Assembly (NCBI RefSeq): GCF_014773245.1
Contig: NZ_JACWMX010000007.1
Location: 124,001-188,000, forward strand
Reading direction: 5' to 3'
DNA from: Mucilaginibacter glaciei
GTDB lineage: Bacteria; Bacteroidota; Bacteroidia; Sphingobacteriales; Sphingobacteriaceae
Length of the DNA stretch: 64,000 nucleotides
The translations under genes were made by a program, and so were the position numbers. Below, in pieces: positions 1 to 64,000 of the stretch. A model generated the notes under the pieces. That model was not told the origin of the DNA. It did not search any database and worked only from the letters and a program-made list of their open reading frames with translations. Within the stretch, counting starts at the first letter, position 1; every line of letters starts with the position of its first letter.

Positions 1-234
1 TGCCGCGAGATACTGGAAGAAGATGATGCGCTGATAGCAGAATCGCACGAGGAAGATACCAGCGATAGCCCGGTTATTTGCCCTTATTGCGGCTCTACAG
101 ATGTACGTTACGGCTCTGCTACCGAAAAGAAAGTACATTGGGTTAATGCCATTTTTATATTGTTGTTATCAGTTTGGCCATTTTATACTAACAAAGCCTG
201 GCACTGCTTTAATTGCGGTAAGGATTTTGAATAG
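1..234 (+). CDS. Zinc-ribbon protein, C-terminal part (truncated by window edge)
   Basis: The reading frame is open from base 1 and ends at TAG 232-234, giving 77 residues of a protein whose start lies outside the window. After an acidic stretch there is one Cys pair (CPYCGS), a hydrophobic segment (about residues 48-60) and a second Cys pair (CFNCGKDF) just before the stop. The two CxxC pairs should form one zinc ribbon, with the hydrophobic stretch between them. The arrangement resembles the tail of Bacteroidota DUF2007-type putative signal-transducing proteins, but the diagnostic N-terminal domain is not visible. The function is unknown. Confidence 0.7.
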   Translation, partial: CREILEEDDALIAESHEEDTSDSPVICPYCGSTDVRYGSATEKKVHWVNAIFILLLSVWPFYTNKAWHCFNCGKDFE

Positions 235-240
235 AGAGCG

Positions 241-304
241 CTACCTAAACCCTCCCCGAGCGCTTTTAAAAGAAATCTCCTCTTACGGGGGAGATTAGAG
301 GGGA
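241..304. repeat. Small palindromic intergenic repeat
   Basis: A C-rich then G-rich stretch folds on itself: AATCTCC (274-280) pairs with GGAGATT (290-296), and CTTTTAAAAG (262-271) is self-complementary. It lies directly behind the zinc-ribbon gene and may serve as its transcript end. It resembles in style the palindromic repeats elsewhere in this window, but no second copy of this exact sequence is present. Confidence 0.4.
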
Positions 305-378
305 TTGGCTGTTGCCCATTTTTGTATCAAAGCTGATACATTAAAACTTGTATATTGCCACACCTTTATATTAGCCCC

Positions 379-1401
379 ATGTTTAATCGCCGTAAATTTC
401 TTAAACTTTCAGCTGTAACCGCCTCGGTCACTGCTCTGTCTAAATACAACACAGTAAAAGCTGCCGATCTGGTTGCTGCACCCAACCTGCCCATCGTGAT
501 ATCCACCTGGGATTTTGGCATCCAGGCCAATAAAGAAGCCTGGAAAACACTGTCAAAAGGCGGCCGCGCTTTAGACGCAGTTGAAGCCGGGGTAAAGATC
601 CCAGAGGCCGATATGAAAAATCATACCGTAGGCCGTGCAGGCTATCCTGACCGCGATGGGCGTGTAACCTTAGATGCCTGCATTATGGACGAGTTTGGTA
701 ATTGCGGATCGGTAGCGGCAATGGAAGATATAGCCCACCCGATAACCGTTGCCCGTTTGGTGATGGAAAAAACACCGCATGTAATGCTGGTGGGCGACGG
801 CGCATCGCAGTTTGCGGTGGAGCAGGGTATTAAACGTGAAAAATTACTCACCCCCGAATCTGAAAAAGAGTGGAAAAAATGGCTGTTAAAGGCAGAGTAT
901 TCGCCTAAAATGAATATAGAGAATGCACAACACCGCCCGGGTGGTAAGTATAACCATGACACCATCGGGATGTTGGCGATTGATGCGAAAGGTAACATCA
1001 GCGGGGCTTGTACTACCAGCGGCATGGCCTTTAAACTGCATGGCCGTGTGGGCGATAGCCCAATCATTGGTGCAGGTTTATATGTAGACAACGAAGTAGG
1101 CGGCGCAACATCAACCGGTGTGGGAGAAGAGGTTATCCGTAATGTAGGCAGCTTTTTGGTGGTGGAACTGATGCGCCAAGGCTACTCGCCCGAGGATGCC
1201 TGTAAAGAGGCCGTTAACCGCATCATTAAAAAGAAACCGACTACTGCGAAAGAGATCCAGGTAGGCTTTTTAGCTATTAACAAAAAAGGTGAATACGGCG
1301 CTTATGCCATACAGGAAGGTTTCAGTTTTGCCGTTTGCGATTCAAAAAGCCAGGACACGCTGATTCCCGGCAAAAGCTTTTACAAAGACGAAAAGAAATA
1401 A
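379..1401 (+). CDS. Secreted N4-(beta-N-acetylglucosaminyl)-L-asparaginase
   Basis: Glycosylasparaginase, an Ntn hydrolase that cleaves the GlcNAc-Asn bond left after breakdown of N-glycoproteins. The 340-residue product has the family's autoprocessing site: HDT with Thr195 as the expected new N-terminal nucleophile, followed by IGMLAID. Downstream are the substrate-pocket blocks GRVGDSPIIGAG and GATSTGVGE. The ATG at 379 is preferred over an upstream TTG at 355 because it starts a Tat-like or Sec signal (NRRKFLKL, then a hydrophobic stretch and a cleavage region near KAADL). Export to the periplasm is therefore likely. It appears to be monocistronic; cutC follows about 100 bases later. The family assignment is strong; the natural substrate is inferred. 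Confidence 0.92.
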   Translation: MFNRRKFLKLSAVTASVTALSKYNTVKAADLVAAPNLPIVISTWDFGIQANKEAWKTLSKGGRALDAVEAGVKIPEADMKNHTVGRAGYPDRDGRVTLDACIMDEFGNCGSVAAMEDIAHPITVARLVMEKTPHVMLVGDGASQFAVEQGIKREKLLTPESEKEWKKWLLKAEYSPKMNIENAQHRPGGKYNHDTIGMLAIDAKGNISGACTTSGMAFKLHGRVGDSPIIGAGLYVDNEVGGATSTGVGEEVIRNVGSFLVVELMRQGYSPEDACKEAVNRIIKKKPTTAKEIQVGFLAINKKGEYGAYAIQEGFSFAVCDSKSQDTLIPGKSFYKDEKK

Positions 1402-1502
1402 CACTGCAGTTAACCTTCAATAGCTTTCAGTTTAAAACAATAGCTGCGCTAAACATATTACTCAAATTGTAGTTTCATTGCTGCAAGAACACGATTTCAT
1501 CT

Positions 1503-2267
1503 ATGAACAATGAACAAAAAGCGGCTGTACAGCTCGAGGTTTGCGCCAATTCGGTAACATCGGCCATAGCAGCGCAAGATGGGGGCGCCATACGCGTAGA
1601 ACTGTGCGAAAACCTGGCCGAGGGCGGCACTACCCCATCACACGGCCAATTGGTGCTGGCGCGTAAAAATCTGCACATTAAACTGTTTGCACTGATCCGC
1701 CCGCGGCGGGGCGACTTTTTATATACCGGCCTGGAGTTTGAGATCATGAAGGCCGACATCAAAAACTGTATCGATGCAGGTTGCGATGGCGTAGTAATAG
1801 GTATGCTTAACGCAGATGGAACAATTGACAAGCCCCGCTGCGCGGAGTTATTGAGCATTGCCAAACGGGGCGGGTTAAGCGTTACGTTTCACCGGGCGTT
1901 TGATATGTGTGCTAATCAATATACGGCCCTTGAAGACGTTATTGAACTGGGTTGCGACCGCATACTTACCTCGGGCGGCAAAAGCACTGCTATGGAAGGG
2001 GCTACCACTTTATTACATTTGGTTGAGAAGGCAGCAGGCCGCATTATTATTATGCCCGGCAGTGGCGTAAGCGAAAATAACGTTGCTGACCTGGTACATT
2101 TTACCGGCGTTACTGAGGTGCACTCGTCGGCCCGGATCAGCATCCCCGGCAATATGGAATACAAAAATGACCACATCCTACTAAGTGACGGCATTGGCGA
2201 TGAATATGCTTTAGATGTAACCAGCGCAGAGCGGGTAAGAGCTATAATTGAAGCGGCGAATAGTTAG
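1503..2267 (+). CDS. cutC: Copper homeostasis protein CutC family
   Basis: A 254-residue cytoplasmic TIM-barrel protein of the CutC family. Diagnostic blocks are LEVCANS near the N-terminus, RVELCENLAEGGTTPS (about residues 31-46), ALIRPRRGDF, the FHRAFD segment and the LTSGG segment near residue 160. The family was linked to copper tolerance in E. coli, but its biochemical activity is still debated, so the name is mostly a family label. The ATG at 1503 gives the usual N-terminus. It is transcribed alone, about 100 bases behind the glycosylasparaginase gene. The spacer behind it carries short GTGAGTA repeats and nothing else recognisable. Confidence 0.9.
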   Translation: MNNEQKAAVQLEVCANSVTSAIAAQDGGAIRVELCENLAEGGTTPSHGQLVLARKNLHIKLFALIRPRRGDFLYTGLEFEIMKADIKNCIDAGCDGVVIGMLNADGTIDKPRCAELLSIAKRGGLSVTFHRAFDMCANQYTALEDVIELGCDRILTSGGKSTAMEGATTLLHLVEKAAGRIIIMPGSGVSENNVADLVHFTGVTEVHSSARISIPGNMEYKNDHILLSDGIGDEYALDVTSAERVRAIIEAANS

Positions 2268-2344
2268 TGAGTAGTGAGTAGTGAAACACAATTAGTCAGA
2301 CACAGTTTACCAATCACGATTTAACTAATCCGCTAATTCACTAA

Positions 2345-5173
2345 CTAAAATATGCTCACCGGCAATACCAATTCTATCCTGTTCTTGCCGTTCCCGCCAA
2401 AATAATCAGGATCTAACAGGTAACTGTACCTTACCCCAAACGAAATGGACTGCTGGTTAAACCACTTGGTATCAAAAAACACCGCCGCCCCCGCCGAACG
2501 AAAATTTGCCTTGAACGGCGCCCCGTTAAGCGTGAACTGGTTACTTGTGGCATGGGTATGGTCGTAAAACAAATATCCGCGTAAACGCAGTATATACGCC
2601 AGGTTGGCTACGCCTGCGTCAGGATAAGCAATAGGGAAATGATAACTCAGCCCAACTTTGTTCATGTTGGTCAAATTCTCGGCTCCGTAACCTTTTGAGA
2701 ACGGGAAATCGTTAGAAAAACCGATGGCATTGCTTTGCCCCTTTTGCTGGTGCGCGGCACTGATCACCAAACTATGATTGATAGCCAGTCCCGGGAAATA
2801 AAACGCGCTCGTAGCTAAAAACTGATTAGCGGTAATGCTGGATATCGCCGTTTTGTAGTTCAAGCTGATGCTTTGGGCAAAGCGGGGGTTTATTTGCTGT
2901 TTGGCCTGTTGGATCTGGTTACTAAAGCTTAGGTAATTATTCAGGTAAGTATACTGCCTGTCTTTAAACTGGCTGCGAAAAGCTTCCTGGAAACTATTAC
3001 GGCTAAAATAAACATCGCTCCCTAAAGTTAAACCCGTAACCTGCTTGCCCGCTGTAAAGTTAAGGGGCACCTGCAGGCCGGCGTGCAGGTCGGTTTCGTT
3101 ATAATAAATACTGTTGCCTTTGAAAAAGCTCCGTCTGTCGAAGGTATAATCGGCACCGGCGACGATATAAGGGAACAGCGCGCCATAGGCCGCATTATAG
3201 CCTACCCTTTTATAACCTTCGTCACGATTGTAATTAAAAGCAAGGCGCGATTGAAAAGTATTCAAAACATTCTCGCCTACTATGGCCAGCGAGTAGTTAG
3301 GGTCGTTAATATTGGGGATAAGGCTGTGAAAGTTAAACAAGCCGTGCGCTTTACTGTATTTGGTAATTGGCAACGGCGTGTCGGTTACCTTAGCCAATAA
3401 ATTAGTGGCCGAATCCTTTTCCAATCTGGATATCCCGATATCAGACAGTGGTGCTGCAACATCATTATTTATTAATGATAGTTGGATCCTGTCATTATTG
3501 ATCTGGTTAATTTGATAGCCAAAAGCGGTGAAACCCACCCAGGCCAGTTTGTTTGGTGTTAAAGCAGGCTGATAAAAACCGATTGCATCTTTTTGCGGCA
3601 GGCCTGTTACTGCAAACAGCTGATTACTTTTTAGGGACAGGGCGTATAGCTTATCGGCTGCGCCGGATGTTTTGGTAAAATAAACCAAATCGCCCTGTAC
3701 CGTTGGGTAAACAATAGGCGCATAACTAAATGGCAATAAATATTTATTTGCGCCTGTTTTTATATCCGTAAGCACAAGCGACATCTTGCCATCGGTGTTA
3801 CGCACCGCCGAGATCACGTGCCCATCACCGTAAAACCGGGGATAGGTATAAAACAAACCGTCACGATTGGGTAATACGGCTAAAAGTTTACCGCTCACCG
3901 CATCCAATAAATGTAGTTCACTTTTGCCCGTTGTGTTTGCCTGTACGGCCACAATCGTTTTACCATCGTTACTAAAGGCCGGTGCAAAGTATTTGGTTTT
4001 GCGGGTAATGCGGCGTTCTCTCCCGGTGTTTACATCCAGCACCACCAACTCGTTATAATCGCGGTATCCCCAACGCACATCGGGCCGGTAGGCAGCATAT
4101 AAAATTTTACCGCCACGGTAGGTAAAATAATTATCGGTAACGATGTCCTGCACGCTGATGTCCTTTTCAATACGTCCGGTTTGCAACACAAATTTGGGGA
4201 TCTCTCTGTACGTTGTTTTTAAGTAAACAAGCGTGCTGTCATTCACATAGGCCGGGTATTGTTGGTTAGCTATAAAATGCTGATTTTTTTGATAACTGCT
4301 ATCGGCCTCGTCACTTTTAAATTCCTTTTTGAAATGGTCGAAGGCCTTGTTACGGAAGCGGCTGTAAGTATCACCCGAATATTTTTTAACAGCTTTTTGA
4401 AAAGGGTAAAATAAACCGTCGAAAGAGGCGGCTGCATGGGTAACATTTTTCCAAAACGTGGCGGGGTATTGCTCGCGGCCATAAGCCACCAGCATATAAC
4501 CCATCGGGTAATGATCGGGCACATAATCCCGGTATGATCCATTGCGCAGTTTCATCCAGCTGTAATTGCGCCCATTAGTCCATAAAGCCCTATAACCATT
4601 AAAAAAATAAGGCAGCCGCCCCCTGCCCTGTTCGCTTACGAGGGTTTCATTATAAACCGCATCTCCTTCAAAAAACCAGTTGGGAATGGTAAGATCGTTC
4701 CCCAGGGCCTGTCCGCCCTCGCCAAAAACAACTTTCAAAGCATGCGATAGCCCTATATTGAAATTATTGTATTGCTGCACATGCCTGAACTCGTGAATGG
4801 CCAGTTGGGTGGGCCATGGCAGGCTGCCTATAGATAAACTATTTTGCGATGGCGTTAAGTAAAACTCACTGCGAAATGGTGCCAGCCCCACATAACCGTT
4901 TGATACCGTAGTTTGGTTTTGCAGTACAATGCTGATCTGTCGTTGTTTGCTGCCAATAGTAGGTTTGATTACGGGGTTTAAGCGCCGTATCACATCTGCA
5001 ACGCGTAATGCAGCGGTATCTAACCCCTGCGGAAATATCACCCTGGCCGCCAGTGTATTTACCTGTTGCCATTTGATGGATGGCGGGTTGCCCCCAAATT
5101 GCTGCGCCTTAACGGCAGTAGCACAAACCAACAAAAACGGCAGTAACAGCTTAAATAAGGCGGGGTTATTCAT
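2345..5173 (-). CDS. Surface protein: gluzincin-like peptidase domain, beta-propeller and outer-membrane barrel
   Basis: A 942-residue exported protein with a signal peptide (MNNPALFKLLLPFLLVCATA, cleaved near KAQ). Residues 60-270 hold an HEFRH zinc motif (H127, E128, H131) followed by NWFFEGDAVYNE, where E169 could be the third zinc ligand. This fits the peptidase-MA-like gluzincin pattern. Residues about 290-600 are rich in TolB/WD40-like strands with repeated D-G-K and N-D-G turns, suggesting a beta-propeller. Residues about 620-942 look like an outer-membrane beta-barrel with aromatic alternation and a terminal Phe (VSIF). The whole suggests a cell-surface or periplasm-facing peptidase anchored by its own barrel. 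The substrate is unknown. The domain boundaries are my estimate; the HExxH is directly visible. Confidence 0.75.
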   Translation of the reverse strand: MNNPALFKLLLPFLLVCATAVKAQQFGGNPPSIKWQQVNTLAARVIFPQGLDTAALRVADVIRRLNPVIKPTIGSKQRQISIVLQNQTTVSNGYVGLAPFRSEFYLTPSQNSLSIGSLPWPTQLAIHEFRHVQQYNNFNIGLSHALKVVFGEGGQALGNDLTIPNWFFEGDAVYNETLVSEQGRGRLPYFFNGYRALWTNGRNYSWMKLRNGSYRDYVPDHYPMGYMLVAYGREQYPATFWKNVTHAAASFDGLFYPFQKAVKKYSGDTYSRFRNKAFDHFKKEFKSDEADSSYQKNQHFIANQQYPAYVNDSTLVYLKTTYREIPKFVLQTGRIEKDISVQDIVTDNYFTYRGGKILYAAYRPDVRWGYRDYNELVVLDVNTGRERRITRKTKYFAPAFSNDGKTIVAVQANTTGKSELHLLDAVSGKLLAVLPNRDGLFYTYPRFYGDGHVISAVRNTDGKMSLVLTDIKTGANKYLLPFSYAPIVYPTVQGDLVYFTKTSGAADKLYALSLKSNQLFAVTGLPQKDAIGFYQPALTPNKLAWVGFTAFGYQINQINNDRIQLSLINNDVAAPLSDIGISRLEKDSATNLLAKVTDTPLPITKYSKAHGLFNFHSLIPNINDPNYSLAIVGENVLNTFQSRLAFNYNRDEGYKRVGYNAAYGALFPYIVAGADYTFDRRSFFKGNSIYYNETDLHAGLQVPLNFTAGKQVTGLTLGSDVYFSRNSFQEAFRSQFKDRQYTYLNNYLSFSNQIQQAKQQINPRFAQSISLNYKTAISSITANQFLATSAFYFPGLAINHSLVISAAHQQKGQSNAIGFSNDFPFSKGYGAENLTNMNKVGLSYHFPIAYPDAGVANLAYILRLRGYLFYDHTHATSNQFTLNGAPFKANFRSAGAAVFFDTKWFNQQSISFGVRYSYLLDPDYFGGNGKNRIELVLPVSIF

Positions 5174-5287
5174 CAGGATATGAAAGTAATAAATACAGAT
5201 CAGAATTTACGGAATTTTGTCTGAATCAAAATTTACAGAATTTTATAATTTTCAGAATAGATGCTACATAGCTTAATTTAATTAGGT

Positions 5288-5373
5288 TGTCATGTTGAGC
5301 GATAGCGAAGCATCTTCCAATGAGTAGTACGCAACGAATAGATACAGAAGATTCCTCGTTCCTCAGAATAACA
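5288..5373. repeat. Dispersed palindromic repeat (TGTCAT-TGAGCGATAGCGAAG type), copy 1
   Basis: The left end TGTCATGTTGAGCGATAGCG and the right end (AGAAGATTCCTCG to CAGAATAACA) are imperfect inverted repeats. A second copy lies at 60817-60892. This copy sits just upstream of hscA, so an apparent upstream extension of the hscA frame into it is an artefact of repeat sequence. It is likely a REP/MITE-like non-coding element. Confidence 0.7.
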
Positions 5374-5435
5374 TCCTGTAATTTTTCAATCCTGAAAATT
5401 CTGATTCAGATGACATTCGCGTTATTAAAACTAAG

Positions 5436-5443
5436 TACATTTG
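5436..5443 (+). promoter_or_regulatory. -7 promoter box for hscA
   Basis: TACATTTG matches the Bacteroidota -7 consensus TAnnTTTG and lies 17 bases before the ATG at 5461. No good -33 TTTG is seen at the expected distance. It supports the start at 5461. Confidence 0.5.
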
Positions 5444-5460
5444 CGCTTTGCACTATTATT

Positions 5461-7317
5461 ATGGCTAAAGTTTCCATCAACCTGGCAACGGGTTCTATAC
5501 AAAAAGAAGATATTATTGTAGGCATTGACCTGGGGACTACCAATTCGCTGGTTGCTTTTATAGATCCCGACAAAAACCCTAAAGTTATAAATGATACGGG
5601 CAAAGGTGTTTTGGTACCCTCGATAGTCCATTTTGGAAGTACAGGCGAGATAAAAGTTGGTAACGAGGCTAAAGATTTTTTAATTACCGATCCGCAAAAT
5701 ACCGTGTTCTCGGTTAAGCGCCTCTTGGGTCGTTCCTATGCAGATGTAAAGAATTACCAGAACTTTTTCTCCTATAAAATCATTGATGACGATAGCGAAA
5801 GCCTGGTGAAGATAAAGGTAGGCGATAAATTTTATACACCTATCGAACTGTCCGGCCTTATCCTGAAAGAATTAAAGGAACGTGCCGAGCATGCCTTAAA
5901 AACACCGGTTAATCGCGCGGTGATCACTGTGCCGGCTTATTTCAATGATTCGCAGCGCCAAGCCACCCGCGATGCAGGTAAACTTGCCGGTTTGGATGTG
6001 TTACGTATTGTGAACGAGCCTACCGCCGCCAGCCTGGCTTATGGCATTGGCTTAAACCCCGAAGAAACAAAAACCGTGGCGGTTTATGACCTGGGCGGTG
6101 GCACCTTTGATGTTTCTATCCTGCAGATCCAAAACGGTATTTTTGAAGTACTATCCACCAATGGTGATACCTTTTTAGGCGGCGATGACTTCGACCGTGC
6201 CATTGCCGATTACTGGATAGAAAAAAACAACATAGATAAAACCGAATTAGCGCAAAACCGCGAACTGACCCAGCAACTCCGTTTAAAGGCGGAGGAGGCT
6301 AAAAAGTCATTCGCCCACCAAAGCATCTTTAACCAGCAAATTGGCGAGATCTGGTGTACTATTGACCGAAACACTTTCGAGGACCTGATCCTGCCCAAAG
6401 TACAGCAAACCATCGATAGTTGCCAAAACGCGTTAAAGGATGCAAAGCTAACCATCGACCAGATAGACGAAGTAATCATGGTAGGCGGCAGTACCCGCAC
6501 CGCATTGGTTAAAAAAATGGTGTCAGAATTTTTCGGTCGCCCGGTGCACGATGCGGTTAACCCTGATGAAGTTGTTGCCCTAGGTGCCGCCATTCAGGCT
6601 GATGTTTTAGCCGGTAACCGCAGCGATATTTTATTGTTAGATGTTACCCCGTTATCTTTGGGCATCGAAACAATGGGCGGTTTAATGGATACTATTATCC
6701 CCCGTAACTCTAAGATCCCGACTAAAGCCGGCAGGCAATACACCACATCAAAAGACGGGCAGGTAAATATGAAAATTGCCGTTTACCAGGGCGAGCGCGA
6801 CCTGATCAGCGAGAACCGTAAACTGGCCGAATTTGAATTGAAGGGCATCCCATCGATGCCTGCAGGTTTCCCTAAGGTGGATATCAACTTCATACTAAAT
6901 GCCGACGGGATCTTGAAGATCCAGGCCATAGAGCTGCGGAGCGGCGTTAAACAAGAAGTTGAAGTAAAACCGGCGTACGGTATAAATGACGACCTGGTGG
7001 AGCAAATGCTGATGGACAGCATCACCCACGCTAAGGATGATGTTAGCGCCCGTATGCTCATCGAAGCTAAAACAGAAGCCGAACAGATCATTTACCAGGT
7101 AGAGCGTTTCATGGAAAAGAACGGCACCTTGTTGAATGCAGAAGAAATAAGCGAAACCAATATCCATGTAGAGGCCTTAAAAGTTGCTTTAAGTACCGGT
7201 GATAAAGACCTGATCCATAATAAAATAGACAATCTTAATAACTATACCCGCCCATTTGCCGAGCGTGTGATGGACGTAGCGATAGCTACCGCCATGAAGG
7301 GTAAGAGTATAGAATAA
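5461..7317 (+). CDS. hscA: Hsp70-family Fe-S assembly chaperone HscA
   Basis: A 618-residue Hsp70 with the nucleotide-binding domain at about 1-385 and substrate-binding domain after it. Visible signatures are GIDLGTTNS (21-29), the [12 protein letters not shown] phosphate loop and the [10 protein letters not shown] loop, then the linker and start of the peptide-binding domain ([14 protein letters not shown]). The N-terminus [12 protein letters not shown] and the short, non-acidic C-terminus fit HscA rather than DnaK. DnaK ends in a long Gly/Glu-rich tail, which is absent here. The start at ATG 5461 is chosen because upstream codons lie in a repeat and a -7 box sits just before it. No hscB, iscU or fdx is adjacent, so partners are presumably elsewhere. 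HscA is expected to drive Fe-S transfer from the scaffold protein. Confidence 0.85.
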
Positions 7318-7378
7318 ATGGCACTGATAGAAACTTATTTTGCCGATCAAAGTTATTACAACATCTAACCCAACTTAC

Positions 7379-8353
7379 TTGAAAAACACTCTCCGTATTG
7401 CCCTGCTCTTATCCGTTTGTGCTTCATCGCTAACAGCATCCGCACAAAAAGACAGCACTTTAAGAACCACCCTTGATACCGCCCGCTACGATTCGTTAAT
7501 GAAACGTATGGCAAATGGCGATAAAACAGGCAAATGGCCGGTAAAAAAAGCACCGTATCCTTTGCCGGGTGCCATCCTGCCCTTTTACCGGGTTGTGGCT
7601 TACTACGGTAATATGTACTCGAAAAACATGGGGGCACTTGGCCAGTACGAGCCATCTGTAATGCGCGATAAGTTAATGGCCGAGGTAAAGAACTGGCAAG
7701 CTGCCGACCCGGCTACACCGGTCAAACCTGCATTACATTATGTATGCATCACCGCGCAGGCAGATGCCGGCCGTAATGGTTTACATAGCCTACGAATGCC
7801 CTTCAGCCAATTAGATAAGGTGATAGAGATGGCTAAACCGATTAATGCGTTGGTATTTCTGGATATACAGGTTGGTTTTAGCACCGTAGAAAAGGAACTG
7901 CCGATGCTGGAAAAATATCTTAAGATGCCTAACGTGCATTTCGGTATCGACCCAGAATTCTCTATGAAAGAAGGCAGCGTGCCCGGTAAACGGATTGGCA
8001 CTTTTGATGCGGCAGATATTAACTTTGTAAGTAAATATTTAAGCGACCTGTGCGTAAAATATAACCTGCCGCCCAAGATCTTTGTGGTGCACCGCTTTAC
8101 CAAACGCATGGTAACCAACTACCAGGATGTGAAACTTCGCAACAATGTACAATTCGTGATGGATATGGATGGCTGGGGCGGCCCGGAGTTAAAGAAAGGC
8201 ACCTACAAATATTACGTAGCCGGTGAACCGGTTCAGTTTACTGGTTTTAAATTATTCTACAAAAACGATATCAAGAATGCCCCTAAGCGAATGATGACAC
8301 CCAAAGAAGTGTTAGACTTAAAGCCGGCGCCTATGTATATTCAGTATCAATAA
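7379..8353 (+). CDS. Secreted protein of unknown function
   Basis: About 324 residues. No in-frame ATG precedes the signal peptide, so TTG 7379 is the best start: it gives M-KNTLRIALLLSVCAS with cleavage near ASAQ. A TTG further upstream (7340) would bury the signal. The mature part contains alternating strands and helices with phrases such as LVFLDIQVGF, HFGIDPEFSM and VQFVMDMDGWGG, which look like the ends of TIM-barrel strands carrying acidic residues. I suspect a glycoside-hydrolase-like barrel but do not recognise a family. It begins about 60 bases after hscA on the same strand, so it could be co-transcribed. A palindromic repeat follows it. Confidence 0.7.
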   Translation: MKNTLRIALLLSVCASSLTASAQKDSTLRTTLDTARYDSLMKRMANGDKTGKWPVKKAPYPLPGAILPFYRVVAYYGNMYSKNMGALGQYEPSVMRDKLMAEVKNWQAADPATPVKPALHYVCITAQADAGRNGLHSLRMPFSQLDKVIEMAKPINALVFLDIQVGFSTVEKELPMLEKYLKMPNVHFGIDPEFSMKEGSVPGKRIGTFDAADINFVSKYLSDLCVKYNLPPKIFVVHRFTKRMVTNYQDVKLRNNVQFVMDMDGWGGPELKKGTYKYYVAGEPVQFTGFKLFYKNDIKNAPKRMMTPKEVLDLKPAPMYIQYQ

Positions 8354-8365
8354 AACTTATAACAA

Positions 8366-8450
8366 TGTCATTGCGAGAAGCGAAGCGACGTGGCAATCTT
8401 ATAGGACAAGCGGATATGCTGAGATTGCCGCGCTATCGCTCGCAATGACA
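8366..8450. repeat. Dispersed palindromic repeat (TGTCATTGCGAG type), copy 1
   Basis: An 85-bp imperfect palindrome with ends TGTCATTGCGAG and CTCGCAATGACA and an inner pair GGCAATCT/AGATTGCC. A second copy lies at 17511-17596 and shares the 19-bp core CGGATATGCTGAGATTGCC exactly. It is a REP/MITE-like element in a convergent intergenic gap. Confidence 0.85.
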
Positions 8451-8460
8451 CAATACCATA

Positions 8461-8489
8461 AAAAAAGCCCTTCATTACTGAAGGGCTTT
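8461..8489 (-). terminator. Rho-independent terminator for the 8509-8799 gene
   Basis: Perfect 11-bp stem AAAGCCCTTCA (8464-8474) / TGAAGGGCTTT (8479-8489) with a TTAC loop. On the minus strand it is followed by a T tract (the A run at 8461-8466). Confidence 0.85.
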
Positions 8490-8508
8490 CCTATTTAAGC
8501 GAAACCTA

Positions 8509-8799
8509 TTACAGCTTGCTGATCTCTTCCTGTTCTTTCAATGCAGCGATATTGTTCTTGTCGCTGTACTCTTCAGTTTGGTTGGCAAAATCTTCCAGGA
8601 TACTTGCAATAGTATCCAGGTTATCTGCAATACGCTGGTGCATATCCGGCAGGTCCTTTTCTAATCTCTTATTTCCAAGATCGATGTTATCTACTTCGAT
8701 TTTTGCAATCTTCTGTATTAACGCCTGGTTACTATTTTTCAGATCTTCTAATTCATGGACGATCTTCTCCATCAATTCAAATTTTCTTAACTTATCCAT
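8509..8799 (-). CDS. Small coiled-coil protein of unknown function
   Basis: A 96-residue, highly charged, almost entirely helical protein with no signal peptide or membrane segment. Heptad-like spacing of Leu/Ile (KFELMEKIVHELEDLKNS, then ALIQKIAKIEV and IADNLDTIASILEDF) predicts one or two coiled coils, so it probably oligomerises or binds a partner. It has its own terminator and is divergent from the TPR gene, sharing a 90-base spacer that holds a strong hairpin. I do not recognise a family. The good terminator, clean ATG and cytoplasmic composition support a real gene. Confidence 0.75.
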   Translation of the reverse strand: MDKLRKFELMEKIVHELEDLKNSNQALIQKIAKIEVDNIDLGNKRLEKDLPDMHQRIADNLDTIASILEDFANQTEEYSDKNNIAALKEQEEISKL

Positions 8800-8862
8800 A
8801 GGTATCTTAATTTTTATATAACCTTAACGCATTAAATATAAAATTGTTTAAAATTTGGAAAT

Positions 8863-8896
8863 ATCTCATCTAACTAATAACTTAGTTAGATGAGAT
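8863..8896. promoter_or_regulatory. 15-bp perfect inverted repeat overlapping the TPR gene start codon
   Basis: ATCTCATCTAACTAA (8863-8877), loop TAAC, TTAGTTAGATGAGAT (8882-8896). The ATG of the downstream gene (8890-8892) lies within the right arm. In mRNA the arms would sequester the start codon; in DNA it could be a dimeric operator between the divergent genes. Confidence 0.75.
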
Positions 8897-10041
8897 CTAT
8901 CTTTTATACCCTGCTCTTTTTTTTAATTTCTGTTGGTGCTTTTGCGCAACAAGCCCCTAAAGCCGACGACGCTTTACTGTTAGATTATTACCAGAACCAG
9001 CGTTTTGCAGAGGCAGCAGATTATCTCAAAAAAATATATGCCGAGCCGGTTACCGAATTAAAACCCCTGGCCCAATTAGCTTATACAGCAAACATGGCCG
9101 GGCGTTTGGCAGATGCGGAAGGGTATTATCAACGAATATATAATGCCGATTCTACCAATACTTCGGTATTATACAGTCTGGGTAGTTTAAACCTGCGCCG
9201 GGGCAATACCTTAAAAGCCGAAACATTTTATAAAAAAATTATTGAGCGTGATACAACCAACTTTATGGTATATAAGCAACTGGCAGGCATTGCTAAAGAT
9301 AAAGCCGACATTCCGCAGTTTATTAATTACTTACAAAGGGCCAACAAACTTAACCCTGCCGAGGCAGATGTAGCATCGGACCTGAGCGACGTTTACGTGG
9401 ATATGAAATTTACGGGCAATGCAGAAAAAGTTTTGAATGCGGCTATAGCCACCGATCCAGAAAATATCATTTTGCTAAATAGTTTACTCCGGTTAGTATA
9501 TGCGCAAAAAAAATGGCCCGAAGCCGTTGAGACCGGGTTGAAACTTGTTAAGGCGGGTAACAACTCGGGCATGGTGATGACCAAACTGGGGGTTGCCTAC
9601 TATAATATTAAAAATTACGACTGCAGTGCTTCTATCTTTGCCGATATGGCGGCAATAGCCCATAACGAAACCAGTTACTATTATTGGGCGTTAGCCTATA
9701 AGGCATTAAAAGATTTTAAAATGTCTATAGCAAAAATGGGGTTGGCTATTAACGAAGGCGTGTCTCCTAATGTAGCGGCTTACTATGGTGAAATTGCCGA
9801 TAGTAACGAGAAGTTGTTTAAATATAAAAAAGCATCTTTAGCATATCAGAAAAGCATACAGTTTGATGATAAAAATGCGATGATCTACTACTCGATGGCG
9901 AGCCTTTATGATGTAAACTTAAAGGATAAAAAGAACGCGGTTAAGTATTATAAGCTATACTTAGCTACCAAACCACCTGTTGAGAAACAAAAGAGCTTTA
10001 TAGATTATTCAAAAAGCAGGATAGCGATGCTGGCACGTTAG
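8890..10041 (+). CDS. Exported tetratricopeptide-repeat protein
   Basis: A 383-residue protein with a clear signal peptide (RSIFYTLLFFLISVGAFA, cleaved before QQAP). The rest is a solenoid of about eight to nine TPR units; recognisable ones include NTSVLYSLGSLNLRRGNTLK, NFMVYKQLAGIAKDKAD, VASDLSDVYVDMKFTGN and AMIYYSMASLYDVNLKDKKN, each with the small/aromatic spacing of TPR helices. It should be a periplasmic protein-protein interaction scaffold with no catalytic domain. The ATG at 8890 is required because it starts the signal peptide, even though it lies in the arm of a 15-bp inverted repeat that could block translation. Its end overlaps the end of the convergent riboflavin synthase gene by 4 bases. 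Confidence 0.85.
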   Translation: MRSIFYTLLFFLISVGAFAQQAPKADDALLLDYYQNQRFAEAADYLKKIYAEPVTELKPLAQLAYTANMAGRLADAEGYYQRIYNADSTNTSVLYSLGSLNLRRGNTLKAETFYKKIIERDTTNFMVYKQLAGIAKDKADIPQFINYLQRANKLNPAEADVASDLSDVYVDMKFTGNAEKVLNAAIATDPENIILLNSLLRLVYAQKKWPEAVETGLKLVKAGNNSGMVMTKLGVAYYNIKNYDCSASIFADMAAIAHNETSYYYWALAYKALKDFKMSIAKMGLAINEGVSPNVAAYYGEIADSNEKLFKYKKASLAYQKSIQFDDKNAMIYYSMASLYDVNLKDKKNAVKYYKLYLATKPPVEKQKSFIDYSKSRIAMLAR

Positions 10042-10622
10042 CGGTGCATTAACCTTGCCACATACTTACCTATAATATCAAATTCAAGGTTCACTTTGGT
10101 ACCCACCCGCACATTGTGCAAGTTGGTATGCTCATAAGTATAAGGAATAATGGCTACCGAAAAAAAGTTGGGGCCGGAATTAACTACTGTCAAGCTGATA
10201 CCGTTCACACAGATCGAGCCTTTCTCGACAGTTATATTACCCACCGCTGCATCATATTCAAATGTATATTCCCAGCTGCCCTCAAGCTCGTTAAATGCCG
10301 TACAGATAGCGGTTTGATCTACATGCCCCTGAACAATGTGCCCATCTAAACGGGCATTCATTTGCATACAGCGTTCCAGGTTTACCGGTTCGCCAACTTT
10401 AAGGTCGCCGATGCTGGTTTTATTCAGCGTCTCTTCAATGGCTGTAACCGTATGCGTACCATCGCCCAAGGCAATAACGGTTAAACAAACGCCATTATGC
10501 GCTACCGACTGATCGATCTTTAATTCCTGGGTGATGGATGATTCCACGGTGATATGCAGGTTACCCTGATCCTGCCGCAGGTCGGTGACTTTCCCCAAGG
10601 TTTCAATAATTCCTGTAAACAT
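10038..10622 (-). CDS. ribE: Riboflavin synthase, alpha chain
   Basis: A 194-residue enzyme that dismutates two 6,7-dimethyl-8-ribityllumazine molecules into riboflavin and a pyrimidine, the last step of riboflavin synthesis. It begins with the family-typical MFTGIIETLGKV and has two lumazine-binding repeats: residues about 1-95 (with VAHNGVCLTV and MQMNARLDGHIVQGHVD) and about 96-190 (with VEKGSICVNGISLTVV). The internal duplication and length match bacterial RibE/RibC. It is a single gene, convergent with the TPR gene, and no other rib gene is near. I saw no FMN riboswitch upstream. Confidence 0.95.
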   Translation of the reverse strand: MFTGIIETLGKVTDLRQDQGNLHITVESSITQELKIDQSVAHNGVCLTVIALGDGTHTVTAIEETLNKTSIGDLKVGEPVNLERCMQMNARLDGHIVQGHVDQTAICTAFNELEGSWEYTFEYDAAVGNITVEKGSICVNGISLTVVNSGPNFFSVAIIPYTYEHTNLHNVRVGTKVNLEFDIIGKYVARLMHR

Positions 10623-10689
10623 GCCGCAAAATTAACTTTTTTAATCACTGATTTTGCCCGGGTTCATAAAGAAGATATTTATATGATAT

Positions 10690-12240
10690 TTATGGTGCTA
10701 CTAAAGTGGCGATAGACCGGGCAGGTAAGGTAAAGCCATTTGCATTGTTTATTTTGCCTGCTAAACGCTGCATGTTAACAGCCTTATCGGAAGTAGTTAG
10801 GTACACTGATGAAGCTGGATATTTCTTCACCGTATTTTCCAGGTTGAGTTTTATTCGTACCGACGATGTGCCGTAATTGATGCCCACTACTACCAGCTTT
10901 TTTGTTTTTGGGTGAATGTAAGCAGAAAACATTAGCCCCTGCTTTACATCAGTTTGTACCGATACCCTTTGCATGCCTGGACGGATAAACAGGCTGTAGT
11001 GCCCTAATGCCCATAAATTCTTGGTTACCGTAAATTCGCCGTCCTTAAAATCAGGTTTAGGGTTTAGTGCTATTAGGTAATAGCGTGTATCGAAATCGGC
11101 GCCGCCAGGCTCGTATGAGTTCCAGAACTGCCAGGCAGTAGCGTTCCCAATAGTAAGATCGTTATGGATCACTTTTGCTAAAAACAAAGCGCAATCCATT
11201 GCCGTACGTTTACCTTTATTTCCATCCTTGTAACCGTCGCCCAGCATGGAGTATTCCGTTTGCCAATAATTAACGCCATAATACTTCGCGGTATCTGCGA
11301 GGTGGCTGCGCACAGCAACCATATTACTGTCGGTACCTTCCGAAAAGTAACTGTGGCCGCCAATTATTTTAGGCAAATGCGCTAAATTGCCCATATATAA
11401 CGCACTGCCCGGTTTAAAAAACTGTTGTATCTGGGCAGACGCACCCGTACTACCCGAATAGAGGTAATTGAGCATCCCTGCCTCGGTAACTAATATTTTT
11501 GTGTCGAGATGGTTTTGCGTAAGGCTTTTATCAAGCGTTTTAACAACCTGGTATATTTCATCATTTTTCCATGGCGAGCCCTCCTGCTTGGCCTGCATAT
11601 ACTTATCGGCCCAATCCCATTGCGGCTCGTTTACCGGACTAATGTAGCTGAAATGAAGCCCCTTGCGGTCGAAATGCCTGATCACGTTGGATAGGAATTC
11701 CGCGTAAGCGTCATAGGCGCCGGGCTTTAAGTTTGAGTGATAATCTTTTTCAAGTTTAAAACCCAGGCCATTTTTTGTGAACTGCACGGGAGGTGAATTA
11801 ACGAACGCAATGAGATTTTCTACGCCATAAGCATGCGCTTTTTTTAAAAAGAATTGATAACCCGCCTGTTTGCTCCAGTCATAGGTGCCATTCTTACTCA
11901 GGAATGATTCCGTCCGTTTTCTAAAATCTTTAATACCACTGCTATCGCCCTTCTCGGCGGTACCCGCGCCAATATTAAAACGCCAGGCCGAAAGGCCTAT
12001 CCCTTCGGGATTGCCCTTTACATCCTGTTTACGGCTGAATAGTAATTGTGCTATTTTTTCACGTTTTTGCTCCGGCCAGTATTTTCCAATTCCTTCAGAA
12101 AACCAGCATCCCGAAGCACCGATGTTGTCAATTACCTGTGCCCGCTTGCCGGTATTAATCGTAACGATAATAGTCGTATCCGCAGGGGCTTTAGGATTAT
12201 TAAACGCCGTTAAAAACGTCAATAATAGCAGATGAAGCAT
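10690..12240 (-). CDS. Secreted GH30-family glycoside hydrolase
   Basis: A 516-residue exported enzyme (short signal MLHLLLLTFLTAFN). The first 430 residues form the GH30 TIM barrel: IDNIGASGCWFSE near 37-49, WRFNIGAGTAEKG (86-98), the acid/base Glu205 in SPVNEPQWDW and the probable nucleophile Glu329 in YWQTEYSML. The C-terminal 90 residues are the side beta-sandwich usual in GH30. The composition is closest to endo-beta-1,6-galactanase or glucosylceramidase-like members; specificity cannot be read from the sequence. It likely acts on plant or microbial polysaccharide in the periplasm or outside. No susC/susD pair is nearby, so it is not in a typical polysaccharide-utilisation locus. Confidence 0.88.
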   Translation of the reverse strand: MLHLLLLTFLTAFNNPKAPADTTIIVTINTGKRAQVIDNIGASGCWFSEGIGKYWPEQKREKIAQLLFSRKQDVKGNPEGIGLSAWRFNIGAGTAEKGDSSGIKDFRKRTESFLSKNGTYDWSKQAGYQFFLKKAHAYGVENLIAFVNSPPVQFTKNGLGFKLEKDYHSNLKPGAYDAYAEFLSNVIRHFDRKGLHFSYISPVNEPQWDWADKYMQAKQEGSPWKNDEIYQVVKTLDKSLTQNHLDTKILVTEAGMLNYLYSGSTGASAQIQQFFKPGSALYMGNLAHLPKIIGGHSYFSEGTDSNMVAVRSHLADTAKYYGVNYWQTEYSMLGDGYKDGNKGKRTAMDCALFLAKVIHNDLTIGNATAWQFWNSYEPGGADFDTRYYLIALNPKPDFKDGEFTVTKNLWALGHYSLFIRPGMQRVSVQTDVKQGLMFSAYIHPKTKKLVVVGINYGTSSVRIKLNLENTVKKYPASSVYLTTSDKAVNMQRLAGKINNANGFTLPARSIATLVAP

Positions 12241-12281
12241 ATAAAAATATCAGTTTATCTAGACATGACAAGTATGGCAGG

Positions 12282-12779
12282 CTATTTAAAACAACTATCC
12301 AATTCCACCCGCTTATTGCGCAGATCTTTACCGGCCTCCATAACCGATTTAAGATTGGTCAGGTAAAATGTCCACCCTATCTGGCATTGCACCAGCAGAT
12401 TTTTTTTAGGGTCACTTTCTTCGGGGATATTATCCTGCGTCAAATCGATAATGGTAAGCCCGTTACGGGTAGAAAATTTAACGGTAACTACGCTGTCGCC
12501 GCTAAAGGTAAATTTAATTAAGTCTTGCCCGTTGGCTTCCAATATACTGCCTTTTTGCAGCGTATCGTTATTAAAGCCATGCCAATACCAGGTGTATGTA
12601 TCTTCCTTCATAATCTGCTCATCGGCTGCACGCTGGCGCAGCGGAACGGTAAAAAAATCGGCTTTACGTAAAAACCATTTCTCGAGCCCGGCGGGTGTGG
12701 CCCAGGCCATGTACAGGCTGCGCAGATCCACATTATAGTCGCCGCAGAGTCTAAATTCATTCCACCGGGTATCTTGCAT
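12282..12779 (-). CDS. SRPBCC/AHSA1-domain protein
   Basis: A 165-residue cytoplasmic protein of the START-like AHSA1 group. The N-terminal strand and helix (LRSLYMAWATPAGLEKWF) are the signature, since the W-x5-EKWF pattern recurs in this family. It is followed by alternating beta-strands (TYTWYWHGF, LIKFTFSGDSVVTVKFS) and a long C-terminal helix with the usual GWTFYLTNLKSVMEAGKDLR. Such proteins bind small hydrophobic ligands or act as Hsp90 co-chaperone-like domains; the role here is unknown. It lies upstream of the GH30 gene on the same strand with a 41-base gap, so co-transcription is possible but there is no functional link. Confidence 0.85.
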   Translation of the reverse strand: MQDTRWNEFRLCGDYNVDLRSLYMAWATPAGLEKWFLRKADFFTVPLRQRAADEQIMKEDTYTWYWHGFNNDTLQKGSILEANGQDLIKFTFSGDSVVTVKFSTRNGLTIIDLTQDNIPEESDPKKNLLVQCQIGWTFYLTNLKSVMEAGKDLRNKRVELDSCFK

Positions 12780-12863
12780 AGCAATAAAATTTTTATTGGA
12801 TTATAGGAGTAAAACTAACCAATATACTTTGTGTTTTGCTAATTTGCCTTTAAAATCAATTAT

Positions 12864-13319
12864 ATGCCAAAGCAAAGCGCGGGAATTGTCTTATACCGGA
12901 TAGTAAGCGGCCAAACAGAAATTTTTCTGGTGCACCCCGGCGGGCCGTTCTGGAAAAATAAAGATGATGGCGCCTGGAGCATTCCCAAAGGTGAATATAC
13001 TGATGATGAAGAACCCCTGCTGGCTGCCAGGCGTGAATTTGCTGAGGAAACCGGACAAGAAATTACCGGCGATTTTGTCCCGTTAAAACCCGTCAAACAA
13101 AAAAGCGGAAAAGTGATACATGCCTGGGCGGTAGTCGGCGATTTGGATCATACCAATATTAAAAGCAACTTGTTTGAAATGGAATGGCCGCCAAAATCTG
13201 GCAAACTAGCCAGTTTTGAAGAGGTTGACCGCGCGGACTGGTTCGATCTGGAAACCGCTAAAATAAAGATCAATCCCGGGCAGGTAAGGTTGATTGAGGA
13301 GTTGAAAGAGTTAGTTTAA
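12864..13319 (+). CDS. Nudix hydrolase (diadenosine polyphosphate or nucleoside diphosphate type)
   Basis: A 151-residue Nudix protein. The box starts at Gly47 and reads GEYTDDEE, PLLAARREFAEET, GQE, matching GX5EX7REUXEEXGU with the metal-binding Glu cluster intact. The N-terminus KQSAGIVLYRIVSGQTEIFLVHPGGPFW resembles the group that hydrolyses Ap4A-like compounds or has a predicted NTP pyrophosphohydrolase role. The C-terminal helix (GQVRLIEELKEL) is also typical. The substrate cannot be assigned. It is divergent from the SRPBCC gene and convergent with the biotin carboxylase gene. Confidence 0.9.
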   Translation: MPKQSAGIVLYRIVSGQTEIFLVHPGGPFWKNKDDGAWSIPKGEYTDDEEPLLAARREFAEETGQEITGDFVPLKPVKQKSGKVIHAWAVVGDLDHTNIKSNLFEMEWPPKSGKLASFEEVDRADWFDLETAKIKINPGQVRLIEELKELV

Positions 13320-13434
13320 TTTAATCGTGTTTTAAGAGTGCCTTCCAGACGCGATACTCCTAACAGAAGTGTTAACCCGCCTATTTTATAAATAATTAAC
13401 AGTCAGGATATTAAGTATAAAAATTATGAAAATG

Positions 13435-13454
13435 TGTAAACCTTTGTAAACCCA
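13435..13454 (-). repeat. 20-bp repeat with doubled GGTTTACA, copy 1
   Basis: Read on the minus strand, this segment equals the 20 bases at 19869-19888 exactly and contains GGTTTACA twice, 11 bases apart. It lies in the convergent gap between the Nudix and biotin carboxylase genes, where a promoter is not expected. Confidence 0.6.
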
Positions 13455-13474
13455 TTTATCAAAAAAAACAGTCT

Positions 13475-14953
13475 TTACCCCCTCCTGTTCTTCACCCAGT
13501 TACTCTCAGCAACTTCAGCAGTTTCAGCAACTGCCATTTTTTTAGTACCCAGTAATTTTTCCATTAACAAAGCTGCTATTAGAGCCTCTGATTCGTTACC
13601 GGTTTGCAGGGAATCGGGCGTAAAATATTTTTTCACAAAGTGCGTATCGAAATTACCAGAGGTGAAGGCCTCGTGCTGCATGACAAATTTACCGAACGGC
13701 AAGGTAGTAGTGATACCGGTGATGATATACTCGTCAATAGCCCTGATCATACGCTCTATAGCCTCGGTGCGGTCTTTACCGTAGGTGATTAGCTTGGCTA
13801 TCATCGGGTCATAATAGATCGGGATCTCCATTCCTTGCTCAAAGCCATCGTCTACCCTTACACCGGGTCCCTTTGGCGTAACGTAGGTTTGCAGGGTGCC
13901 AATATCGGGTAGGAAATTATTATCGGGATCCTCGGCATATACCCGCAACTCCATCGCGTGCCCTCTAATGTGCAGATCTTCCTGTTTAAAACTGATGGCT
14001 TCGCCACGGGCAATGCGGATCTGCTCCTTCACCAGGTCGATACCCGTGATCAGTTCTGTAACCGGATGCTCCACCTGTAAGCGGGTATTCATTTCCAGGA
14101 AGAAAAAGTCGAGCTTTTCATCCATTATAAATTCCACGGTACCAGCTCCGGTGTAATTAACCGAACGCGCAACATCTACGGCGCATTTGCCCATCCGTTC
14201 GCGAATTTCGGGCGTTAATACAGATGATGGCGCTTCTTCAATTACTTTTTGATGTCGGCGCTGTACCGAGCAATCCCGCTCAAATAAGTGTACGATATTA
14301 CCATGCGTATCGCCCAGCACCTGGATCTCGATATGCCTTGGCGATGATACGTAACGCTCTATAAATACCGAACCATCGCCAAAGGCGGATGTAGCCTCAG
14401 ATACGGCAAGGTTCATTTGTTCTTCAAAATCGGCAGGGGTGTCCACGATGCGCATCCCCTTACCACCACCACCCGCGGCGGCTTTGATCAGGATAGGGAA
14501 ACCGACTTCTACCGCGCGAAGTTTTGCTTCAGCAATGTTGGTGATGGCTTCTTCGGTGCCGGGTACCATCGGGATGTTGTATTTTAAGGCAGCAGCCTTG
14601 GCGGATAGTTTGTTACCCATAACCTCCATCGCCTCGGGCGAGGGGCCGATCAGGATCAAACCTGCCTCGCGCACCTGCCTTGCAAAAGCGGCATTCTCGC
14701 TTAAAAAACCATAACCGGGATGGATACCTTCGGCGCCGGTTTGTTTACAGGCGGCAATGATCTTATCTCCGACCAAATAGGATTGATTAGATGGTGCTTC
14801 GCCGATAAACACGGCCTCATCGGCATAACGGACGTGCAGGGCGTTCCTATCGGCAGCCGAATAGACGGCCACTGTTTTGATCCCCATTTCGCGCGCTGAA
14901 CGCATAACGCGTAAAGCGATCTCACCCCTGTTGGCTACAAGTATTTTTTGCAT
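13475..14953 (-). CDS. accC: Biotin carboxylase subunit of an acyl-CoA carboxylase
   Basis: A 492-residue ATP-grasp enzyme that carboxylates biotin on its carrier protein using ATP and bicarbonate. It begins MQKILVANRGEIALRVMRSA, has the Gly-rich ATP loop AAAGGGGKGMRIV (about 157-169), the RDCSVQRRHQKVIEEAP block and the catalytic MNTRLQVEHPVTE segment. ATG 14953 is chosen; an in-frame TTG 9 bases upstream adds only three residues. The protein exceeds the usual 445-450 residues by a C-terminal tail of about 45 residues. No carboxyltransferase or biotin carrier gene is in the window, so it may serve acetyl-CoA carboxylase or a propionyl-CoA type enzyme encoded elsewhere. Confidence 0.85.
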   Translation of the reverse strand: MQKILVANRGEIALRVMRSAREMGIKTVAVYSAADRNALHVRYADEAVFIGEAPSNQSYLVGDKIIAACKQTGAEGIHPGYGFLSENAAFARQVREAGLILIGPSPEAMEVMGNKLSAKAAALKYNIPMVPGTEEAITNIAEAKLRAVEVGFPILIKAAAGGGGKGMRIVDTPADFEEQMNLAVSEATSAFGDGSVFIERYVSSPRHIEIQVLGDTHGNIVHLFERDCSVQRRHQKVIEEAPSSVLTPEIRERMGKCAVDVARSVNYTGAGTVEFIMDEKLDFFFLEMNTRLQVEHPVTELITGIDLVKEQIRIARGEAISFKQEDLHIRGHAMELRVYAEDPDNNFLPDIGTLQTYVTPKGPGVRVDDGFEQGMEIPIYYDPMIAKLITYGKDRTEAIERMIRAIDEYIITGITTTLPFGKFVMQHEAFTSGNFDTHFVKKYFTPDSLQTGNESEALIAALLMEKLLGTKKMAVAETAEVAESNWVKNRRG

Positions 14954-15156
14954 AGGTAACAAATGTAACGGATTAAGTGCAAAAAAGAAATGCTCTTTGC
15001 GGGACGCGGAATTATGGCAATAGTGTTTACGTTCACACCATGAACACCGTGAACATACATGAACACTTGCTAACCAGTGTGTTGATTTTCAGACGCTGAA
15101 ACGATCGCGCCACCATAAGTTTACTTACAGTTGTTAGCAACCGGTAGAAGGTTTAC

Positions 15157-15636
15157 CTACCCTATCAACTGTTCCTGTTCAATTTTCTTTTGGAGTTCTA
15201 AGATAGCGCCGATCAAAGCCTCGGGGCGGGGCGGGCAGCCTTGTACATATACATCAACGGGGATCACCCTGTCAACACCTTTTACCACATGGTAACCGTG
15301 CTGCCAGTATGGGCCGCCGCAGTTAGAGCATGAGCCCATCGAGATCACATATTTAGGCTCGGGCATTTGCTCGTACAGGCGTTTAATGCGTTCGGCCATT
15401 TTAAAGGTAACCGTGCCCGCAATGATAATTACATCTGCCTGGCGTGCCGATGGCCGCGGGAAAACGCCAAACCTATCCAGATCATAAGTTGATGCCATTG
15501 AACCCATCATTTCTATCGCGCAGCAGGCAATCCCAAAACTTAAAGGCCATAAAGATGATAAACGCGCCCAATTCATCAGGTCGTTTACTTTAGTGATCAC
15601 TATACCACCGCTTTCATTAGTCAGGTCAGGCGTCAT
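15157..15636 (-). CDS. nuoB: NADH-quinone oxidoreductase subunit B
   Basis: A 159-residue complex I subunit carrying cluster N2, the last Fe-S centre before quinone. The four Cys ligands are visible in [10 protein letters not shown] (two), [11 protein letters not shown] and VQGCPPRPE. The start at ATG 15636 ([10 protein letters not shown]) overlaps the end of nuoA by 11 bases; a longer frame runs back through nuoA and is not the real start. The protein should lie in the membrane-peripheral arm on the cytoplasmic side. Downstream there are 203 bases and then accC rather than nuoC, so this is a two-gene nuo fragment. Confidence 0.93.
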
Positions 15637-16252
15637 TAGTTGGCTTTTTAAATGATGGTTTAAACATAGGCTTTTTGATCGGGGTCGCAGTTTCGGACGT
15701 TGCCGCAGCAGCGACCACCGGAGCGTTAACAGCAACCGGTGCCGCTAACTCTAAACTAAAATTGCGCACCTTAAAATCACTCTGCTCCCTGTTTAATTGC
15801 TCGTATAAGGATTGCGGTACTTGCGTATCGGTTTTCGGGGTGATCACATTCGGTTTTATCCAGTCCAGGTCGCCTTTGCGCCAAACGTAAACCAGGCCCA
15901 AGATCAGGATGCCTAAAAAAATGAACATCTCCGTTAGTGCTACCCAACCCCAGCGCGCATCTATCTGTAATAACTCGCGGTTACCAAAAACCGTGGCCCA
16001 GGGGAAGACAAACACCATCTCGACATCGAACAGTAAAAACACCAGTGCGATTACATAAAAGCGCGAGTTGAAGGGTAACCAGGCGCTGCCGGTAGGTTCT
16101 TCGCCGCACTCGTAAGTGGTTTGCTTTTCGTAATTGGGATGGTTAGGCGCTAATATCCTGTTGGTTACAAACAGTAAACACACCAGTATGATACCTGTAA
16201 TTAAAAAGATAAGTATCTTTCCAAATTCTGATATTTGCGAAACATCATCCAT
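15626..16252 (-). CDS. nuoA: NADH-quinone oxidoreductase subunit A with long C-terminal tail
   Basis: A 208-residue membrane subunit of complex I. It has three transmembrane helices (about 8-32, 68-90 and 100-122) and the conserved loop [20 protein letters not shown] with the family Cys. The [10 protein letters not shown] block follows. The canonical protein ends near residue 130; here about 75 extra residues follow, rich in Ala, Pro and Lys (for example [14 protein letters not shown]), predicted to be a disordered cytoplasmic or periplasmic tail. Its ATG shares the tetranucleotide CATG (16250-16253) with the ATG of the divergent flavoprotein gene. A minus-strand TAAATTTG at 16265-16258 matches a -7 box and would give an almost leaderless transcript. 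Confidence 0.9.
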
Positions 16253-16253
16253 G
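16250..16253. promoter_or_regulatory. Shared CATG: divergent start codons of nuoA and the flavoprotein
   Basis: CATG gives ATG on both strands: 16251-16253 (plus) starts the flavoprotein, 16252-16250 (minus) starts NuoA. There is no intergenic space for two ordinary promoters or 5' leaders, so each gene's control region must lie in the other gene. Confidence 0.65.
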
Positions 16254-17465
16254 ACAGCAAATTTAACAAAACAATCACACTTTGATGCTATAATAATTGG
16301 CGGCGGCGCCTGCGGACTGATGTGCGCGGTACAGGCAGGCTTTTTAGGCAAGCGTACCCTGATACTGGAAAAGAACGACAAAGTGGGCGCCAAAATACTG
16401 ATAAGCGGCGGCGGCCGATGTAACTATACCAACCTGTATGCTACGCACAAACAATTCATCTCCCAAAACGAACATTTCTCCCGGTCGGCATTAGCACAAT
16501 ATACGGTGGATGATACAGTGACTTTTTTTGAGACGTACGGCATTGAGGGTAAAGAGAAAACGCTTGGCCAGCTGTTCCCGGTTAGTGATAAGGCCAAAGA
16601 TATAGTGAACGTTTTTACCGAGCTTTGTGCCGATCTGGACCAGGAGATCTGGTGTGACAGCGAAGTTACCGCTGTTGAGCAAACGGCAGATGGGTTTAGC
16701 GTAACTGTAACCCGTAACGATAAACAACAGATATTATCCGCCCAAAAAGTGGTCATTGCCAGCGGTGGGCTGCCCATCCAAAAGATGGGTGCTACAGATT
16801 TTGGACTGCGCGTGGCCCGTAAATTTGCTATGCAGGTAACCGAAACCTCTCCTGCCCTGGTACCGTTAACCATTACGGGTAAAGACCTGCCCTGGTATGA
16901 GCAACTATCGGGCAATAGTATCTTTTGCCGGGTATGGAATGACAGGGCCAGCTTTGAAGAAAATATTTTGTTTACCCATTGGGGCTTAAGCGGCCCGGCA
17001 GTATTGCAGATCTCGTCGTACTGGAAACCCGGCGAACATATTTACATCGACCTGCTCCCCGGAAAAGATATAGTGAACTTGATCTTGCAGGAACGCGAAC
17101 AAAACGGTAAAAAAATGCTGTTAGCCTACCTTTCCGGCTTGTTTACCCGCAAGTTTGCCGAGGCGTTGGTTGATTATATCCCGGCAGATAAAAACTTGGC
17201 ATCATTAACCAAAACGGAACTGGAAGACATCAGCCTGTTACTGCACGAGTTTAAGGTAAAGCCAGCCGGCACCAAAGGTTACGATAAGGCCGAAGTAATG
17301 ACCGGCGGTGTTGATACCAACGAGCTATCGTCTAAAACCCTCGAAGCTAAAAAAGTACCGGGGCTGTTTTTCGGTGGTGAATGCGTGGATGTTACCGGCT
17401 GGCTGGGTGGCTACAATTTTCAGTGGGCCTGGGCAAGCGGCTTTGTGATAGCGCAGAATTTATAG
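16251..17465 (+). CDS. HI0933/BaiN-family flavoprotein (NAD(P)/FAD-dependent oxidoreductase)
   Basis: A 404-residue soluble flavoprotein. The N-terminal Rossmann motif is DAIIIGGGACGLMCAVQAG, then RTLILEKNDKVGAKILISGGGRCNYTN, the signature of the HI0933 family. Further blocks are VVIASGGLPIQKMGATDFG and the C-terminal GLFFGGECVDVTGWLGGYNFQWAWASG that closes over FAD. Members have been studied as BaiN (bile acid reduction) or left unassigned; the substrate here is unknown. ATG 16251 is the only suitable start upstream of the Rossmann fold, and it overlaps the divergent nuoA start by two bases. The promoter must therefore lie within nuoA coding sequence. Confidence 0.88.
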   Translation: MTANLTKQSHFDAIIIGGGACGLMCAVQAGFLGKRTLILEKNDKVGAKILISGGGRCNYTNLYATHKQFISQNEHFSRSALAQYTVDDTVTFFETYGIEGKEKTLGQLFPVSDKAKDIVNVFTELCADLDQEIWCDSEVTAVEQTADGFSVTVTRNDKQQILSAQKVVIASGGLPIQKMGATDFGLRVARKFAMQVTETSPALVPLTITGKDLPWYEQLSGNSIFCRVWNDRASFEENILFTHWGLSGPAVLQISSYWKPGEHIYIDLLPGKDIVNLILQEREQNGKKMLLAYLSGLFTRKFAEALVDYIPADKNLASLTKTELEDISLLLHEFKVKPAGTKGYDKAEVMTGGVDTNELSSKTLEAKKVPGLFFGGECVDVTGWLGGYNFQWAWASGFVIAQNL

Positions 17466-17510
17466 GGTAAGTCGCCCGGTAGTTTTTACAAACGAACATT
17501 TAAGATTATT

Positions 17511-17596
17511 TGTCATTGCGAGCGATAGCGCGGCAATCTCAGAGCACAAACGGATATGCTGAGATTGCCACATTCGCTGCGCTTTTCGCAATGACA
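17511..17596. repeat. Dispersed palindromic repeat (TGTCATTGCGAG type), copy 2
   Basis: An 86-bp element bounded by TGTCATTGCG and CGCAATGACA, sharing the core CGGATATGCTGAGATTGCC (17551-17569) with the copy at 8366-8450. It fills the convergent gap between the flavoprotein and SDR genes. Confidence 0.85.
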
Positions 17597-17652
17597 GAAT
17601 GTTTACTTATTTTCACCATGTCCTAACAATGACATGGTGGCTTTGAAGTTAA

Positions 17653-18441
17653 TTACAACGCGCTTATCGCCCTGTCCAAATGCACGTATCCTCCATCGAC
17701 ATAAACTAATTGCCCGGTTGTATGGCTTGATCTGTCGGACAGTAGAAATACTACGGTATTAGCTATTTCTTCTGTAGTGGTCATGCGGTTATCCAGTGGG
17801 ATCTTCGCCTCTATCTCTTTTCGCTTCGCATCAGGATCTGGCAAAGTACTTATCCATGATTCGTATAAGGGTGTCCAGCATTCTGCAACAACAACCGCAT
17901 TTACGCGGATGCCATATTTGAGCAATTCTACCGCCCATTCCCGGGTTAACGCATTACGGGCACCGTTTGATGCCGCATAGCCCGACGTGTTTCCCTGGCC
18001 GGTTTCGGCAGTTTTTGATGTAATATTGACAATGCTGCCCTTTGATATTTTCAAGGCTGGTAAAGAGTAATGCGCTATCAGGTAGTAATGTACCATGCTT
18101 TTATGCAGGGATGCTATAAAGCTGTCGTAATCGCCGCTTTCTAAACCTACGCCATCGTTAACGCCGGCATTATTTACCACGCCGTTAATACGGCCATATT
18201 TATCACTTATCTGCTTTACAGATCTTTCACACGCATTTGGGTCAGTTAACTCTGCAACAACCTGATCGGATTTAAACCCGAGGGCTTTTATCTCGTTAAC
18301 TACTTTCAGGTTATCTGCCTCGCTCCTGCCAATGATCACCGGGATAGCACCCTCGGCAGCTAACGCATGTACAATTCCTTCGCCAATGCCTTTAGCACCA
18401 CCTGTTACTATAAATATCTTATCAGTTAAATTCAAGTTCAT
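17653..18441 (-). CDS. SDR-family dehydrogenase, L-fucose dehydrogenase-like, with YxxxN in place of YxxxK
   Basis: A 262-residue classical-type SDR. The NAD(P) loop TGGAKGIGEGI (13-23) and NNAGV (90-94) are intact, as is Ser142. The catalytic Tyr155 is followed by Ala-Ala-Ser-Asn159 (codon AAC), so the usual Lys is Asn. The sequence around it (NALTREWAVELL) and the closing YVDGGYVHLD resemble the SDRs annotated as L-fucose dehydrogenase. It begins 11 bases after the FucP-type permease gene and is surely co-transcribed. A role in sugar oxidation following uptake is likely. Fructuronate reduction is an alternative because hexuronate genes lie near; the substrate is not settled. Confidence 0.8.
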   Translation of the reverse strand: MNLNLTDKIFIVTGGAKGIGEGIVHALAAEGAIPVIIGRSEADNLKVVNEIKALGFKSDQVVAELTDPNACERSVKQISDKYGRINGVVNNAGVNDGVGLESGDYDSFIASLHKSMVHYYLIAHYSLPALKISKGSIVNITSKTAETGQGNTSGYAASNGARNALTREWAVELLKYGIRVNAVVVAECWTPLYESWISTLPDPDAKRKEIEAKIPLDNRMTTTEEIANTVVFLLSDRSSHTTGQLVYVDGGYVHLDRAISAL

Positions 18442-18452
18442 TTTTATTCTGA

Positions 18453-19733
18453 TTAATGGCCGGCTACAATAGCCACCTTCTTCACCTTCAAATTATTTAC
18501 AGCGAACCATAAGATCATGATAAAACTAACGCCCGGCACCAGGTAAGACAGCTGGATGTTAGATGCGTCAGATATTCGCCCCATAACCGGCGGCATAATC
18601 GCACCGCCAACTATACCCATGATAACCAGCGACGAGCCCAGTTTGGTTTTGGCACCCAAATCGCGGATGCTTAACGAGAATATCGTCGGGAACATAATAG
18701 ACATAAAGAACCAAACCGCCATCAGCGTGTAAACCGCCGCCATGCCGCTTAAATTAACAGCCAATATGATCAGAAATATATTTATAATACTGTAGGTAAC
18801 CAGCAATTTTACAGGGCTAAAATACTTCATCAAAAAGGTGCCGATAAACCTGCCCGCCATAAAGCCTGCAAAAGCCAGTGGCAGGTAAATTTGCGAAGCA
18901 TCCTTTTCAGAGATCTGCGCAACCTTCTCGCTAAAGCGGATGAAAAAGCTGGTTACGCAGGCCTGCCCGCCCACATAAAAGAATATAGCCAACACGCCCG
19001 ACATGAGCTTCCTATCCTTTAATAACTCCGCAATGCGCGATCCTAACGAACGTTTTTCGTCCAAAACTTCGTCGCTGCTTTCTTCCTTGACAACCGGGAA
19101 GGTAGTGCGCCAAACCATTATGGTAACCAAAAACACTACGATACTGATCACAAGAAAAGGAACCTGAACGGATGATGCCTCTTTATTTAAATATTCATTA
19201 AGTTGCGCTGCCGACATGCCTTTTTCTTCGGCGGCTGTAAGCGTTTTACCCGACAGGATAAAGGTACCACCCATTAGGGGTGCTACGGTAGCCGCCAGTC
19301 CGTTAAACGATTGCGAGAAGTTAATCCGTTGGGTTGCGCCTTTGGGGTCGCCAATTAAGGTTATCAACGGATTAGCGGCAGTTTCTAAAAACGCCATGCC
19401 CGAGAATACTACAAATAAGGCCGACAGGAAGAAAGCGTAATTACGAACCGCAGCAGCCGGGTAGAACAATAATGCACCCACCGAGAATAGCAGCAGGCCA
19501 ATAATAATACCACCTTTGTACCCGTATTTTTTCATGAATTGCGCCGCAGGGATTGGTAGCAGGAAGTAGGCGATATAAGATGCAGAGTCGATCAACGATG
19601 ACTGAAAATCTGATAACTGGCAGGCTTTTTTGAGGTGCGGGATCAGGATCGGGTTCAAATTCAATGCGAAACCCCAGATAAAGAACAGCGAGGTTATAAG
19701 TGCAACCGCTGTGAACGTGTTATTTTTAGACAT
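18453..19733 (-). CDS. FucP-family sugar:H+ symporter (MFS)
   Basis: A 426-residue inner-membrane major facilitator with 12 predicted helices. FucP hallmarks are LFFIWGFALNLNPILIPHLKKA at the N-terminus, the MAFLETAANPLITLIGDP block and RINFSQSFNGLAATVAP near residue 140. In E. coli FucP imports L-fucose; Bacteroidota have many relatives taking other monosaccharides such as glucose, galactose or N-acetylglucosamine. The neighbouring SDR dehydrogenase argues for L-fucose or a related sugar. Upstream are 381 bases without genes containing three GGTTTACA-type motifs, which are candidate regulator sites. Confidence 0.87.
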   Translation of the reverse strand: MSKNNTFTAVALITSLFFIWGFALNLNPILIPHLKKACQLSDFQSSLIDSASYIAYFLLPIPAAQFMKKYGYKGGIIIGLLLFSVGALLFYPAAAVRNYAFFLSALFVVFSGMAFLETAANPLITLIGDPKGATQRINFSQSFNGLAATVAPLMGGTFILSGKTLTAAEEKGMSAAQLNEYLNKEASSVQVPFLVISIVVFLVTIMVWRTTFPVVKEESSDEVLDEKRSLGSRIAELLKDRKLMSGVLAIFFYVGGQACVTSFFIRFSEKVAQISEKDASQIYLPLAFAGFMAGRFIGTFLMKYFSPVKLLVTYSIINIFLIILAVNLSGMAAVYTLMAVWFFMSIMFPTIFSLSIRDLGAKTKLGSSLVIMGIVGGAIMPPVMGRISDASNIQLSYLVPGVSFIMILWFAVNNLKVKKVAIVAGH

Positions 19734-20114
19734 TAGTTATAAGCATAAATTGGTGCGCTCAATATAGCACTTTAATTTATTTCCAGCCTGTATTTCGGTG
19801 GCATCTTACAGAAAACAAAGTGACTGTCAGTTAAGTAGCGAATGTCATTGAAGCCATTTTGCCGAAATTGGGTTTACAAAGGTTTACATATTTCAATAAA
19901 TTAAATTCATATATATTTGATAATCAATAAATTATAAAATACATGGGTTTACATAAAAAAGAGCATTGATTTTAGGAAAAGCAGGCTGTGTGAGTTGGAT
20001 AGTTACAAGCTGAGTAACAATTTAATCTCCGTGAGGCCGCCGTGTTGGCGCATTGAGCCTCATTCCTTAAAAGCAATATGGTTTTGGTATCTTTGCACTC
20101 TTTATATTTTTTAA
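19734..20114. promoter_or_regulatory. Intergenic control region of the fucP-like operon and the DEAD-box gene
   Basis: 381 bases between divergent genes. It holds the 20-bp double GGTTTACA repeat (19869-19888), a third GGGTTTACA at 19945-19953, an A/T-rich stretch (19890-19940) and TATCTTTG at 20088-20095, a good -7 box for the DEAD-box gene. I see no small gene in it. Confidence 0.5.
19869..19888 (+). repeat. 20-bp repeat with doubled GGTTTACA, copy 2
   Basis: TGGGTTTACAAAGGTTTACA, identical to the minus strand of 13435-13454. Here it lies upstream of the FucP-type operon and may be a regulator site; a half copy follows at 19944-19953. Confidence 0.6.
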
Positions 20115-21431
20115 ATGGTGTGGGCAGAAAAGTTTAAGCTTAAAAAGCTATTAGTAAGATCGGTTGTTGAAGCAGGGTTTGATACCCCGAAAGAGATCCA
20201 GTTAAAAACGCTGGGCCGCATTACCGGCGGTCAGGATGTGATCGGCATCGGCCCTGAAGGGTGTGGCAAAACAACCACCTACGTGATCAGCACGATCAAC
20301 CGTTTTAACCACGATGCCGAAGGTGTACCGCGCGTGCTGATCTTAGCACCCGACCAGGAAAAGATCTTTGAAATTGTAGCCCAGTTTGACAGGCTGAACC
20401 AAAATAAATCACTGACCATTGTTACGCTGCATGCCGGTACAGGTACCGAGCAGCAGATGGACGAACTGGCCGATGGTGCCGACATCGTAATTGCAACGCC
20501 CGACCGTGCACGTGCTATTTACCTGAAGTTAGGCTTGAACCTGAACAAGGTTGAATTATTGGTTGTAGACGATGCCCACCAGATAGTAAAGAAAGGTTTA
20601 CAGTTACCTGTAGTGGAACTAGCCAACAGCATCGGTAGGGCGCAACATCTGGTGTTTAGCGAGGTTTTGCATGACAAGCTGGAGAAAATGATCGCCCCTT
20701 TCATGCATTTGCCTACTACAATTGAAGTAGAAGAACTACCTGACCAGCAAGTACCTATGCATCCGCAGATGTTATACCATGTGCCTAACTTTGGCACCAA
20801 GGTTAACTTGCTGAACTTGTTCATGTACGATGAGGAACTGTTCACCAAAACGGTAGTTTTTGCCAACACCCGCCAAACTGCCGAGACCGTTTACAAGAGC
20901 CTGCAAAACCGCATCCATAACGCGGTAGCTATATTAAACCCTACCGATTTTGAGTATAACCTGGTAAAGGATATCAGCGAGTTTAAAGCGGACGACAGTC
21001 TGCGCGTACTGATCGTAGCGAACGAAAACACCGAAAGCATCGACCTGCAAAATATCCCTTTCATTATCCATTTGGATTTGCCTGCGGATAAAGCTGTTTA
21101 TATCGAGCATGTAAGCAACCACGATGTTAATGCGGAAGATGAAACGCTTGCGTTGACCTTTGTGACCGACCTGGAACTGGACCAGGTAGTTAAAATTGAA
21201 TATACTACCGGCCAAAAAATGCAGCGCGCCGAATTACCTGAAGAATTGGTAATTGAAAAGGAACGCAAGCAAAAGGAAGCCGAAAAAGAAGCGGCCAAAA
21301 AACCTGTTAAAGCCGACCCTAACAAATACGAGCCGGGTGCAGCATTCCACGAAAAGAAGCCTGAAAATTCAAAGACTTATAATTTTAGCTCGGGATATAA
21401 AGCGAAATTGAATAATAAAAAGAAACATTAA
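20115..21431 (+). CDS. Degenerate DEAD-box helicase-like ATPase
   Basis: A 438-residue two-RecA-domain protein with DEAD-box architecture but altered motifs. Kept: a Q-motif-like TPKEIQLKTL, Walker A GPEGCGKTTT (46-55) and an IATPDRA segment. Changed: motif II is DDAH (152-155); SAT is replaced by FSEV (181-184); the motif V region is VANENTESIDL without the usual Arg-Gly; motif VI (HRIGRxGR) is replaced by EHVSNHDVN (330-338), so both arginine fingers are gone. The C-terminus is a Lys/Glu-rich tail (about 375-438) typical of RNA-binding extensions. It may bind RNA and ATP but probably not unwind normally. A -7 box lies 20 bases upstream and a terminator follows. Confidence 0.8.
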   Translation: MVWAEKFKLKKLLVRSVVEAGFDTPKEIQLKTLGRITGGQDVIGIGPEGCGKTTTYVISTINRFNHDAEGVPRVLILAPDQEKIFEIVAQFDRLNQNKSLTIVTLHAGTGTEQQMDELADGADIVIATPDRARAIYLKLGLNLNKVELLVVDDAHQIVKKGLQLPVVELANSIGRAQHLVFSEVLHDKLEKMIAPFMHLPTTIEVEELPDQQVPMHPQMLYHVPNFGTKVNLLNLFMYDEELFTKTVVFANTRQTAETVYKSLQNRIHNAVAILNPTDFEYNLVKDISEFKADDSLRVLIVANENTESIDLQNIPFIIHLDLPADKAVYIEHVSNHDVNAEDETLALTFVTDLELDQVVKIEYTTGQKMQRAELPEELVIEKERKQKEAEKEAAKKPVKADPNKYEPGAAFHEKKPENSKTYNFSSGYKAKLNNKKKH

Positions 21432-21440
21432 GAAATTTAT

Positions 21441-21467
21441 AGAGCCACAAGACATTGTGGCTCTTTT
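21441..21467 (+). terminator. Rho-independent terminator behind the DEAD-box gene
   Basis: AGAGCCACAA (21441-21450), loop GACA, TTGTGGCTCT (21455-21464), then a T run. The stem is perfect. It may also serve the convergent small gene. Confidence 0.85.
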
Positions 21468-21468
21468 G

Positions 21469-21699
21469 TTACGCAGGCATATCCTTACTGCACTCGATAT
21501 ACAGATCCTCTACCTTTTTACGGGCCCAGGGCGTTTTACGCAGGAATTTAAGACTGGAGTTAACGCTAGGGTTATCCAAAAAGCAATTGATCCGGATGCG
21601 GTAACCCATTTCGCCCCAGCCCAAATGCGCAACAAGGGCGTTCAGGATAGCTTCTAAAGTTTTACCGTGTAACGGATCTTTTGATTTGGGTTGCTCCAT
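21469..21699 (-). CDS. VF530-family (DUF2132) small protein
   Basis: A 76-residue protein matching the VF530 family: [21 protein letters not shown], then the [29 protein letters not shown] core. The family was described from a Vibrio structure with a DNA-binding-like helical fold, but its biological role is unclear. ATG 21699 (MEQPKSKDP) is chosen over an upstream in-frame start that adds 16 atypical residues. It lies between the DEAD-box gene (convergent) and the eda gene (same strand, 74 bases downstream of eda's end). Confidence 0.85.
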
Positions 21700-21773
21700 A
21701 GGGCGAAAATACGATTTTAATTGAGGCTTTATGAAACGGATAAGCAAGGGGGCAATGCCATGCCAAGTTGTTG

Positions 21774-22433
21774 CTATTTACTCAACTGTACCAATTCCAA
21801 AGCCTTAACCGTATCGTTATATAACTGATCGTATAGCCTGTTATCCAGCACGTTCTTGCTAATGAGCTTGCTGCCCATGCCTACCGCACAAACCCCGGAA
21901 CGGAACCATTCGGAGATATTGCCTACCTCTATCTCTACCCCTCCCGTCGGCATAAATAACTGCCCCTGGAATAGCTCGCGGATAGATGATATAAAGGCCG
22001 GGCCCAGAATATTAGCCGGGAAGATCTTGATCAGGGCGGCCTTCTGGCTTTGCGCTAAATTAATTTCGGTAGGTGTCATACAACCGGGTATGTAAAGCAT
22101 CTTATAGCGCTCGGCAGCGCGGGCTACACCGGCATCGATAATCGGCGACACAATAAAATCGGCACCTGCATTAATAAATCGTTCTGCCTCTCCTTCAGTC
22201 TTAATCGTGCCTATCCCCAAGTGCAGATCGGGGATTTCCTTTTTGACGATCTTGCTGATAAACTCAAAGTTGCCCAAGGCTTCCTTACCACGGTTGGTAT
22301 ATTCCAGCACCCTAACCCCTGCTTTATAAAGCGTACGGATCACTTCTAAACTTACATCGGCATCTTCGTAAAAAAACAAGGGCAGCATCCCCTGTGTTAA
22401 AATGCTGTCTAAAACGGTTTCTTTACTCTTCAT
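21774..22433 (-). CDS. eda: 2-dehydro-3-deoxyphosphogluconate (KDPG) aldolase
   Basis: A 219-residue class I aldolase that cleaves KDPG to pyruvate and glyceraldehyde 3-phosphate. Visible landmarks are VLEYTNRG with the catalytic Glu, LGIGTIKT, the [10 protein letters not shown] strand and the Schiff-base Lys in [13 protein letters not shown], followed by the phosphate-binding MPTGGVE. It is the last gene of a uxaC-kdgK-eda operon; its ATG overlaps the end of kdgK by 4 bases (22430-22433), indicating translational coupling. The same enzyme can act on 4-hydroxy-2-oxoglutarate. Confidence 0.93.
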
Positions 22434-23470
22434 GCTTTTATGGTGTTTGTGATTTGCTGGGCAGTTTGTGTGGTGGCATCGCTGGCAATGAACAACTTCT
22501 GGAAAGCTGCAGCAGTTGCATATTCTAACGTTTCCTGCGGGCCCAGGTTATTGTAAAAGCCGTAGATCAGCCCGGCCATAAAACAATCGCCGGTGCCTAC
22601 TTTGGCAACAAATTCAGTGGCGTGGTATTCTTGCGAATTGTAAAATTCACCTTCATAATACAGCGCGGTGTAGTAGTCGATATCGCCAGTGGCATCAAAC
22701 CTGAAGGTATTGGCAACTGCCTTACATTTTGGATATTCTGCCATGATCCTTTCTGACGATGACAAGGCCTCTTTCAGGTAAATACTCTTTTGGCCGCTCT
22801 CATGTATATCGCCTAATACCTCTATTCCCAGCATCTGTTCGGCGGCCCAAATATTGCCCATAATCACGTCGCAATACTTCACTAACTCTGGCATAACATC
22901 CTTAGGATGTTTACCATACTGCCATAACTTGGAGCGATAATTTAAATCGATTGAAATGGTGATCCCCCTTTCGGAAGCTACTTTTGAAGCCTCCATACAA
23001 ACATCCGCCACCTGCTGATTAATTGCAGGGCAAATCGCACTAAAGTGAAACCAGGTAACACCGTCTAACACCTTATCCCAATCGATCATCCCGGGTTGCA
23101 GATCGGCAAATGCTGAGTTGGCCCGGTCATAGATCAGGGCATCATGCTTCAGGTCTTTCCCCTTGGTAAGGTAGTACAAACCTACCCGGTTACCCTGATA
23201 GTAAACCGGCGTAGTATCGATATTTTTTCGACTGAGGTATTCAACGATCTGTGCAGACATGCCATTCTGCGGCAGGGCTGTAAAATATTTAGAAGGCACA
23301 TCCCACAAGGCCAAAGCCGTAGCCACATTCAATTCGGCACCGCCAATAAAAAACGGCAGCACGTTATCATTTAACCATTCGCCACCGGCATCGGGCACGA
23401 TGCGCAACAGCAGTTCACCAAATGACAGCACGGCCCCTTCTTTATAGTTTTGTTGAAGTAACCCGCTCAT
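22430..23470 (-). CDS. kdgK: 2-dehydro-3-deoxygluconokinase (PfkB family)
   Basis: A 346-residue PfkB-type kinase expected to phosphorylate KDG to KDPG. It has LSFGELLLRIVPD and the GGAELNVATALALWD sugar-binding segment at the N-terminus, and AKVGTGDCFMAGLIYGFYN near residue 290 with the catalytic Asp in GTGD. Gene order decides the substrate: the isomerase uxaC ends at the base before its start, and the KDPG aldolase overlaps its end. The product is cytoplasmic. Its ATG (23468-23470) directly abuts the uxaC stop codon. Confidence 0.92.
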   Translation of the reverse strand: MSGLLQQNYKEGAVLSFGELLLRIVPDAGGEWLNDNVLPFFIGGAELNVATALALWDVPSKYFTALPQNGMSAQIVEYLSRKNIDTTPVYYQGNRVGLYYLTKGKDLKHDALIYDRANSAFADLQPGMIDWDKVLDGVTWFHFSAICPAINQQVADVCMEASKVASERGITISIDLNYRSKLWQYGKHPKDVMPELVKYCDVIMGNIWAAEQMLGIEVLGDIHESGQKSIYLKEALSSSERIMAEYPKCKAVANTFRFDATGDIDYYTALYYEGEFYNSQEYHATEFVAKVGTGDCFMAGLIYGFYNNLGPQETLEYATAAAFQKLFIASDATTQTAQQITNTIKA

Positions 23471-24880
23471 TTATTTCTTATCAAAATCAAAGTAGTTTTT
23501 GGCATTGTAATAGCAAATATCCTGCACTATCTTGCCCGTCCATTGCAAGTCGTTGGGCAGTTCGCCATTCTCAATATCATCACCTAATAAATTGCACAAG
23601 ATCCGGCGGAAATATTCATGCCGCGGAAAGGAAAGGAAACTGCGCGAATCTGTCAGCATCCCTACCAGCCTGCTCAAAAGCCCCATGTTAGATAGCGCGT
23701 TTAATTGCTTGATCATCCCGTCCTTCTGATCCAAAAACCACCAGGCCGAACCAAACTGGATCTTGCCCGCTATCGAGCCGTCATTAAAGTTGCCGGCCAT
23801 GGTAGCTATCATTTCGTTATCTGCCGGGTTAATGTTGTAGATGATGGTTTTGGTGAGCCTGTCCTCACTGTCCAGTTTATCTAAAAAGCGGGCAAGGTTG
23901 CGGCTTTGTAAAAAGTCGCCGATGGAATCGCGGCCTGTATCAGGCCCCAAAAGCCTTAAGCCGCGTGAGCTGTTGTTGCGGATGGCCCCAATATGGAATT
24001 GCTGTACCCAGCCCTTTTCATGATCCCAAACGGCGAAGTTATACAGCATGGCCGATTTGAATTTTCCGCGCTCCACCGGGCTTAAAACCTGATCGGTCCG
24101 TATTTTGGCAAAGATTGCTACGATCTCATTGTCGGTATAATCATCGGCATACATGCGTTCCAATCCGTGGTCGGATACGCAGCAGCCATTTGCGGCAAAG
24201 TAGTGATGGCGTTTCTTCAGTGCATGCAGATAGCTTTCAAAGCTGTTTACTACCGTATCAGCCACCACCTCTAATTGGGCAATATATGTATTCATTGCCT
24301 TGGTATCGTCGCAATACATGGCCTTATCCGGCCTGAACGCGGGCAATACCTTTAAATCAAACCCGTCTTCTTTTATCTTTTGGTGGTGCTCTAGGCTATC
24401 CAGCGGGTCGTCAGTCGTACAGATCACCTCCACGTTACGCCCGGTAATAAGTTTGCGCACACTGTAGTCGCGGCTTTGCAGCTTGGCGGTGCAATCGTTG
24501 TAAATATAATCAGCTGTACCCGGCATCAGTCGCGAGTCGATCCCGAAGTAACGGCGCAGCTCTAAATGTGTCCAGTGGTATAGCGGGTTGCGCAGTGTGT
24601 AGGGTACGGTTGCCGCCCATTGCTCAAATTTCTCTTTGTCACTCTTATTGCCGGTGATGTAACTTTCATCTACCCCATTGGCCCGCATGGCCCGCCATTT
24701 ATAATGATCGCCGTTAAGCCAAACCGATGTGATATTTTCAAAATTGATATCATTGGCTATCTGGTCGGGCGGTAAATGGCAGTGGTAATCGATAATGGGC
24801 ATATCGGCTGCAAACTCATGATAGAGGCGTTTAGCAGTTTCTGTTTGCAGCAAAAAATCCTGGTCAAGGAAGTTTTTCAT
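23471..24880 (-). CDS. uxaC: Glucuronate (uronate) isomerase
   Basis: A 469-residue enzyme converting D-glucuronate to D-fructuronate (and galacturonate to tagaturonate). Typical blocks are IDYHCHLPPDQIANDI near the N-terminus (metal-binding His pair), WNGDHYKWRAMRANGV-like text at about 54-69, the TTDDPLDSLEHH segment and FGSAWWFLDQKDGM plus SDSRSFLSFPRHEYFRRILC-like text near the C-terminus. ATG 24880 (MKNFLDQDFLLQ) is chosen because the longer frame adds 19 residues not seen in the family. It is the first gene of uxaC-kdgK-eda. uxuA and uxuB are absent from the window. Confidence 0.94.
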   Translation of the reverse strand: MKNFLDQDFLLQTETAKRLYHEFAADMPIIDYHCHLPPDQIANDINFENITSVWLNGDHYKWRAMRANGVDESYITGNKSDKEKFEQWAATVPYTLRNPLYHWTHLELRRYFGIDSRLMPGTADYIYNDCTAKLQSRDYSVRKLITGRNVEVICTTDDPLDSLEHHQKIKEDGFDLKVLPAFRPDKAMYCDDTKAMNTYIAQLEVVADTVVNSFESYLHALKKRHHYFAANGCCVSDHGLERMYADDYTDNEIVAIFAKIRTDQVLSPVERGKFKSAMLYNFAVWDHEKGWVQQFHIGAIRNNSSRGLRLLGPDTGRDSIGDFLQSRNLARFLDKLDSEDRLTKTIIYNINPADNEMIATMAGNFNDGSIAGKIQFGSAWWFLDQKDGMIKQLNALSNMGLLSRLVGMLTDSRSFLSFPRHEYFRRILCNLLGDDIENGELPNDLQWTGKIVQDICYYNAKNYFDFDKK

Positions 24881-25005
24881 AACGGGTTTATAATTTGGCA
24901 AGGAAACTGTAATTATAGGATTAATCTGCCAAAGCACCCAAAACTATTGTCGAAATCGTTGTAGTGGATTTGTACAAAATACACAGCGTAGAAGTATGAG
25001 TAAAC

Positions 25006-25039
25006 AAAAAAGGCCCAAAAGCTAAGCTTACAGGCCTTT
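25006..25039 (-). terminator. Terminator for the DUF4920 gene
   Basis: AAAGGCC (25009-25015) pairs with GGCCTTT (25033-25039); the inner AAGCTAAGCTT can also pair. On the minus strand it ends in a T run (the A run before 25011). It lies 20 bases beyond the stop of the gene at 25060. Confidence 0.65.
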
Positions 25040-25059
25040 CAAAAATTTCAATCGAAGGT

Positions 25060-25533
25060 TTATTTTACCACCAAAACACCATCGGCCATAATAGATATAT
25101 CTTTTTTAGGCTCGCTGATCATTGCTATCTCTTCTATGCTTTTACCGGCGTCGGCGGCGTAATGCTTTAAGCGGGCTACCGAGGTTTCTTTTACTTTGGC
25201 CTTACCCTCAACCACTACCGTTTTGCCCACAATGTTTTGCGGCATAAAGTAGGCGTAATCTGTAAACTGCACCATAATAGGCGCACCCTTCACCTGGGCT
25301 ATCTTCATAAAACAACCTTTCTTTTTGCAAACCTCAACTACCGTACCGGTGATCTTGCCGGTATAAACAGAATCCTTGCTAAGAGTTGAATTGAGCACTT
25401 CGGTACTTACGGAATTGTCTGCGGTCAAGGTTTTACCGTAAGTGATGCCAGCCCCTGCCGGAGTGATGGTTGTTTGAGCAAAGGCTATGGTACCGAAACC
25501 AAGGCCGACGGCCAAAAGGATTATTTTTTTCAT
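25060..25533 (-). CDS. DUF4920 exported protein
   Basis: A 157-residue protein with a signal peptide (KKIILLAVGLGFGTIAFAQ) and the DUF4920 domain: an OB-like core with SVYTGKITGTVVEVCKKKGCFMKI, where the two Cys residues (KKKGCF and VVEVC) could bind a metal or form a disulfide. It continues GAPIMVQFTDYAYFMPQNIVGKTVVVEGKAK. ATG 25533 is preferred to a start 7 codons upstream because it begins the signal. It is periplasmic, single-gene with its own terminator. The molecular function of the family is not known. Confidence 0.88.
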   Translation of the reverse strand: MKKIILLAVGLGFGTIAFAQTTITPAGAGITYGKTLTADNSVSTEVLNSTLSKDSVYTGKITGTVVEVCKKKGCFMKIAQVKGAPIMVQFTDYAYFMPQNIVGKTVVVEGKAKVKETSVARLKHYAADAGKSIEEIAMISEPKKDISIMADGVLVVK

Positions 25534-25750
25534 GCTGATTCTTTTAGTGTGCAATACAAACTTAGCGATAAATTACCGAAATTTTTAACGATGTTTAACT
25601 AACAGAACCAAATGCATGTATCGGCCAGTATAATTTAATATAGTTCATCATTGCATTTATATAATCGATACAAGTAACAGAATATAAATTACTTAAATAT
25701 TTACATTTCTTTTAAGTTAATGCCCATTTTAAGGTTTTGACAACTTGTCA

Positions 25751-26359
25751 TTAGTTAATTATCCTAAAAGTAAGGTTGATCCGCTCGCTCATTGCCTTGG
25801 CAGATTTAGGGATCTGGTGCTGCCAGTTGTGTTGCAGATCGCCCTTCATAATTAACAATGAGCCATCCTCTAAATCTACGGAATACTTTAGTTTACGGTC
25901 ATCATTATGCCGCACATCAAACCGCCTTACCTGCCCAAAACTTACCGACGCGATAATGGGGTTGCTGCCTAATTCGGGCTCATCATCGGCATGCCAGGCA
26001 ACCGAATCATTGCCGTTGCGGTACAGGTTCAACAACACGCTATTGAATGTGACGCCGCATGCAGCATCCACGCGATGTTTGATAAAAAGCAATTCTTTAG
26101 TCCAGGGGTAAGGGTCGTATCTTTTGCCAGAGTAGGCGTATGTTTTATTATTATCGCCATACCAGGCGGTTAAGCGCGGGGTATTAAGCAGCTTGCCGTA
26201 CATCCGGATAGTTTCCTGGCTCCATCTAATGTTTTCTTTTAAAAGCGGCACTAATTCGCTCCCCTCCTCTTTTGTGAAAAACCCGGATCGGTAATCCATC
26301 AATTCGGAAGGTAGTTTAGGGCTTTGCAGCCCACCATCAAAAATGCTCAACTGTTCCAT
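25751..26359 (-). CDS. alkB: AlkB-like 2-oxoglutarate/Fe(II) dioxygenase
   Basis: A 202-residue dioxygenase predicted to repair alkylated DNA or RNA bases by oxidative demethylation. The Fe ligands are visible: His-x-Asp in VAWHADDEPELG, and the distal His in MKGDLQHNWQHQIPK. The 2-oxoglutarate-binding Arg residues are in SERINLTFRII at the C-terminus. The nucleotide-recognition lid contains PRLTAWYGD and YPWTKELLFIK, which resemble the ALKBH2/3-type group. It stands alone, with no ada or alkA neighbour. The gene symbol is at family level. Confidence 0.9.
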   Translation of the reverse strand: MEQLSIFDGGLQSPKLPSELMDYRSGFFTKEEGSELVPLLKENIRWSQETIRMYGKLLNTPRLTAWYGDNNKTYAYSGKRYDPYPWTKELLFIKHRVDAACGVTFNSVLLNLYRNGNDSVAWHADDEPELGSNPIIASVSFGQVRRFDVRHNDDRKLKYSVDLEDGSLLIMKGDLQHNWQHQIPKSAKAMSERINLTFRIIN

Positions 26360-26417
26360 TAGTATTTAACGTTTTCGGCATAAAAAGTGTTGTATCAAAA
26401 GATCAAAACTAATAATT

Positions 26418-26642
26418 ATGAGTTCAGCATTTGTAAAGGAGGGCGATGCCCAATGGCTGCATGAAATAGGCCCGGCGATGAACGCATTAATAGCCTTTTT
26501 GCAACGCGAAAATGGCGGCATGCGCATCTATGAACGCAAAAACTATTTTAACCCTGCAGAAGACCGGGATGTACATCAGATGAGCGATGGCCTAAGCTAT
26601 GCAAAAAGCGACGAAGGCACGTGGTATATTGTTTGGGATTAA
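26418..26642 (+). CDS. Small conserved-looking protein of unknown function
   Basis: A 74-residue soluble protein starting at ATG 26418. It has an N-terminal amphipathic helix (WLHEIGPAMNALIAFLQRENGG) and a basic, aromatic C-terminal half (RIYERKNYF, then GLSYAKSDEGTWYIVWD) suggesting a small alpha/beta fold. There is no signal peptide, membrane segment or motif I recognise. It is divergent from alkB and its stop codon directly abuts the convergent kinase-like gene. The frame and composition look like a real gene. Confidence 0.65.
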   Translation: MSSAFVKEGDAQWLHEIGPAMNALIAFLQRENGGMRIYERKNYFNPAEDRDVHQMSDGLSYAKSDEGTWYIVWD

Positions 26643-27734
26643 TTATCTGTATGAATTAATAATTCCTCTTAAATCTTCTTTATTTTCTTCCAGTTTCCTA
26701 ATCAGTTGTATTTGCGCGCGTGCCCTTTGAAGGTTATGTTCGGTATGATTGATTTTAAAATAGATATCACCGTTGAGATAATCGGTAATGAAACGCACAG
26801 CCTGGATAAAGGGCAGCATAAACACCCCCAACAGTAATGATTGCACTTCCATATCGGTTAAAAAACTCCTGGCCTTCTCAAAATACCCTTTGGTGTAGTC
26901 TTCAAAAAAGAGGATATTCAAGTCGATTTTACTTAGATCAACTTCATCCTCTGCTGCTGTGTTGATGATGGTGCGGATAGCATCGCCAAAATCATAGGCA
27001 ACGTAACCCGGCATTACCGTATCCAGGTCAATCACGCACTGGGCACGGTCGCTGGCATCCAGCAGTACATTGTTAAACTTGGTATCGTTGTGGGTAATGC
27101 GCCACGGCAGGCGGCCTGCGTTGCCCAAATATAAAATGCCGCACATCTCGTCGGCATGCTCATTAATGAATTCCAATTCGGCGCTTATGCCCTTCGCCCT
27201 GCCGGCGAGGTTATTATTCAAGGCTTCTTCCAATTGATCCAGCCGGTGCTCCATATTATGGAAATCGGGGATGGTATCCTGCAACAGGTCGGGATTCAGA
27301 TCGGTTAACATACTTTGAAATCTACCGAATGCCTTACCGCCCTCAAAAGCCTGCTGCGTGGTTGTTACCAGATCATAACTTCTTGTGCCTTTTATAAAAT
27401 GAAATATCCGCCAGTAATTACCCAGGTGGTCTTTAAGAAAAAGGCTGCCATCGTGTAGTTTAACAATGGTCATAGTGTGCGTATCTGCCTGTTCGGGCGC
27501 TAACTTTGCCTTCAGGTGCTCGGTTACCTGCCGGATGTTATCCATCAATCCTGGCACGTTCTTAAATATGGCGTGGTTGATGCGTTGCAGCAGATAATCG
27601 GGTTGCATAGCATCGGCGTTTTGCAGATGATAGGTATCGTTAATATGGCCGGTATCGACCACCTTAATTTGAGCGATGCTACCTTGAATATTAAACTGGC
27701 TGATGATATTTTCTATATCCGGCGATGCTGGCAT
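26643..27734 (-). CDS. Aminoglycoside-phosphotransferase-fold sugar kinase (NahK-like)
   Basis: A 363-residue protein with the APH/choline-kinase fold. The catalytic loop is THNDTKFNNVLL (Asp and Asn in the HxDxxxxN arrangement) followed by the metal-binding VIDLDTVMPGYVAYDFGD. The N-terminal lobe has YLLQRINHAIFKN, as in N-acetylhexosamine 1-kinase. NahK phosphorylates GlcNAc or GalNAc at C1, and relatives act on other small sugars; this identification is inference from motifs and length. The product is cytoplasmic. It is convergent with the 74-aa gene and divergent from a lipoprotein hydrolase. Confidence 0.8.
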   Translation of the reverse strand: MPASPDIENIISQFNIQGSIAQIKVVDTGHINDTYHLQNADAMQPDYLLQRINHAIFKNVPGLMDNIRQVTEHLKAKLAPEQADTHTMTIVKLHDGSLFLKDHLGNYWRIFHFIKGTRSYDLVTTTQQAFEGGKAFGRFQSMLTDLNPDLLQDTIPDFHNMEHRLDQLEEALNNNLAGRAKGISAELEFINEHADEMCGILYLGNAGRLPWRITHNDTKFNNVLLDASDRAQCVIDLDTVMPGYVAYDFGDAIRTIINTAAEDEVDLSKIDLNILFFEDYTKGYFEKARSFLTDMEVQSLLLGVFMLPFIQAVRFITDYLNGDIYFKINHTEHNLQRARAQIQLIRKLEENKEDLRGIINSYR

Positions 27735-27818
27735 ATTACTGATTATCTGTTAAACTAAGTTAAAACTATACTTTGTAAAACCTTTTTTTGTATCGTTGTG
27801 AAATTTAAAACGCTAACC

Positions 27819-28703
27819 ATGAATTTATTAAAGCGACTATTTGTATCACTTCTCGGCCTGGTATTATTTACCTGCGGCAACCCGCAGCGGCAAAACGTTT
27901 CAAAGGCTAAAGTAAACATAGTAAGCAACAATGTAAATATAGATTATACAGATACCGGCAGCGGCGATACCACTCTGCTATTTGTGCATGGCTGGGCTAT
28001 TAATAAAACTTACTGGGCCGACCAGGTAAAACATTTTGGCAGCAGGTATAGGGTCATCACGATCGACCTCCCCGGCTACGGCCAATCTGACAAGAACAGG
28101 GAGGAATTTAATACCCGGGCGTTTGGTGCGGATGTTAAAAATGTGATCAATCAGCTAAAGCTCAAAAAAGTTGTACTAATAGGCCACTCCATGGCGGGCG
28201 ATATTATTTTACAAGGGGCGATAGACGCGCCGGAGAACGTTATCGCCCTGGTAGGTGTAGATAATTTTAAATCGGCGGGTGTGGCACCAACCGGCGATAC
28301 TTCCAAGGCAAAAAAAGAATATGCGGAAGCCATCGCCGCCATGAAAAAGAACTTTAAGAAATTTGCCTTTGAATGGTTTAATCAGTTACTTTTTTTCAAG
28401 ACAACCAGTAAAGCGATAAGAGAAAGGATATTAAATGACGTTGCCCATACAGATAGCACCGTAGCGATAAAAAGCCTGGCTTGGGATGATTTTAATGAAG
28501 GCGACCAACTTTTGAAGGCTAAAAAGATGCTTTACCTGATCAACAGTGATTATCAGCCAACTGATACTACCGGCCTTAGTGCAAAAAAGATCCCGTTCAA
28601 ATTATTTAAAGTACATGCCACCGGGCATTTCCCTATGGTTGAGAAACCCGATGAGTTTAATAAGCAATTAGATAAGGTAATGGCCGACCTTAAAAAGCGT
28701 TAA
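27819..28703 (+). CDS. Lipoprotein alpha/beta hydrolase
   Basis: A 294-residue alpha/beta hydrolase with a lipoprotein signal: NLLKRLFVSLLGLVLFTC, the Cys at residue 19 being the lipid site. Catalytic features are FVHGW (oxyanion loop), the nucleophile elbow GHSMAG, a possible acid in LINSDYQP and His in ATGHFPM. ATG 27819 is chosen because it begins the signal; a GTG 21 bases upstream adds six residues before it. The membrane-anchored location suggests hydrolysis of an ester or amide in the periplasm. The substrate is unknown. Its end overlaps the convergent sensor kinase gene by 14 bases. Confidence 0.85.
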   Translation: MNLLKRLFVSLLGLVLFTCGNPQRQNVSKAKVNIVSNNVNIDYTDTGSGDTTLLFVHGWAINKTYWADQVKHFGSRYRVITIDLPGYGQSDKNREEFNTRAFGADVKNVINQLKLKKVVLIGHSMAGDIILQGAIDAPENVIALVGVDNFKSAGVAPTGDTSKAKKEYAEAIAAMKKNFKKFAFEWFNQLLFFKTTSKAIRERILNDVAHTDSTVAIKSLAWDDFNEGDQLLKAKKMLYLINSDYQPTDTTGLSAKKIPFKLFKVHATGHFPMVEKPDEFNKQLDKVMADLKKR

Positions 28704-29937
28704 GTTCATCCTCGTCGACATTGACATTCTTTTTAATGGAAAAAGCGAATGTCGTACCCTCGCCCGTGCGCGAGGTTACGGTGATTGTACCCTTTAGTTT
28801 TTCTACAAGAGATTTAACCGTATGCAGCCCTAAGCCAGTGCCTTTGGCATTAAAGCGGTCTATTACGTTTAAGGTCACTTCTTTCTGAAAGATTTTTGCA
28901 AGGTTCTTTTCCGCAATACCCATACCGTTATCTGCTACCTTAAAATTATAAAAATCGCCGGTTTCCTCAAAAGTGATATTGATAATACCACGGTCTTTAT
29001 CATTGTACCTAACCGCGTTGTTAATGAGATTGAGAAAAATCTGTTCTAATGCTACGGATGAGCAAACGAGGTTATTTTCACCATTAGGATAGTTTAACTT
29101 AAACCCAGGGGGGATACTGATTAGTTCTGCTACTTTGAACAGCAAAGTACCCAGTTCAAAACTTTGCTGATTAGATAACAATGATGCCGGCGCTTTAGAA
29201 TACTGCAACATCTCATCAACAAGGGTCAACAATTTTTTAGAGGAGTTATAGGTCATATCCGCCAAACTGCGGCTGCGTGTATCGCCGGTGGTAGCCAAGC
29301 GTGCCTGTAATGCCTGCGAAGTAAGCATAATACTACTTAACGGGTTTTTAATATCATGTGCGGCAGTCGATGCGAATTTCTGTATAAAAGCGTTGGTTTC
29401 CAGTAATTCAGCATTGGCCTTTTCAACCTTTGCAATTTTACGCCGAAGTTCCATCTGGGCTAAAACCTGTTTGGCCAAAACCCTCAGCGCTTTGGTTTGG
29501 CCTGCCGTAAGTTCTTTTGGTTTGTTATCTATTACGCAAAGCGAGCCTAACGCATGGCCGTCTTCGTTTAGTAAAGGTACACCGGCATAAAATATAACGT
29601 GTGGGTCGCCGGTAACTAATGGGTTATTTGCAAAACGGGCATCCAGGCGGCTATCTTTAATTTCCATAACCTCATTGGGGTTTACGATGGCATGGGCGCA
29701 AAAGGCGTATTCCTTAGGGGTTTCGTCTATGGCTAATCCATAATGCGATTTAAACCACTGGCGCTTATCATCAATCAGGCTGATGAGCGCAATTGGCGTT
29801 TGGCAAATTTCTGAAGCCAGTAAAGTAAGCTCATCAAAATCTTCTTCCGGCGTGGTATCTAAAACATGATATGACTCCAGCGCTTCTAAACGCTCGTCTT
29901 CATTTTCTGGTAATGGGTAAGCGGCTGTTATACTCAA
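28690..29937 (-). CDS. Soluble GAF-domain sensor histidine kinase
   Basis: A 415-residue cytoplasmic kinase. Residues about 25-165 form a GAF domain (IALISLIDDKRQWFKSHYG and YAGVPLLNEDGHALGSLCVID), then a short coiled coil, a HisKA domain with phospho-acceptor His194 in TAAHDIKNPLSS, and the ATPase (N-box LINNAVRYNDK, G1 VADNGMGI, G2 KGTGLGLHTV). The start is TTG 29937: upstream in frame there is no ATG before a stop, and the family begins at this point (ERLEALESYHVLD). No response regulator adjoins it. It lies 71 bases downstream of a second, larger sensor kinase on the same strand, suggesting co-expression. Confidence 0.88.
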   Translation of the reverse strand: MSITAAYPLPENEDERLEALESYHVLDTTPEEDFDELTLLASEICQTPIALISLIDDKRQWFKSHYGLAIDETPKEYAFCAHAIVNPNEVMEIKDSRLDARFANNPLVTGDPHVIFYAGVPLLNEDGHALGSLCVIDNKPKELTAGQTKALRVLAKQVLAQMELRRKIAKVEKANAELLETNAFIQKFASTAAHDIKNPLSSIMLTSQALQARLATTGDTRSRSLADMTYNSSKKLLTLVDEMLQYSKAPASLLSNQQSFELGTLLFKVAELISIPPGFKLNYPNGENNLVCSSVALEQIFLNLINNAVRYNDKDRGIINITFEETGDFYNFKVADNGMGIAEKNLAKIFQKEVTLNVIDRFNAKGTGLGLHTVKSLVEKLKGTITVTSRTGEGTTFAFSIKKNVNVDEDELNAF

Positions 29938-30008
29938 GTATCGATTAATTAATTTTACAAATATACTTAATTAAAGGGCAGATGGTTTTATTACGACCAA
30001 TTTACTTG

Positions 30009-32411
30009 CTATAATGGCAATGTAAACCAAAAGGTTGTGCCTTTGCCAACTTCACTATCTACGCCTATTTCACCACCATGTTTACGTACAATTTCGGCAC
30101 TTATGTACAGCCCTAAACCTAAACCTGAGTTTTGGTACCCGGCTGCATCAGTACGGTAATAACGCTCAAAAAGGTGTTCTTGTTTTTCTTTTGGGATACC
30201 CGGACCTGTATCTGTCACAGAGATTTTAACAGCTTTTTCCTGCTTCTCAATGTCTAAAATTATTTTCAGCGAATTCGGCGCATATTTGACCGCATTATTC
30301 ACCATATTTACGATAACCTGATCTACGCGATGCTCATCAGCAAATACAACAACATCCTCATCACCTTGCGTTATCAATTCGTATTTACCTGCTACACGCA
30401 CATGATTACAACATTGGTCCAGTAACTCCTGTACACTAAATCTGGATTTTTCCAGTTTTAGCTGCCCCTCGTTCATACGGCTCAGGTTAAGCAGGTCTTC
30501 TATCAGGGTGCTTATCTTGTCCATACTGCGGTTACTTTGTTCTACCAGTTTGGGCAGCATAACAGGAGAAGGGTTACCTTTCATCTTATCCAGCAATTGC
30601 AGGGCTGCCTTCAGGCTGGTTACCGGCGTTTTTAACTCGTGGCTGGCAATACTGATAAAATCGTCTTTTTGCTGGTCTTTTTCTTTTCTCTGGGTTATAT
30701 CCATCATCGTTCCGGACATTGTAATAACCTGGCCCTCATCATCATAATAGGCTTTACCGGTAGATTTTAACCATCTTGGCTTACTGCCATCGAGCGGATT
30801 AATGATGTACTCGATATCAAAGCTTTCGTGCGTATCTATTGCCGCTCTCATCGCATGGTTTACCTTGTCAATATATTCAGGTGTAACAGTGGTCATTGCT
30901 TGCTCCAGCGTAATGGTTTTGCCTTCAGGTACGCCGTGCAGTTGATTAGCTTGTTCAGACAGGGTAAGCAAACCTGTAGCCATGTCGGCACTCCAGGTAC
31001 CAATATCCGCAGACTCTATCGCCTGTTTCAGTGTATCTTTCGCTTTTTGCAACTCTTCGCGGGCTTTTACCTGCTCGGTAATGTTAATTACGGTGGCCAA
31101 AATAGCTTCTACATTCCCTTCAAGGTCATATAACGGGTCATAAGCAAAATCAACAAAATATTCCTCCATCCTCCCATCAGACGTCGAAATTATGGCGGGA
31201 ATCTCTGGTACAGAAACACGTTTGCCTGTATCGAACACGCTTAACAACATTTTAGGGAATGGCTGATCCTTCAACTCCGGGAAAACATCGAGTAATTTAT
31301 TGCCTATGGCTTGTTCCGGAGTGCGGCTCCAGAGATCATACATGGGTTTATTGGCGATTTCTACAACGAGGTCGCGCCCCTTGATAACCGTCATCCCGAT
31401 GGGGGCGGTCATCACCATACTATTTAACCTGTTTGTGCTCAGTTCGAGCTTCTGACGGGATAAAACCTGTTCCGTAACGTCAGATGACACGATGATTAGC
31501 CCGGTTATTTTCCCGTTATAATCTTTTAGCGGCTGATAAATAAAGCTGTAATAGCCATCTATCATTTTGCCTTCGTGCTTCAAAACAGCCTTTACTTCGG
31601 TACCCCGGTAAACTTCGCCGGTAGTATAGGTATAATCTAACAGCCCATAGAATCCCTGACCACTTAATTCAGGGATGGCTTCGGCCATAGGCGAGCCTAT
31701 AACAGCCTTCGTTTTACCCCAATGACTAAGAATAGTATCATTTGCAGCTTCGATTATTAAATTTCGGCCTACCAATACACATATGGCTACCGGGGCCTGG
31801 TCAACAATGCTCCTGAACCGCAATTCACTTTGTGCAAGGCTGGTGTTAGCCTGCAATAAACTTTGCCTCGAATTACTCAGGTCTTCGTTGGTAGCCACCA
31901 ATTCTTCATTGGTTGATGCCATTTCTTCATTCTGCGCGGCCAACTCCTCGTTAGCTGCGGCCAATTCTTCGTTAGTAGCCTGAAGTTCACTTTCCAGTTC
32001 CAATTCACGCTGTCGGCCAAGATAGCGCTGGGTTACATCAAGGGCAGTGTGTAAAACACATATAGGTTTACCGTCCTTATCTTTTATTGCACGGTATTCA
32101 AAATCAAAATAAAATGGCTGTAAAACACCATTAACTACCAGATCGGCACGGGTATCGGTGCCAGATATAGTTTCGCCGGTATGCAATACGTTTTGCAGCA
32201 ATCCCAGAAACGGTTGGCCTTTCAACTCGGGCAAGGCCTCTTCAATTGGCAGACCTATAACGCCCCTGTCCTTGCCCCAAATAGCTATCATCGCATCGTT
32301 AGCCGTTTCGATGATCATCTCATCGGTACTGTGAATAGCAGTAGCGGTATTGGTTTGTGCTAAAATATCAAGTAATAATTCGTTACTAAAATTGCTCGGA
32401 AAGGTGCTCAT
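30009..32411 (-). CDS. Multi-PAS soluble sensor histidine kinase
   Basis: An 800-residue cytoplasmic kinase with no membrane segment. The order is PAS1 (about 15-130), a coiled coil of repeated ATNEEL/AANEEL units (about 140-180), PAS2 (197-315), PAS3 (325-445), PAS4 (460-570, with the PAC tail VITMSGTMMDITQRKE), HisKA with His591 in ASHELKTPVTS, and an HATPase domain (VNNAVKYAP, DTGPGIPKE, GLGLGLYISAEIV). PAS1-3 share the motif IGxPxxEAxPEL, so they arose by duplication. It probably integrates soluble signals such as redox or ligands. No receiver domain is present here. The regulator pair remains unknown. The neighbour downstream is another kinase. Confidence 0.9.
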   Translation of the reverse strand: MSTFPSNFSNELLLDILAQTNTATAIHSTDEMIIETANDAMIAIWGKDRGVIGLPIEEALPELKGQPFLGLLQNVLHTGETISGTDTRADLVVNGVLQPFYFDFEYRAIKDKDGKPICVLHTALDVTQRYLGRQRELELESELQATNEELAAANEELAAQNEEMASTNEELVATNEDLSNSRQSLLQANTSLAQSELRFRSIVDQAPVAICVLVGRNLIIEAANDTILSHWGKTKAVIGSPMAEAIPELSGQGFYGLLDYTYTTGEVYRGTEVKAVLKHEGKMIDGYYSFIYQPLKDYNGKITGLIIVSSDVTEQVLSRQKLELSTNRLNSMVMTAPIGMTVIKGRDLVVEIANKPMYDLWSRTPEQAIGNKLLDVFPELKDQPFPKMLLSVFDTGKRVSVPEIPAIISTSDGRMEEYFVDFAYDPLYDLEGNVEAILATVINITEQVKAREELQKAKDTLKQAIESADIGTWSADMATGLLTLSEQANQLHGVPEGKTITLEQAMTTVTPEYIDKVNHAMRAAIDTHESFDIEYIINPLDGSKPRWLKSTGKAYYDDEGQVITMSGTMMDITQRKEKDQQKDDFISIASHELKTPVTSLKAALQLLDKMKGNPSPVMLPKLVEQSNRSMDKISTLIEDLLNLSRMNEGQLKLEKSRFSVQELLDQCCNHVRVAGKYELITQGDEDVVVFADEHRVDQVIVNMVNNAVKYAPNSLKIILDIEKQEKAVKISVTDTGPGIPKEKQEHLFERYYRTDAAGYQNSGLGLGLYISAEIVRKHGGEIGVDSEVGKGTTFWFTLPL

Positions 32412-32739
32412 TAACTCTATAAATGCGTGAATCTTTGAATAAAATATTGAAAAGCAGGAATTTCTTACTGCCGGACGGCAATAGTTAAATTTTTTAGGGG
32501 GAGAGAGCGTAAAATTATTAAAAAAACATTAGTGCACAACAATTGTGCCCGCCAATGTTTAAATAGCCGTTAGTTGTAACAACAAAATATTGTATACTGT
32601 TAAACTGTATAATAGCTATGCTGAACTTGGGTTAATTTCAACTGGTAAATTAATGATACCGATCCATATTCGATGCTTTTTATACCTATTTGGGCTTTGC
32701 ACCGTTTAATCCTATATATTTGATCAAACCAAACATATC
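32412..32739. promoter_or_regulatory. Intergenic region between the kinase and ompA-like genes
   Basis: 328 bases with no gene. It contains a nested inverted repeat (32524-32560) and the promoter of the OmpA-like gene: TTTG (32689-32692), 22 bases, TATATTTG (32715-32722), which matches the Bacteroidota -33/-7 pattern well. The rest is A/T-rich and unremarkable. Confidence 0.6.
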
Positions 32740-33273
32740 ATGAAACAATTAAGAGCTTACATTTTCCCGGTTGCTGTAGTATGCGCCATGGCAGCATTAC
32801 CGGCGTGCAAATCAAAAAAAGTAGTACAAAAAGCTGCGCCGGTTGTAGAAACACCTGCACCTGCTGCCGCACCCAAACCTGTGCCACAACCTGATCAATC
32901 TGCTACGGCGCAACCCGCTCCGCCGCCCATTGATAAACCCGACTACAATTTTAAAAACATACAGTTTGAGTTTAACTCCGGCATCTTAAAAACAGAGGCA
33001 TACCCTATTTTAGATAAGGCAGCAGCCGAAATGAAAAAAGACCCTTCGGTTAAATTTGTGCTGAATGGTAATAGCAGCGCAGAGGGCACAGATGAGCACA
33101 ATATGACCTTATCTGTCGAGCGTGCCAATTCGGTAAAAACCTACCTGGTAAATACGGGTGTTAACGCCGATATATTAATCGCAAAGGGCTTTGGTGAAAG
33201 CAAACCGATTGCCGACAATAAAACCGAAGCTGGCCGGATGCTTAACCGGCGGGTGGAGATCAAAAAACAATAA
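32740..33273 (+). CDS. OmpA-family peptidoglycan-associated lipoprotein
   Basis: A 177-residue lipoprotein: KQLRAYIFPVAVVCAMAALPAC with Cys at 23 as the lipid site, followed by a Pro/Ala-rich linker (about 30-65) and a C-terminal OmpA domain (about 75-175). The OmpA signature is visible as ILDKAAAEMKK, LNGNSSAEGTDEHNMTLSVERANSVK and GRMLNRRVEI, with the Asp and Arg residues expected to bind diaminopimelate in peptidoglycan. It should tether the outer membrane to the cell wall. No tol genes are near, so it is a Pal-like homologue rather than proven Pal. It has a strong promoter and a terminator. Confidence 0.9.
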   Translation: MKQLRAYIFPVAVVCAMAALPACKSKKVVQKAAPVVETPAPAAAPKPVPQPDQSATAQPAPPPIDKPDYNFKNIQFEFNSGILKTEAYPILDKAAAEMKKDPSVKFVLNGNSSAEGTDEHNMTLSVERANSVKTYLVNTGVNADILIAKGFGESKPIADNKTEAGRMLNRRVEIKKQ

Positions 33274-33311
33274 ACAAAAAACCCTAGCCGGTGCAGGTAA
33301 GGGTTTTTTGT
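33274..33311. terminator. Bidirectional terminator between ompA-like and acetyltransferase genes
   Basis: ACAAAAAACCCT (33274-33285) pairs perfectly with AGGGTTTTTTGT (33300-33311). It occupies exactly the gap between two convergent stop codons, so it can end both transcripts. Confidence 0.85.
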
Positions 33312-33884
33312 TTAAATCAGCCTATCCTGCGTTTCTATTTTTCGGATCACCCTTGCCGGGTTACCTGCAGCCAATGAATCGTCGGGGATATCTTTGATAA
33401 CTACCGAGCCTGCCCCTATTACACAGCGGTTGCCTATGGTTACACCCGGGCATATTACCGCGCCACCGCCTATCCAGCAATCATCACCAATAGTTACGGG
33501 CTTGCCGTTTTCCTTAGTGCGCCTCAATACCGCATCCAACGGATGGGTTGCTGTATAAATCTGTACCGCCGGGGCGCAAAACACGTTATTACCCAACTTA
33601 ACATGCGTTACATCAAGTACTACGCAATTCACATTAAAATATACATTTTCGCCGCAGGTAATGTTGTAACCGTAATCGCAGTGAAAGGGTGGTTCGATGT
33701 ATAAGCTTTTTGGGGCGTTAGGTATCAATTGCTCCAATATGTCCCTGGTGCCTTGTCCTACTACGTACTCGTCAACATTGAGTTTTTTGAGCAAAGCTTT
33801 ACACGCTGCACGTTCACTGGCCAGTACATCATCGTTGGCAATATAATATTCGCCATCGATCATTTTTTGTTTTTCGGTCTTCAT
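33312..33884 (-). CDS. Maltose/galactoside O-acetyltransferase family protein
   Basis: A left-handed beta-helix acetyltransferase that moves acetyl from acetyl-CoA to a sugar hydroxyl. The N-terminal cap (KTEKQKMIDGEYYIAN) is the maltose-acetyltransferase domain. It is followed by hexapeptide coils with the catalytic His in TATHPLD, then IGDDCWIGGGAVICPGVTIG and the end AAGNPARVIRKI. ATG 33884 fits the family N-terminus; an ATG at 33905 would add seven residues (MIVALGT) and cannot be excluded. The acceptor sugar is unknown; no capsule or maltose genes adjoin. It is transcribed alone. Confidence 0.9.
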   Translation of the reverse strand: MKTEKQKMIDGEYYIANDDVLASERAACKALLKKLNVDEYVVGQGTRDILEQLIPNAPKSLYIEPPFHCDYGYNITCGENVYFNVNCVVLDVTHVKLGNNVFCAPAVQIYTATHPLDAVLRRTKENGKPVTIGDDCWIGGGAVICPGVTIGNRCVIGAGSVVIKDIPDDSLAAGNPARVIRKIETQDRLI

Positions 33885-34053
33885 GGTCCCTAAAGCTACA
33901 ATCATTTTTTAATTTCTGTATAAAACAATCCGCTAAAAATCTTTAGTAAGCATCCTCCTGTCCAACTACTTTGTAGTGGCCACCAATATCACAACCCAAA
34001 CCGCATCATAATTGAAGGAATTGTGTTAATTTGGTGCATCTAAATTATTCACC

Positions 34054-34419
34054 ATGAAACTTTTTGCGCAAATAATGATTGCCGTAGTTGCTGTAGAACA
34101 TCTCTATATTTTATGGATAGAAATGTTCGCATGGACCACCAAAGGCAAGGCAACATTCAAGTCTCTCCCTACCGAGCTTTTTGAGCCGACCCGTTCGCTG
34201 GCCGCCAACCAGGGCCTTTATAATGGGTTTTTAGCAGCAGGGTTAATATGGTCTTTAATGATCAAAGATCTAATTTGGAGTAAAAACATAGCCCTTTTCT
34301 TTTTAGGATGCGTGGTTGTTGCGGCTCTTTACGGCGGGTTTACCGCGGGGAAATCGATACTAATTAAGCAAAGTTTACCGGCTATTATCGCCTTAATAGC
34401 AGTGTTGGCGATTCTATAA
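34054..34419 (+). CDS. DUF1304 membrane protein
   Basis: A 121-residue integral membrane protein with four hydrophobic helices (about 3-22, 52-72, 78-97 and 105-121) and family features: HLYILWIEMFAW at the end of helix 1, SLAANQGLYNGFLAAGLIW before helix 2 and AALYGGFTAGKSILIKQSLPAI near the end. The DUF1304 function is unknown. It is a single gene, preceded by TTAATTTGG, a weak -7 candidate. Confidence 0.88.
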   Translation: MKLFAQIMIAVVAVEHLYILWIEMFAWTTKGKATFKSLPTELFEPTRSLAANQGLYNGFLAAGLIWSLMIKDLIWSKNIALFFLGCVVVAALYGGFTAGKSILIKQSLPAIIALIAVLAIL

Positions 34420-34593
34420 TATGATCAGGATGTTTGAATGGGCATTTTAGACAAATAAAACTTTTAAATTAAAAACAATAAATTTTTATTACAACTACTT
34501 CAAATAATATTTGCTAAGAAAAGCGTAACTTCGCGGCTTATTTGACCGGTTGATTGAATTTAACCTAATTGAATAAAGATAAGCATAATATAG

Positions 34594-35037
34594 ATGAAAA
34601 AAATAGTTGATTACCGCAAGCTTTTAGGTGTAGCAGAAGCAGCCGAACTGCAAGAACTTAAACTGGTTTACCGCAGCCTGATGAAAACCTGGCACCCCGA
34701 TAAATTTCAGGACGAAAGCCGTGTAGAGGCCGAAGAAAAAAGCAAAACCATTATCGAAGCTTATCATTTTTTGGTAAGCATTGCTCCCGAAACCCGTGCG
34801 CAGTCAATAGCCGAATATACCGAAACTACTACTAACGCTGCTATTGCCGATTTTGAATTTGAAAAGCAAGTATTAAAGGTTGTGTTTACAGACGGTAATA
34901 CATACGAATATTTTGACGTGCCAAGGGCCGTTTACGTAAAACTAGTAAATGCAGATTCGCCGGGCAGGTTTGCCCGCAGGCATATTTATAATGAGTATGT
35001 TTACCGTAGCGTTAACCGTTTGGTTGCCACTGCCTAA
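34594..35037 (+). CDS. J-domain protein with C-terminal KTSC domain
   Basis: 147 residues combining two small domains. Residues about 6-62 are a J domain (YRKLLGV, LKLVYRSLMKTWHPDKF with intact HPD, EAYHFLVSI), the part that stimulates an Hsp70. Residues about 85-142 are a KTSC domain (LKVVFTDGNTYEYFDVP and ARRHIYNEYVYR), a small domain thought to contact nucleic acids or protein. There are no Gly/Phe or zinc-finger regions, so it is not DnaJ itself. HscA at 5.5 kb is an Hsp70 but has its own J partner in general (HscB), so the partner here is unknown. It is followed 18 bases later by a membrane protein gene. Confidence 0.85.
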   Translation: MKKIVDYRKLLGVAEAAELQELKLVYRSLMKTWHPDKFQDESRVEAEEKSKTIIEAYHFLVSIAPETRAQSIAEYTETTTNAAIADFEFEKQVLKVVFTDGNTYEYFDVPRAVYVKLVNADSPGRFARRHIYNEYVYRSVNRLVATA

Positions 35038-35055
35038 TACTAAAAACCTTCTGTG

Positions 35056-35499
35056 ATGGACTTTTTAAAACGCCGAGGCAATTTATTACTGTTCATCGCA
35101 GAAGGCTTACTTACCCTAATAGGCATTTTATACCTGGCAGACACCGTCGTTTTTATTAATACAAAACAAATTGCTACCGCCATGGTGGTGCGTGTAGAGG
35201 TAAACAAGAAACTGCCGCAGCCTTACAAGGCGACAATGGTTTACCACAACGATTTTATAAATAACAACGTGGTAAGCTATGTAGATAATATTGGCACCAA
35301 CTACGCTAAAAAACACATCGACGTAAATAACCACCTGGAAATTTACTATCGCAATTACTTCCCCCGCGAGATCTATTTAACGGATTACAAGTTCCCTAAC
35401 GGCAAAAACGTTGCTTTCGCATCAGTTTATATTCTGGTATTTTCCGGCATCCTTTATGTGCAATCGCGCAGGATAAACAAGCAGATCGAAAAATTTTAA
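35056..35499 (+). CDS. Two-helix membrane protein, DUF3592-like
   Basis: A 147-residue protein with one hydrophobic helix near each end (about 10-33 and 118-137) and a beta-rich domain of about 80 residues between them (TAMVVRVEVNKK, then YKATMVYHNDF and LEIYYRNYFPREIYL). The topology of two helices around a periplasmic beta domain recalls DUF3592 proteins, but the match is by shape only. ATG 35056 follows a GTG at 35053; the ATG is chosen. It lies 18 bases downstream of the J-KTSC gene and may be co-transcribed. Confidence 0.65.
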   Translation: MDFLKRRGNLLLFIAEGLLTLIGILYLADTVVFINTKQIATAMVVRVEVNKKLPQPYKATMVYHNDFINNNVVSYVDNIGTNYAKKHIDVNNHLEIYYRNYFPREIYLTDYKFPNGKNVAFASVYILVFSGILYVQSRRINKQIEKF

Positions 35500-35561
35500 G
35501 ATGGTTTGCCGATGACATATCGCTAAAACCGGATAATTATTTTTGTGGTATATAATGCTAT

Positions 35562-36206
35562 ATGTTTAAATGCCCCGCTATATTATTACTGTTGCTGCTG
35601 GTTTTTTCCATAGCCGGCGCACAAACCACCTGGACGTTAAAGAACGACCACGACGGGATTAAAGTTTACTCCAGCCCGGTAGAGAATTCAAAAGTAAAGG
35701 CCTTACGGGTGGAGTGTAATTTCCAGGCAAACCTATCACAAATTGTTGCGGTGCTGCTTGATGTTAAAACCTGTACCGAATGGGTTTATCATACCAAATC
35801 ATGCACGCTACTAAAACAGGTATCGCCATCTGAAGTTTACTATTACTCTGAAGTGAGTTTGCCCTGGCCGGTAGAGAACCGTGACTTTGTTGCGCATCTT
35901 ACCGTTACACAAGATCCGGCAACCAAAGTGGTTATTGTTGACGGCCCCGCTGTGCCCGGAATGGTTAGCCCTAAAACCGGCATTGTACGTATAGCCAACT
36001 CGAAAGGCAAATGGCTGATAACCCCTGTTGAAAAAAATGAAGTGAAAGTTGAATATACGCTGAATGTTGACCCGGCCGGTAACCTTCCCGCCTGGGCGGT
36101 TAACTTGTTATCGTCTGAAGGGCCGCTACAAAGCTTCAAAGCATTACGTAGCCAACTCAAAAAACCTGAGTATAGGAATGCGAATCTATCGTTTATTAAA
36201 AATTAA
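35562..36206 (+). CDS. Exported START-domain protein
   Basis: A 214-residue periplasmic protein: signal peptide FKCPAILLLLLLVFSIAGAQ, then a StAR-related lipid-transfer (START) domain with WTLKNDHDGIKVYSSPV, YHTKSCTLLKQVSPSEVYYY, SLPWPVENRDFVA and GKWLITPVEKNEVKVEYTLNVDP. The SLPWPVxNRDF block is characteristic of bacterial START proteins. It probably binds a lipid or other hydrophobic ligand in the periplasm; the ligand is unknown. It ends before a strong bidirectional terminator. Confidence 0.9.
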   Translation: MFKCPAILLLLLLVFSIAGAQTTWTLKNDHDGIKVYSSPVENSKVKALRVECNFQANLSQIVAVLLDVKTCTEWVYHTKSCTLLKQVSPSEVYYYSEVSLPWPVENRDFVAHLTVTQDPATKVVIVDGPAVPGMVSPKTGIVRIANSKGKWLITPVEKNEVKVEYTLNVDPAGNLPAWAVNLLSSEGPLQSFKALRSQLKKPEYRNANLSFIKN

Positions 36207-36224
36207 TACCCGATATATAAACAC

Positions 36225-36260
36225 AAAAAAGCCTTCCTGAATTAACAGGAAGGCTTTTTT
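36225..36260. terminator. Bidirectional terminator, 15-bp perfect stem
   Basis: AAAAAAGCCTTCCTG (36225-36239), loop AATTAA, CAGGAAGGCTTTTTT (36246-36260). It sits between the convergent START and M16 peptidase genes. Confidence 0.92.
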
Positions 36261-36278
36261 TATTGCTATCGCGATTGC

Positions 36279-39137
36279 TTACTTTTTCATATTGCCATCG
36301 GCATCCAACTCAACAATGGGGTAACCTAACTTTTGCAAGCCGGGTAATATTGTCGCCTTGTCACCAACAACCAATATGATCATGTTATCAGTATTTAAAT
36401 ACTTTTTATTTAACTGATTAATCTCTGCCGGGGTAATGGTTGATAAGATCTTGTTCTGCTCATCTACATAAGTGGGCTTCAGATCATATTCTAAGATCCG
36501 TGACAGGAATGCAGCTTTTTGTCCGTTGGTTTCATAGCGGCGTGCATCACTCTGCCCTATCGAAGTTTGGGTGAACTTCAATTCATCCGGCGTGATACCG
36601 GTAGCCTGATAGTTACGGATCTCTTTCATAAACTCAACAACAGAACTATCTGTTGCAGCGCGCAACACACCTGCCGACGCGGTGAAATCGCCACCAAAAT
36701 TACCCGAGCTAAAGCCCGAACGTGCGCCATAGGTCCAGCCTTTTTTCTCGCGAAGATTAAGGTTAATGTGGCTATTAAACGCGCCGCCTAAGATGTAGTT
36801 GGCTATACCCAATTTATAATAGTCTCCGGTTGCATCATAGTTTAGTTTATCTAAGTAACCAATGCGGATCTCTGACTGCGCCGCGTTTGGTACATCTACC
36901 ATGTAAAGGGTAGTTTTACCAAACGTCTTACCTTCTGTTAAAACCGGGATGGTTACCTTTTTATCTTTCCAGGTGTTTAAGAAAGCCAGGTTGCCACGGG
37001 CTGCACCCTGGTTAACATCGCCTACCACTACAATACGGGTTTGTGACGGCGTGAAGTAGTTATCATAAAAGTCCTGCACATCCTGCAAAGTGATAGCCGC
37101 TAAAGTTTGCTCGTTACCGCCGGTGGCGTAGGTACGCACATTATCCGTCCCGTAAAGTATTTTATTATACACGTTTGATGCTACAACCGCCGGCTGCGTT
37201 TTAGCTTGTTTTAAACCTTCGATAGCTTGCTTCTTGATCCGGTCTAACGCATCCTGGGTAAACTTAGGGTTCAGCAAACGCTCTTGTAACAGGGTCATTG
37301 TTTTAGGCAGGTTTTTAGTGAGAGTTGATACGCTGATGATCATATCCTCTGCACTCCCAAATACGCTGATATTGCTGCCTAACTTATCCATTTCAGAATT
37401 AAACTGCTCGGCAGTGTAGGTTTTAGTATCCTCGTTCATCATCCGGCCTACTATGCCTGCCAAACCCGCTTTTGAAGGGTTTGTTACCGCATATAAACCG
37501 CCACCCTTAATGGCTATCTGCATAGCTATTGAAGGGATCTCGCTGTTTTGAGTTCCGATAATTTTTATGCCGTTTGCTGTAGTGCTTGTCCAGATGGCAG
37601 GAACTTTAATAGCAGGGTTAGCACCTACACCCGGCTTAGGCTTACGGTCAAAATTATCGGTAGCTTTCTTATAGCTTAAGCCATTGTACCCGTAATCAGG
37701 CGCTTTGTACCCCGCTGTGTTTACAGTAAAGTTATCGGCAGCAATGGGTGCAATGGCACCGCCCTTTGGCAATACGCTCAATAACACCGCCGGTTTGCCT
37801 TTTATATATTGATTGTAAACACGTATCACATCTTCTTTAGTAACCGCGCGGATATCGGCCAGTTCGCGGGCTATCTGGTTTGGGTTACCGGTCATGTACT
37901 GTGCCTGCGCCAAAGCAGATACTTTGCCGCTCACGCTCGACAGGCCATTGATAGCATTTGCTTCCGCACTTGCCTTAAAGCGCACCAATGCGTCATCACT
38001 CACACCTGTTTTTTCAAACTCAGCGTAAGACTCATCAACCAATTTCTTAGCATCAGCCAATGTCTGGCCGGGGAAAGGAACCACGCGTACACTTACCTCG
38101 CCGGCCAGTTCAGAATTCTGTGAACTCATTGTTGCTTGCGCAGCTTTGCGTGTTTTTACAAAATTTTTGTAGAAGATAGAGTTACGGCCCTGGCCTATAA
38201 TTTCGCATAGGGCATCCAAAGCCGACATATCTTTATCATAAAGCTTAACGCCCGGATAAGTGATAGATAGTAAAGGTAATTTGGCGTAGTTATCGGTATA
38301 AGAAACGTACCTGTCGGCAGTTAATACCGGCGCAGGCAAGCTCATGTTTTTTACAACCGGGCCGCGCGGGATACTGCCAAAATATTTTTGCACCCATGCT
38401 AATGTTTGCTTAGGGTTTAAATCGCCGCCAATGGTTACGGTTGCGTTATTAGGGCCATACCAGCGCAAAAAGAAATTCTTCAGGTCATTCACACCTACTT
38501 TATTCAATTCTTCGATATAACCAATAGTTAACCATGAATATGGGTGGCCGTAAGGATATAGGTTTTTTGAGGTGTATTCGCTTGCTAAGCCGTAAGGGCG
38601 GTTATCGTAGTTCTGGCCACGCTCATTCTTTACAGTGGCACGCTGTACCTCGAATTTTTGCTGGGTAACGGCATCAAGCAAAAAACCCATACGGTCACTC
38701 TCTAACCAAAGCATTTTTTCTAATTGGTTAGCAGGCACAGTTTCGTAATAGTTAGTACGGTCACGGTTGGTAGATCCGTTCAGCGTACCGCCGGCCTCAG
38801 TAATAATTTTAAAGTGATCGCCATTGGCAACATGATCACTCCCCTGGAACATCATATGCTCAAAGAAGTGGGCAAAGCCCGATTTACCAATTTCTTCGCG
38901 GGCCGAACCTACGTGATAGGTTACATCCACATGCACTAAAGGATCGGAATGATCCTCGGCTAAAATCACGGTTAAACCGTTAGCTAATACATACTTTTGG
39001 TAAGGGATAACCAATTCGGTCCCTTTGCGGGTAACCGTTTCTACCAACTTGGGCCCGGTGGCCGTTTGGGCGTTGGCGGTCAAAGCCATGAATACCACCG
39101 ACGGAATCAGCAGCGCAATTTTTAAAGATCTGATCAT
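36279..39137 (-). CDS. Exported M16-family zinc peptidase, two-domain
   Basis: A 952-residue periplasmic peptidase with a signal peptide (IRSLKIALLIPSVVFMALTANA). The inverted zinc motif HFFEH is at residues 90-94, and the downstream Glu172 (in KNERGQ) is the third ligand, at the M16 distance. Residues about 45-480 form the catalytic half. The second half (about 530-945), with AGLAGIVGRMMNEDT and YFTPSQTRIVVVGDV, has the fold but no HxxEH and is the inactive partner. Length and architecture match pitrilysin-like PqqL-type or peptidase-M16 proteins of Bacteroidota. It probably degrades small unfolded peptides in the periplasm. It is transcribed alone. Confidence 0.93.
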   Translation of the reverse strand: MIRSLKIALLIPSVVFMALTANAQTATGPKLVETVTRKGTELVIPYQKYVLANGLTVILAEDHSDPLVHVDVTYHVGSAREEIGKSGFAHFFEHMMFQGSDHVANGDHFKIITEAGGTLNGSTNRDRTNYYETVPANQLEKMLWLESDRMGFLLDAVTQQKFEVQRATVKNERGQNYDNRPYGLASEYTSKNLYPYGHPYSWLTIGYIEELNKVGVNDLKNFFLRWYGPNNATVTIGGDLNPKQTLAWVQKYFGSIPRGPVVKNMSLPAPVLTADRYVSYTDNYAKLPLLSITYPGVKLYDKDMSALDALCEIIGQGRNSIFYKNFVKTRKAAQATMSSQNSELAGEVSVRVVPFPGQTLADAKKLVDESYAEFEKTGVSDDALVRFKASAEANAINGLSSVSGKVSALAQAQYMTGNPNQIARELADIRAVTKEDVIRVYNQYIKGKPAVLLSVLPKGGAIAPIAADNFTVNTAGYKAPDYGYNGLSYKKATDNFDRKPKPGVGANPAIKVPAIWTSTTANGIKIIGTQNSEIPSIAMQIAIKGGGLYAVTNPSKAGLAGIVGRMMNEDTKTYTAEQFNSEMDKLGSNISVFGSAEDMIISVSTLTKNLPKTMTLLQERLLNPKFTQDALDRIKKQAIEGLKQAKTQPAVVASNVYNKILYGTDNVRTYATGGNEQTLAAITLQDVQDFYDNYFTPSQTRIVVVGDVNQGAARGNLAFLNTWKDKKVTIPVLTEGKTFGKTTLYMVDVPNAAQSEIRIGYLDKLNYDATGDYYKLGIANYILGGAFNSHINLNLREKKGWTYGARSGFSSGNFGGDFTASAGVLRAATDSSVVEFMKEIRNYQATGITPDELKFTQTSIGQSDARRYETNGQKAAFLSRILEYDLKPTYVDEQNKILSTITPAEINQLNKKYLNTDNMIILVVGDKATILPGLQKLGYPIVELDADGNMKK

Positions 39138-39272
39138 TTATAGTTTTTTTATATGTGAGAACTTACTTCCCTGACAGAAGAAAGGTATAATATTAGGAAA
39201 TTAAGCCGTTTAGTTGGTAGCGTTTACCTATAAATCAAGTTTATGTAACAGATTTGTGACTGAGGGTGTATG

Positions 39273-39941
39273 CTATGCTGATTTGGCAAGTGCTTTTATA
39301 TCAACAACTTCTAATACCTGCTTTGCATAGCCCCTTAATACGCTGTTTATCATAGCAAGGCCTACCTCTCGCATAGTGCTTAACTGGCCCGGGAAAACCA
39401 ATTTTAATAGCGGCGATAACCAATTGATCACCTTGTAATAGCCTTTTATATTTTGCTGCCCCGCGGTTGGTTTCATAAAACCCGGGCGAAAGTTATATAC
39501 GTTTTTGAAGGGCAGCTTCATAAGGGCGTTCTCTACTTTGCCTTTAACACGTGCCCACATTATTTTGCCTTTTTCAGATCCATCGGTATGGCTGCCCGAA
39601 ACATGGCTAAATATCATACCCGGATTAAGATCCAATAGCACATTGGCAAAGTGTAAAGGGATATCTACCGTAATCCGTGTATAATCTGCTTCATTAACGC
39701 CATTCGAGCTTACACCTGCACAGTACAGACATGCATCGTAACCCTTTAATTGATCGCTAACATTCTCCAATTTAAAAAAATCGGCCACTATTACTTCTTT
39801 CAGCTTCGCGTTTGGAACCCCTTTGTATGGCTTACGGTTAACTATCAAAACACTTTCAACCTGCGGATGCTGAAGGCATTCCAGCAAAACGCCCTCGCCC
39901 ACTAAACCCGTTGCGCCGGTAAGGATTAGTTTAACTCCCAT
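39273..39941 (-). CDS. NAD(P)-binding Rossmann protein (HTATIP2-like)
   Basis: A 222-residue atypical-SDR-like protein with the nucleotide-binding loop LTGATGLVGEGV at the N-terminus, then VLIVNRKPYKGVPN and CLYCAGVSS. A Tyr-x3-Lys active site is not evident; the later segment FSHVSGSHTDGSEKG, WARVKGKVENAL resembles the HTATIP2/NAD-dependent epimerase-like group. The function is unassigned. Its start lies three bases after the stop codon of a 53-residue membrane protein on the same strand, so both form a small operon. Confidence 0.82.
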   Translation of the reverse strand: MGVKLILTGATGLVGEGVLLECLQHPQVESVLIVNRKPYKGVPNAKLKEVIVADFFKLENVSDQLKGYDACLYCAGVSSNGVNEADYTRITVDIPLHFANVLLDLNPGMIFSHVSGSHTDGSEKGKIMWARVKGKVENALMKLPFKNVYNFRPGFMKPTAGQQNIKGYYKVINWLSPLLKLVFPGQLSTMREVGLAMINSVLRGYAKQVLEVVDIKALAKSA

Positions 39942-39944
39942 ATT

Positions 39945-40106
39945 TTAAATGAATATCAAACCGATGATCACCGCCCAAATCGCCATAAAAAAGAAGCCGG
40001 CAAACACTTCGTTCTTGTGCTTCTTAATCGTTTTGGTGATAAAGGCAATATAAAATACCCATCCTAAAAAGATGATAGCCATTATGGGGGCGGCAAATAT
40101 TCTCAT
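39945..40106 (-). CDS. 53-residue membrane protein
   Basis: ATG at 40106-40104 to TAA 39947-39945 encodes 53 residues: a hydrophobic helix (about 7-22), a basic loop (TKTIKKHKNE) and a second hydrophobic helix (about 34-53). The frame ends three bases before the Rossmann gene and would be coupled to it. The TM-loop-TM form with positive-inside loop and the tight spacing argue for a real gene. No family is recognised. A shift in composition is not evident. Confidence 0.6.
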   Translation of the reverse strand: MRIFAAPIMAIIFLGWVFYIAFITKTIKKHKNEVFAGFFFMAIWAVIIGLIFI

Positions 40107-40159
40107 GCTGATTGCTAATTTGAAATCAAATGTAATAACTAAATAACTTCTTTTACAAA

Positions 40160-42550
40160 TTACTCATTCCGCAAGCTTTTTACGGGGTTGGCAATAGCAG
40201 CCTTAATTGCCTGATAACTAATTGTACTCAAAGCAATGACGATGGCGATGAACCCGCCAAGTGCAAAGATCCACCAGCCGATCTCAATCCTGTAGGCAAA
40301 TGCCTGGATCCACTTATTCATTACGAGTAAAGCTATCGGGCAGGCAATCACGATGGCAATCAATACCAGATTAACGAACTCCTTTGACAGTAGCGCGGTT
40401 ATCTGCATAACGGATGCGCCAATCACCTTGCGGATCCCTATCTCCTTTCTGCGTTGTTTAACGCTGAAAAGCGCCAGCCCAAACAGCCCAAAGCATGCTA
40501 TACTGATAGCAAGAGTTGTAAACACGCCAAACATTTGCCCAAATTTGATCTCGGCTTCATATTGACGGTTAAAACTTTCGTTCAGGAAACTATACTCCAG
40601 CGGCCTTTGCGGTACCATTTTTTTCCAGAGCTTTTCAATGTCATGTACCGTGGTTTTCACATCGGCCGTATTCATTTCAACAGAAAACACCCGGAACTTG
40701 TCGGGCATTATCCGCATAGCTAACGGGCCGATCTGCTTTTGTAATGATTCGAAATGAAAATCTTTAAAAACACCAATTACGCGGGCATCATTAGGGTACA
40801 TCCCCACCTTAACGCCAATGGCTTCGTCGGCATTTTTAAAGCCTAATTTACGCAGGGCACTTTCATTAATGATCATTGATTCCACGGTATCGGCAGCAAA
40901 CTGATTAGATAACGCCCGCCCGGCTACCATCGGTACGCCATATTGCCTCATAAAATTAAAGTCGGTTAAAATTATTGGCAACTCTGCATGTATCGTGTCG
41001 CCGGTTCTTTTGGCAAATTCCATAGACCAACCACCCGAAGTTATATTGCCCGGCACATCTGACGACGCCGTAACCGCCTTTACTCCTTTTATACGCAGCA
41101 ATTCATTACTTATTAGTTGGCTTTGCTTTTTCACCCAACCGTCACCTTCAAAATTGAGCACAAGCGTTTGCGATGGTTTAAAGCCCAGATCATGCTTTTG
41201 CATAAATTGCAGTTGACTATAAACGACGATACTGCTGATGATCAGAATGATGGAAACAGCAAATTGAAAAACAACCAGGCCTTTACGAATGCCGATACTA
41301 AATGTTGATGAACGCAATGTGCCTTTCAAAGCGGCAACAGGATTAAATCCCGATAGCACAAACGCCGGATAACTACCCGATAGAAACCCTACTGTAATCA
41401 AAATACTTAGCAAGGCTGCAATATGTATGGGCGTTAACAGGTTAAACACAATGGATTTGCCCGCGAAAGTGTTAAATGCAGGCATTATCATGTAGGCCGC
41501 CAACAACGCAATGATTAACGCCACACCTACCATTAAAAAAGATTCGATATAAAACTGGCTGATTAAAGCTGCGCGGCTTACTCCATTCACTTTTTTTATA
41601 GCTACCTCTTTGGCGCGTTCAGCACTGCGGGCAGTAGAAAGGTTAATAAAATTGATACAGGCGATCAGCAAAACAAACAGCGCAATGGCCGCAAAAACGT
41701 ATAGACTGTTTATATTTCCCGTTTTACCAGCCTGGTTTTCCCGGTCGCTATGTAGATAAATATCTGTTAATTTTTCCAGGTTATAATGGTGCGTGGTACT
41801 GCCGGTATTGGCTTTATGCCGGGTAGCAAAGGCATCAAACTGGTTTACCAAATTATTAGCATCATAATCATCAGGCAGTAAAATATAGGTGTAAAAGTTA
41901 TTGGAGTACCAATTGGTAAACAACCAGTCGTAACCCGAGTCTTTTTTCACTGCGGTAGCCATCGATATCAGGATATCGAAACTAAGGTGTGATGTAGCAG
42001 GCACATCTTTAATTACTCCGGTAACGCTTAAATTTTCCCCATTTAATATAAGTGATTTGCCTACAGCTTCGGTATTACCAAAATACTTGTGTGCCGTTGT
42101 CTCCGTGATAACAATACTCATCGGGTTAACCAACGCAGTCGCTATATTACCACTGATCATTGGCAGGTCAAACACCTTAAATATCTGTGGGTCGGCAAAG
42201 TATAAGTGCCTTTCCTCAAAAAGCTTATCTTCATACTTCACCAGCGCTTCGGCACTGATGATTCTTACAGCCTCTTTTATCTGCGGGAAATCATTTAGTA
42301 AAGCCGGTGCTAAAGGGCCCGGAGAGCCGGCACCATGTTGCATGAGCGCGTTGGTTTTTTTATCATCAACCACGCGGTAAATATTTGCCGCGTTTTTATG
42401 GTATTTATCAAAACTCAATTCATTCTCAATGTATAACGACATTAATATAACCGCAGTAATGCTGATTACCAGCCCGCCAATATTAATAGCCGTAAAGGTT
42501 TTGGTACGGATCAAATTCCTGAACGCGAACCTCAATTGATTGATGATCAT
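40160..42550 (-). CDS. FtsX/MacB-type ABC transporter permease
   Basis: A 796-residue inner-membrane protein. N-terminal helix (LRFAFRNLIRTKTFTAINIGG, about 8-40), a MacB-like periplasmic domain (about 45-275), three helices (about 282-300, 335-360, 375-395), a second periplasmic domain (about 450-665), and C-terminal FtsX helices (about 675-790) including RRKEIGIRKVIGASV. Two FtsX units in one chain match the large Bacteroidota permeases of lipid or peptide efflux ABC systems. The ATP-binding partner gene is not adjacent, so it must be elsewhere. It seems to be transcribed alone; a small gap to the ADH gene has only the ADH terminator. Confidence 0.9.
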   Translation of the reverse strand: MIINQLRFAFRNLIRTKTFTAINIGGLVISITAVILMSLYIENELSFDKYHKNAANIYRVVDDKKTNALMQHGAGSPGPLAPALLNDFPQIKEAVRIISAEALVKYEDKLFEERHLYFADPQIFKVFDLPMISGNIATALVNPMSIVITETTAHKYFGNTEAVGKSLILNGENLSVTGVIKDVPATSHLSFDILISMATAVKKDSGYDWLFTNWYSNNFYTYILLPDDYDANNLVNQFDAFATRHKANTGSTTHHYNLEKLTDIYLHSDRENQAGKTGNINSLYVFAAIALFVLLIACINFINLSTARSAERAKEVAIKKVNGVSRAALISQFYIESFLMVGVALIIALLAAYMIMPAFNTFAGKSIVFNLLTPIHIAALLSILITVGFLSGSYPAFVLSGFNPVAALKGTLRSSTFSIGIRKGLVVFQFAVSIILIISSIVVYSQLQFMQKHDLGFKPSQTLVLNFEGDGWVKKQSQLISNELLRIKGVKAVTASSDVPGNITSGGWSMEFAKRTGDTIHAELPIILTDFNFMRQYGVPMVAGRALSNQFAADTVESMIINESALRKLGFKNADEAIGVKVGMYPNDARVIGVFKDFHFESLQKQIGPLAMRIMPDKFRVFSVEMNTADVKTTVHDIEKLWKKMVPQRPLEYSFLNESFNRQYEAEIKFGQMFGVFTTLAISIACFGLFGLALFSVKQRRKEIGIRKVIGASVMQITALLSKEFVNLVLIAIVIACPIALLVMNKWIQAFAYRIEIGWWIFALGGFIAIVIALSTISYQAIKAAIANPVKSLRNE

Positions 42551-42682
42551 ATATTTAGAGTTGATTAACTTGGCTTACCAAAGCTATGCCATAATATAAA
42601 CATCTCAAAATCAATTAATTAAAACAACAACAAATTTTTACTGTTCGGATACGTTACACCCGCTGTGCGGTGCTGATACAAA

Positions 42683-42716
42683 AAAAGGCGGGCAACCCGT
42701 TGGTTACCCGCCTTTT
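42683..42716 (-). terminator. Terminator for the alcohol dehydrogenase gene
   Basis: AAAAGGCGGG (42683-42692) pairs with CCCGCCTTTT (42707-42716), with further pairing of CAACC and GGTTA inside. On the minus strand it is followed by a T run. Confidence 0.85.
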
Positions 42717-42734
42717 AATCAATGGAATAGCTGC

Positions 42735-43778
42735 TTATAAAGTTGCCATATCAATTACAAAGCGATAGCGTACATCGCCTTTAACCATACGTTCGTAAGA
42801 TGCTGTAATATCCTTCATGTCTATCACTTCGATATCAGAAACGATGTTGTGCTCGGCGCAAAAATCAAGCATTTCCTGAGTTTCAGCTATACCACCGATA
42901 CCAGATCCTGCTAAGCTTTTACGGCCACCTAACAGGCTGAACGCAGCAATTTCTGCCGGTTTAGGCGGAACGCCAACGCAAATATGAACACCGTTAGTTC
43001 TTAATAAACCCAGGTACATGTTAAAATCGTGCTCGGCAGAAACGGTATCCAATATAAAATCGAATGTGCCTTTAGCAGCTTCAACCTGCGCAGGGTCTTT
43101 CGTAACCACAAAATGGTGTGCACCTAATTTTTTAGCATCTTCTTCTTTACTTGCAGATGTACTTAAAACCGTAACCTCTGCACCAAAAGCAACACCAAAC
43201 TTAACTGCCATGTGGCCTAAACCACCTAATCCCAAAACGGCTAATTTGTGGCCTTTTCCAACTTTCCAGTGGCGTAAAGGCGAGTAGGTTGTGATACCTG
43301 CGCAAAGTAGCGGTGCGGTACCTGCCAAATCTAACTTGTCAGAAATATGCAGCACAAATTCCTCGCGTACCACAATGCTATTGCTGTAACCACCGTAGGT
43401 TGGCGATGAACCATCACGCTCCATTCCATTGTAAGTTTGCGTGTTACCTTCCAGGCAGTACTGCTCCAGATCCTGCTTACAGTTTTCGCAAACCTGGCAA
43501 GAATCTACCATACAACCGGTACCGGCTAAATCGCCCACTTTAAATTTGGTAACGTGGTCGCCTACTTTAACTACACGTCCAACAATTTCGTGACCGGGCA
43601 CCATAGGGAATATCCCGGGGAACCAATCATTTTTGATCTGGTGTAGATCGGAGTGGCAAACGCCACAAAATAAAATATCGAATTGCACATCATGCGGCCC
43701 CACCTCACGGCGTTGAAAGTCCCATGGTGCAAGATCGGTTTCGGCATCTTGTGCCGCGTATCCTTTTACTGAAATCAT
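42735..43778 (-). CDS. Zinc-dependent alcohol dehydrogenase, cinnamyl-type
   Basis: A 347-residue NADP-type medium-chain dehydrogenase. Catalytic zinc ligands: Cys in FCGVCHSDLHQ (about 39-49), His/Glu in PGHEIVGRV and a later Cys in LCAGITTYSPL. Structural zinc: four Cys in DSCQVCENCKQDLEQYC. The nucleotide loop is LAVLGLGGLGHMAVK. This is the AdhC/YahK/CAD group, which reduces many aldehydes. ATG 43778 is chosen; the longer frame from a TTG adds 11 residues. It lies downstream of the SDR/AraC pair on the same strand, with 151 bases between, and may be part of the same aldehyde-related response, but this is inference. Confidence 0.9.
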   Translation of the reverse strand: MISVKGYAAQDAETDLAPWDFQRREVGPHDVQFDILFCGVCHSDLHQIKNDWFPGIFPMVPGHEIVGRVVKVGDHVTKFKVGDLAGTGCMVDSCQVCENCKQDLEQYCLEGNTQTYNGMERDGSSPTYGGYSNSIVVREEFVLHISDKLDLAGTAPLLCAGITTYSPLRHWKVGKGHKLAVLGLGGLGHMAVKFGVAFGAEVTVLSTSASKEEDAKKLGAHHFVVTKDPAQVEAAKGTFDFILDTVSAEHDFNMYLGLLRTNGVHICVGVPPKPAEIAAFSLLGGRKSLAGSGIGGIAETQEMLDFCAEHNIVSDIEVIDMKDITASYERMVKGDVRYRFVIDMATL

Positions 43779-43929
43779 TTTGTATTTGTTTTTTAAGTTT
43801 TTGTGTGTCAAATATACATTCTTACAAACCCCAAATTCTATCGGGAGTTTGTCAAAATAAAAATTAAAATCCTTCGCTAACCGACCGTTTACGGGTGGTA
43901 TACTCTCGTTTTAAAAGGTCAATCGATAA

Positions 43930-44769
43930 TCAAGCACTGTATGCCATTGAGCGCGAAAGCTCTTCATTAAAACGGAATTCCTTTTCCAGTTTATCCAGTT
44001 GGCTCATGGCCCTGTCATAAGAGTCGCCACCCAACAATAAATACATCGGTGGGTTTTCTTCATTCGCCACATCAATAATTGCGGCTGCTGCCTTTTCAGG
44101 ATCGCCGGCTTGCTGGCCATCCATTTTTAAATATCGTTCGTTAATGGCACGTACCGCTTTGTAATCTTCAATTTGGTTTTTGGCGATAAGGATAGACTCC
44201 GGTGTTAAAAAGCTGGTACGGAAAGCACCGGGTGCAACTACAGTAACGTTGATGCCGAACTCTTTTACGTCGGCCGCTAAAACTTCGGACAGACCTATAA
44301 CCGAAAATTTAGTAGCCGCGTAAACCGACCAGCCTGTAGCCGGGGCAATACCTGCAATAGAGGAAATATTAATAATGTGCCCGCTTTGCTGATAACGCAT
44401 ATAAGGCATCACATTGCGGATAACGTTCAATGTACCAAACACGTTGATATCGAAACTGTCGCGGGTTTCTTTGTCGGTTAATTCTTCAATACTGCCGCCT
44501 ATCCCATAACCTGCATTATTGATCACAACATCTATCCTGCCGAACGCTTTTTTTGTTTGATGAAGCGCGCATCCTACGCTGTCTTCGTTAGCAAGGTCTA
44601 CTTCAATTGGCAAAAAATTATCGCCTGCAATGCCAACCGCATCAACCAGGCCCGGTAAATTACGTGATGTGGCCGCTACATTTTGTCCGGCATCCAATAA
44701 TTGCGTTACCAGGCTAAGGCCAAAACCTTTTGATGCGCCTGTAATGAACCATGTTTTTTTGCTTTGCAT
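43930..44769 (-). CDS. SDR-family oxidoreductase under AraC control
   Basis: A 279-residue classical SDR with WFITGASKGFG (NADP loop), INNAGYGIGG, the Ser in INISSIAGI and YAATK (Tyr and Lys of the active site). It resembles proteins annotated as oxidoreductase, SDR of the YdfG/YusZ type; the substrate is unknown. ATG 44769 (MQSKKTWF) is chosen; an upstream extension would cross the regulatory region. The 81 bases to the AraC stop contain two TTACANNATTCAAAC sites, so it is probably directly controlled by the upstream AraC regulator. Confidence 0.87.
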   Translation of the reverse strand: MQSKKTWFITGASKGFGLSLVTQLLDAGQNVAATSRNLPGLVDAVGIAGDNFLPIEVDLANEDSVGCALHQTKKAFGRIDVVINNAGYGIGGSIEELTDKETRDSFDINVFGTLNVIRNVMPYMRYQQSGHIINISSIAGIAPATGWSVYAATKFSVIGLSEVLAADVKEFGINVTVVAPGAFRTSFLTPESILIAKNQIEDYKAVRAINERYLKMDGQQAGDPEKAAAAIIDVANEENPPMYLLLGGDSYDRAMSQLDKLEKEFRFNEELSRSMAYSA

Positions 44770-44820
44770 TATACTGATGTTTTTGTTCAACAAAAGTACT
44801 ATTACAAGGTACAAGAGCGT

Positions 44821-44857
44821 TTACATCATTCAAACCAATTATTACAAAATTCAAACA
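44821..44857. promoter_or_regulatory. Tandem direct-repeat operator (AraC-type) upstream of the SDR gene
   Basis: TTACATCATTCAAAC (44821-44835) and TTACAAAATTCAAAC (44842-44856) repeat with a 21-bp period, two helical turns, as expected for an AraC dimer. The second site overlaps the araC-type stop codon. Confidence 0.65.
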
Positions 44858-45753
44858 ACTCGGTAAGAAGACGGCGTTGTACTGGTTTGTTTTTTGAAAA
44901 AGTTATTGAAATGGGCCGGTTCTTCAAAACCCAAGCTGTAGCTTATTTCTGCCACATTCCAGTTGGTGTGCCTAAGCAGGGCTTTTGCTTCTGTGGTGAG
45001 GCGTTCAAAGATGTGGGTAGTAGTAGTTTTACCCGTAGTTTGGCGAATAGCCCTGTTCAGGTGGTTAACGTGTACCGAAAGCTGATCGGCAAAATCTTTG
45101 GCCGAGCGCAGGCTGAAGCGTTGCGCAGGTGTCTCTATGGGGAACTGCCGCTCTAATAACTCGGTGAAGATGGCGGTTATGCGCGAGTTAGCATCGGGGT
45201 GTTTGTAAAGCGTTTCTTGCGGCTGGATCTTTAAAGCGTAGTGCATCAGCTCGGTAACGTAATTACGCAGCAGATCATACTTAAAGCGATACTCAGATTT
45301 GATCTCGTTCAACATTTTATCAAACAAATCGGCAACATATTTATCCTGTTCTTCATTAAGCGCATATGTTGGGCTGCCTCCGGGCATAAACATAGGCAAC
45401 TCATGGATGCTATTACGCATCATGGCGGTAAAGAAAGCCTCTTTAAAGATACAAAACGCCCCCGACCGTACAGAATCGGTATGCTCAAACGTGTAGGGCA
45501 CCAGCGGGTTAAAGAACACCAGCGTACTGCCATCAACCTCAATGCTTTTATCTGCATAATGGATAGTGTTCTTACCCCTAATCAGACTGACTTTGTAAAA
45601 ATCCCTGCGGGCATATACGATGGGTTTAGCGCCGGGCATATAACAATCCTCTAACCTGAAAACATTGAAGTGTCCTATCTCCTGCCCCAGGTTTTCGGGT
45701 AACCAGTTAAACTTTTGTTTATAAAAATCTTCGAGGGTCTCTGTAGTTGGCAT
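44851..45753 (-). CDS. AraC-family transcriptional regulator
   Basis: A 300-residue regulator. The N-terminal half (about 1-180) is a cupin-like ligand domain (VSLIRGKNTIHYADKSIEVDGS, then FFNPLVPYTFEH). The C-terminal 100 residues hold the two HTH motifs: SAKDFADQLSVHVNHLNRAIR and NVAEISYSLGFEEPAHFNNFFKK, the second being the AraC signature. ATG 45753 (MPTTETLEDF) is preferred over a TTG 21 bases upstream. A matching binding site at 45762-45777 sits just before the ATG, pointing to autoregulation; two more lie before the downstream SDR gene. Confidence 0.9.
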   Translation of the reverse strand: MPTTETLEDFYKQKFNWLPENLGQEIGHFNVFRLEDCYMPGAKPIVYARRDFYKVSLIRGKNTIHYADKSIEVDGSTLVFFNPLVPYTFEHTDSVRSGAFCIFKEAFFTAMMRNSIHELPMFMPGGSPTYALNEEQDKYVADLFDKMLNEIKSEYRFKYDLLRNYVTELMHYALKIQPQETLYKHPDANSRITAIFTELLERQFPIETPAQRFSLRSAKDFADQLSVHVNHLNRAIRQTTGKTTTTHIFERLTTEAKALLRHTNWNVAEISYSLGFEEPAHFNNFFKKQTSTTPSSYRVV

Positions 45754-45761
45754 ATACAAAG

Positions 45762-45777
45762 TTACACAATTCAAACA
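45762..45777. promoter_or_regulatory. AraC-type site upstream of the regulator's own gene
   Basis: TTACACAATTCAAACA, identical in 15 of 16 bases to the site at 44842-44857. It starts 9 bases from the ATG, in the position of an autoregulatory operator. Confidence 0.55.
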
Positions 45778-45930
45778 TCAACATCTAAAAACACCTCTAA
45801 AAATCTTTAATTATCTCTAATTTTTAAAGGTTTTCTACTAAACTTCGGCATTGTAATAGACAATTACTTAAAAAATCAGGCTAAATAATGCCATTTACTT
45901 TAGTTAACGAGCAAATTTAATTATGTCTGC

Positions 45931-46854
45931 TTACCTGTTATTTGATGGCTTCAAAATGCTGAGATCCTGCCCTGCCAATAACTGATCGTAATTGATCAGT
46001 TGGAACCTCTTGCCAACCATTGCCTTAAACTCCGGCGAGAGCAGCATATTCAATTCTGTTTGTCGGTGCAGGCTGGTAAGGGGCTTACCTTCTTTGGTAT
46101 TCATTTCGCTGGCATTCATATCAAACAGAGCATCCATCTCCGGGCCCACCTGTGCTACATGGATCACCACAAGGTTGGGGCGGGTAGCGCTCAGTCCGCT
46201 TGCTACATATTTTAAAAATGCCGACTTCTTAGTGGCCACCGGTTCGCCCCACATTTCCAGGTACGTTTCTTTATAATAGGTAACTTCGCTTAGTGTTGAT
46301 ATAGCCAGTTTGTATTTGCGTGCCAAGCGCTCGGTCATGGTGCGCATTGCCGGTGTAGATAATGCCACACCCATGTGCGGATCAATGTAGGTTATCTTCA
46401 ACTCCGACTTCAATGCCCTCTCTATTTGTGCGGATAGCTCGACTTCAACCTCTTTCATTTTATAACCGCTTTTGGCAAAGTCACCGGTCGACTGCATGAA
46501 ATAGCCTACCGAATCTACCAAACTCGGTACAACGGTACGCCCGGTTATCGGCCCCCAGCGATAATTTTTCCATTCGGATGTCAGCGTTAGGTGTACCCCC
46601 ACGCTCACCTGTGGGTTTTTCTTTAAGATCTCTACAGCCTCCTGGTACCAGGGCGTGGCAAATTGCACCGATGCAGAAAAAGGCATGCCCGTTTTAGCAA
46701 CCTGCTGCATGGCCACATTTACAGAGTGGTTCATGCCGATATCATCTAACCTCAATAGCAGTTGTGGTAGCTTACCCGCGCGCTGTGCTTTGGCAGCACC
46801 CGCAGTCAACATTATCAAACACACTCCGGCGCATAGTAAGCCTTTAATTTTCAT
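45931..46854 (-). CDS. Exported YdjC/ChbG-type carbohydrate deacetylase
   Basis: A 307-residue exported protein (signal KIKGLLCAGVCLIMLTAGAAKAQ). Metal-binding features of the YdjC family are present: LLLRLDDIGMNHSVN with the Asp pair, VGVHLTL, and ITYIDPHMG containing the last His. In E. coli ChbG deacetylates chitobiose; secreted Bacteroidota members act on other oligosaccharides or are uncharacterised. No chitin genes adjoin. It is transcribed alone and is divergent from the large barrel protein gene. Confidence 0.85.
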   Translation of the reverse strand: MKIKGLLCAGVCLIMLTAGAAKAQRAGKLPQLLLRLDDIGMNHSVNVAMQQVAKTGMPFSASVQFATPWYQEAVEILKKNPQVSVGVHLTLTSEWKNYRWGPITGRTVVPSLVDSVGYFMQSTGDFAKSGYKMKEVEVELSAQIERALKSELKITYIDPHMGVALSTPAMRTMTERLARKYKLAISTLSEVTYYKETYLEMWGEPVATKKSAFLKYVASGLSATRPNLVVIHVAQVGPEMDALFDMNASEMNTKEGKPLTSLHRQTELNMLLSPEFKAMVGKRFQLINYDQLLAGQDLSILKPSNNR

Positions 46855-47064
46855 ATAAAGTTTATTTGTTATTGATTACGCCGCTGAATGCAGCATTACA
46901 GGAGGTAATTTAGAAAATTAAAACAATAAAAACTTAATTACAAAGTAATGCAGCTAAATAGCTATCTGTTTTAAGTCAACCAAATGCAATTGTGTTCAGA
47001 TTTTTCAGTTCAAGTATAGTTGTAAGCTATTTAAAAACTGATATTTGTATAAGCCACCTGCACA

Positions 47065-49638
47065 ATGTTAAAAAATTTACCCGGTACGCTACTTCTGGTT
47101 TTTGCGAGTCTTTTAAGTCGGGCGCAGCAACTACAGCCTTTCGCCCAGGCAACATTTAAGGATAGCACAATTATTAAAGTGCACCCTGTTTATAATAACG
47201 TTGGTAGCTTTCACCGCTGGCTGTTTGGCGCAAACTATCGTAAAGAATGGGCCACCCCGGTTAAACTGCCCATTATAAAAATATCTGAATTGTACGGAGG
47301 GCTGACACCTGTTAAAGAAGGCGGCGGGATGCAATCTAAATCTTTAAGGCTGGTTGATAAAAGCGGCCGAGAATGGGTGTTGCGCAGTGTGGAGAAAACA
47401 CCCGACAAACTCTTGCCCCTGCCTTTGCAAAACACCTTCGCGGTTGATTGGATAAATGATGCACTGAGCGGGCAGCACCCCTACTCGGCATTAGTGGTGC
47501 CGCCCCTGGCCGCTGCGGCCAACGTACCACATGCCAACCCTGTAATTGGCGTGGTTGCCGATGATAACGCACTTGGCGAATACAGAAAAGCATTTGCCGG
47601 AACGGTTTGCCTGCTGGAGGAACGGGAGCCAACGGGAAAATCTGACAATACGGAAAAGACACTGGCTAACCTGGCAAAAGATTATGATAACCGACTGGAC
47701 GGGAAAGCAATTTTAAGTGCCCGGATGCTGGATATGCTGCTTGGCGACTGGGACCGCCATGAGGACCAGTGGCGCTGGCAGGAGGAGAAAACGGGCAAGG
47801 GACAAAAATTATACACGGGTGTACCCCGCGACCGCGACCAGGTTTTCCACCTGGAGGAAGGCCTGCTGCCGGATTTTGCAGCACTGTCATTCATCAACCC
47901 CTTGTTAGGCGATTTTAAGGCCGACATTCCTACAGCAAAATACTGGCTGGCAAAAACCCGTTTTGTAAACCCACTGCCCGATGCGCAGATGAGCTATGCC
48001 GAATGGATGAAGATAGTAAACGAATTTACCGCCGCCGAAACAGATGCGGTATTAGAAGAGGGCTTGCGCCGCTTGCCCAAAGAAGTGTATGGGTTTAGGC
48101 ATAATGAATTACTGAACAAACTAAAACGTCGCCGCGACCAGATCCCCCGGGCCATGAGCGATTATTACCACTTTATATACCGCATAGTCGACTTGCGCGC
48201 TACTAATAAAGATGAGCAGATAACTATTACAGGAAAAACCAATGGTAGCCTGCATGTAGCCATCAACAAGTTTAAAAACAAACAAGTTGGCGACACGCTT
48301 TTCTCCCTGACTTATAACCCCGACATAACGCAGGAGCTAAGACTTTATACCGGCGATGGCGATGACCATATTGTGATCAACAGCAACCGGTCGCCTATCA
48401 AAATAAGGATAGTTGGCGGCAAGGGCAATAATACTTACAACGTGCTATCGGCAAACAAAGCGGTGAGTATTTACGATGATAAGGCCACAAAAATTGAGGG
48501 CGACGCGGGCCGGTTAAACACCCACCTATCTGCCGATACGATGAATACTAAATTCGTACCTACCAACCTTTATAACATTTGGCAACCTTTGGCTACCGCG
48601 GGTTTGAACGTAGATGATGGGTTTTTACTGGGCGTTGGTGCCAAATACACCAAAAAAGATGGTTTCCGCAAGTTGCCTTACAGCAGCACACAGCAATTAT
48701 TGATAACACATTCATTTGCTACAGATGCGTTCCGGATTAAATATAACGGCGAGTGGATAGCAGCCATCGGCAAGGCCGATCTGTTGCTCAACGCCAATAT
48801 CCAAGCGCCCGATAATACCTTGAACTTCTTTGGCCTGGGCAATCAAACCGTGCTTAATAAAGCCATCCCTAATTATCGCAGGTTTTACCGCACACGGTTT
48901 GATACCTATGAGTTTGATGTGTCGCTTCGCTGGCATACCGGCAGCCATAGCACGTTAAGCATAGGCCCGTCCATACAGTTTTACCACCTGGATTTTAATG
49001 ATAACGCCGGGCGCTTTATTACTAATGCAGCCCAAATTGGATCGTACGATAGCCTGACAGTAAATAAAGACAAAGCTCATTTAGGCCTGGTGGTTAATCT
49101 AAATATCAACAAACGGAAGGACCTGCCGCTGCCAAAAGGTGGCTACTATTTAAACGTTACGTTAGAGGGTTATGACGGATTGAACGGCTATTCCAAATCA
49201 TACGCGCAATTACGCCCCGAGTTTACCTTTTACCAGAAGATCAATTCAAAAGGCACCATCATTCTGTCAGATCGTGTAGGCGGCGGTGTTACCATAGGCC
49301 AACAGGCTTTTTACCAGTCGATGTTTTTGGGTGGGCAAGGCAACCTGCTGGGGTATGTGCAAAACCGCTTTGCAGGCAAGCACATGGTTTACAATAACCT
49401 GCAAGCAAGGGCTAAACTGTTAACTGTTCGCAGCTATATTTTGCCCGGCGAATTAGGCGTAACCGGTTTTTACGACACCGGGCGGGTTTGGGCTGAGGGC
49501 GAAAGCTCAACCAAATGGCATCAGGGCACGGGCGGCGGCCTTTACTTTTCGCCTGCCGGGTTGCTCATCTTCCAGGTACTGGCGGGTCACTCCAATGAAG
49601 GCTGGTACCCATATGTGTCGTTTAATGTGAGGATTTGA
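47065..49638 (+). CDS. Outer-membrane protein with kinase-like N-terminal domain, RTX-like segment and beta-barrel
   Basis: 857 residues with signal peptide (KNLPGTLLLVFASLLSRAQQ). Residues about 85-265 look like a HipA/FAM20/CotH-type kinase fold: a strand pair GGGMQSKSLRLVDKSGREWV (87-106) like the glycine-loop strands, LSARMLDMLLGDWDRHEDQW with a catalytic-looking GDWDRH (227-232), and GVPRDRDQVF (252-261) placed as a metal-binding Asp segment. Residues about 385-500 contain YTGDGDDHIVI and GGKGNNTYNVL, resembling RTX calcium repeats. Residues about 515-857 are a beta-barrel ending in FNVRI. The kinase-like reading is inference from spacing of motifs. It may also be annotated simply as a BamA/TamA-type surface antigen. 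Confidence 0.7.
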   Translation: MLKNLPGTLLLVFASLLSRAQQLQPFAQATFKDSTIIKVHPVYNNVGSFHRWLFGANYRKEWATPVKLPIIKISELYGGLTPVKEGGGMQSKSLRLVDKSGREWVLRSVEKTPDKLLPLPLQNTFAVDWINDALSGQHPYSALVVPPLAAAANVPHANPVIGVVADDNALGEYRKAFAGTVCLLEEREPTGKSDNTEKTLANLAKDYDNRLDGKAILSARMLDMLLGDWDRHEDQWRWQEEKTGKGQKLYTGVPRDRDQVFHLEEGLLPDFAALSFINPLLGDFKADIPTAKYWLAKTRFVNPLPDAQMSYAEWMKIVNEFTAAETDAVLEEGLRRLPKEVYGFRHNELLNKLKRRRDQIPRAMSDYYHFIYRIVDLRATNKDEQITITGKTNGSLHVAINKFKNKQVGDTLFSLTYNPDITQELRLYTGDGDDHIVINSNRSPIKIRIVGGKGNNTYNVLSANKAVSIYDDKATKIEGDAGRLNTHLSADTMNTKFVPTNLYNIWQPLATAGLNVDDGFLLGVGAKYTKKDGFRKLPYSSTQQLLITHSFATDAFRIKYNGEWIAAIGKADLLLNANIQAPDNTLNFFGLGNQTVLNKAIPNYRRFYRTRFDTYEFDVSLRWHTGSHSTLSIGPSIQFYHLDFNDNAGRFITNAAQIGSYDSLTVNKDKAHLGLVVNLNINKRKDLPLPKGGYYLNVTLEGYDGLNGYSKSYAQLRPEFTFYQKINSKGTIILSDRVGGGVTIGQQAFYQSMFLGGQGNLLGYVQNRFAGKHMVYNNLQARAKLLTVRSYILPGELGVTGFYDTGRVWAEGESSTKWHQGTGGGLYFSPAGLLIFQVLAGHSNEGWYPYVSFNVRI

Positions 49639-49683
49639 TGGGAGAAGTATTGCCAGCGCTGCGGAGCGGGATATAATACAACC

Positions 49684-49826
49684 AACTCACCCGGTCATTG
49701 CTCCGCTCGAACGCCCTCTCTTCGCTAAAACGAAAAGAGGGTTTAGCTGCATTTTCCTTTTTGTTTTTCCTCACCCTCTTTGCGCAGCAGAGAGGGTCGA
49801 CCAGCGTAGCGGTGCCGGGGTGAGTT
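49684..49826. repeat. Long palindromic repeat (AACTCACCCGGTCATTGCT type), copy 1
   Basis: Ends AACTCACCCGG and CCGGGGTGAGTT are inverted; inside lie two hairpins with CCCTCTCTTCGC/CGAAAAGAGGG and CACCCTCTTTGCG/AGAGAGGGT. The copy at 59095-59222 has the same plan. It probably belongs to a REP/MITE-like family. Confidence 0.8.
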
Positions 49827-50088
49827 GCATCAAGTCTTTACGTAGTGCTGATTCGCGCGGCCTCCAAATTTCTTTTTTGAAAAATCTATCATCATCTAAA
49901 AGATTACAAATCCTCATTCGTCTTACGATTATTAGTAAAATATTGAACTTCGGTGTAAAATATACACTGTGTCACATTAACACATAATCAGCTATAAAAC
50001 GCTCAGTTTAATCGTCAATTGTCATTACAATCTTTTACATGGTCTTAAATTTCATTTTATTGTCACAAAACCGATAATTAGTAAATTA

Positions 50089-50122
50089 AGTTGACTAATA
50101 TGGTCAACTCGGTTTACATTTG
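50089..50122 (+). promoter_or_regulatory. Promoter with palindromic operator for the orphan/DUF5686/MarR operon
   Basis: TTG at 50091-50093 and TACATTTG at 50115-50122, 21 bases apart, match the -33/-7 pattern. The palindrome AGTTGAC-N7-GTCAACT (50089-50109) covers the -33 and so can block it. The half-site AAGTTGAC recurs at 53103-53110 upstream of the MarR gene. Confidence 0.6.
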
Positions 50123-50142
50123 TACTGTTATTCAAAAACGCC

Positions 50143-50499
50143 ATGGAAAATACCTATCTATCTCAGCCAACCACAACCACATTCTCAACAGGAGTGGTTG
50201 CCAATAACGCATCAACATTAAGCACAACACAAAAACAGTTTGCCGGTGATAACCGTACGTCGGTTAGTACTACTTCGGCTACTCACCAGCCACACATTTT
50301 TAAAACAGTTGTAGATATGGTTGGCGAAGGTTTAAAGCAAAACTTTTTAGGGCCAAATATCGATATGGAATTCCTGACATTAACCCTGCGCAGCTTTGCA
50401 TCAACATCTGCCAGGGCCATACAGCAATTTGTAAAACCACTTACCAAAAAACGCGAAGTGGAAAATCCTTGCCATCAACTTAACCAACCTTGTTTCTAA
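50143..50499 (+). CDS. 118-residue orphan protein, first gene of a MarR-controlled operon
   Basis: No recognised family. The first 50 residues are Thr/Ser/Asn-rich and probably disordered (for example TTTTFSTGVVANNAS); the centre has a helix-forming stretch (FKTVVDMVGEGLKQNFLG, then DMEFLTLTLRSFASTSARAI); the end is basic with a Cys pair (CHQLNQPCF). There is no signal peptide and no membrane segment. It ends 17 bases before the DUF5686 gene and follows a palindromic operator, so it is very likely co-expressed with it and with marR. Confidence 0.65.
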   Translation: MENTYLSQPTTTTFSTGVVANNASTLSTTQKQFAGDNRTSVSTTSATHQPHIFKTVVDMVGEGLKQNFLGPNIDMEFLTLTLRSFASTSARAIQQFVKPLTKKREVENPCHQLNQPCF

Positions 50500-50516
50500 A
50501 TCTCACAACTATCACA

Positions 50517-53084
50517 ATGAAACCGCTTATCACGCTTTTTAAACAAAGCATCATACTTATACTCCTGCTGCCCTTATCGCTTGCTACTGCAATGGCACAA
50601 AGCCCCGTTATTAAGGGTATTGTGACCGATGTAAAGCGTAAAGAAACAATGCCTTTCGTAACCGTATCGTTCGTGGGTACCAGCGTTGGCATGAGCACCA
50701 ATACCAAAGGCGAATACAGCCTTGTTAACAACGGTAATTACAAACAAATAAAGGTAGCTTTCATCGGCTACAAAACTATTGTAAAGGACATCGAGCCGGG
50801 TAAGGATCAGGTGATCAACTTTAACCTGATAGAAGATAACCGCACGCTGAACGAGGTGGTGGTACGCTCCAACAAAAAGAAAAAATACACCAATAAAAAT
50901 AACCCCGCGGTTGAATTGATCCGCCAGGTGATCGAGCATAAAAAACAAAACCAGTTAGAAAATTACGATTACGCCCAGTACAAACAGTACGAACGGATGA
51001 TCTTTTCGCTGAGTAACCTTTCTGATAAATTTAAGAATAAAAAGATCTTTAAAAACTACCAGTTCATGTTTAAAGAGCAGGATTCGACCGCTATTGGTGG
51101 TAAAACCCTGTTACCGATGTACCTGGAAGAAAAGCTATCTGACAATTATTACCGTAAGGCCCCTTATGCTAAAAAGCAGGTGGTAGAGGCCAACAAACAG
51201 GTTAAGTATGATGCCAACTTTGTAGATAACGAAGGACTTAAAACTTACTTTAACCGGATGTACCAGGATATCAATATCTACGATAATAATATATCGTTAT
51301 TGAGTAACCAGTTGTTGAGCCCAATTGCCGATCACTCTCCCGATTACTATAAATTCTTTATTACCGATACTTTAAAAGACCAGCAACCCAACCTGATCGA
51401 ACTGAGCTTTACGCCGCGCAATACAAATGGGTTACTTTTTGAAGGCCGTATGTACGTGACAATGGATGGCAACTTTGCCGTGCAGAATGCAGAATTGACA
51501 GTTAATAAAAACATCAACCTTAACTTTGTAAGGCAGATGCAGGCCAACTTATCGTATGAGAAAAACAACGATGGCCGGTACCACCTAAGCCAAAGCAACT
51601 TGAAGATCGAATTCGGGATCAACAAAAACAAGGGCGGCGGCGTATATGGCGAGCGTTTGGTTACAATCAACAATTTTGAGATCAACCAACCCCGCAGCAA
51701 AGAAATTTATGAAGGCCCGGCGCAAGTGCTCGCGTCAAACGCTGATACAAAAAGCGACCAGTACTGGACACAAAGCCGCCCGGACAGTTTAGATGCCGAT
51801 GCCGCCCGGATCTACAAGAACGTAGATAGCCTGCAAACTATCCCGTCGTTTAAAAAGACGATGGATATTGCCACGCTGGTATTAGCCGGCTATAAAAACT
51901 ATGGCAAATTTGAGGTAGGCCCTGCCAACACCTTTTACAGCTTTAACCCGGTAGAAGGTTTCCGCCCCAGGATAGGCGGCCGCAGCACCCCTGAATTGAG
52001 CAAGCGTTATTATTTTGAAACTTATGGCGCTTACGGTACAAAAGACCAGCAGTTTAAATACTTTTTGAGCAGTACGTACTCGCTTAACAACAAATCTATC
52101 TACGCATTCCCGCAAAGTTATGTACGGGCCAGTTTTCAGCACGATACCAAAATACCGGGCCAGGAATTGCAGTTTGTGCAGGAAAGTAACTTCCTGTTAT
52201 CATTCAAACGCGGAGATAACGATGTGTGGTTGTATAATGACATTTTCCGGTTAGATTATGTGCATGAATTCAGCAATCACTTATCGTACGCTTTAGGCTT
52301 TAAAAAATGGGGCCAAACGCCCGCGGGTTCGTTGCAGTTCCGTAACTTGTTACCCAATGGCGCCATAAACGATGTTAATCGGATCAATACTACCGAGTTA
52401 TCTGCACAGATTCGCTGGGCACCTCACGAGAAATTTTACCAGGGTAAACTTTACCGCACCCCAATACCTGACCGTTACCCGGTTTTCACACTAAACTATC
52501 AGCAAGGTGTAAAGGGTTTATTAGGCGGCGATTATAATTATCAGAACTTTACAGGTAACATCACTAAACGTTTTTACCTGTCGCAGTTAGGGTACACAGA
52601 TGTGAGTGCCGAAGGCAGCTATCTTTTCGGCCAGGTGCCGTTCCCGTTGTTGGATATACATCATGCCAACCAGACTTACGCGTTCCAGCTGTATTCTTAT
52701 AACCTGATGAACTTCCAGGAATTTGTGAGCGACCATTACGCCAGTATCGCTATTGACCATAACTTCAACGGCTTTTTATTTAACCGGGTACCCTTGCTAA
52801 AGAAACTGAAACTGCGCGAGATCATTGACTTTAAGAGCCTTTGGGGCGGTGTACGTGCCGAGAATAACCCGGCAAACAACAGTGCGTTGCTGCGTTTCCC
52901 GGGCAGCGGCGGAACTAATGGCGGCACTTACGCGCTTGGCTCTAAACCATACATGGAAGGCAGCGTGGGTGTAGGTAACATCTTTAAATTATTACGGGTC
53001 GACCTGGTTAAACGTTTTACTTACCTGGATAACCCCGGCGCGCCGGAATGGGGTGTAAGGGCTATGGTTAAATTTGATTTTTAA
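50517..53084 (+). CDS. Outer-membrane DUF5686 protein with carboxypeptidase-like regulatory domain
   Basis: 855 residues with signal peptide (KPLITLFKQSIILILLLPLS, then cleavage near AMAQ). Residues about 25-115 form a carboxypeptidase-regulatory-like beta-sandwich (IKGIVTDVKRKETMPFVTVSF, GTSVGMSTNTKGEYSLV). The remainder is the DUF5686 family: mixed beta and a C-terminal outer-membrane barrel (APEWGVRAMVKFDF at the end with terminal Phe). This family is common in Bacteroidota and its function is not known. It is the second gene of an operon with an upstream orphan and downstream MarR regulator. ATG 50517 begins the signal; longer starts overlap the orphan. Confidence 0.88.
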   Translation: MKPLITLFKQSIILILLLPLSLATAMAQSPVIKGIVTDVKRKETMPFVTVSFVGTSVGMSTNTKGEYSLVNNGNYKQIKVAFIGYKTIVKDIEPGKDQVINFNLIEDNRTLNEVVVRSNKKKKYTNKNNPAVELIRQVIEHKKQNQLENYDYAQYKQYERMIFSLSNLSDKFKNKKIFKNYQFMFKEQDSTAIGGKTLLPMYLEEKLSDNYYRKAPYAKKQVVEANKQVKYDANFVDNEGLKTYFNRMYQDINIYDNNISLLSNQLLSPIADHSPDYYKFFITDTLKDQQPNLIELSFTPRNTNGLLFEGRMYVTMDGNFAVQNAELTVNKNINLNFVRQMQANLSYEKNNDGRYHLSQSNLKIEFGINKNKGGGVYGERLVTINNFEINQPRSKEIYEGPAQVLASNADTKSDQYWTQSRPDSLDADAARIYKNVDSLQTIPSFKKTMDIATLVLAGYKNYGKFEVGPANTFYSFNPVEGFRPRIGGRSTPELSKRYYFETYGAYGTKDQQFKYFLSSTYSLNNKSIYAFPQSYVRASFQHDTKIPGQELQFVQESNFLLSFKRGDNDVWLYNDIFRLDYVHEFSNHLSYALGFKKWGQTPAGSLQFRNLLPNGAINDVNRINTTELSAQIRWAPHEKFYQGKLYRTPIPDRYPVFTLNYQQGVKGLLGGDYNYQNFTGNITKRFYLSQLGYTDVSAEGSYLFGQVPFPLLDIHHANQTYAFQLYSYNLMNFQEFVSDHYASIAIDHNFNGFLFNRVPLLKKLKLREIIDFKSLWGGVRAENNPANNSALLRFPGSGGTNGGTYALGSKPYMEGSVGVGNIFKLLRVDLVKRFTYLDNPGAPEWGVRAMVKFDF

Positions 53085-53137
53085 TGAATACATTCGTGAA
53101 CCAAGTTGACCTTTAAGTGTTGTAGTTAATAGAAATC

Positions 53138-53632
53138 ATGGGAGATTATTGTTCAATAACAGAAGATGCAAAAAGGGTAGCCCCTAAGTTGATCTACCTT
53201 TTAAAAAGGTTTATTGACGAATGGGGCAGTAAAAAACTGTGCGTAGTTAATAATCCAGGTTTTAACAGTGCACATATGCCCTTATTTATGAGCATTGGCA
53301 CCACCGGAATTTCTAACAATGAACTGGCATCGAAGCTAAACGTATCTAAACAAGCAACCAGCAAGATCATTAAGGAACTGGAAGCAATAAAAATGGTACG
53401 CAGTGAAAAAAGCCCCGACGATGCCCGCGTGGTGATGCTGCACATGACCGAAGAAGGCGCAAAATTTTACAACTACTTAAAAAACCAGGTTACTGAACTG
53501 GAAAATATGTATAAGAAAGAAGTTGGCGCTAAAAATTATGAGATTGCTATAGATGTTATGCTAAAGCTTATAAAATTTCATGAAAGCTATAATTGCAGTG
53601 CCGCATCAGCAAAAGAATTAGAAAAAGTTTAA
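53138..53632 (+). CDS. MarR-family transcriptional regulator
   Basis: A 164-residue winged-helix regulator. The HTH is MPLFMSIGTTGISNNELASKLNVSKQATSKIIKELE, and the wing VRSEKSPDDARVVMLHMTEEG. Flanking helices would form the dimer. It lies 53 bases after the DUF5686 gene and is probably in the same operon. The palindrome at 50089-50109 and the half-site at 53103-53110 are candidate binding sites, suggesting autoregulation. The inducer is unknown. Confidence 0.9.
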   Translation: MGDYCSITEDAKRVAPKLIYLLKRFIDEWGSKKLCVVNNPGFNSAHMPLFMSIGTTGISNNELASKLNVSKQATSKIIKELEAIKMVRSEKSPDDARVVMLHMTEEGAKFYNYLKNQVTELENMYKKEVGAKNYEIAIDVMLKLIKFHESYNCSAASAKELEKV

Positions 53633-53647
53633 GTAAATGACAATAGG

Positions 53648-53664
53648 ATGAAACGGTGTTTCAT
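53648..53664. promoter_or_regulatory. Short palindrome ATGAAAC-N3-GTTTCAT
   Basis: Perfect 7-bp arms with GGT between them, in the gap between the MarR stop and the TetR promoter. It may be an additional operator or a weak terminator stem; it has no T run. Confidence 0.4.
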
Positions 53665-53674
53665 ATAACAGTTG

Positions 53675-53696
53675 TATATTTGCTTAACACTGTTAA
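53675..53696 (+). promoter_or_regulatory. TetR-gene promoter with adjoining operator
   Basis: TATATTTG (53675-53682) is a good -7 box; directly after it TTAACACTGTTAA (53684-53696) would cover the transcription start. The same 13-mer or its complement recurs twice upstream of the adaptor gene. Confidence 0.65.
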
Positions 53697-53720
53697 ATAA
53701 ATTAATGGTGCTAACACAAA

Positions 53721-54320
53721 ATGGCCAGTAAAGACAGGATATTACGATTAAAAGAGGAAACAAGGGTAAACATCCTTGATGCCGCTTTGCAAATTGTTAA
53801 AGAAGACGGATGGCAAGCCCTGAGTATGCGTAAAATAGCCGATGTGATTGAATACACCGCTCCTATCATTTACGAATACTTCGCTAATAAAGAGGCAATA
53901 CTATTAGAATTAAGCCGCAAGGGTTTTTTATTGTTGTCAAAAGAATTACAGGAAGCAAAAGACCAGCACACATTGCCGGCCCAGCAATTAGAGGCCATGT
54001 GGTTAACCTATTGGAACTTTGCGTTCGCTAATAAAGAACTATATCAGGGAATGTTTGGCGTTACCACAAACTGCTGCGAAATGGTTAATAAATTACCTGA
54101 GGCAGAAATGCCCTGGGATATTATCACCGGATCCATCGGCGAACTAATGCACATTGATGATATGGATTCAGAGATCATCTGTACCAAGTATTACACCTTT
54201 TGGTCGGTAGTACACGGGTTGGTTTCTATCAACCTACTTAACCGCGGCAATACAGACGAGATAAACCGCCAGGTACTGCGCGATACGATCGCAAGCATAA
54301 TAAGATCTATAACACCTTAA
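53721..54320 (+). CDS. TetR/AcrR-family repressor of the efflux operon
   Basis: A 199-residue TetR regulator. The N-terminal HTH is visible: NILDAALQIVKEDGWQALSMRKIADVIEYTAPIIYEYFANKEAIL-type order, with the YxYFxxKEA signature. The C-terminal ligand domain contains CYS-rich TTNCCEMVNKL and aromatic residues that could form the drug pocket. It is transcribed in the same direction as the downstream efflux genes. Operator copies at its own promoter and in the gap before the adaptor support a repressor of both. Confidence 0.9.
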   Translation: MASKDRILRLKEETRVNILDAALQIVKEDGWQALSMRKIADVIEYTAPIIYEYFANKEAILLELSRKGFLLLSKELQEAKDQHTLPAQQLEAMWLTYWNFAFANKELYQGMFGVTTNCCEMVNKLPEAEMPWDIITGSIGELMHIDDMDSEIICTKYYTFWSVVHGLVSINLLNRGNTDEINRQVLRDTIASIIRSITP

Positions 54321-54338
54321 TTTTTTTACCTAATAATG

Positions 54339-54365
54339 AACAGTGTTAAATTTATTAACACTGTT
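54339..54365. promoter_or_regulatory. TetR operator, full palindrome
   Basis: AACAGTGTTAA (54339-54349), ATTTA, TTAACACTGTT (54355-54365): perfect 11-bp arms. It contains the same half-sites as 53684-53696. Confidence 0.7.
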
Positions 54366-54452
54366 TATGTACGATTAACACTAAGCAACATAAATTACTC
54401 ATCATAATTAACATACATACCATGAAAACACAACACATCAACGCCCCATCAC

Positions 54453-54465
54453 TTAACAGTGTTAA
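54453..54465. promoter_or_regulatory. TetR operator, second copy before the adaptor gene
   Basis: TTAACAGTGTTAA, the complement of 53684-53696, followed by ATATG and TTAACA. It is 173 bases before the adaptor ATG. Confidence 0.6.
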
Positions 54466-54637
54466 ATATGTTAACAACATTAATTGTTGCAACATGTAGT
54501 GTGCAGCAAGTCTGTAAACTTTAAATCAATAACAATACGAATAAACAATTACCAAAATGAACACTACCGATTCCACCATATATCTCAACAGTATAAGAAC
54601 TGTATTAACAACATCAAACTCATCAAAATTAACCATC

Positions 54638-55774
54638 ATGAAAATCATCCTGATCGCGATCATCGCCATATCATTATTTAGTTGCGGGCCCAAAGCCACA
54701 GCACCTCAAGCCCCACCCCCACCGGCATTGCCTGTAGCTACGGTAACATCTGGTTCACAAACCACCTACCAGGAATACCCTGCAAGTATTGAAGGTACCG
54801 TTAACGTAGAAGTACGCCCGCAGGTAAGCGGTGCCTTAGACAAAGTATTTGTTGACGAAGGCGCCTTTGTAAACGCAGGCCAGCCAATTTTTAAAATAAA
54901 CGAACAGCCTTACCGTGCCGCCTTAAACAACGCCTTGGCCACCCTGCACGCTACTGAAGCTGCATTAGGTACAGCGCAAATTGAGGTTGACAAATTAACC
55001 CCGCTGGTAGCTAATAAGGTGATATCAGATTACCAATTGAAAACAGCTAAGGCATCTTACCAGGTGGCTAAGGCCAATATTGAATCGGCTAAGGCAAACG
55101 TAGCTACTGCACAGATCAATTTAGGTTATACGTTGATTAAAGCCCCTGTTGCCGGTTACATAGGCCGTTTGTTGAAAAAACAAGGAAGCCTGGTATCGCC
55201 GCAGGATGTTGAAGCATTAACCCAACTGTCTGACGTGCACGACGTGCATGTTTACTTCGCCCTGGGCGAAAAGGATTTCGTAAATTTTAAAGAACAATAC
55301 CCCGGCGAGACTTTAAAAGATAAGCTGAAACGCTTACCGTCTGTAGGTTTGTTGTTAGCCGATGGCAGCGAATATGCCAAACAAGGTAAAATTGATGTGA
55401 TAGACGGCCAGTTTGATAAAACCACCGGCGCTATTACTGTAAGGGCAAGCTTTGCCAACCCTAATGGCCTGTTACGCTCAGGTAACACCGGTAAAGTTCG
55501 CTTAAGCCTGCAACACCTGAATGCTTTGATCGTACCGGAATCGGCTACGATAGAAATGCAGGACAAAACCTTTGTGTTTGCCGTTGCAGATAGCAATAAA
55601 GTGAAGAAAGTACCTATTACCATTGTGGGTAAAAGCGGCAACAACTACTTGGTCAGCGATGGTGTTAAAGCCGGCGACCAGATCGTGCTAAGTGGAATTG
55701 ACCACTTACAGGAAGGCACCATCATAGCACCGCAAAAACAGGCTGATAAAGTCGCAGCAGTAGTAAAAAACTAA
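54638..55774 (+). CDS. RND efflux periplasmic adaptor lipoprotein
   Basis: A 378-residue membrane-fusion protein. Lipoprotein signal KIILIAIIAISLFSC (Cys 16 is the lipid site), a Pro-rich linker, biotinyl/lipoyl half (VNVEVRPQVSGALDKVFVDEGAFV), a helical hairpin (about 85-150, TLHATEAALGTAQIEVDKL and ANIESAKANVATAQ), a second lipoyl half (IKAPVAGYIGRLLKKQGSLV) and beta-barrel/membrane-proximal domains. ATG 54638 is preferred: an upstream in-frame ATG at 54557 lacks a signal. It links the RND pump to TolC in the periplasm and is the first structural gene after the TetR operators. Confidence 0.93.
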   Translation: MKIILIAIIAISLFSCGPKATAPQAPPPPALPVATVTSGSQTTYQEYPASIEGTVNVEVRPQVSGALDKVFVDEGAFVNAGQPIFKINEQPYRAALNNALATLHATEAALGTAQIEVDKLTPLVANKVISDYQLKTAKASYQVAKANIESAKANVATAQINLGYTLIKAPVAGYIGRLLKKQGSLVSPQDVEALTQLSDVHDVHVYFALGEKDFVNFKEQYPGETLKDKLKRLPSVGLLLADGSEYAKQGKIDVIDGQFDKTTGAITVRASFANPNGLLRSGNTGKVRLSLQHLNALIVPESATIEMQDKTFVFAVADSNKVKKVPITIVGKSGNNYLVSDGVKAGDQIVLSGIDHLQEGTIIAPQKQADKVAAVVKN

Positions 55775-55901
55775 TACCGGAAATAAAGAGAAAGGACTTA
55801 AAAGAATAAGAACTGCTGGCTTGATGTTTTGACTAAAAAACGTCTCGGGTCCTTCGTCTTGTCTCATTTTTCTAAAAATCATATCAAAAATTACAGAAAT
55901 C

Positions 55902-58900
55902 ATGTTTCAAAAATTCATAGAAAGGCCGGTACTATCAACCGTTATCTCCATATTGTTGGTGATAGTAGGTGTACTGGGCTTAACCAAATTACCTTTACAG
56001 ATGTTCCCGGATATTGCCCCGCCGGCAGTATTGGTAACAGCTGTTTACCCCGGCGCAAATGCCGAAACCGTGCTGCGTTCCGTTGCACCATCATTAGAAG
56101 AATCCATCAACGGTGTCGAGAATATGAGCTACATGAGCTCGACTGCCAGTAATGATGGTTCATTAGCGATCACCATTTACTTTAAACAGGGTACCAATCC
56201 CGATCAGGCAGCGGTAAACGTGCAGAACCGGGTGGCACAAGCCACTGCGCAATTACCTGCCGAGGTGGTGCAGCAAGGTATTACCACCACTAAACAGCAA
56301 AACAGCTTGATTGGTGCCATTGGTATTTATACCGACGACCCTAAAAAATATGATCAGACATTTGTGGCCAACTACGCGGCCATCAACATCATCCCCGAGA
56401 TCAAACGGATCCCCGGCATTGGTTCGGCCGTGATATTTGGTGGTGTAAAGGATTACTCGATGCGTGTTTGGTTGAACCCTAACCAAATGGCCGCCTACAA
56501 GATTACCCCTGCCGAAGTGATGGCAGCCATACAAGACAAGAACTTAGAAGCTGCCCCCGGCAAATTGGGCGAGCGCAGTAACGAGATCTTTGAATACGTT
56601 ATAAAATACAAAGGTAAATTAACCAAACCCGAAGAGTACCAGAACATTGCTATCCGCGCCAATGCAGATGGTTCTGTACTGCACTTAAAGGATGTTGCCC
56701 GTGTTGAACTGGGCGCCTACTCTTACACCAGTGCAACCCACTTAAACGGTAAAGACGGTGTAGGTATCGGGCTAATCCAGTTAGCCGGATCTAACGCTAA
56801 CGAAATTCAGTTAGAGGTAGACAAGGTGATGGAAAAGGCCGCAAAAGATTTCCCATCGGGTATCAAATGGAACCAGTTCTATCGTACCAAAACCGCGCTG
56901 GACGAATCTATATCACAGGTACAGCATACGCTGATCGAAGCCTTTATATTGGTATTCATCGTGGTGTTCATCTTTCTGCAGGATTTCCGTTCGACCCTGA
57001 TCCCTGCTATTGCGGTGCCCGTGGCTATCCTCGGTACGTTCTTCTTCATGAACTTGTTTGGGTTCAGTATCAACCTGCTTACGTTGTTTGCGCTGGTGCT
57101 GGCAATAGGTATTGTGGTAGATGATGCCATTGTGGTGGTAGAGGCCGTGCATGCCAAAATGGAGCACGAGCATTTAGGCCCTAAAGAAGCTACTACAAAA
57201 GCGATGCACGAAATTACAGGGGCCATCATTTCTATCACCCTGGTAATGGCAGCGGTATTTTTACCTGTAGGTTTCATGACCGGCTCAACGGGTATCTTTT
57301 ACCGCCAGTTTGCCTTTACTATGTCTATCGCTATCTTGATCTCGGCGGTTAACGCTTTAACCTTAAGCCCTGCCCTGGCAGCTTTATTCTTAAAGAGCAA
57401 CCATACAAAAGATGGCGAGCCTGCGGTGAAGAAAACATTCACACAAAAATTCTACGCCGGGTTTAACAGCAGCTTCGCTGCCTTAACCGACAGGTATATT
57501 GGCGGCATTAAATTCCTGATCAAAAATAAATGGATCAGCATGGGTGGTTTGGCATTGATCACAGCGGTTACCGTTTACCTGGTAAGCACCACCAAATCGG
57601 GCTTTATCCCAACAGAAGATCAGGGTTTTGTGGCCATATCGGTATCTACCCCATCAGGTACATCGTTAGATGGTACCACCAAAATGCTGGAGCAGGCCGA
57701 AAAAGAATTGCGCGCCTTGCCTGCCGCAAGGTTTGTTACTGCTATATCAGGCTTTAACCTGTTAACCAATTCCAACAGCCCATCGGCAGCGGTCGTATTC
57801 GTACTGTTAAAACCAAATGAGGACCGAGGCGATGTGAAAGACATTAACGAGATCCAGAACATAATCCGTGGTAAACTGGCTGCCATAACCAAAGGAAGTT
57901 TCTTTGTATTCAGCTTCCCTACCGTACCGGGCTTCAGTAACGTAGAAGCATTAGATATGGTACTGCAGGATAAAACCGGCGGCAAGCTGGATAAATTTAG
58001 CGGCGTGGCCAATAATTTTATTGGCAAGCTTATGGCTAAGCCGGCTATTGCCTATGCGTTTACCTCGTTCAAGGCCGATTATCCACAATTACAATTGGAA
58101 GTCGACGATGATAAGGCCAACCAGTTGGGTGTAAATGTTAAAGACATCCTGCAAACCATGCAGGCCTACTTTGGTAGCGCGCAGGCATCAGACTTTAACC
58201 GCTTTGGTAAATATTACCGCGTGGTGGTACAGGCTGATGTAGCCGACCGTACCGACCCTGCATCTATCGATCGCGTATTTGTAAAAAACAAAACAGGCGA
58301 AATGGTTCCTATCAACACGCTGGTAAAATTAACCCGTGTGTATGGTTCAGAAACCGCCTCTCGTTACAACTTGTTTAACTCTATCCAAATCAATGCTATC
58401 CCTAAACCGGGTTATAGCTCCGGCGATGCCATAAAAGCCATCCAGGAGACAGCCAAAGAGGAATTACCGCAAGGCTTCGCTTATGAGTTTTCGGGCCAAA
58501 CGCGTGAGGAAATCTCATCGGGCGGTCAGTCCACCATTGTGTTCCTGCTATGTCTGGTATTTGTTTACTTCCTATTATCTGCACAATACGAAAGTTACAT
58601 CCTGCCGCTGGCGGTGATCCTATCAATACCTACCGGTATCTTTGGTGTGTTTGTGGTGTTGGGTTTAACCGGTATCGAAAACAACATTTACGTACAGGTA
58701 GCGCTGATCATGCTGATAGGCTTACTGGCAAAGAACGCCATCCTGATCATCGAGTTTGCCGTGCAACGCCGCAAGGCCGGATATGGATTGGTGGAGTCGG
58801 CAATCGAAGCTTCCAAACTCAGGCTGCGCCCAATTATCATGACGTCTATGGCATTCGTATTCGGGTTGTTCCCCATGAGTATCGCTACAGGCCCATCTGC

Positions 58901-59096
58901 ACAAGGTAACCACTCCATCAGTATTGGTGCCGCGGGTGGTATGGTGTCGGGCGTGTTATTAGGTCTGTTCATTATCCCGGTATTGTTCGTGATCTTCCAG
59001 CATTTGCAAGAAAAGATCACCGGCGCGCCAATATCAAGGCACCTGGATAAGAACTATAACCCTGATGGTAAGCAAAAAGAACTGGAGTTGAGGTAA
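55902..59096 (+). CDS. RND (HAE1/AcrB-type) multidrug efflux pump
   Basis: A 1064-residue inner-membrane proton-antiporter. It starts MFQKFIERPVLSTVISILLVIVG and has 12 predicted helices. The TM4 pair of Asp (GIVVDDAIVVVEAV) is intact and needed for proton relay. Porter and docking segments follow, including MAYKITPAEVMAAIQ-type and DTIPATYLRP-like counterparts. It is between the adaptor and the TolC-like gene; drug specificity is not readable. Its stop codon (59094-59096) overlaps the first base pairs of a 128-bp palindromic repeat. The 127-base gap from the adaptor carries no terminator. Confidence 0.95.
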   Translation: MFQKFIERPVLSTVISILLVIVGVLGLTKLPLQMFPDIAPPAVLVTAVYPGANAETVLRSVAPSLEESINGVENMSYMSSTASNDGSLAITIYFKQGTNPDQAAVNVQNRVAQATAQLPAEVVQQGITTTKQQNSLIGAIGIYTDDPKKYDQTFVANYAAINIIPEIKRIPGIGSAVIFGGVKDYSMRVWLNPNQMAAYKITPAEVMAAIQDKNLEAAPGKLGERSNEIFEYVIKYKGKLTKPEEYQNIAIRANADGSVLHLKDVARVELGAYSYTSATHLNGKDGVGIGLIQLAGSNANEIQLEVDKVMEKAAKDFPSGIKWNQFYRTKTALDESISQVQHTLIEAFILVFIVVFIFLQDFRSTLIPAIAVPVAILGTFFFMNLFGFSINLLTLFALVLAIGIVVDDAIVVVEAVHAKMEHEHLGPKEATTKAMHEITGAIISITLVMAAVFLPVGFMTGSTGIFYRQFAFTMSIAILISAVNALTLSPALAALFLKSNHTKDGEPAVKKTFTQKFYAGFNSSFAALTDRYIGGIKFLIKNKWISMGGLALITAVTVYLVSTTKSGFIPTEDQGFVAISVSTPSGTSLDGTTKMLEQAEKELRALPAARFVTAISGFNLLTNSNSPSAAVVFVLLKPNEDRGDVKDINEIQNIIRGKLAAITKGSFFVFSFPTVPGFSNVEALDMVLQDKTGGKLDKFSGVANNFIGKLMAKPAIAYAFTSFKADYPQLQLEVDDDKANQLGVNVKDILQTMQAYFGSAQASDFNRFGKYYRVVVQADVADRTDPASIDRVFVKNKTGEMVPINTLVKLTRVYGSETASRYNLFNSIQINAIPKPGYSSGDAIKAIQETAKEELPQGFAYEFSGQTREEISSGGQSTIVFLLCLVFVYFLLSAQYESYILPLAVILSIPTGIFGVFVVLGLTGIENNIYVQVALIMLIGLLAKNAILIIEFAVQRRKAGYGLVESAIEASKLRLRPIIMTSMAFVFGLFPMSIATGPSAQGNHSISIGAAGGMVSGVLLGLFIIPVLFVIFQHLQEKITGAPISRHLDKNYNPDGKQKELELR

Positions 59097-59222
59097 CTCA
59101 CCCGGTCATTGCTTCGCTCGACCACCCTCTCTCCGCAAGCGGAAAGAGGGTTAAAAAGAAATAACTTCCACCCTCTTTGCGAAGCAGAGAGGGTCGGCAA
59201 GCGCAGCGGAGCCGGGGTGAGT
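59095..59222. repeat. Long palindromic repeat (AACTCACCCGGTCATTGCT type), copy 2
   Basis: Same plan as 49684-49826: AACTCACCCGGTCATTGCT at the left, GCCGGGGTGAGT at the right, two inner hairpins. The left end overlaps the stop codon of the RND pump, and the element fills most of the gap to the TolC-like gene. Confidence 0.8.
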
Positions 59223-59272
59223 CGATTAACAAAGCGACAAAAATTGATTTAATATAAATCCTTCTTTAAATC

Positions 59273-59287
59273 CTCTCCTTTGGAGAG
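59273..59287. repeat. Short CTCTCC-TTT-GGAGAG hairpin upstream of the TolC-like gene
   Basis: Perfect 6-bp stem, 3-nt loop, 31 bases before the ATG at 59318. It looks like one half of another repeat type and could affect translation or RNA ends. Confidence 0.45.
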
Positions 59288-59317
59288 AATTTAGGTGAGG
59301 CTCTTAAAAACAAGACA

Positions 59318-60730
59318 ATGAAAAGATACACCACCACATTCGCATTTATGCTATTATTGGCATTAAGCGCGTGTAAAGTTTCAAAAGATATTCAAACACC
59401 CAAACCTGCGCTGCCCGTGGCTTTCCGCGATGCAGCTGCAACCAGCGATACCACCAGTATTGCCGATATTAAATGGAAAAGCTTTTTTACCGAAGTTACC
59501 CTGCAAAAACTGATAGACAGTGCTATCAATAAAAATTACGACATGCAAATTGCCGTGAAGAGTATTGAAGCATCGCAATTATTATTTAAACAGGTTAAAT
59601 GGAATTACGTACCAACGGTAAGCGCCAACGTTACAGCTAATAGCAGCCGCCCGTCAGACAATAGTTTGAACGGCCTGAGCTTAAACCAGTTCATCGGCAG
59701 CAAGCACATCGAAGATTACAATGCCAACCTATCCCTTTCATGGGAGGCTGATATCTGGGGCAAGATCCGTAACCAGAGCAAAAGTGCGCTGGCTACTTAC
59801 CTTCAAACCACCGAAGCTAAAAAGCTGATCCAAACCAACATCGTAGCCGGTGTATCACAAGGATATTACAACCTGCTGATGCTGGATGCGCAACTGCAGA
59901 TAGCTCAAAAAAATGTTAAGCTGAATGATAGTACACTGCGGATCATCCATTTACAATACGATGCCGGGCAGGTTACTTCATTAGCCGTGCAACAGGCAGA
60001 TGCGCAGCGTTTGGCAGCAGCCCAGCTGGTACCCCAGTTTGAGCAGAACATCACCATACAGGAAAACGCCCTGCGTATTTTAGCCGGTTCACTGCCCGAT
60101 AAAATTGAGCGTAGTGCGACGATTGATCAATTAGAGGTACCAGCCACCTTATCAGCGGGCATCCCGTCGGCCATGGTAAGCCGCAGGCCCGATGTACGGT
60201 CGGCCGAGCTGCAATTGGTTATTGCCAACGCCAACGTAGGTTTAAGCAAGGCAGAGATGTACCCGGCTTTACGCATTTCGGCACAGGGTGGTGTAAACTC
60301 ATTCAGGGCGAGCAACTGGTTTAATATCCCGGCTTCTTTATTCGGCGTGGTATCGGGCAGTGTGATCCAACCCCTGCTTGACCGAAAACGCCTGAGCACA
60401 ACTTATAAGGTGGCCCAGGTTACCCGCGAAAAGAATGTGCTGCAATTCCGTCAATCGGTGTTAAACGCAGTTGGCGAGGTATCTGATGCTTTGGTGAGAA
60501 TAGATAAATTGAAAGCGCAGCAAGCTATCGCTGCTAACCGGGTAAATACTTTGCAACAGGCTACCGGTAACGCCAACCTGCTGTTTAAAAACGGACTGGC
60601 TAATTACTTAGAAGTGATAACCGCGCAAAGCAACGTGTTGCAGAGCGAACTGGAACTGGTATCGATCAAACGCGAGCAGTTAAGTGCCGTTAGCGACCTG
60701 TACCGATCGTTAGGCGGAGGGTGGAACTAA
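59318..60730 (+). CDS. TolC-family outer-membrane efflux lipoprotein (NodT-like)
   Basis: A 470-residue lipoprotein with the signal KRYTTTFAFMLLLALSAC (lipid Cys 19). Two repeats of outer-membrane efflux helices and strands follow: about 45-250 and 255-465, with LQLVIANANVGLSKAEMYPALRISAQG and NVLQSELELVSIKREQLSAVSDLYRSLGGGWN closing the second. The length and motif GGGWN fit NodT-type channels. It completes the efflux set with the pump and adaptor. It is separated from the pump by a palindromic repeat, and a terminator-like hairpin lies behind it. Confidence 0.93.
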   Translation: MKRYTTTFAFMLLLALSACKVSKDIQTPKPALPVAFRDAAATSDTTSIADIKWKSFFTEVTLQKLIDSAINKNYDMQIAVKSIEASQLLFKQVKWNYVPTVSANVTANSSRPSDNSLNGLSLNQFIGSKHIEDYNANLSLSWEADIWGKIRNQSKSALATYLQTTEAKKLIQTNIVAGVSQGYYNLLMLDAQLQIAQKNVKLNDSTLRIIHLQYDAGQVTSLAVQQADAQRLAAAQLVPQFEQNITIQENALRILAGSLPDKIERSATIDQLEVPATLSAGIPSAMVSRRPDVRSAELQLVIANANVGLSKAEMYPALRISAQGGVNSFRASNWFNIPASLFGVVSGSVIQPLLDRKRLSTTYKVAQVTREKNVLQFRQSVLNAVGEVSDALVRIDKLKAQQAIAANRVNTLQQATGNANLLFKNGLANYLEVITAQSNVLQSELELVSIKREQLSAVSDLYRSLGGGWN

Positions 60731-60772
60731 TGATGGTGAGTTTGTGATGGAATGATTACAACCGCCCCCGCC

Positions 60773-60806
60773 AAAGCCGTCTCTTGTTTCAAAGGGCGGC
60801 TTTTTT
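60773..60806 (+). terminator. Terminator after the TolC-like gene
   Basis: AAAGCCG (60773-60779) pairs with CGGCTTT (60797-60803), followed by TTT. It lies 42 bases after the stop. Confidence 0.65.
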
Positions 60807-60816
60807 GCATTCCTTT

Positions 60817-60892
60817 TGTCATCCTGAGCGATAGCGAAGGATCTTCCAGTTGGTAATAGACGGAAAGATGCTTCACTCCGTTCAGCATGACA
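60817..60892. repeat. Dispersed palindromic repeat (TGTCAT-TGAGCGATAGCGAAG type), copy 2
   Basis: Left end TGTCATCCTGAGCGATAGCG, right end TTCAGCATGACA. A copy is at 5288-5373. It lies in the convergent gap before the ThuA gene. Confidence 0.7.
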
Positions 60893-60901
60893 AAGAGGTT
60901 T

Positions 60902-61657
60902 TTATTTTCCTGCTGCCCAAAAAATCGCATTGCTAAACAACCTCACATACGCCGGGTTATCAAATAACTTAGGCGAGTGCCCCATAAAAATATAAACGTT
61001 GCGGGCCTTCACCTGCTCATTGGTCCACACCACGGGGTGGTCGCCCATTTTGATATTTGTGGCAGGCTGATAGGAATTCTCATCCACACTGGCCAGCACA
61101 TGCACATTGGGCCGCGGGCTTTTATCGTAGGTGTACCATTCCTCTTGCTTTACCACAAATGGTGCCGGCACTCCACGCATTACGGGGTGCTGTTTATCTT
61201 CAACATTTACACTCCCCTGCACAAATGTGGCAATGTAGTTTTTGTAAGTGATGCCACCCATAAACTGCGAGAACCATTGCCACATCGGGTAACCGTCAAA
61301 CTCGCCCAATAAAGTAGCATGGTGAAAGCCTATCCAGCCGCCCTTACCCTGATCTATATAATCTTGAAATGCCGCTACAGCTGCCTTTTTCCAGGCATAA
61401 GGTGCGTAATCTAACTGAATGAAGAGTTGGTAATGGCTTAGGAATTTCTCATTTATCTGATCTGTGTTCTGGATATAATCTATAGCAAAACCTTTTTTTG
61501 CCGCCAATTGGTTCAGCCATATTTTTGCCCGTTTAGAATAGGTTACATGATGCCCGCCATTTTCGTAAAGTGCCAGCACCCTGAAAGCCGGCTTTTTAAT
61601 TTGGGCAGATGCGGATATGTTCAAGCAGATTAAAACAAACAGAAATATTTTTTTCAT
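60902..61657 (-). CDS. Exported ThuA-domain protein
   Basis: A 251-residue periplasmic protein with a signal peptide (KKIFLFVLICLNISASAQ). The ThuA-type fold is seen in VLALYENGGHH, the strand/helix LFIQLDYAPYAWKKAAVAAF and GWIGFHHATLLGEFDGYP, HPVVWTNEQVKARNVYIFMGHSPKLF. ThuA domains have a class-I glutamine amidotransferase-like fold without the standard Cys triad; some are linked to trehalose or other sugar metabolism. Specific function unknown. It is convergent with the TolC-like gene and divergent from the helicase gene. Confidence 0.88.
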   Translation of the reverse strand: MKKIFLFVLICLNISASAQIKKPAFRVLALYENGGHHVTYSKRAKIWLNQLAAKKGFAIDYIQNTDQINEKFLSHYQLFIQLDYAPYAWKKAAVAAFQDYIDQGKGGWIGFHHATLLGEFDGYPMWQWFSQFMGGITYKNYIATFVQGSVNVEDKQHPVMRGVPAPFVVKQEEWYTYDKSPRPNVHVLASVDENSYQPATNIKMGDHPVVWTNEQVKARNVYIFMGHSPKLFDNPAYVRLFSNAIFWAAGK

Positions 61658-61764
61658 GATGTTGAATTTAGTTTAAATAGTGCAAAAAGGTTAAGTCGCT
61701 GAAATAAAACTTTGTGGCTTCACGCCTTTGTGTGAATGACTACTTTCACCTTACCTTTGCCGCA

Positions 61765-63657
61765 ATGGATTATTTTAAAGATCTGCTGGAACTGCTCAGG
61801 ATTGAACGTGAAGAAGACCGCAACGCCTATTTAAAACTCACCCAAAGCACATCAGTAAGCGACCGCCGGGCGGCAGGTATTACCTGGTACCCAATCGCTA
61901 TCCGGGGTAACGAACCCAGCCGAGGCGATTATATAACGGTTGAGGTGGAGCGCACAACCCATAAAGATCTTTCGCATCAGTTTAGGTTTGGGGTGCCCGC
62001 TGTGCTTTTCAGCAACCATGATGCAGGTACTGATCGAGTGGAGGGCACCATTGCTTACTCCGGCGGCGACAGGCTCAAAATAACTCTGTTCACCGATGAA
62101 CTGCCCGACTGGACCCGCAACGGTAAATTAGGGGTTGAATTATTGTTCGATAACAACAGTTACGATGAAATGCAGTCGGCATTGAAAACTGCTTCGGCCC
62201 TAAAAGATAAACCGGAGGCCAAACTGATAAGGATACTGACTGGCGAGGCAGAGCCGGGTTTTGCAGATGCCGATTATAACCGAACGTTTCCGTCACTCAA
62301 TCCATCGCAACAAACTGCAGCACAGCAAATTTTAGGTGCAAACGAGTTGTCTATTGTCCATGGCCCGCCGGGAACGGGAAAAACTACCACCATTGTGCAA
62401 GCCATAAAAGGCCTTATTAAACAGGATAATAAGCAGATCCTGGTGGTGGCACCCAGCAATACCGCGGTAGACTTGTTGAGCGAGAAGCTGGCAGCCGAGG
62501 GCCTGAATGTTTTACGTATCGGCAACCCTGCCCGTGTTTCGGAAAAGTTATCCGCACTTACGCTCGATAGCAAAATGGGTGATCATAAGTACACAAAGGA
62601 TATTAAAGAGATGAAAAAGCAGGCGTCAGGGTATAAGAATATGGCGCACCAGTACAAACGCAGTTTCGGTAAGGCAGAGCGTGACCAGCGCAAGGCCCTT
62701 TTTGATGAAGCCCACCGCATTATGAAGGATGTGGCTAAAACCGAGCAGTTTATCATCGACGACCTGGTTGCCAAAGCGCAGATCATCACAGCTACGCTGG
62801 TGGGCAGCAACCACTACACGATACGCGATGTAAAATTTGATACCGTAGTAATTGACGAGGCCGGACAGGCCTTAGAACCCGCCTGCTGGATCCCGATATT
62901 GAAGGCCCAAAAACTCATCATGGCGGGCGACCATTTGCAACTGGCACCCACCATCAAATCAAACAAGGCAGCACAAAAGGGATTGGCTACTACCCTGCTT
63001 GAGAAATGCGCCACCCAGCACCCGCAAGCTGTTACTTTATTAGAAGAACAGTACCGTATGAATGAGGCCATCATGGGTTTCTCGTCCCGCGAGTTTTACG
63101 GTAACCGGTTGAAGGCAAATGAGGGCGTAGCTCAACGCTTGTTGTTTGAAAAGGATTTGCCCATGACGTTTGTAGATACTGCAGGTTGTGGTTTTGATGA
63201 AAAGCTGGAAGGCACCAGTAGCACCAATCCCGAAGAAGCTGTATTTCTGTTTAAACATCTGTACCAATTGGCAGAACAGATCGCGGCAAGAGGGCTGGAA
63301 TTTCCGTCGATAGCCATCATATCTCCATACAAAGGGCAGATCAGAATCTTGAAAGAGTTGTTTGAAGCTTCGGAACTTATAAAGTATAAAGACAAAATAT
63401 CGGTAAATACGATAGATAGTTTCCAGGGGCAGGAAAGGGATGTGGTTTATATCAGTATGACCCGTAGTAACGCCGAAGGTGAAATTGGTTTTTTGGCAGA
63501 TACCCGGCGCATGAACGTCGCGATGACAAGAGCACGAAAAAAATTAGTAATTATAGGTGATAGTTCGACAATTACACGCTTGCCATTCTACGCAGACATG
63601 GTTACCTATGCAGAAAACATTAGTGGCTACCAAAGTGCCTGGGAATATCAAAACTGA
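61765..63657 (+). CDS. Superfamily 1 (IGHMBP2/DNA2-like) helicase
   Basis: A 630-residue SF1B-type helicase. Motifs: I VHGPPGTGKTTT (about 194-205), Ia VAPSNTAVDLL, II VVIDEAGQALEP, III MAGDHLQLAPT, IV/V TIDSFQGQERDVVYISMTRSN, VI VAMTRARKKLVIIGD. The N-terminal 150 residues with GITWYPIAIRG and KDLSHQFRFG-type text resemble the beta-barrel domain of IGHMBP2-like proteins. ATG 61765 (MDYFKDLLELLRIE) is chosen; the longer frame from upstream adds 17 residues not typical of the family. The protein may unwind DNA or RNA. It is a single gene. Confidence 0.92.
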   Translation: MDYFKDLLELLRIEREEDRNAYLKLTQSTSVSDRRAAGITWYPIAIRGNEPSRGDYITVEVERTTHKDLSHQFRFGVPAVLFSNHDAGTDRVEGTIAYSGGDRLKITLFTDELPDWTRNGKLGVELLFDNNSYDEMQSALKTASALKDKPEAKLIRILTGEAEPGFADADYNRTFPSLNPSQQTAAQQILGANELSIVHGPPGTGKTTTIVQAIKGLIKQDNKQILVVAPSNTAVDLLSEKLAAEGLNVLRIGNPARVSEKLSALTLDSKMGDHKYTKDIKEMKKQASGYKNMAHQYKRSFGKAERDQRKALFDEAHRIMKDVAKTEQFIIDDLVAKAQIITATLVGSNHYTIRDVKFDTVVIDEAGQALEPACWIPILKAQKLIMAGDHLQLAPTIKSNKAAQKGLATTLLEKCATQHPQAVTLLEEQYRMNEAIMGFSSREFYGNRLKANEGVAQRLLFEKDLPMTFVDTAGCGFDEKLEGTSSTNPEEAVFLFKHLYQLAEQIAARGLEFPSIAIISPYKGQIRILKELFEASELIKYKDKISVNTIDSFQGQERDVVYISMTRSNAEGEIGFLADTRRMNVAMTRARKKLVIIGDSSTITRLPFYADMVTYAENISGYQSAWEYQN

Positions 63658-63679
63658 TATTCCCGGATACCGATTATAT

Positions 63680-63997
63680 TTAGGATGCCTGTTTTAAAAC
63701 ATGCATATGGTTAGCCTCCGTTTTCAAGTCGCGGCTAATTGAAGGAACATCCTTAGCACCGTATTTATCTTTAAGCTTTTTAAAGATCTCGAAGCTAAAA
63801 GCATCAACCATTGGTAAATTGTATTTTTCGATAGTTCCTGGGTGCAGCCGTAGTGCGTCAGCTTGAACCTTCATATCCATGTGGTTAATATGGGTAATGC
63901 CGGTAGCCATATCTGTTTCAAATACAACAAAAGTGTCAATATTCCTTCCATCACTGTCGGTATAAATTACCGTTTCGTTTTCGTTAAACCGTTTCAT
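63680..63997 (-). CDS. Small protein of unknown function
   Basis: A 105-residue soluble protein with complete frame (ATG 63997 to stop 63680). The N-terminal half is beta-rich (ETVIYTDSDGRNIDTFVVFE, THINHMDMKVQADALRLHP) and the C-terminal half is helical and charged (DAFSFEIFKKLKDKYGAKDV). There is no signal peptide or known motif. It is convergent with the helicase gene. Its promoter lies outside or at the window edge. Confidence 0.75.
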   Translation of the reverse strand: MKRFNENETVIYTDSDGRNIDTFVVFETDMATGITHINHMDMKVQADALRLHPGTIEKYNLPMVDAFSFEIFKKLKDKYGAKDVPSISRDLKTEANHMHVLKQAS

Positions 63998-64000
63998 AGT

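Follow-up and report, generated by a model that had tools for sequence, protein, structure and literature searches.

A predicted DEAD-box pseudohelicase gene lies within the window, by which we mean the whole 64,000-nucleotide stretch that was analysed, and its features are collected in Table 1. The sequence-only reading that preceded this analysis described an intact frame, and the open reading frame is indeed unbroken over exactly the listed span and strand. Pfam places a DEAD domain at residues 27–182 of the product (90.1 bits, gathering score 26) and a Helicase_C domain at residues 237–330 (33.5 bits, gathering score 23.5). The best NCBIfam match is CshA (149 bits) and the best PDB sequence match is CshA 5ivl; the protein scores 149.2 bits against the 646-bit cut-off of the CshA equivalog NF053631, and is thus not a member of it. 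A search of PHROGs returned one weak match (26.5 bits), to a branch-migration helicase family. AlphaFold2 gives a confident model with two RecA lobes (pLDDT 83.9, pTM 0.76), for which Hera and CshA are the top Foldseek matches. Judged by fold and descent (Pfam scores, AlphaFold2 and Foldseek), the product is a DEAD-box RNA helicase. The lobes are open in the model, an orientation that we leave uninterpreted because the control model, of an intact paralogue, is shallow and poor (24 rows, pLDDT 68.4).

Table 1. Features of the gene and its product; residue counts refer to 112 distinct orthologous sequences
Feature	Position	Strand	Remarks
Bacteroidota-type -7 box TATCTTTG (consensus TAnnTTTG)	20088..20095	+	starts 27 bp upstream of ATG
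Predicted DEAD-box pseudohelicase gene	20115..21431	+	438 aa, ATG start, stop included in coordinates
Q motif (G21...Q29), Gln retained	20175..20201	+	G21 and Q29 in 112/112
Motif I / Walker A GPEGCGKT, intact	20250..20273	+	G51 and K52 in 112/112; T53 is T in 109, S in 3
Motif Ia site, PTREL to PDQEK	20349..20363	+	an RNA-contact motif
Motif Ib, TPGR to TPDR, Arg retained	20496..20507	+	R131 in 111/112, D130 in 106/112
Motif II, DEAD to DDAH; Mg-site Asp retained, catalytic Glu gone	20568..20579	+	D152 in 112/112
Motif III, SAT to SEV	20658..20666	+	V184 in 111/112, E183 in 92/112
Lobe-2 QxxR RNA-contact site, residues 280–283, lost	20952..20963	+	intact paralogues keep Q280 and R283; both are free in this clade
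Motif V site (TDxxxRGxD), lost	21018..21047	+	reads ANENTESID; Arg absent
Motif VI site (HRxGRxGR)	21105..21131	+	both arginine fingers lost; window copy reads EHVSNHD
C-terminal tail GAAFHEKK...KTYNFSSGYKAKLNNKKKH	21336..21428	+	AFHEKK core common to intact paralogues

The good -7 box noticed in the same reading is present and conserved, with TAnnTTTG occurring no more than 90 bp upstream of the gene in 80 of 111 distinct orthologue upstream regions, versus 5% of random 96-mers. Directly downstream, in convergent orientation, is a gene of the VF530 DNA-binding family (PF09905, 109.8 bits; 21469–21747, minus strand). The arrangement recurs in 63 of 100 orthologue loci, 11 of them with a 4-bp overlap. 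Upstream, on the same strand, a truA gene (tRNA pseudouridine synthase-like by sequence) is found in 37 of the 100 loci, including L072, often at a distance of 65–120 bp; in the window an MFS transporter gene, not truA, occupies this place. Among 20 loci from other genera of Sphingobacteriaceae, truA occurs in none and convergent VF530 in one. A functional link through an operon with truA or VF530 was considered and dropped, and these neighbours are not counted as evidence, because they are all but absent from those 20 loci and the gene carries its own conserved -7 box. Comparison of the orthologue loci revealed no neighbour that is conserved across genera and points to a partner. Both the pseudohelicase gene and the VF530 gene beside it fall within an apparent uronate/KDG catabolic cluster (17653–24937), in which an SDR, the MFS transporter and a KDPG aldolase are assigned by Pfam, and a sugar kinase and a uronate isomerase from sequence only.

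Motifs kept and lost

The protein retains some hallmarks of an active DEAD-box enzyme and lacks others. The Q-motif glutamine and a Walker A GxGKT are present, and Q29, G51, K52, A154 and D152 are invariant among the 112 orthologues. Motif II has no catalytic glutamate: position 153 is D in 108 orthologues, N in three and Q in one, and never E. The last letter of DEAD, H in the window copy, varies among D (48), E (39), Q (13), H (10) and A (2). Neither the HRxGRxGR of motif VI nor the TDxxxRGxD of motif V is found in the product, and all 112 orthologues lack motif V together with the two arginine fingers. The first arginine of the motif VI HR remains in 87 of 112; in the window copy it is a histidine.

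The sequence-only reading had reported that Walker A is intact, that DEAD has become DDAH and SAT FSEV, that the motif V arginine is gone and that HRIGRxGR is replaced by EHVSNHD with loss of the two arginine fingers. Each of these observations is borne out, SEV standing at the motif III position and FSEV being its context. Further losses came to light at motif Ia, the lobe-2 QxxR site, the terminal D of DEAD, and the GG pair, which is lost in the window protein and its orthologues alike.

When 114 clade members were set position by position against 29 intact paralogues, 36 positions proved to be conserved on both sides, including Q29, G49, G51, K52, T53, D152 and the C-terminal tail. Conservation has been lost in the clade at most catalytic and RNA-contact positions, among them motif V, motif VI, GG, QxxR and the terminal Asp of DEAD. 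No lobe-2 arginine appears among the positions newly conserved in the clade in this comparison, and the family as a whole does not conserve the adenine-stacking aromatic residue that precedes the Q motif.

In the tail, A410, F411, H412, K414 and K415 are at least 95% conserved both in the pseudohelicase clade and in intact paralogues, and the AFHEKK core is common to the clade and both intact Bacteroidota clades. A C-terminal motif of the GAFHEKK type is also seen in intact DEAD-box proteins from several families of Bacteroidia (L003, L039–L045, L050–L058). To our knowledge, no function or partner of the AFHEKK/GAFHEKK tail has been described. The tail is not needed universally, because some members in the genus coded g41 are without it. 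Several g41 matches stop near residue 390–397, L157 (from G147) has no tail, and matches from G112, G132, G159, G174 and G198 have an in-frame stop.

Distribution, descent and selection

The 112 distinct orthologous sequences come from Sphingobacteriaceae, mostly Mucilaginibacter. An orthologue is present in 33 of 36 same-genus relatives (53–93% identity) and absent from three. Within Sphingobacteriaceae, a clear gap in score separates clade members (at least 449 bits) from intact paralogues (at most 309 bits), and the clade occurs in 14 of the 25 genus codes sampled; of 151 genomes taken from the order, 131 carry a member. The only occurrences found outside this family are in genus g101 of family f34, with two genomes among the 295 of a class sample and three among 46 genomes from its order; motif II reads DGAD in these relatives, and the other losses are the same. 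A phylum sample of 395, searched at a stricter threshold, yielded no clade member outside Sphingobacteriaceae. The intact paralogue is present without the pseudohelicase in some Mucilaginibacter genomes and in several related genera.

The clade is monophyletic with full support (100/100), also after addition of the f34 members, and its stem is long, at 1.28 changes per column. The tree places it nearest to a CshA-like intact paralogue (96/88, 97/96), which in the window genome is encoded on the same contig, ~25 kb upstream, with DEAD and HRIGRTGR intact. The sister could instead be another intact clade of Bacteroidota (the L041–L044 type), whose tail is more alike, a grouping that the AU test does not reject (p-AU 0.15 and 0.50). 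One intact DEAD-box paralogue from each of these two clades is present in G047 (family f12), where the pair are adjacent and divergently oriented (L039, 6551–9352).

Pairwise dN/dS among orthologues is 0.03–0.14, and the intact paralogue in the same genomes gives similar values. Regional values of dN/dS are 0.032 (lobe 1), 0.060 (lobe 2) and 0.037 (tail), with the minimum around Walker A (residues 40–56, pooled 0.016). The sequence-only reading had held that the gene is not decaying randomly, and had named orthologues that keep HRxGRxGR, or a dN/dS near 1, as findings that would speak against this. No orthologue examined retains HRxGRxGR, the losses are shared by all 112 sequences, and dN/dS far below 1 gives no sign of relaxed selection, so the claim stands. 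The protein is thus a probable pseudohelicase, with the kept fold, the lost catalytic motifs and the retention under selection that mark this class.

Candidate function and rival readings

We consider it highly probable, from the conserved losses and the low dN/dS, that the gene encodes a conserved, selected protein that lacks normal DEAD-box catalysis. Structural work assigns a central part in closing on RNA to motif VI, whose second and third arginines contact the ATP phosphates, and to a salt bridge between the motif V arginine and the terminal Asp of DEAD, the step that frees the RNA site (PMC2948006). Since the motif V arginine and both of these arginines are missing and the terminal Asp is not required, hydrolysis of ATP by the pseudohelicase appears very unlikely and canonical closure on RNA unlikely. 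Binding of ATP by lobe 1 is plausible, because the lobe-1 pocket residues are invariant. The losses are maintained across much of the family, which argues that the product is probably a non-motor scaffold or regulator, and not that of a broken gene.

The reading that we narrowly favour combines a selected pseudohelicase, an ATP ligand in lobe 1 and a scaffold or regulator docked through the tail. ATP/Mg would be held in lobe 1, unhydrolysed, as a ligand with a structural or signalling role, and the two lobes would not close on RNA in the canonical way. The AFHEKK tail would dock the protein on a partner of the intact helicase (an RNP, the ribosome or an RNA-decay factor), where it would either serve as a scaffold that does not cycle or regulate the intact CshA-like helicase. 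A nucleotide-bound or nucleotide-stabilised scaffold or regulator would fit the retention of the lobe-1 pocket together with the tail. We infer the step from tail to partner. C-terminal extensions of bacterial DEAD-box proteins serve as docking and RNA-binding elements, for example RhlB with RraA (PMC3814787). Counting against the favoured reading are the unconserved adenine-stacking aromatic residue, the lack of a neighbour conserved across genera that would point to a partner, and the tailless g41 members. Taken on its own, a scaffold or regulator mechanism acting via the shared tail is proposed tentatively, at somewhat less than an even chance.

The tail held in common with an intact paralogue encoded in the same genome, 25 kb away, could also suggest a dominant-negative decoy that binds the partner or RNA of the CshA-like protein and lowers its activity. 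According to the title of a paper on E. coli DbpA, mutating an arginine finger produces a dominant slow-growth phenotype. However, the genomes noted above that carry the intact paralogue without the pseudohelicase count against a decoy, which we regard as unlikely. The sequence-only reading had proposed an ATP-binding RNA clamp or a regulator, of which the regulator may still apply. An ATP-dependent RNA clamp in the sense of eIF4A-III would close on RNA with ATP and stay locked for want of hydrolysis. The invariant Walker A and Mg-site Asp are compatible with this, and the replacement of the catalytic glutamate by D, N or Q in the 112 sequences, and by G in f34, resembles trap mutations. Yet the residues of the closed state have been lost (the motif V arginine that pairs with the terminal Asp of DEAD, and the motif VI arginines; roles as in PMC2948006), and a canonical clamp is disfavoured because the RNA contacts at GG, QxxR and motif Ia have gone too, so that we judge it improbable. 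A still-active NTPase that uses other catalytic residues could account for the invariance of Walker A and the Mg-site Asp and for an aspartate at the catalytic position in 108 of 112 orthologues, but N, Q and G also occur at that position, motif III has gone along with the two arginine fingers, and no lobe-2 arginine is newly conserved in the clade, leaving little probability to this idea. Simple decay, to which the lost catalytic motifs and the few g41 matches with an in-frame stop or no tail might point, is rejected with near certainty, as frames are open in nearly all orthologues, the motif losses are ancient and conserved, the promoter is conserved and dN/dS is 0.03–0.14.

Relation to other helicases and pseudohelicases

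With helicases of the CshA/DbpA/SrmB type the window protein has in common the two RecA lobes, the Q motif, Walker A, the Mg-site Asp, TPxR and motif IV, whereas the catalytic Glu, SAT, motif V and motif VI are missing; the AFHEKK tail is common to it and the intact Bacteroidota CshA-like paralogue. Utp25/Def, a pseudohelicase of the yeast SSU processome, is likewise a conserved protein of DEAD-box fold with lost motifs, but is eukaryotic and essential for ribosome assembly (PMC9539457). It has no DEAD sequence, keeps motif Ia and retains Q, IV, V and VI in part (PMC9539457), whereas the window protein keeps Walker A, Q and the Mg-site Asp. We assume that the two arose independently. The PriA pseudohelicase of Deinococcus radiodurans is a bacterial case in which motifs are unconserved in one lineage and the protein is retained for binding, but it is a DNA replication-restart protein and the orthologue of an active enzyme, not a paralogue beside one (PMC4504706). 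Assays found neither ATP hydrolysis nor unwinding by that protein (PMC4504706). We found no description of the window family in the open-access literature searched. Nothing relevant came from searches on Mucilaginibacter with DEAD-box proteins or on bacterial DEAD-box proteins lacking activity, and a full-text search for "pseudohelicase" returned three papers, none on a bacterial DEAD-box protein.

Pseudohelicases are seldom documented, and the window family provides a widespread bacterial DEAD-box case. It appears to be a genuine pseudohelicase family under selection, in which the P-loop is invariant and a live paralogue exists. A dead paralogue of this kind may have kept ATP binding alone as a switch or structural ligand, and, through the tail that both have, may serve as a regulator of its live sister helicase or as a scaffold for that helicase's action on a shared RNP partner, a proposal that we make with considerable reserve. 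Given the invariant pocket, the live paralogue and the natural pattern of presence and absence across genera, the family would allow a test of whether ATP binding without hydrolysis suffices for a selected function.
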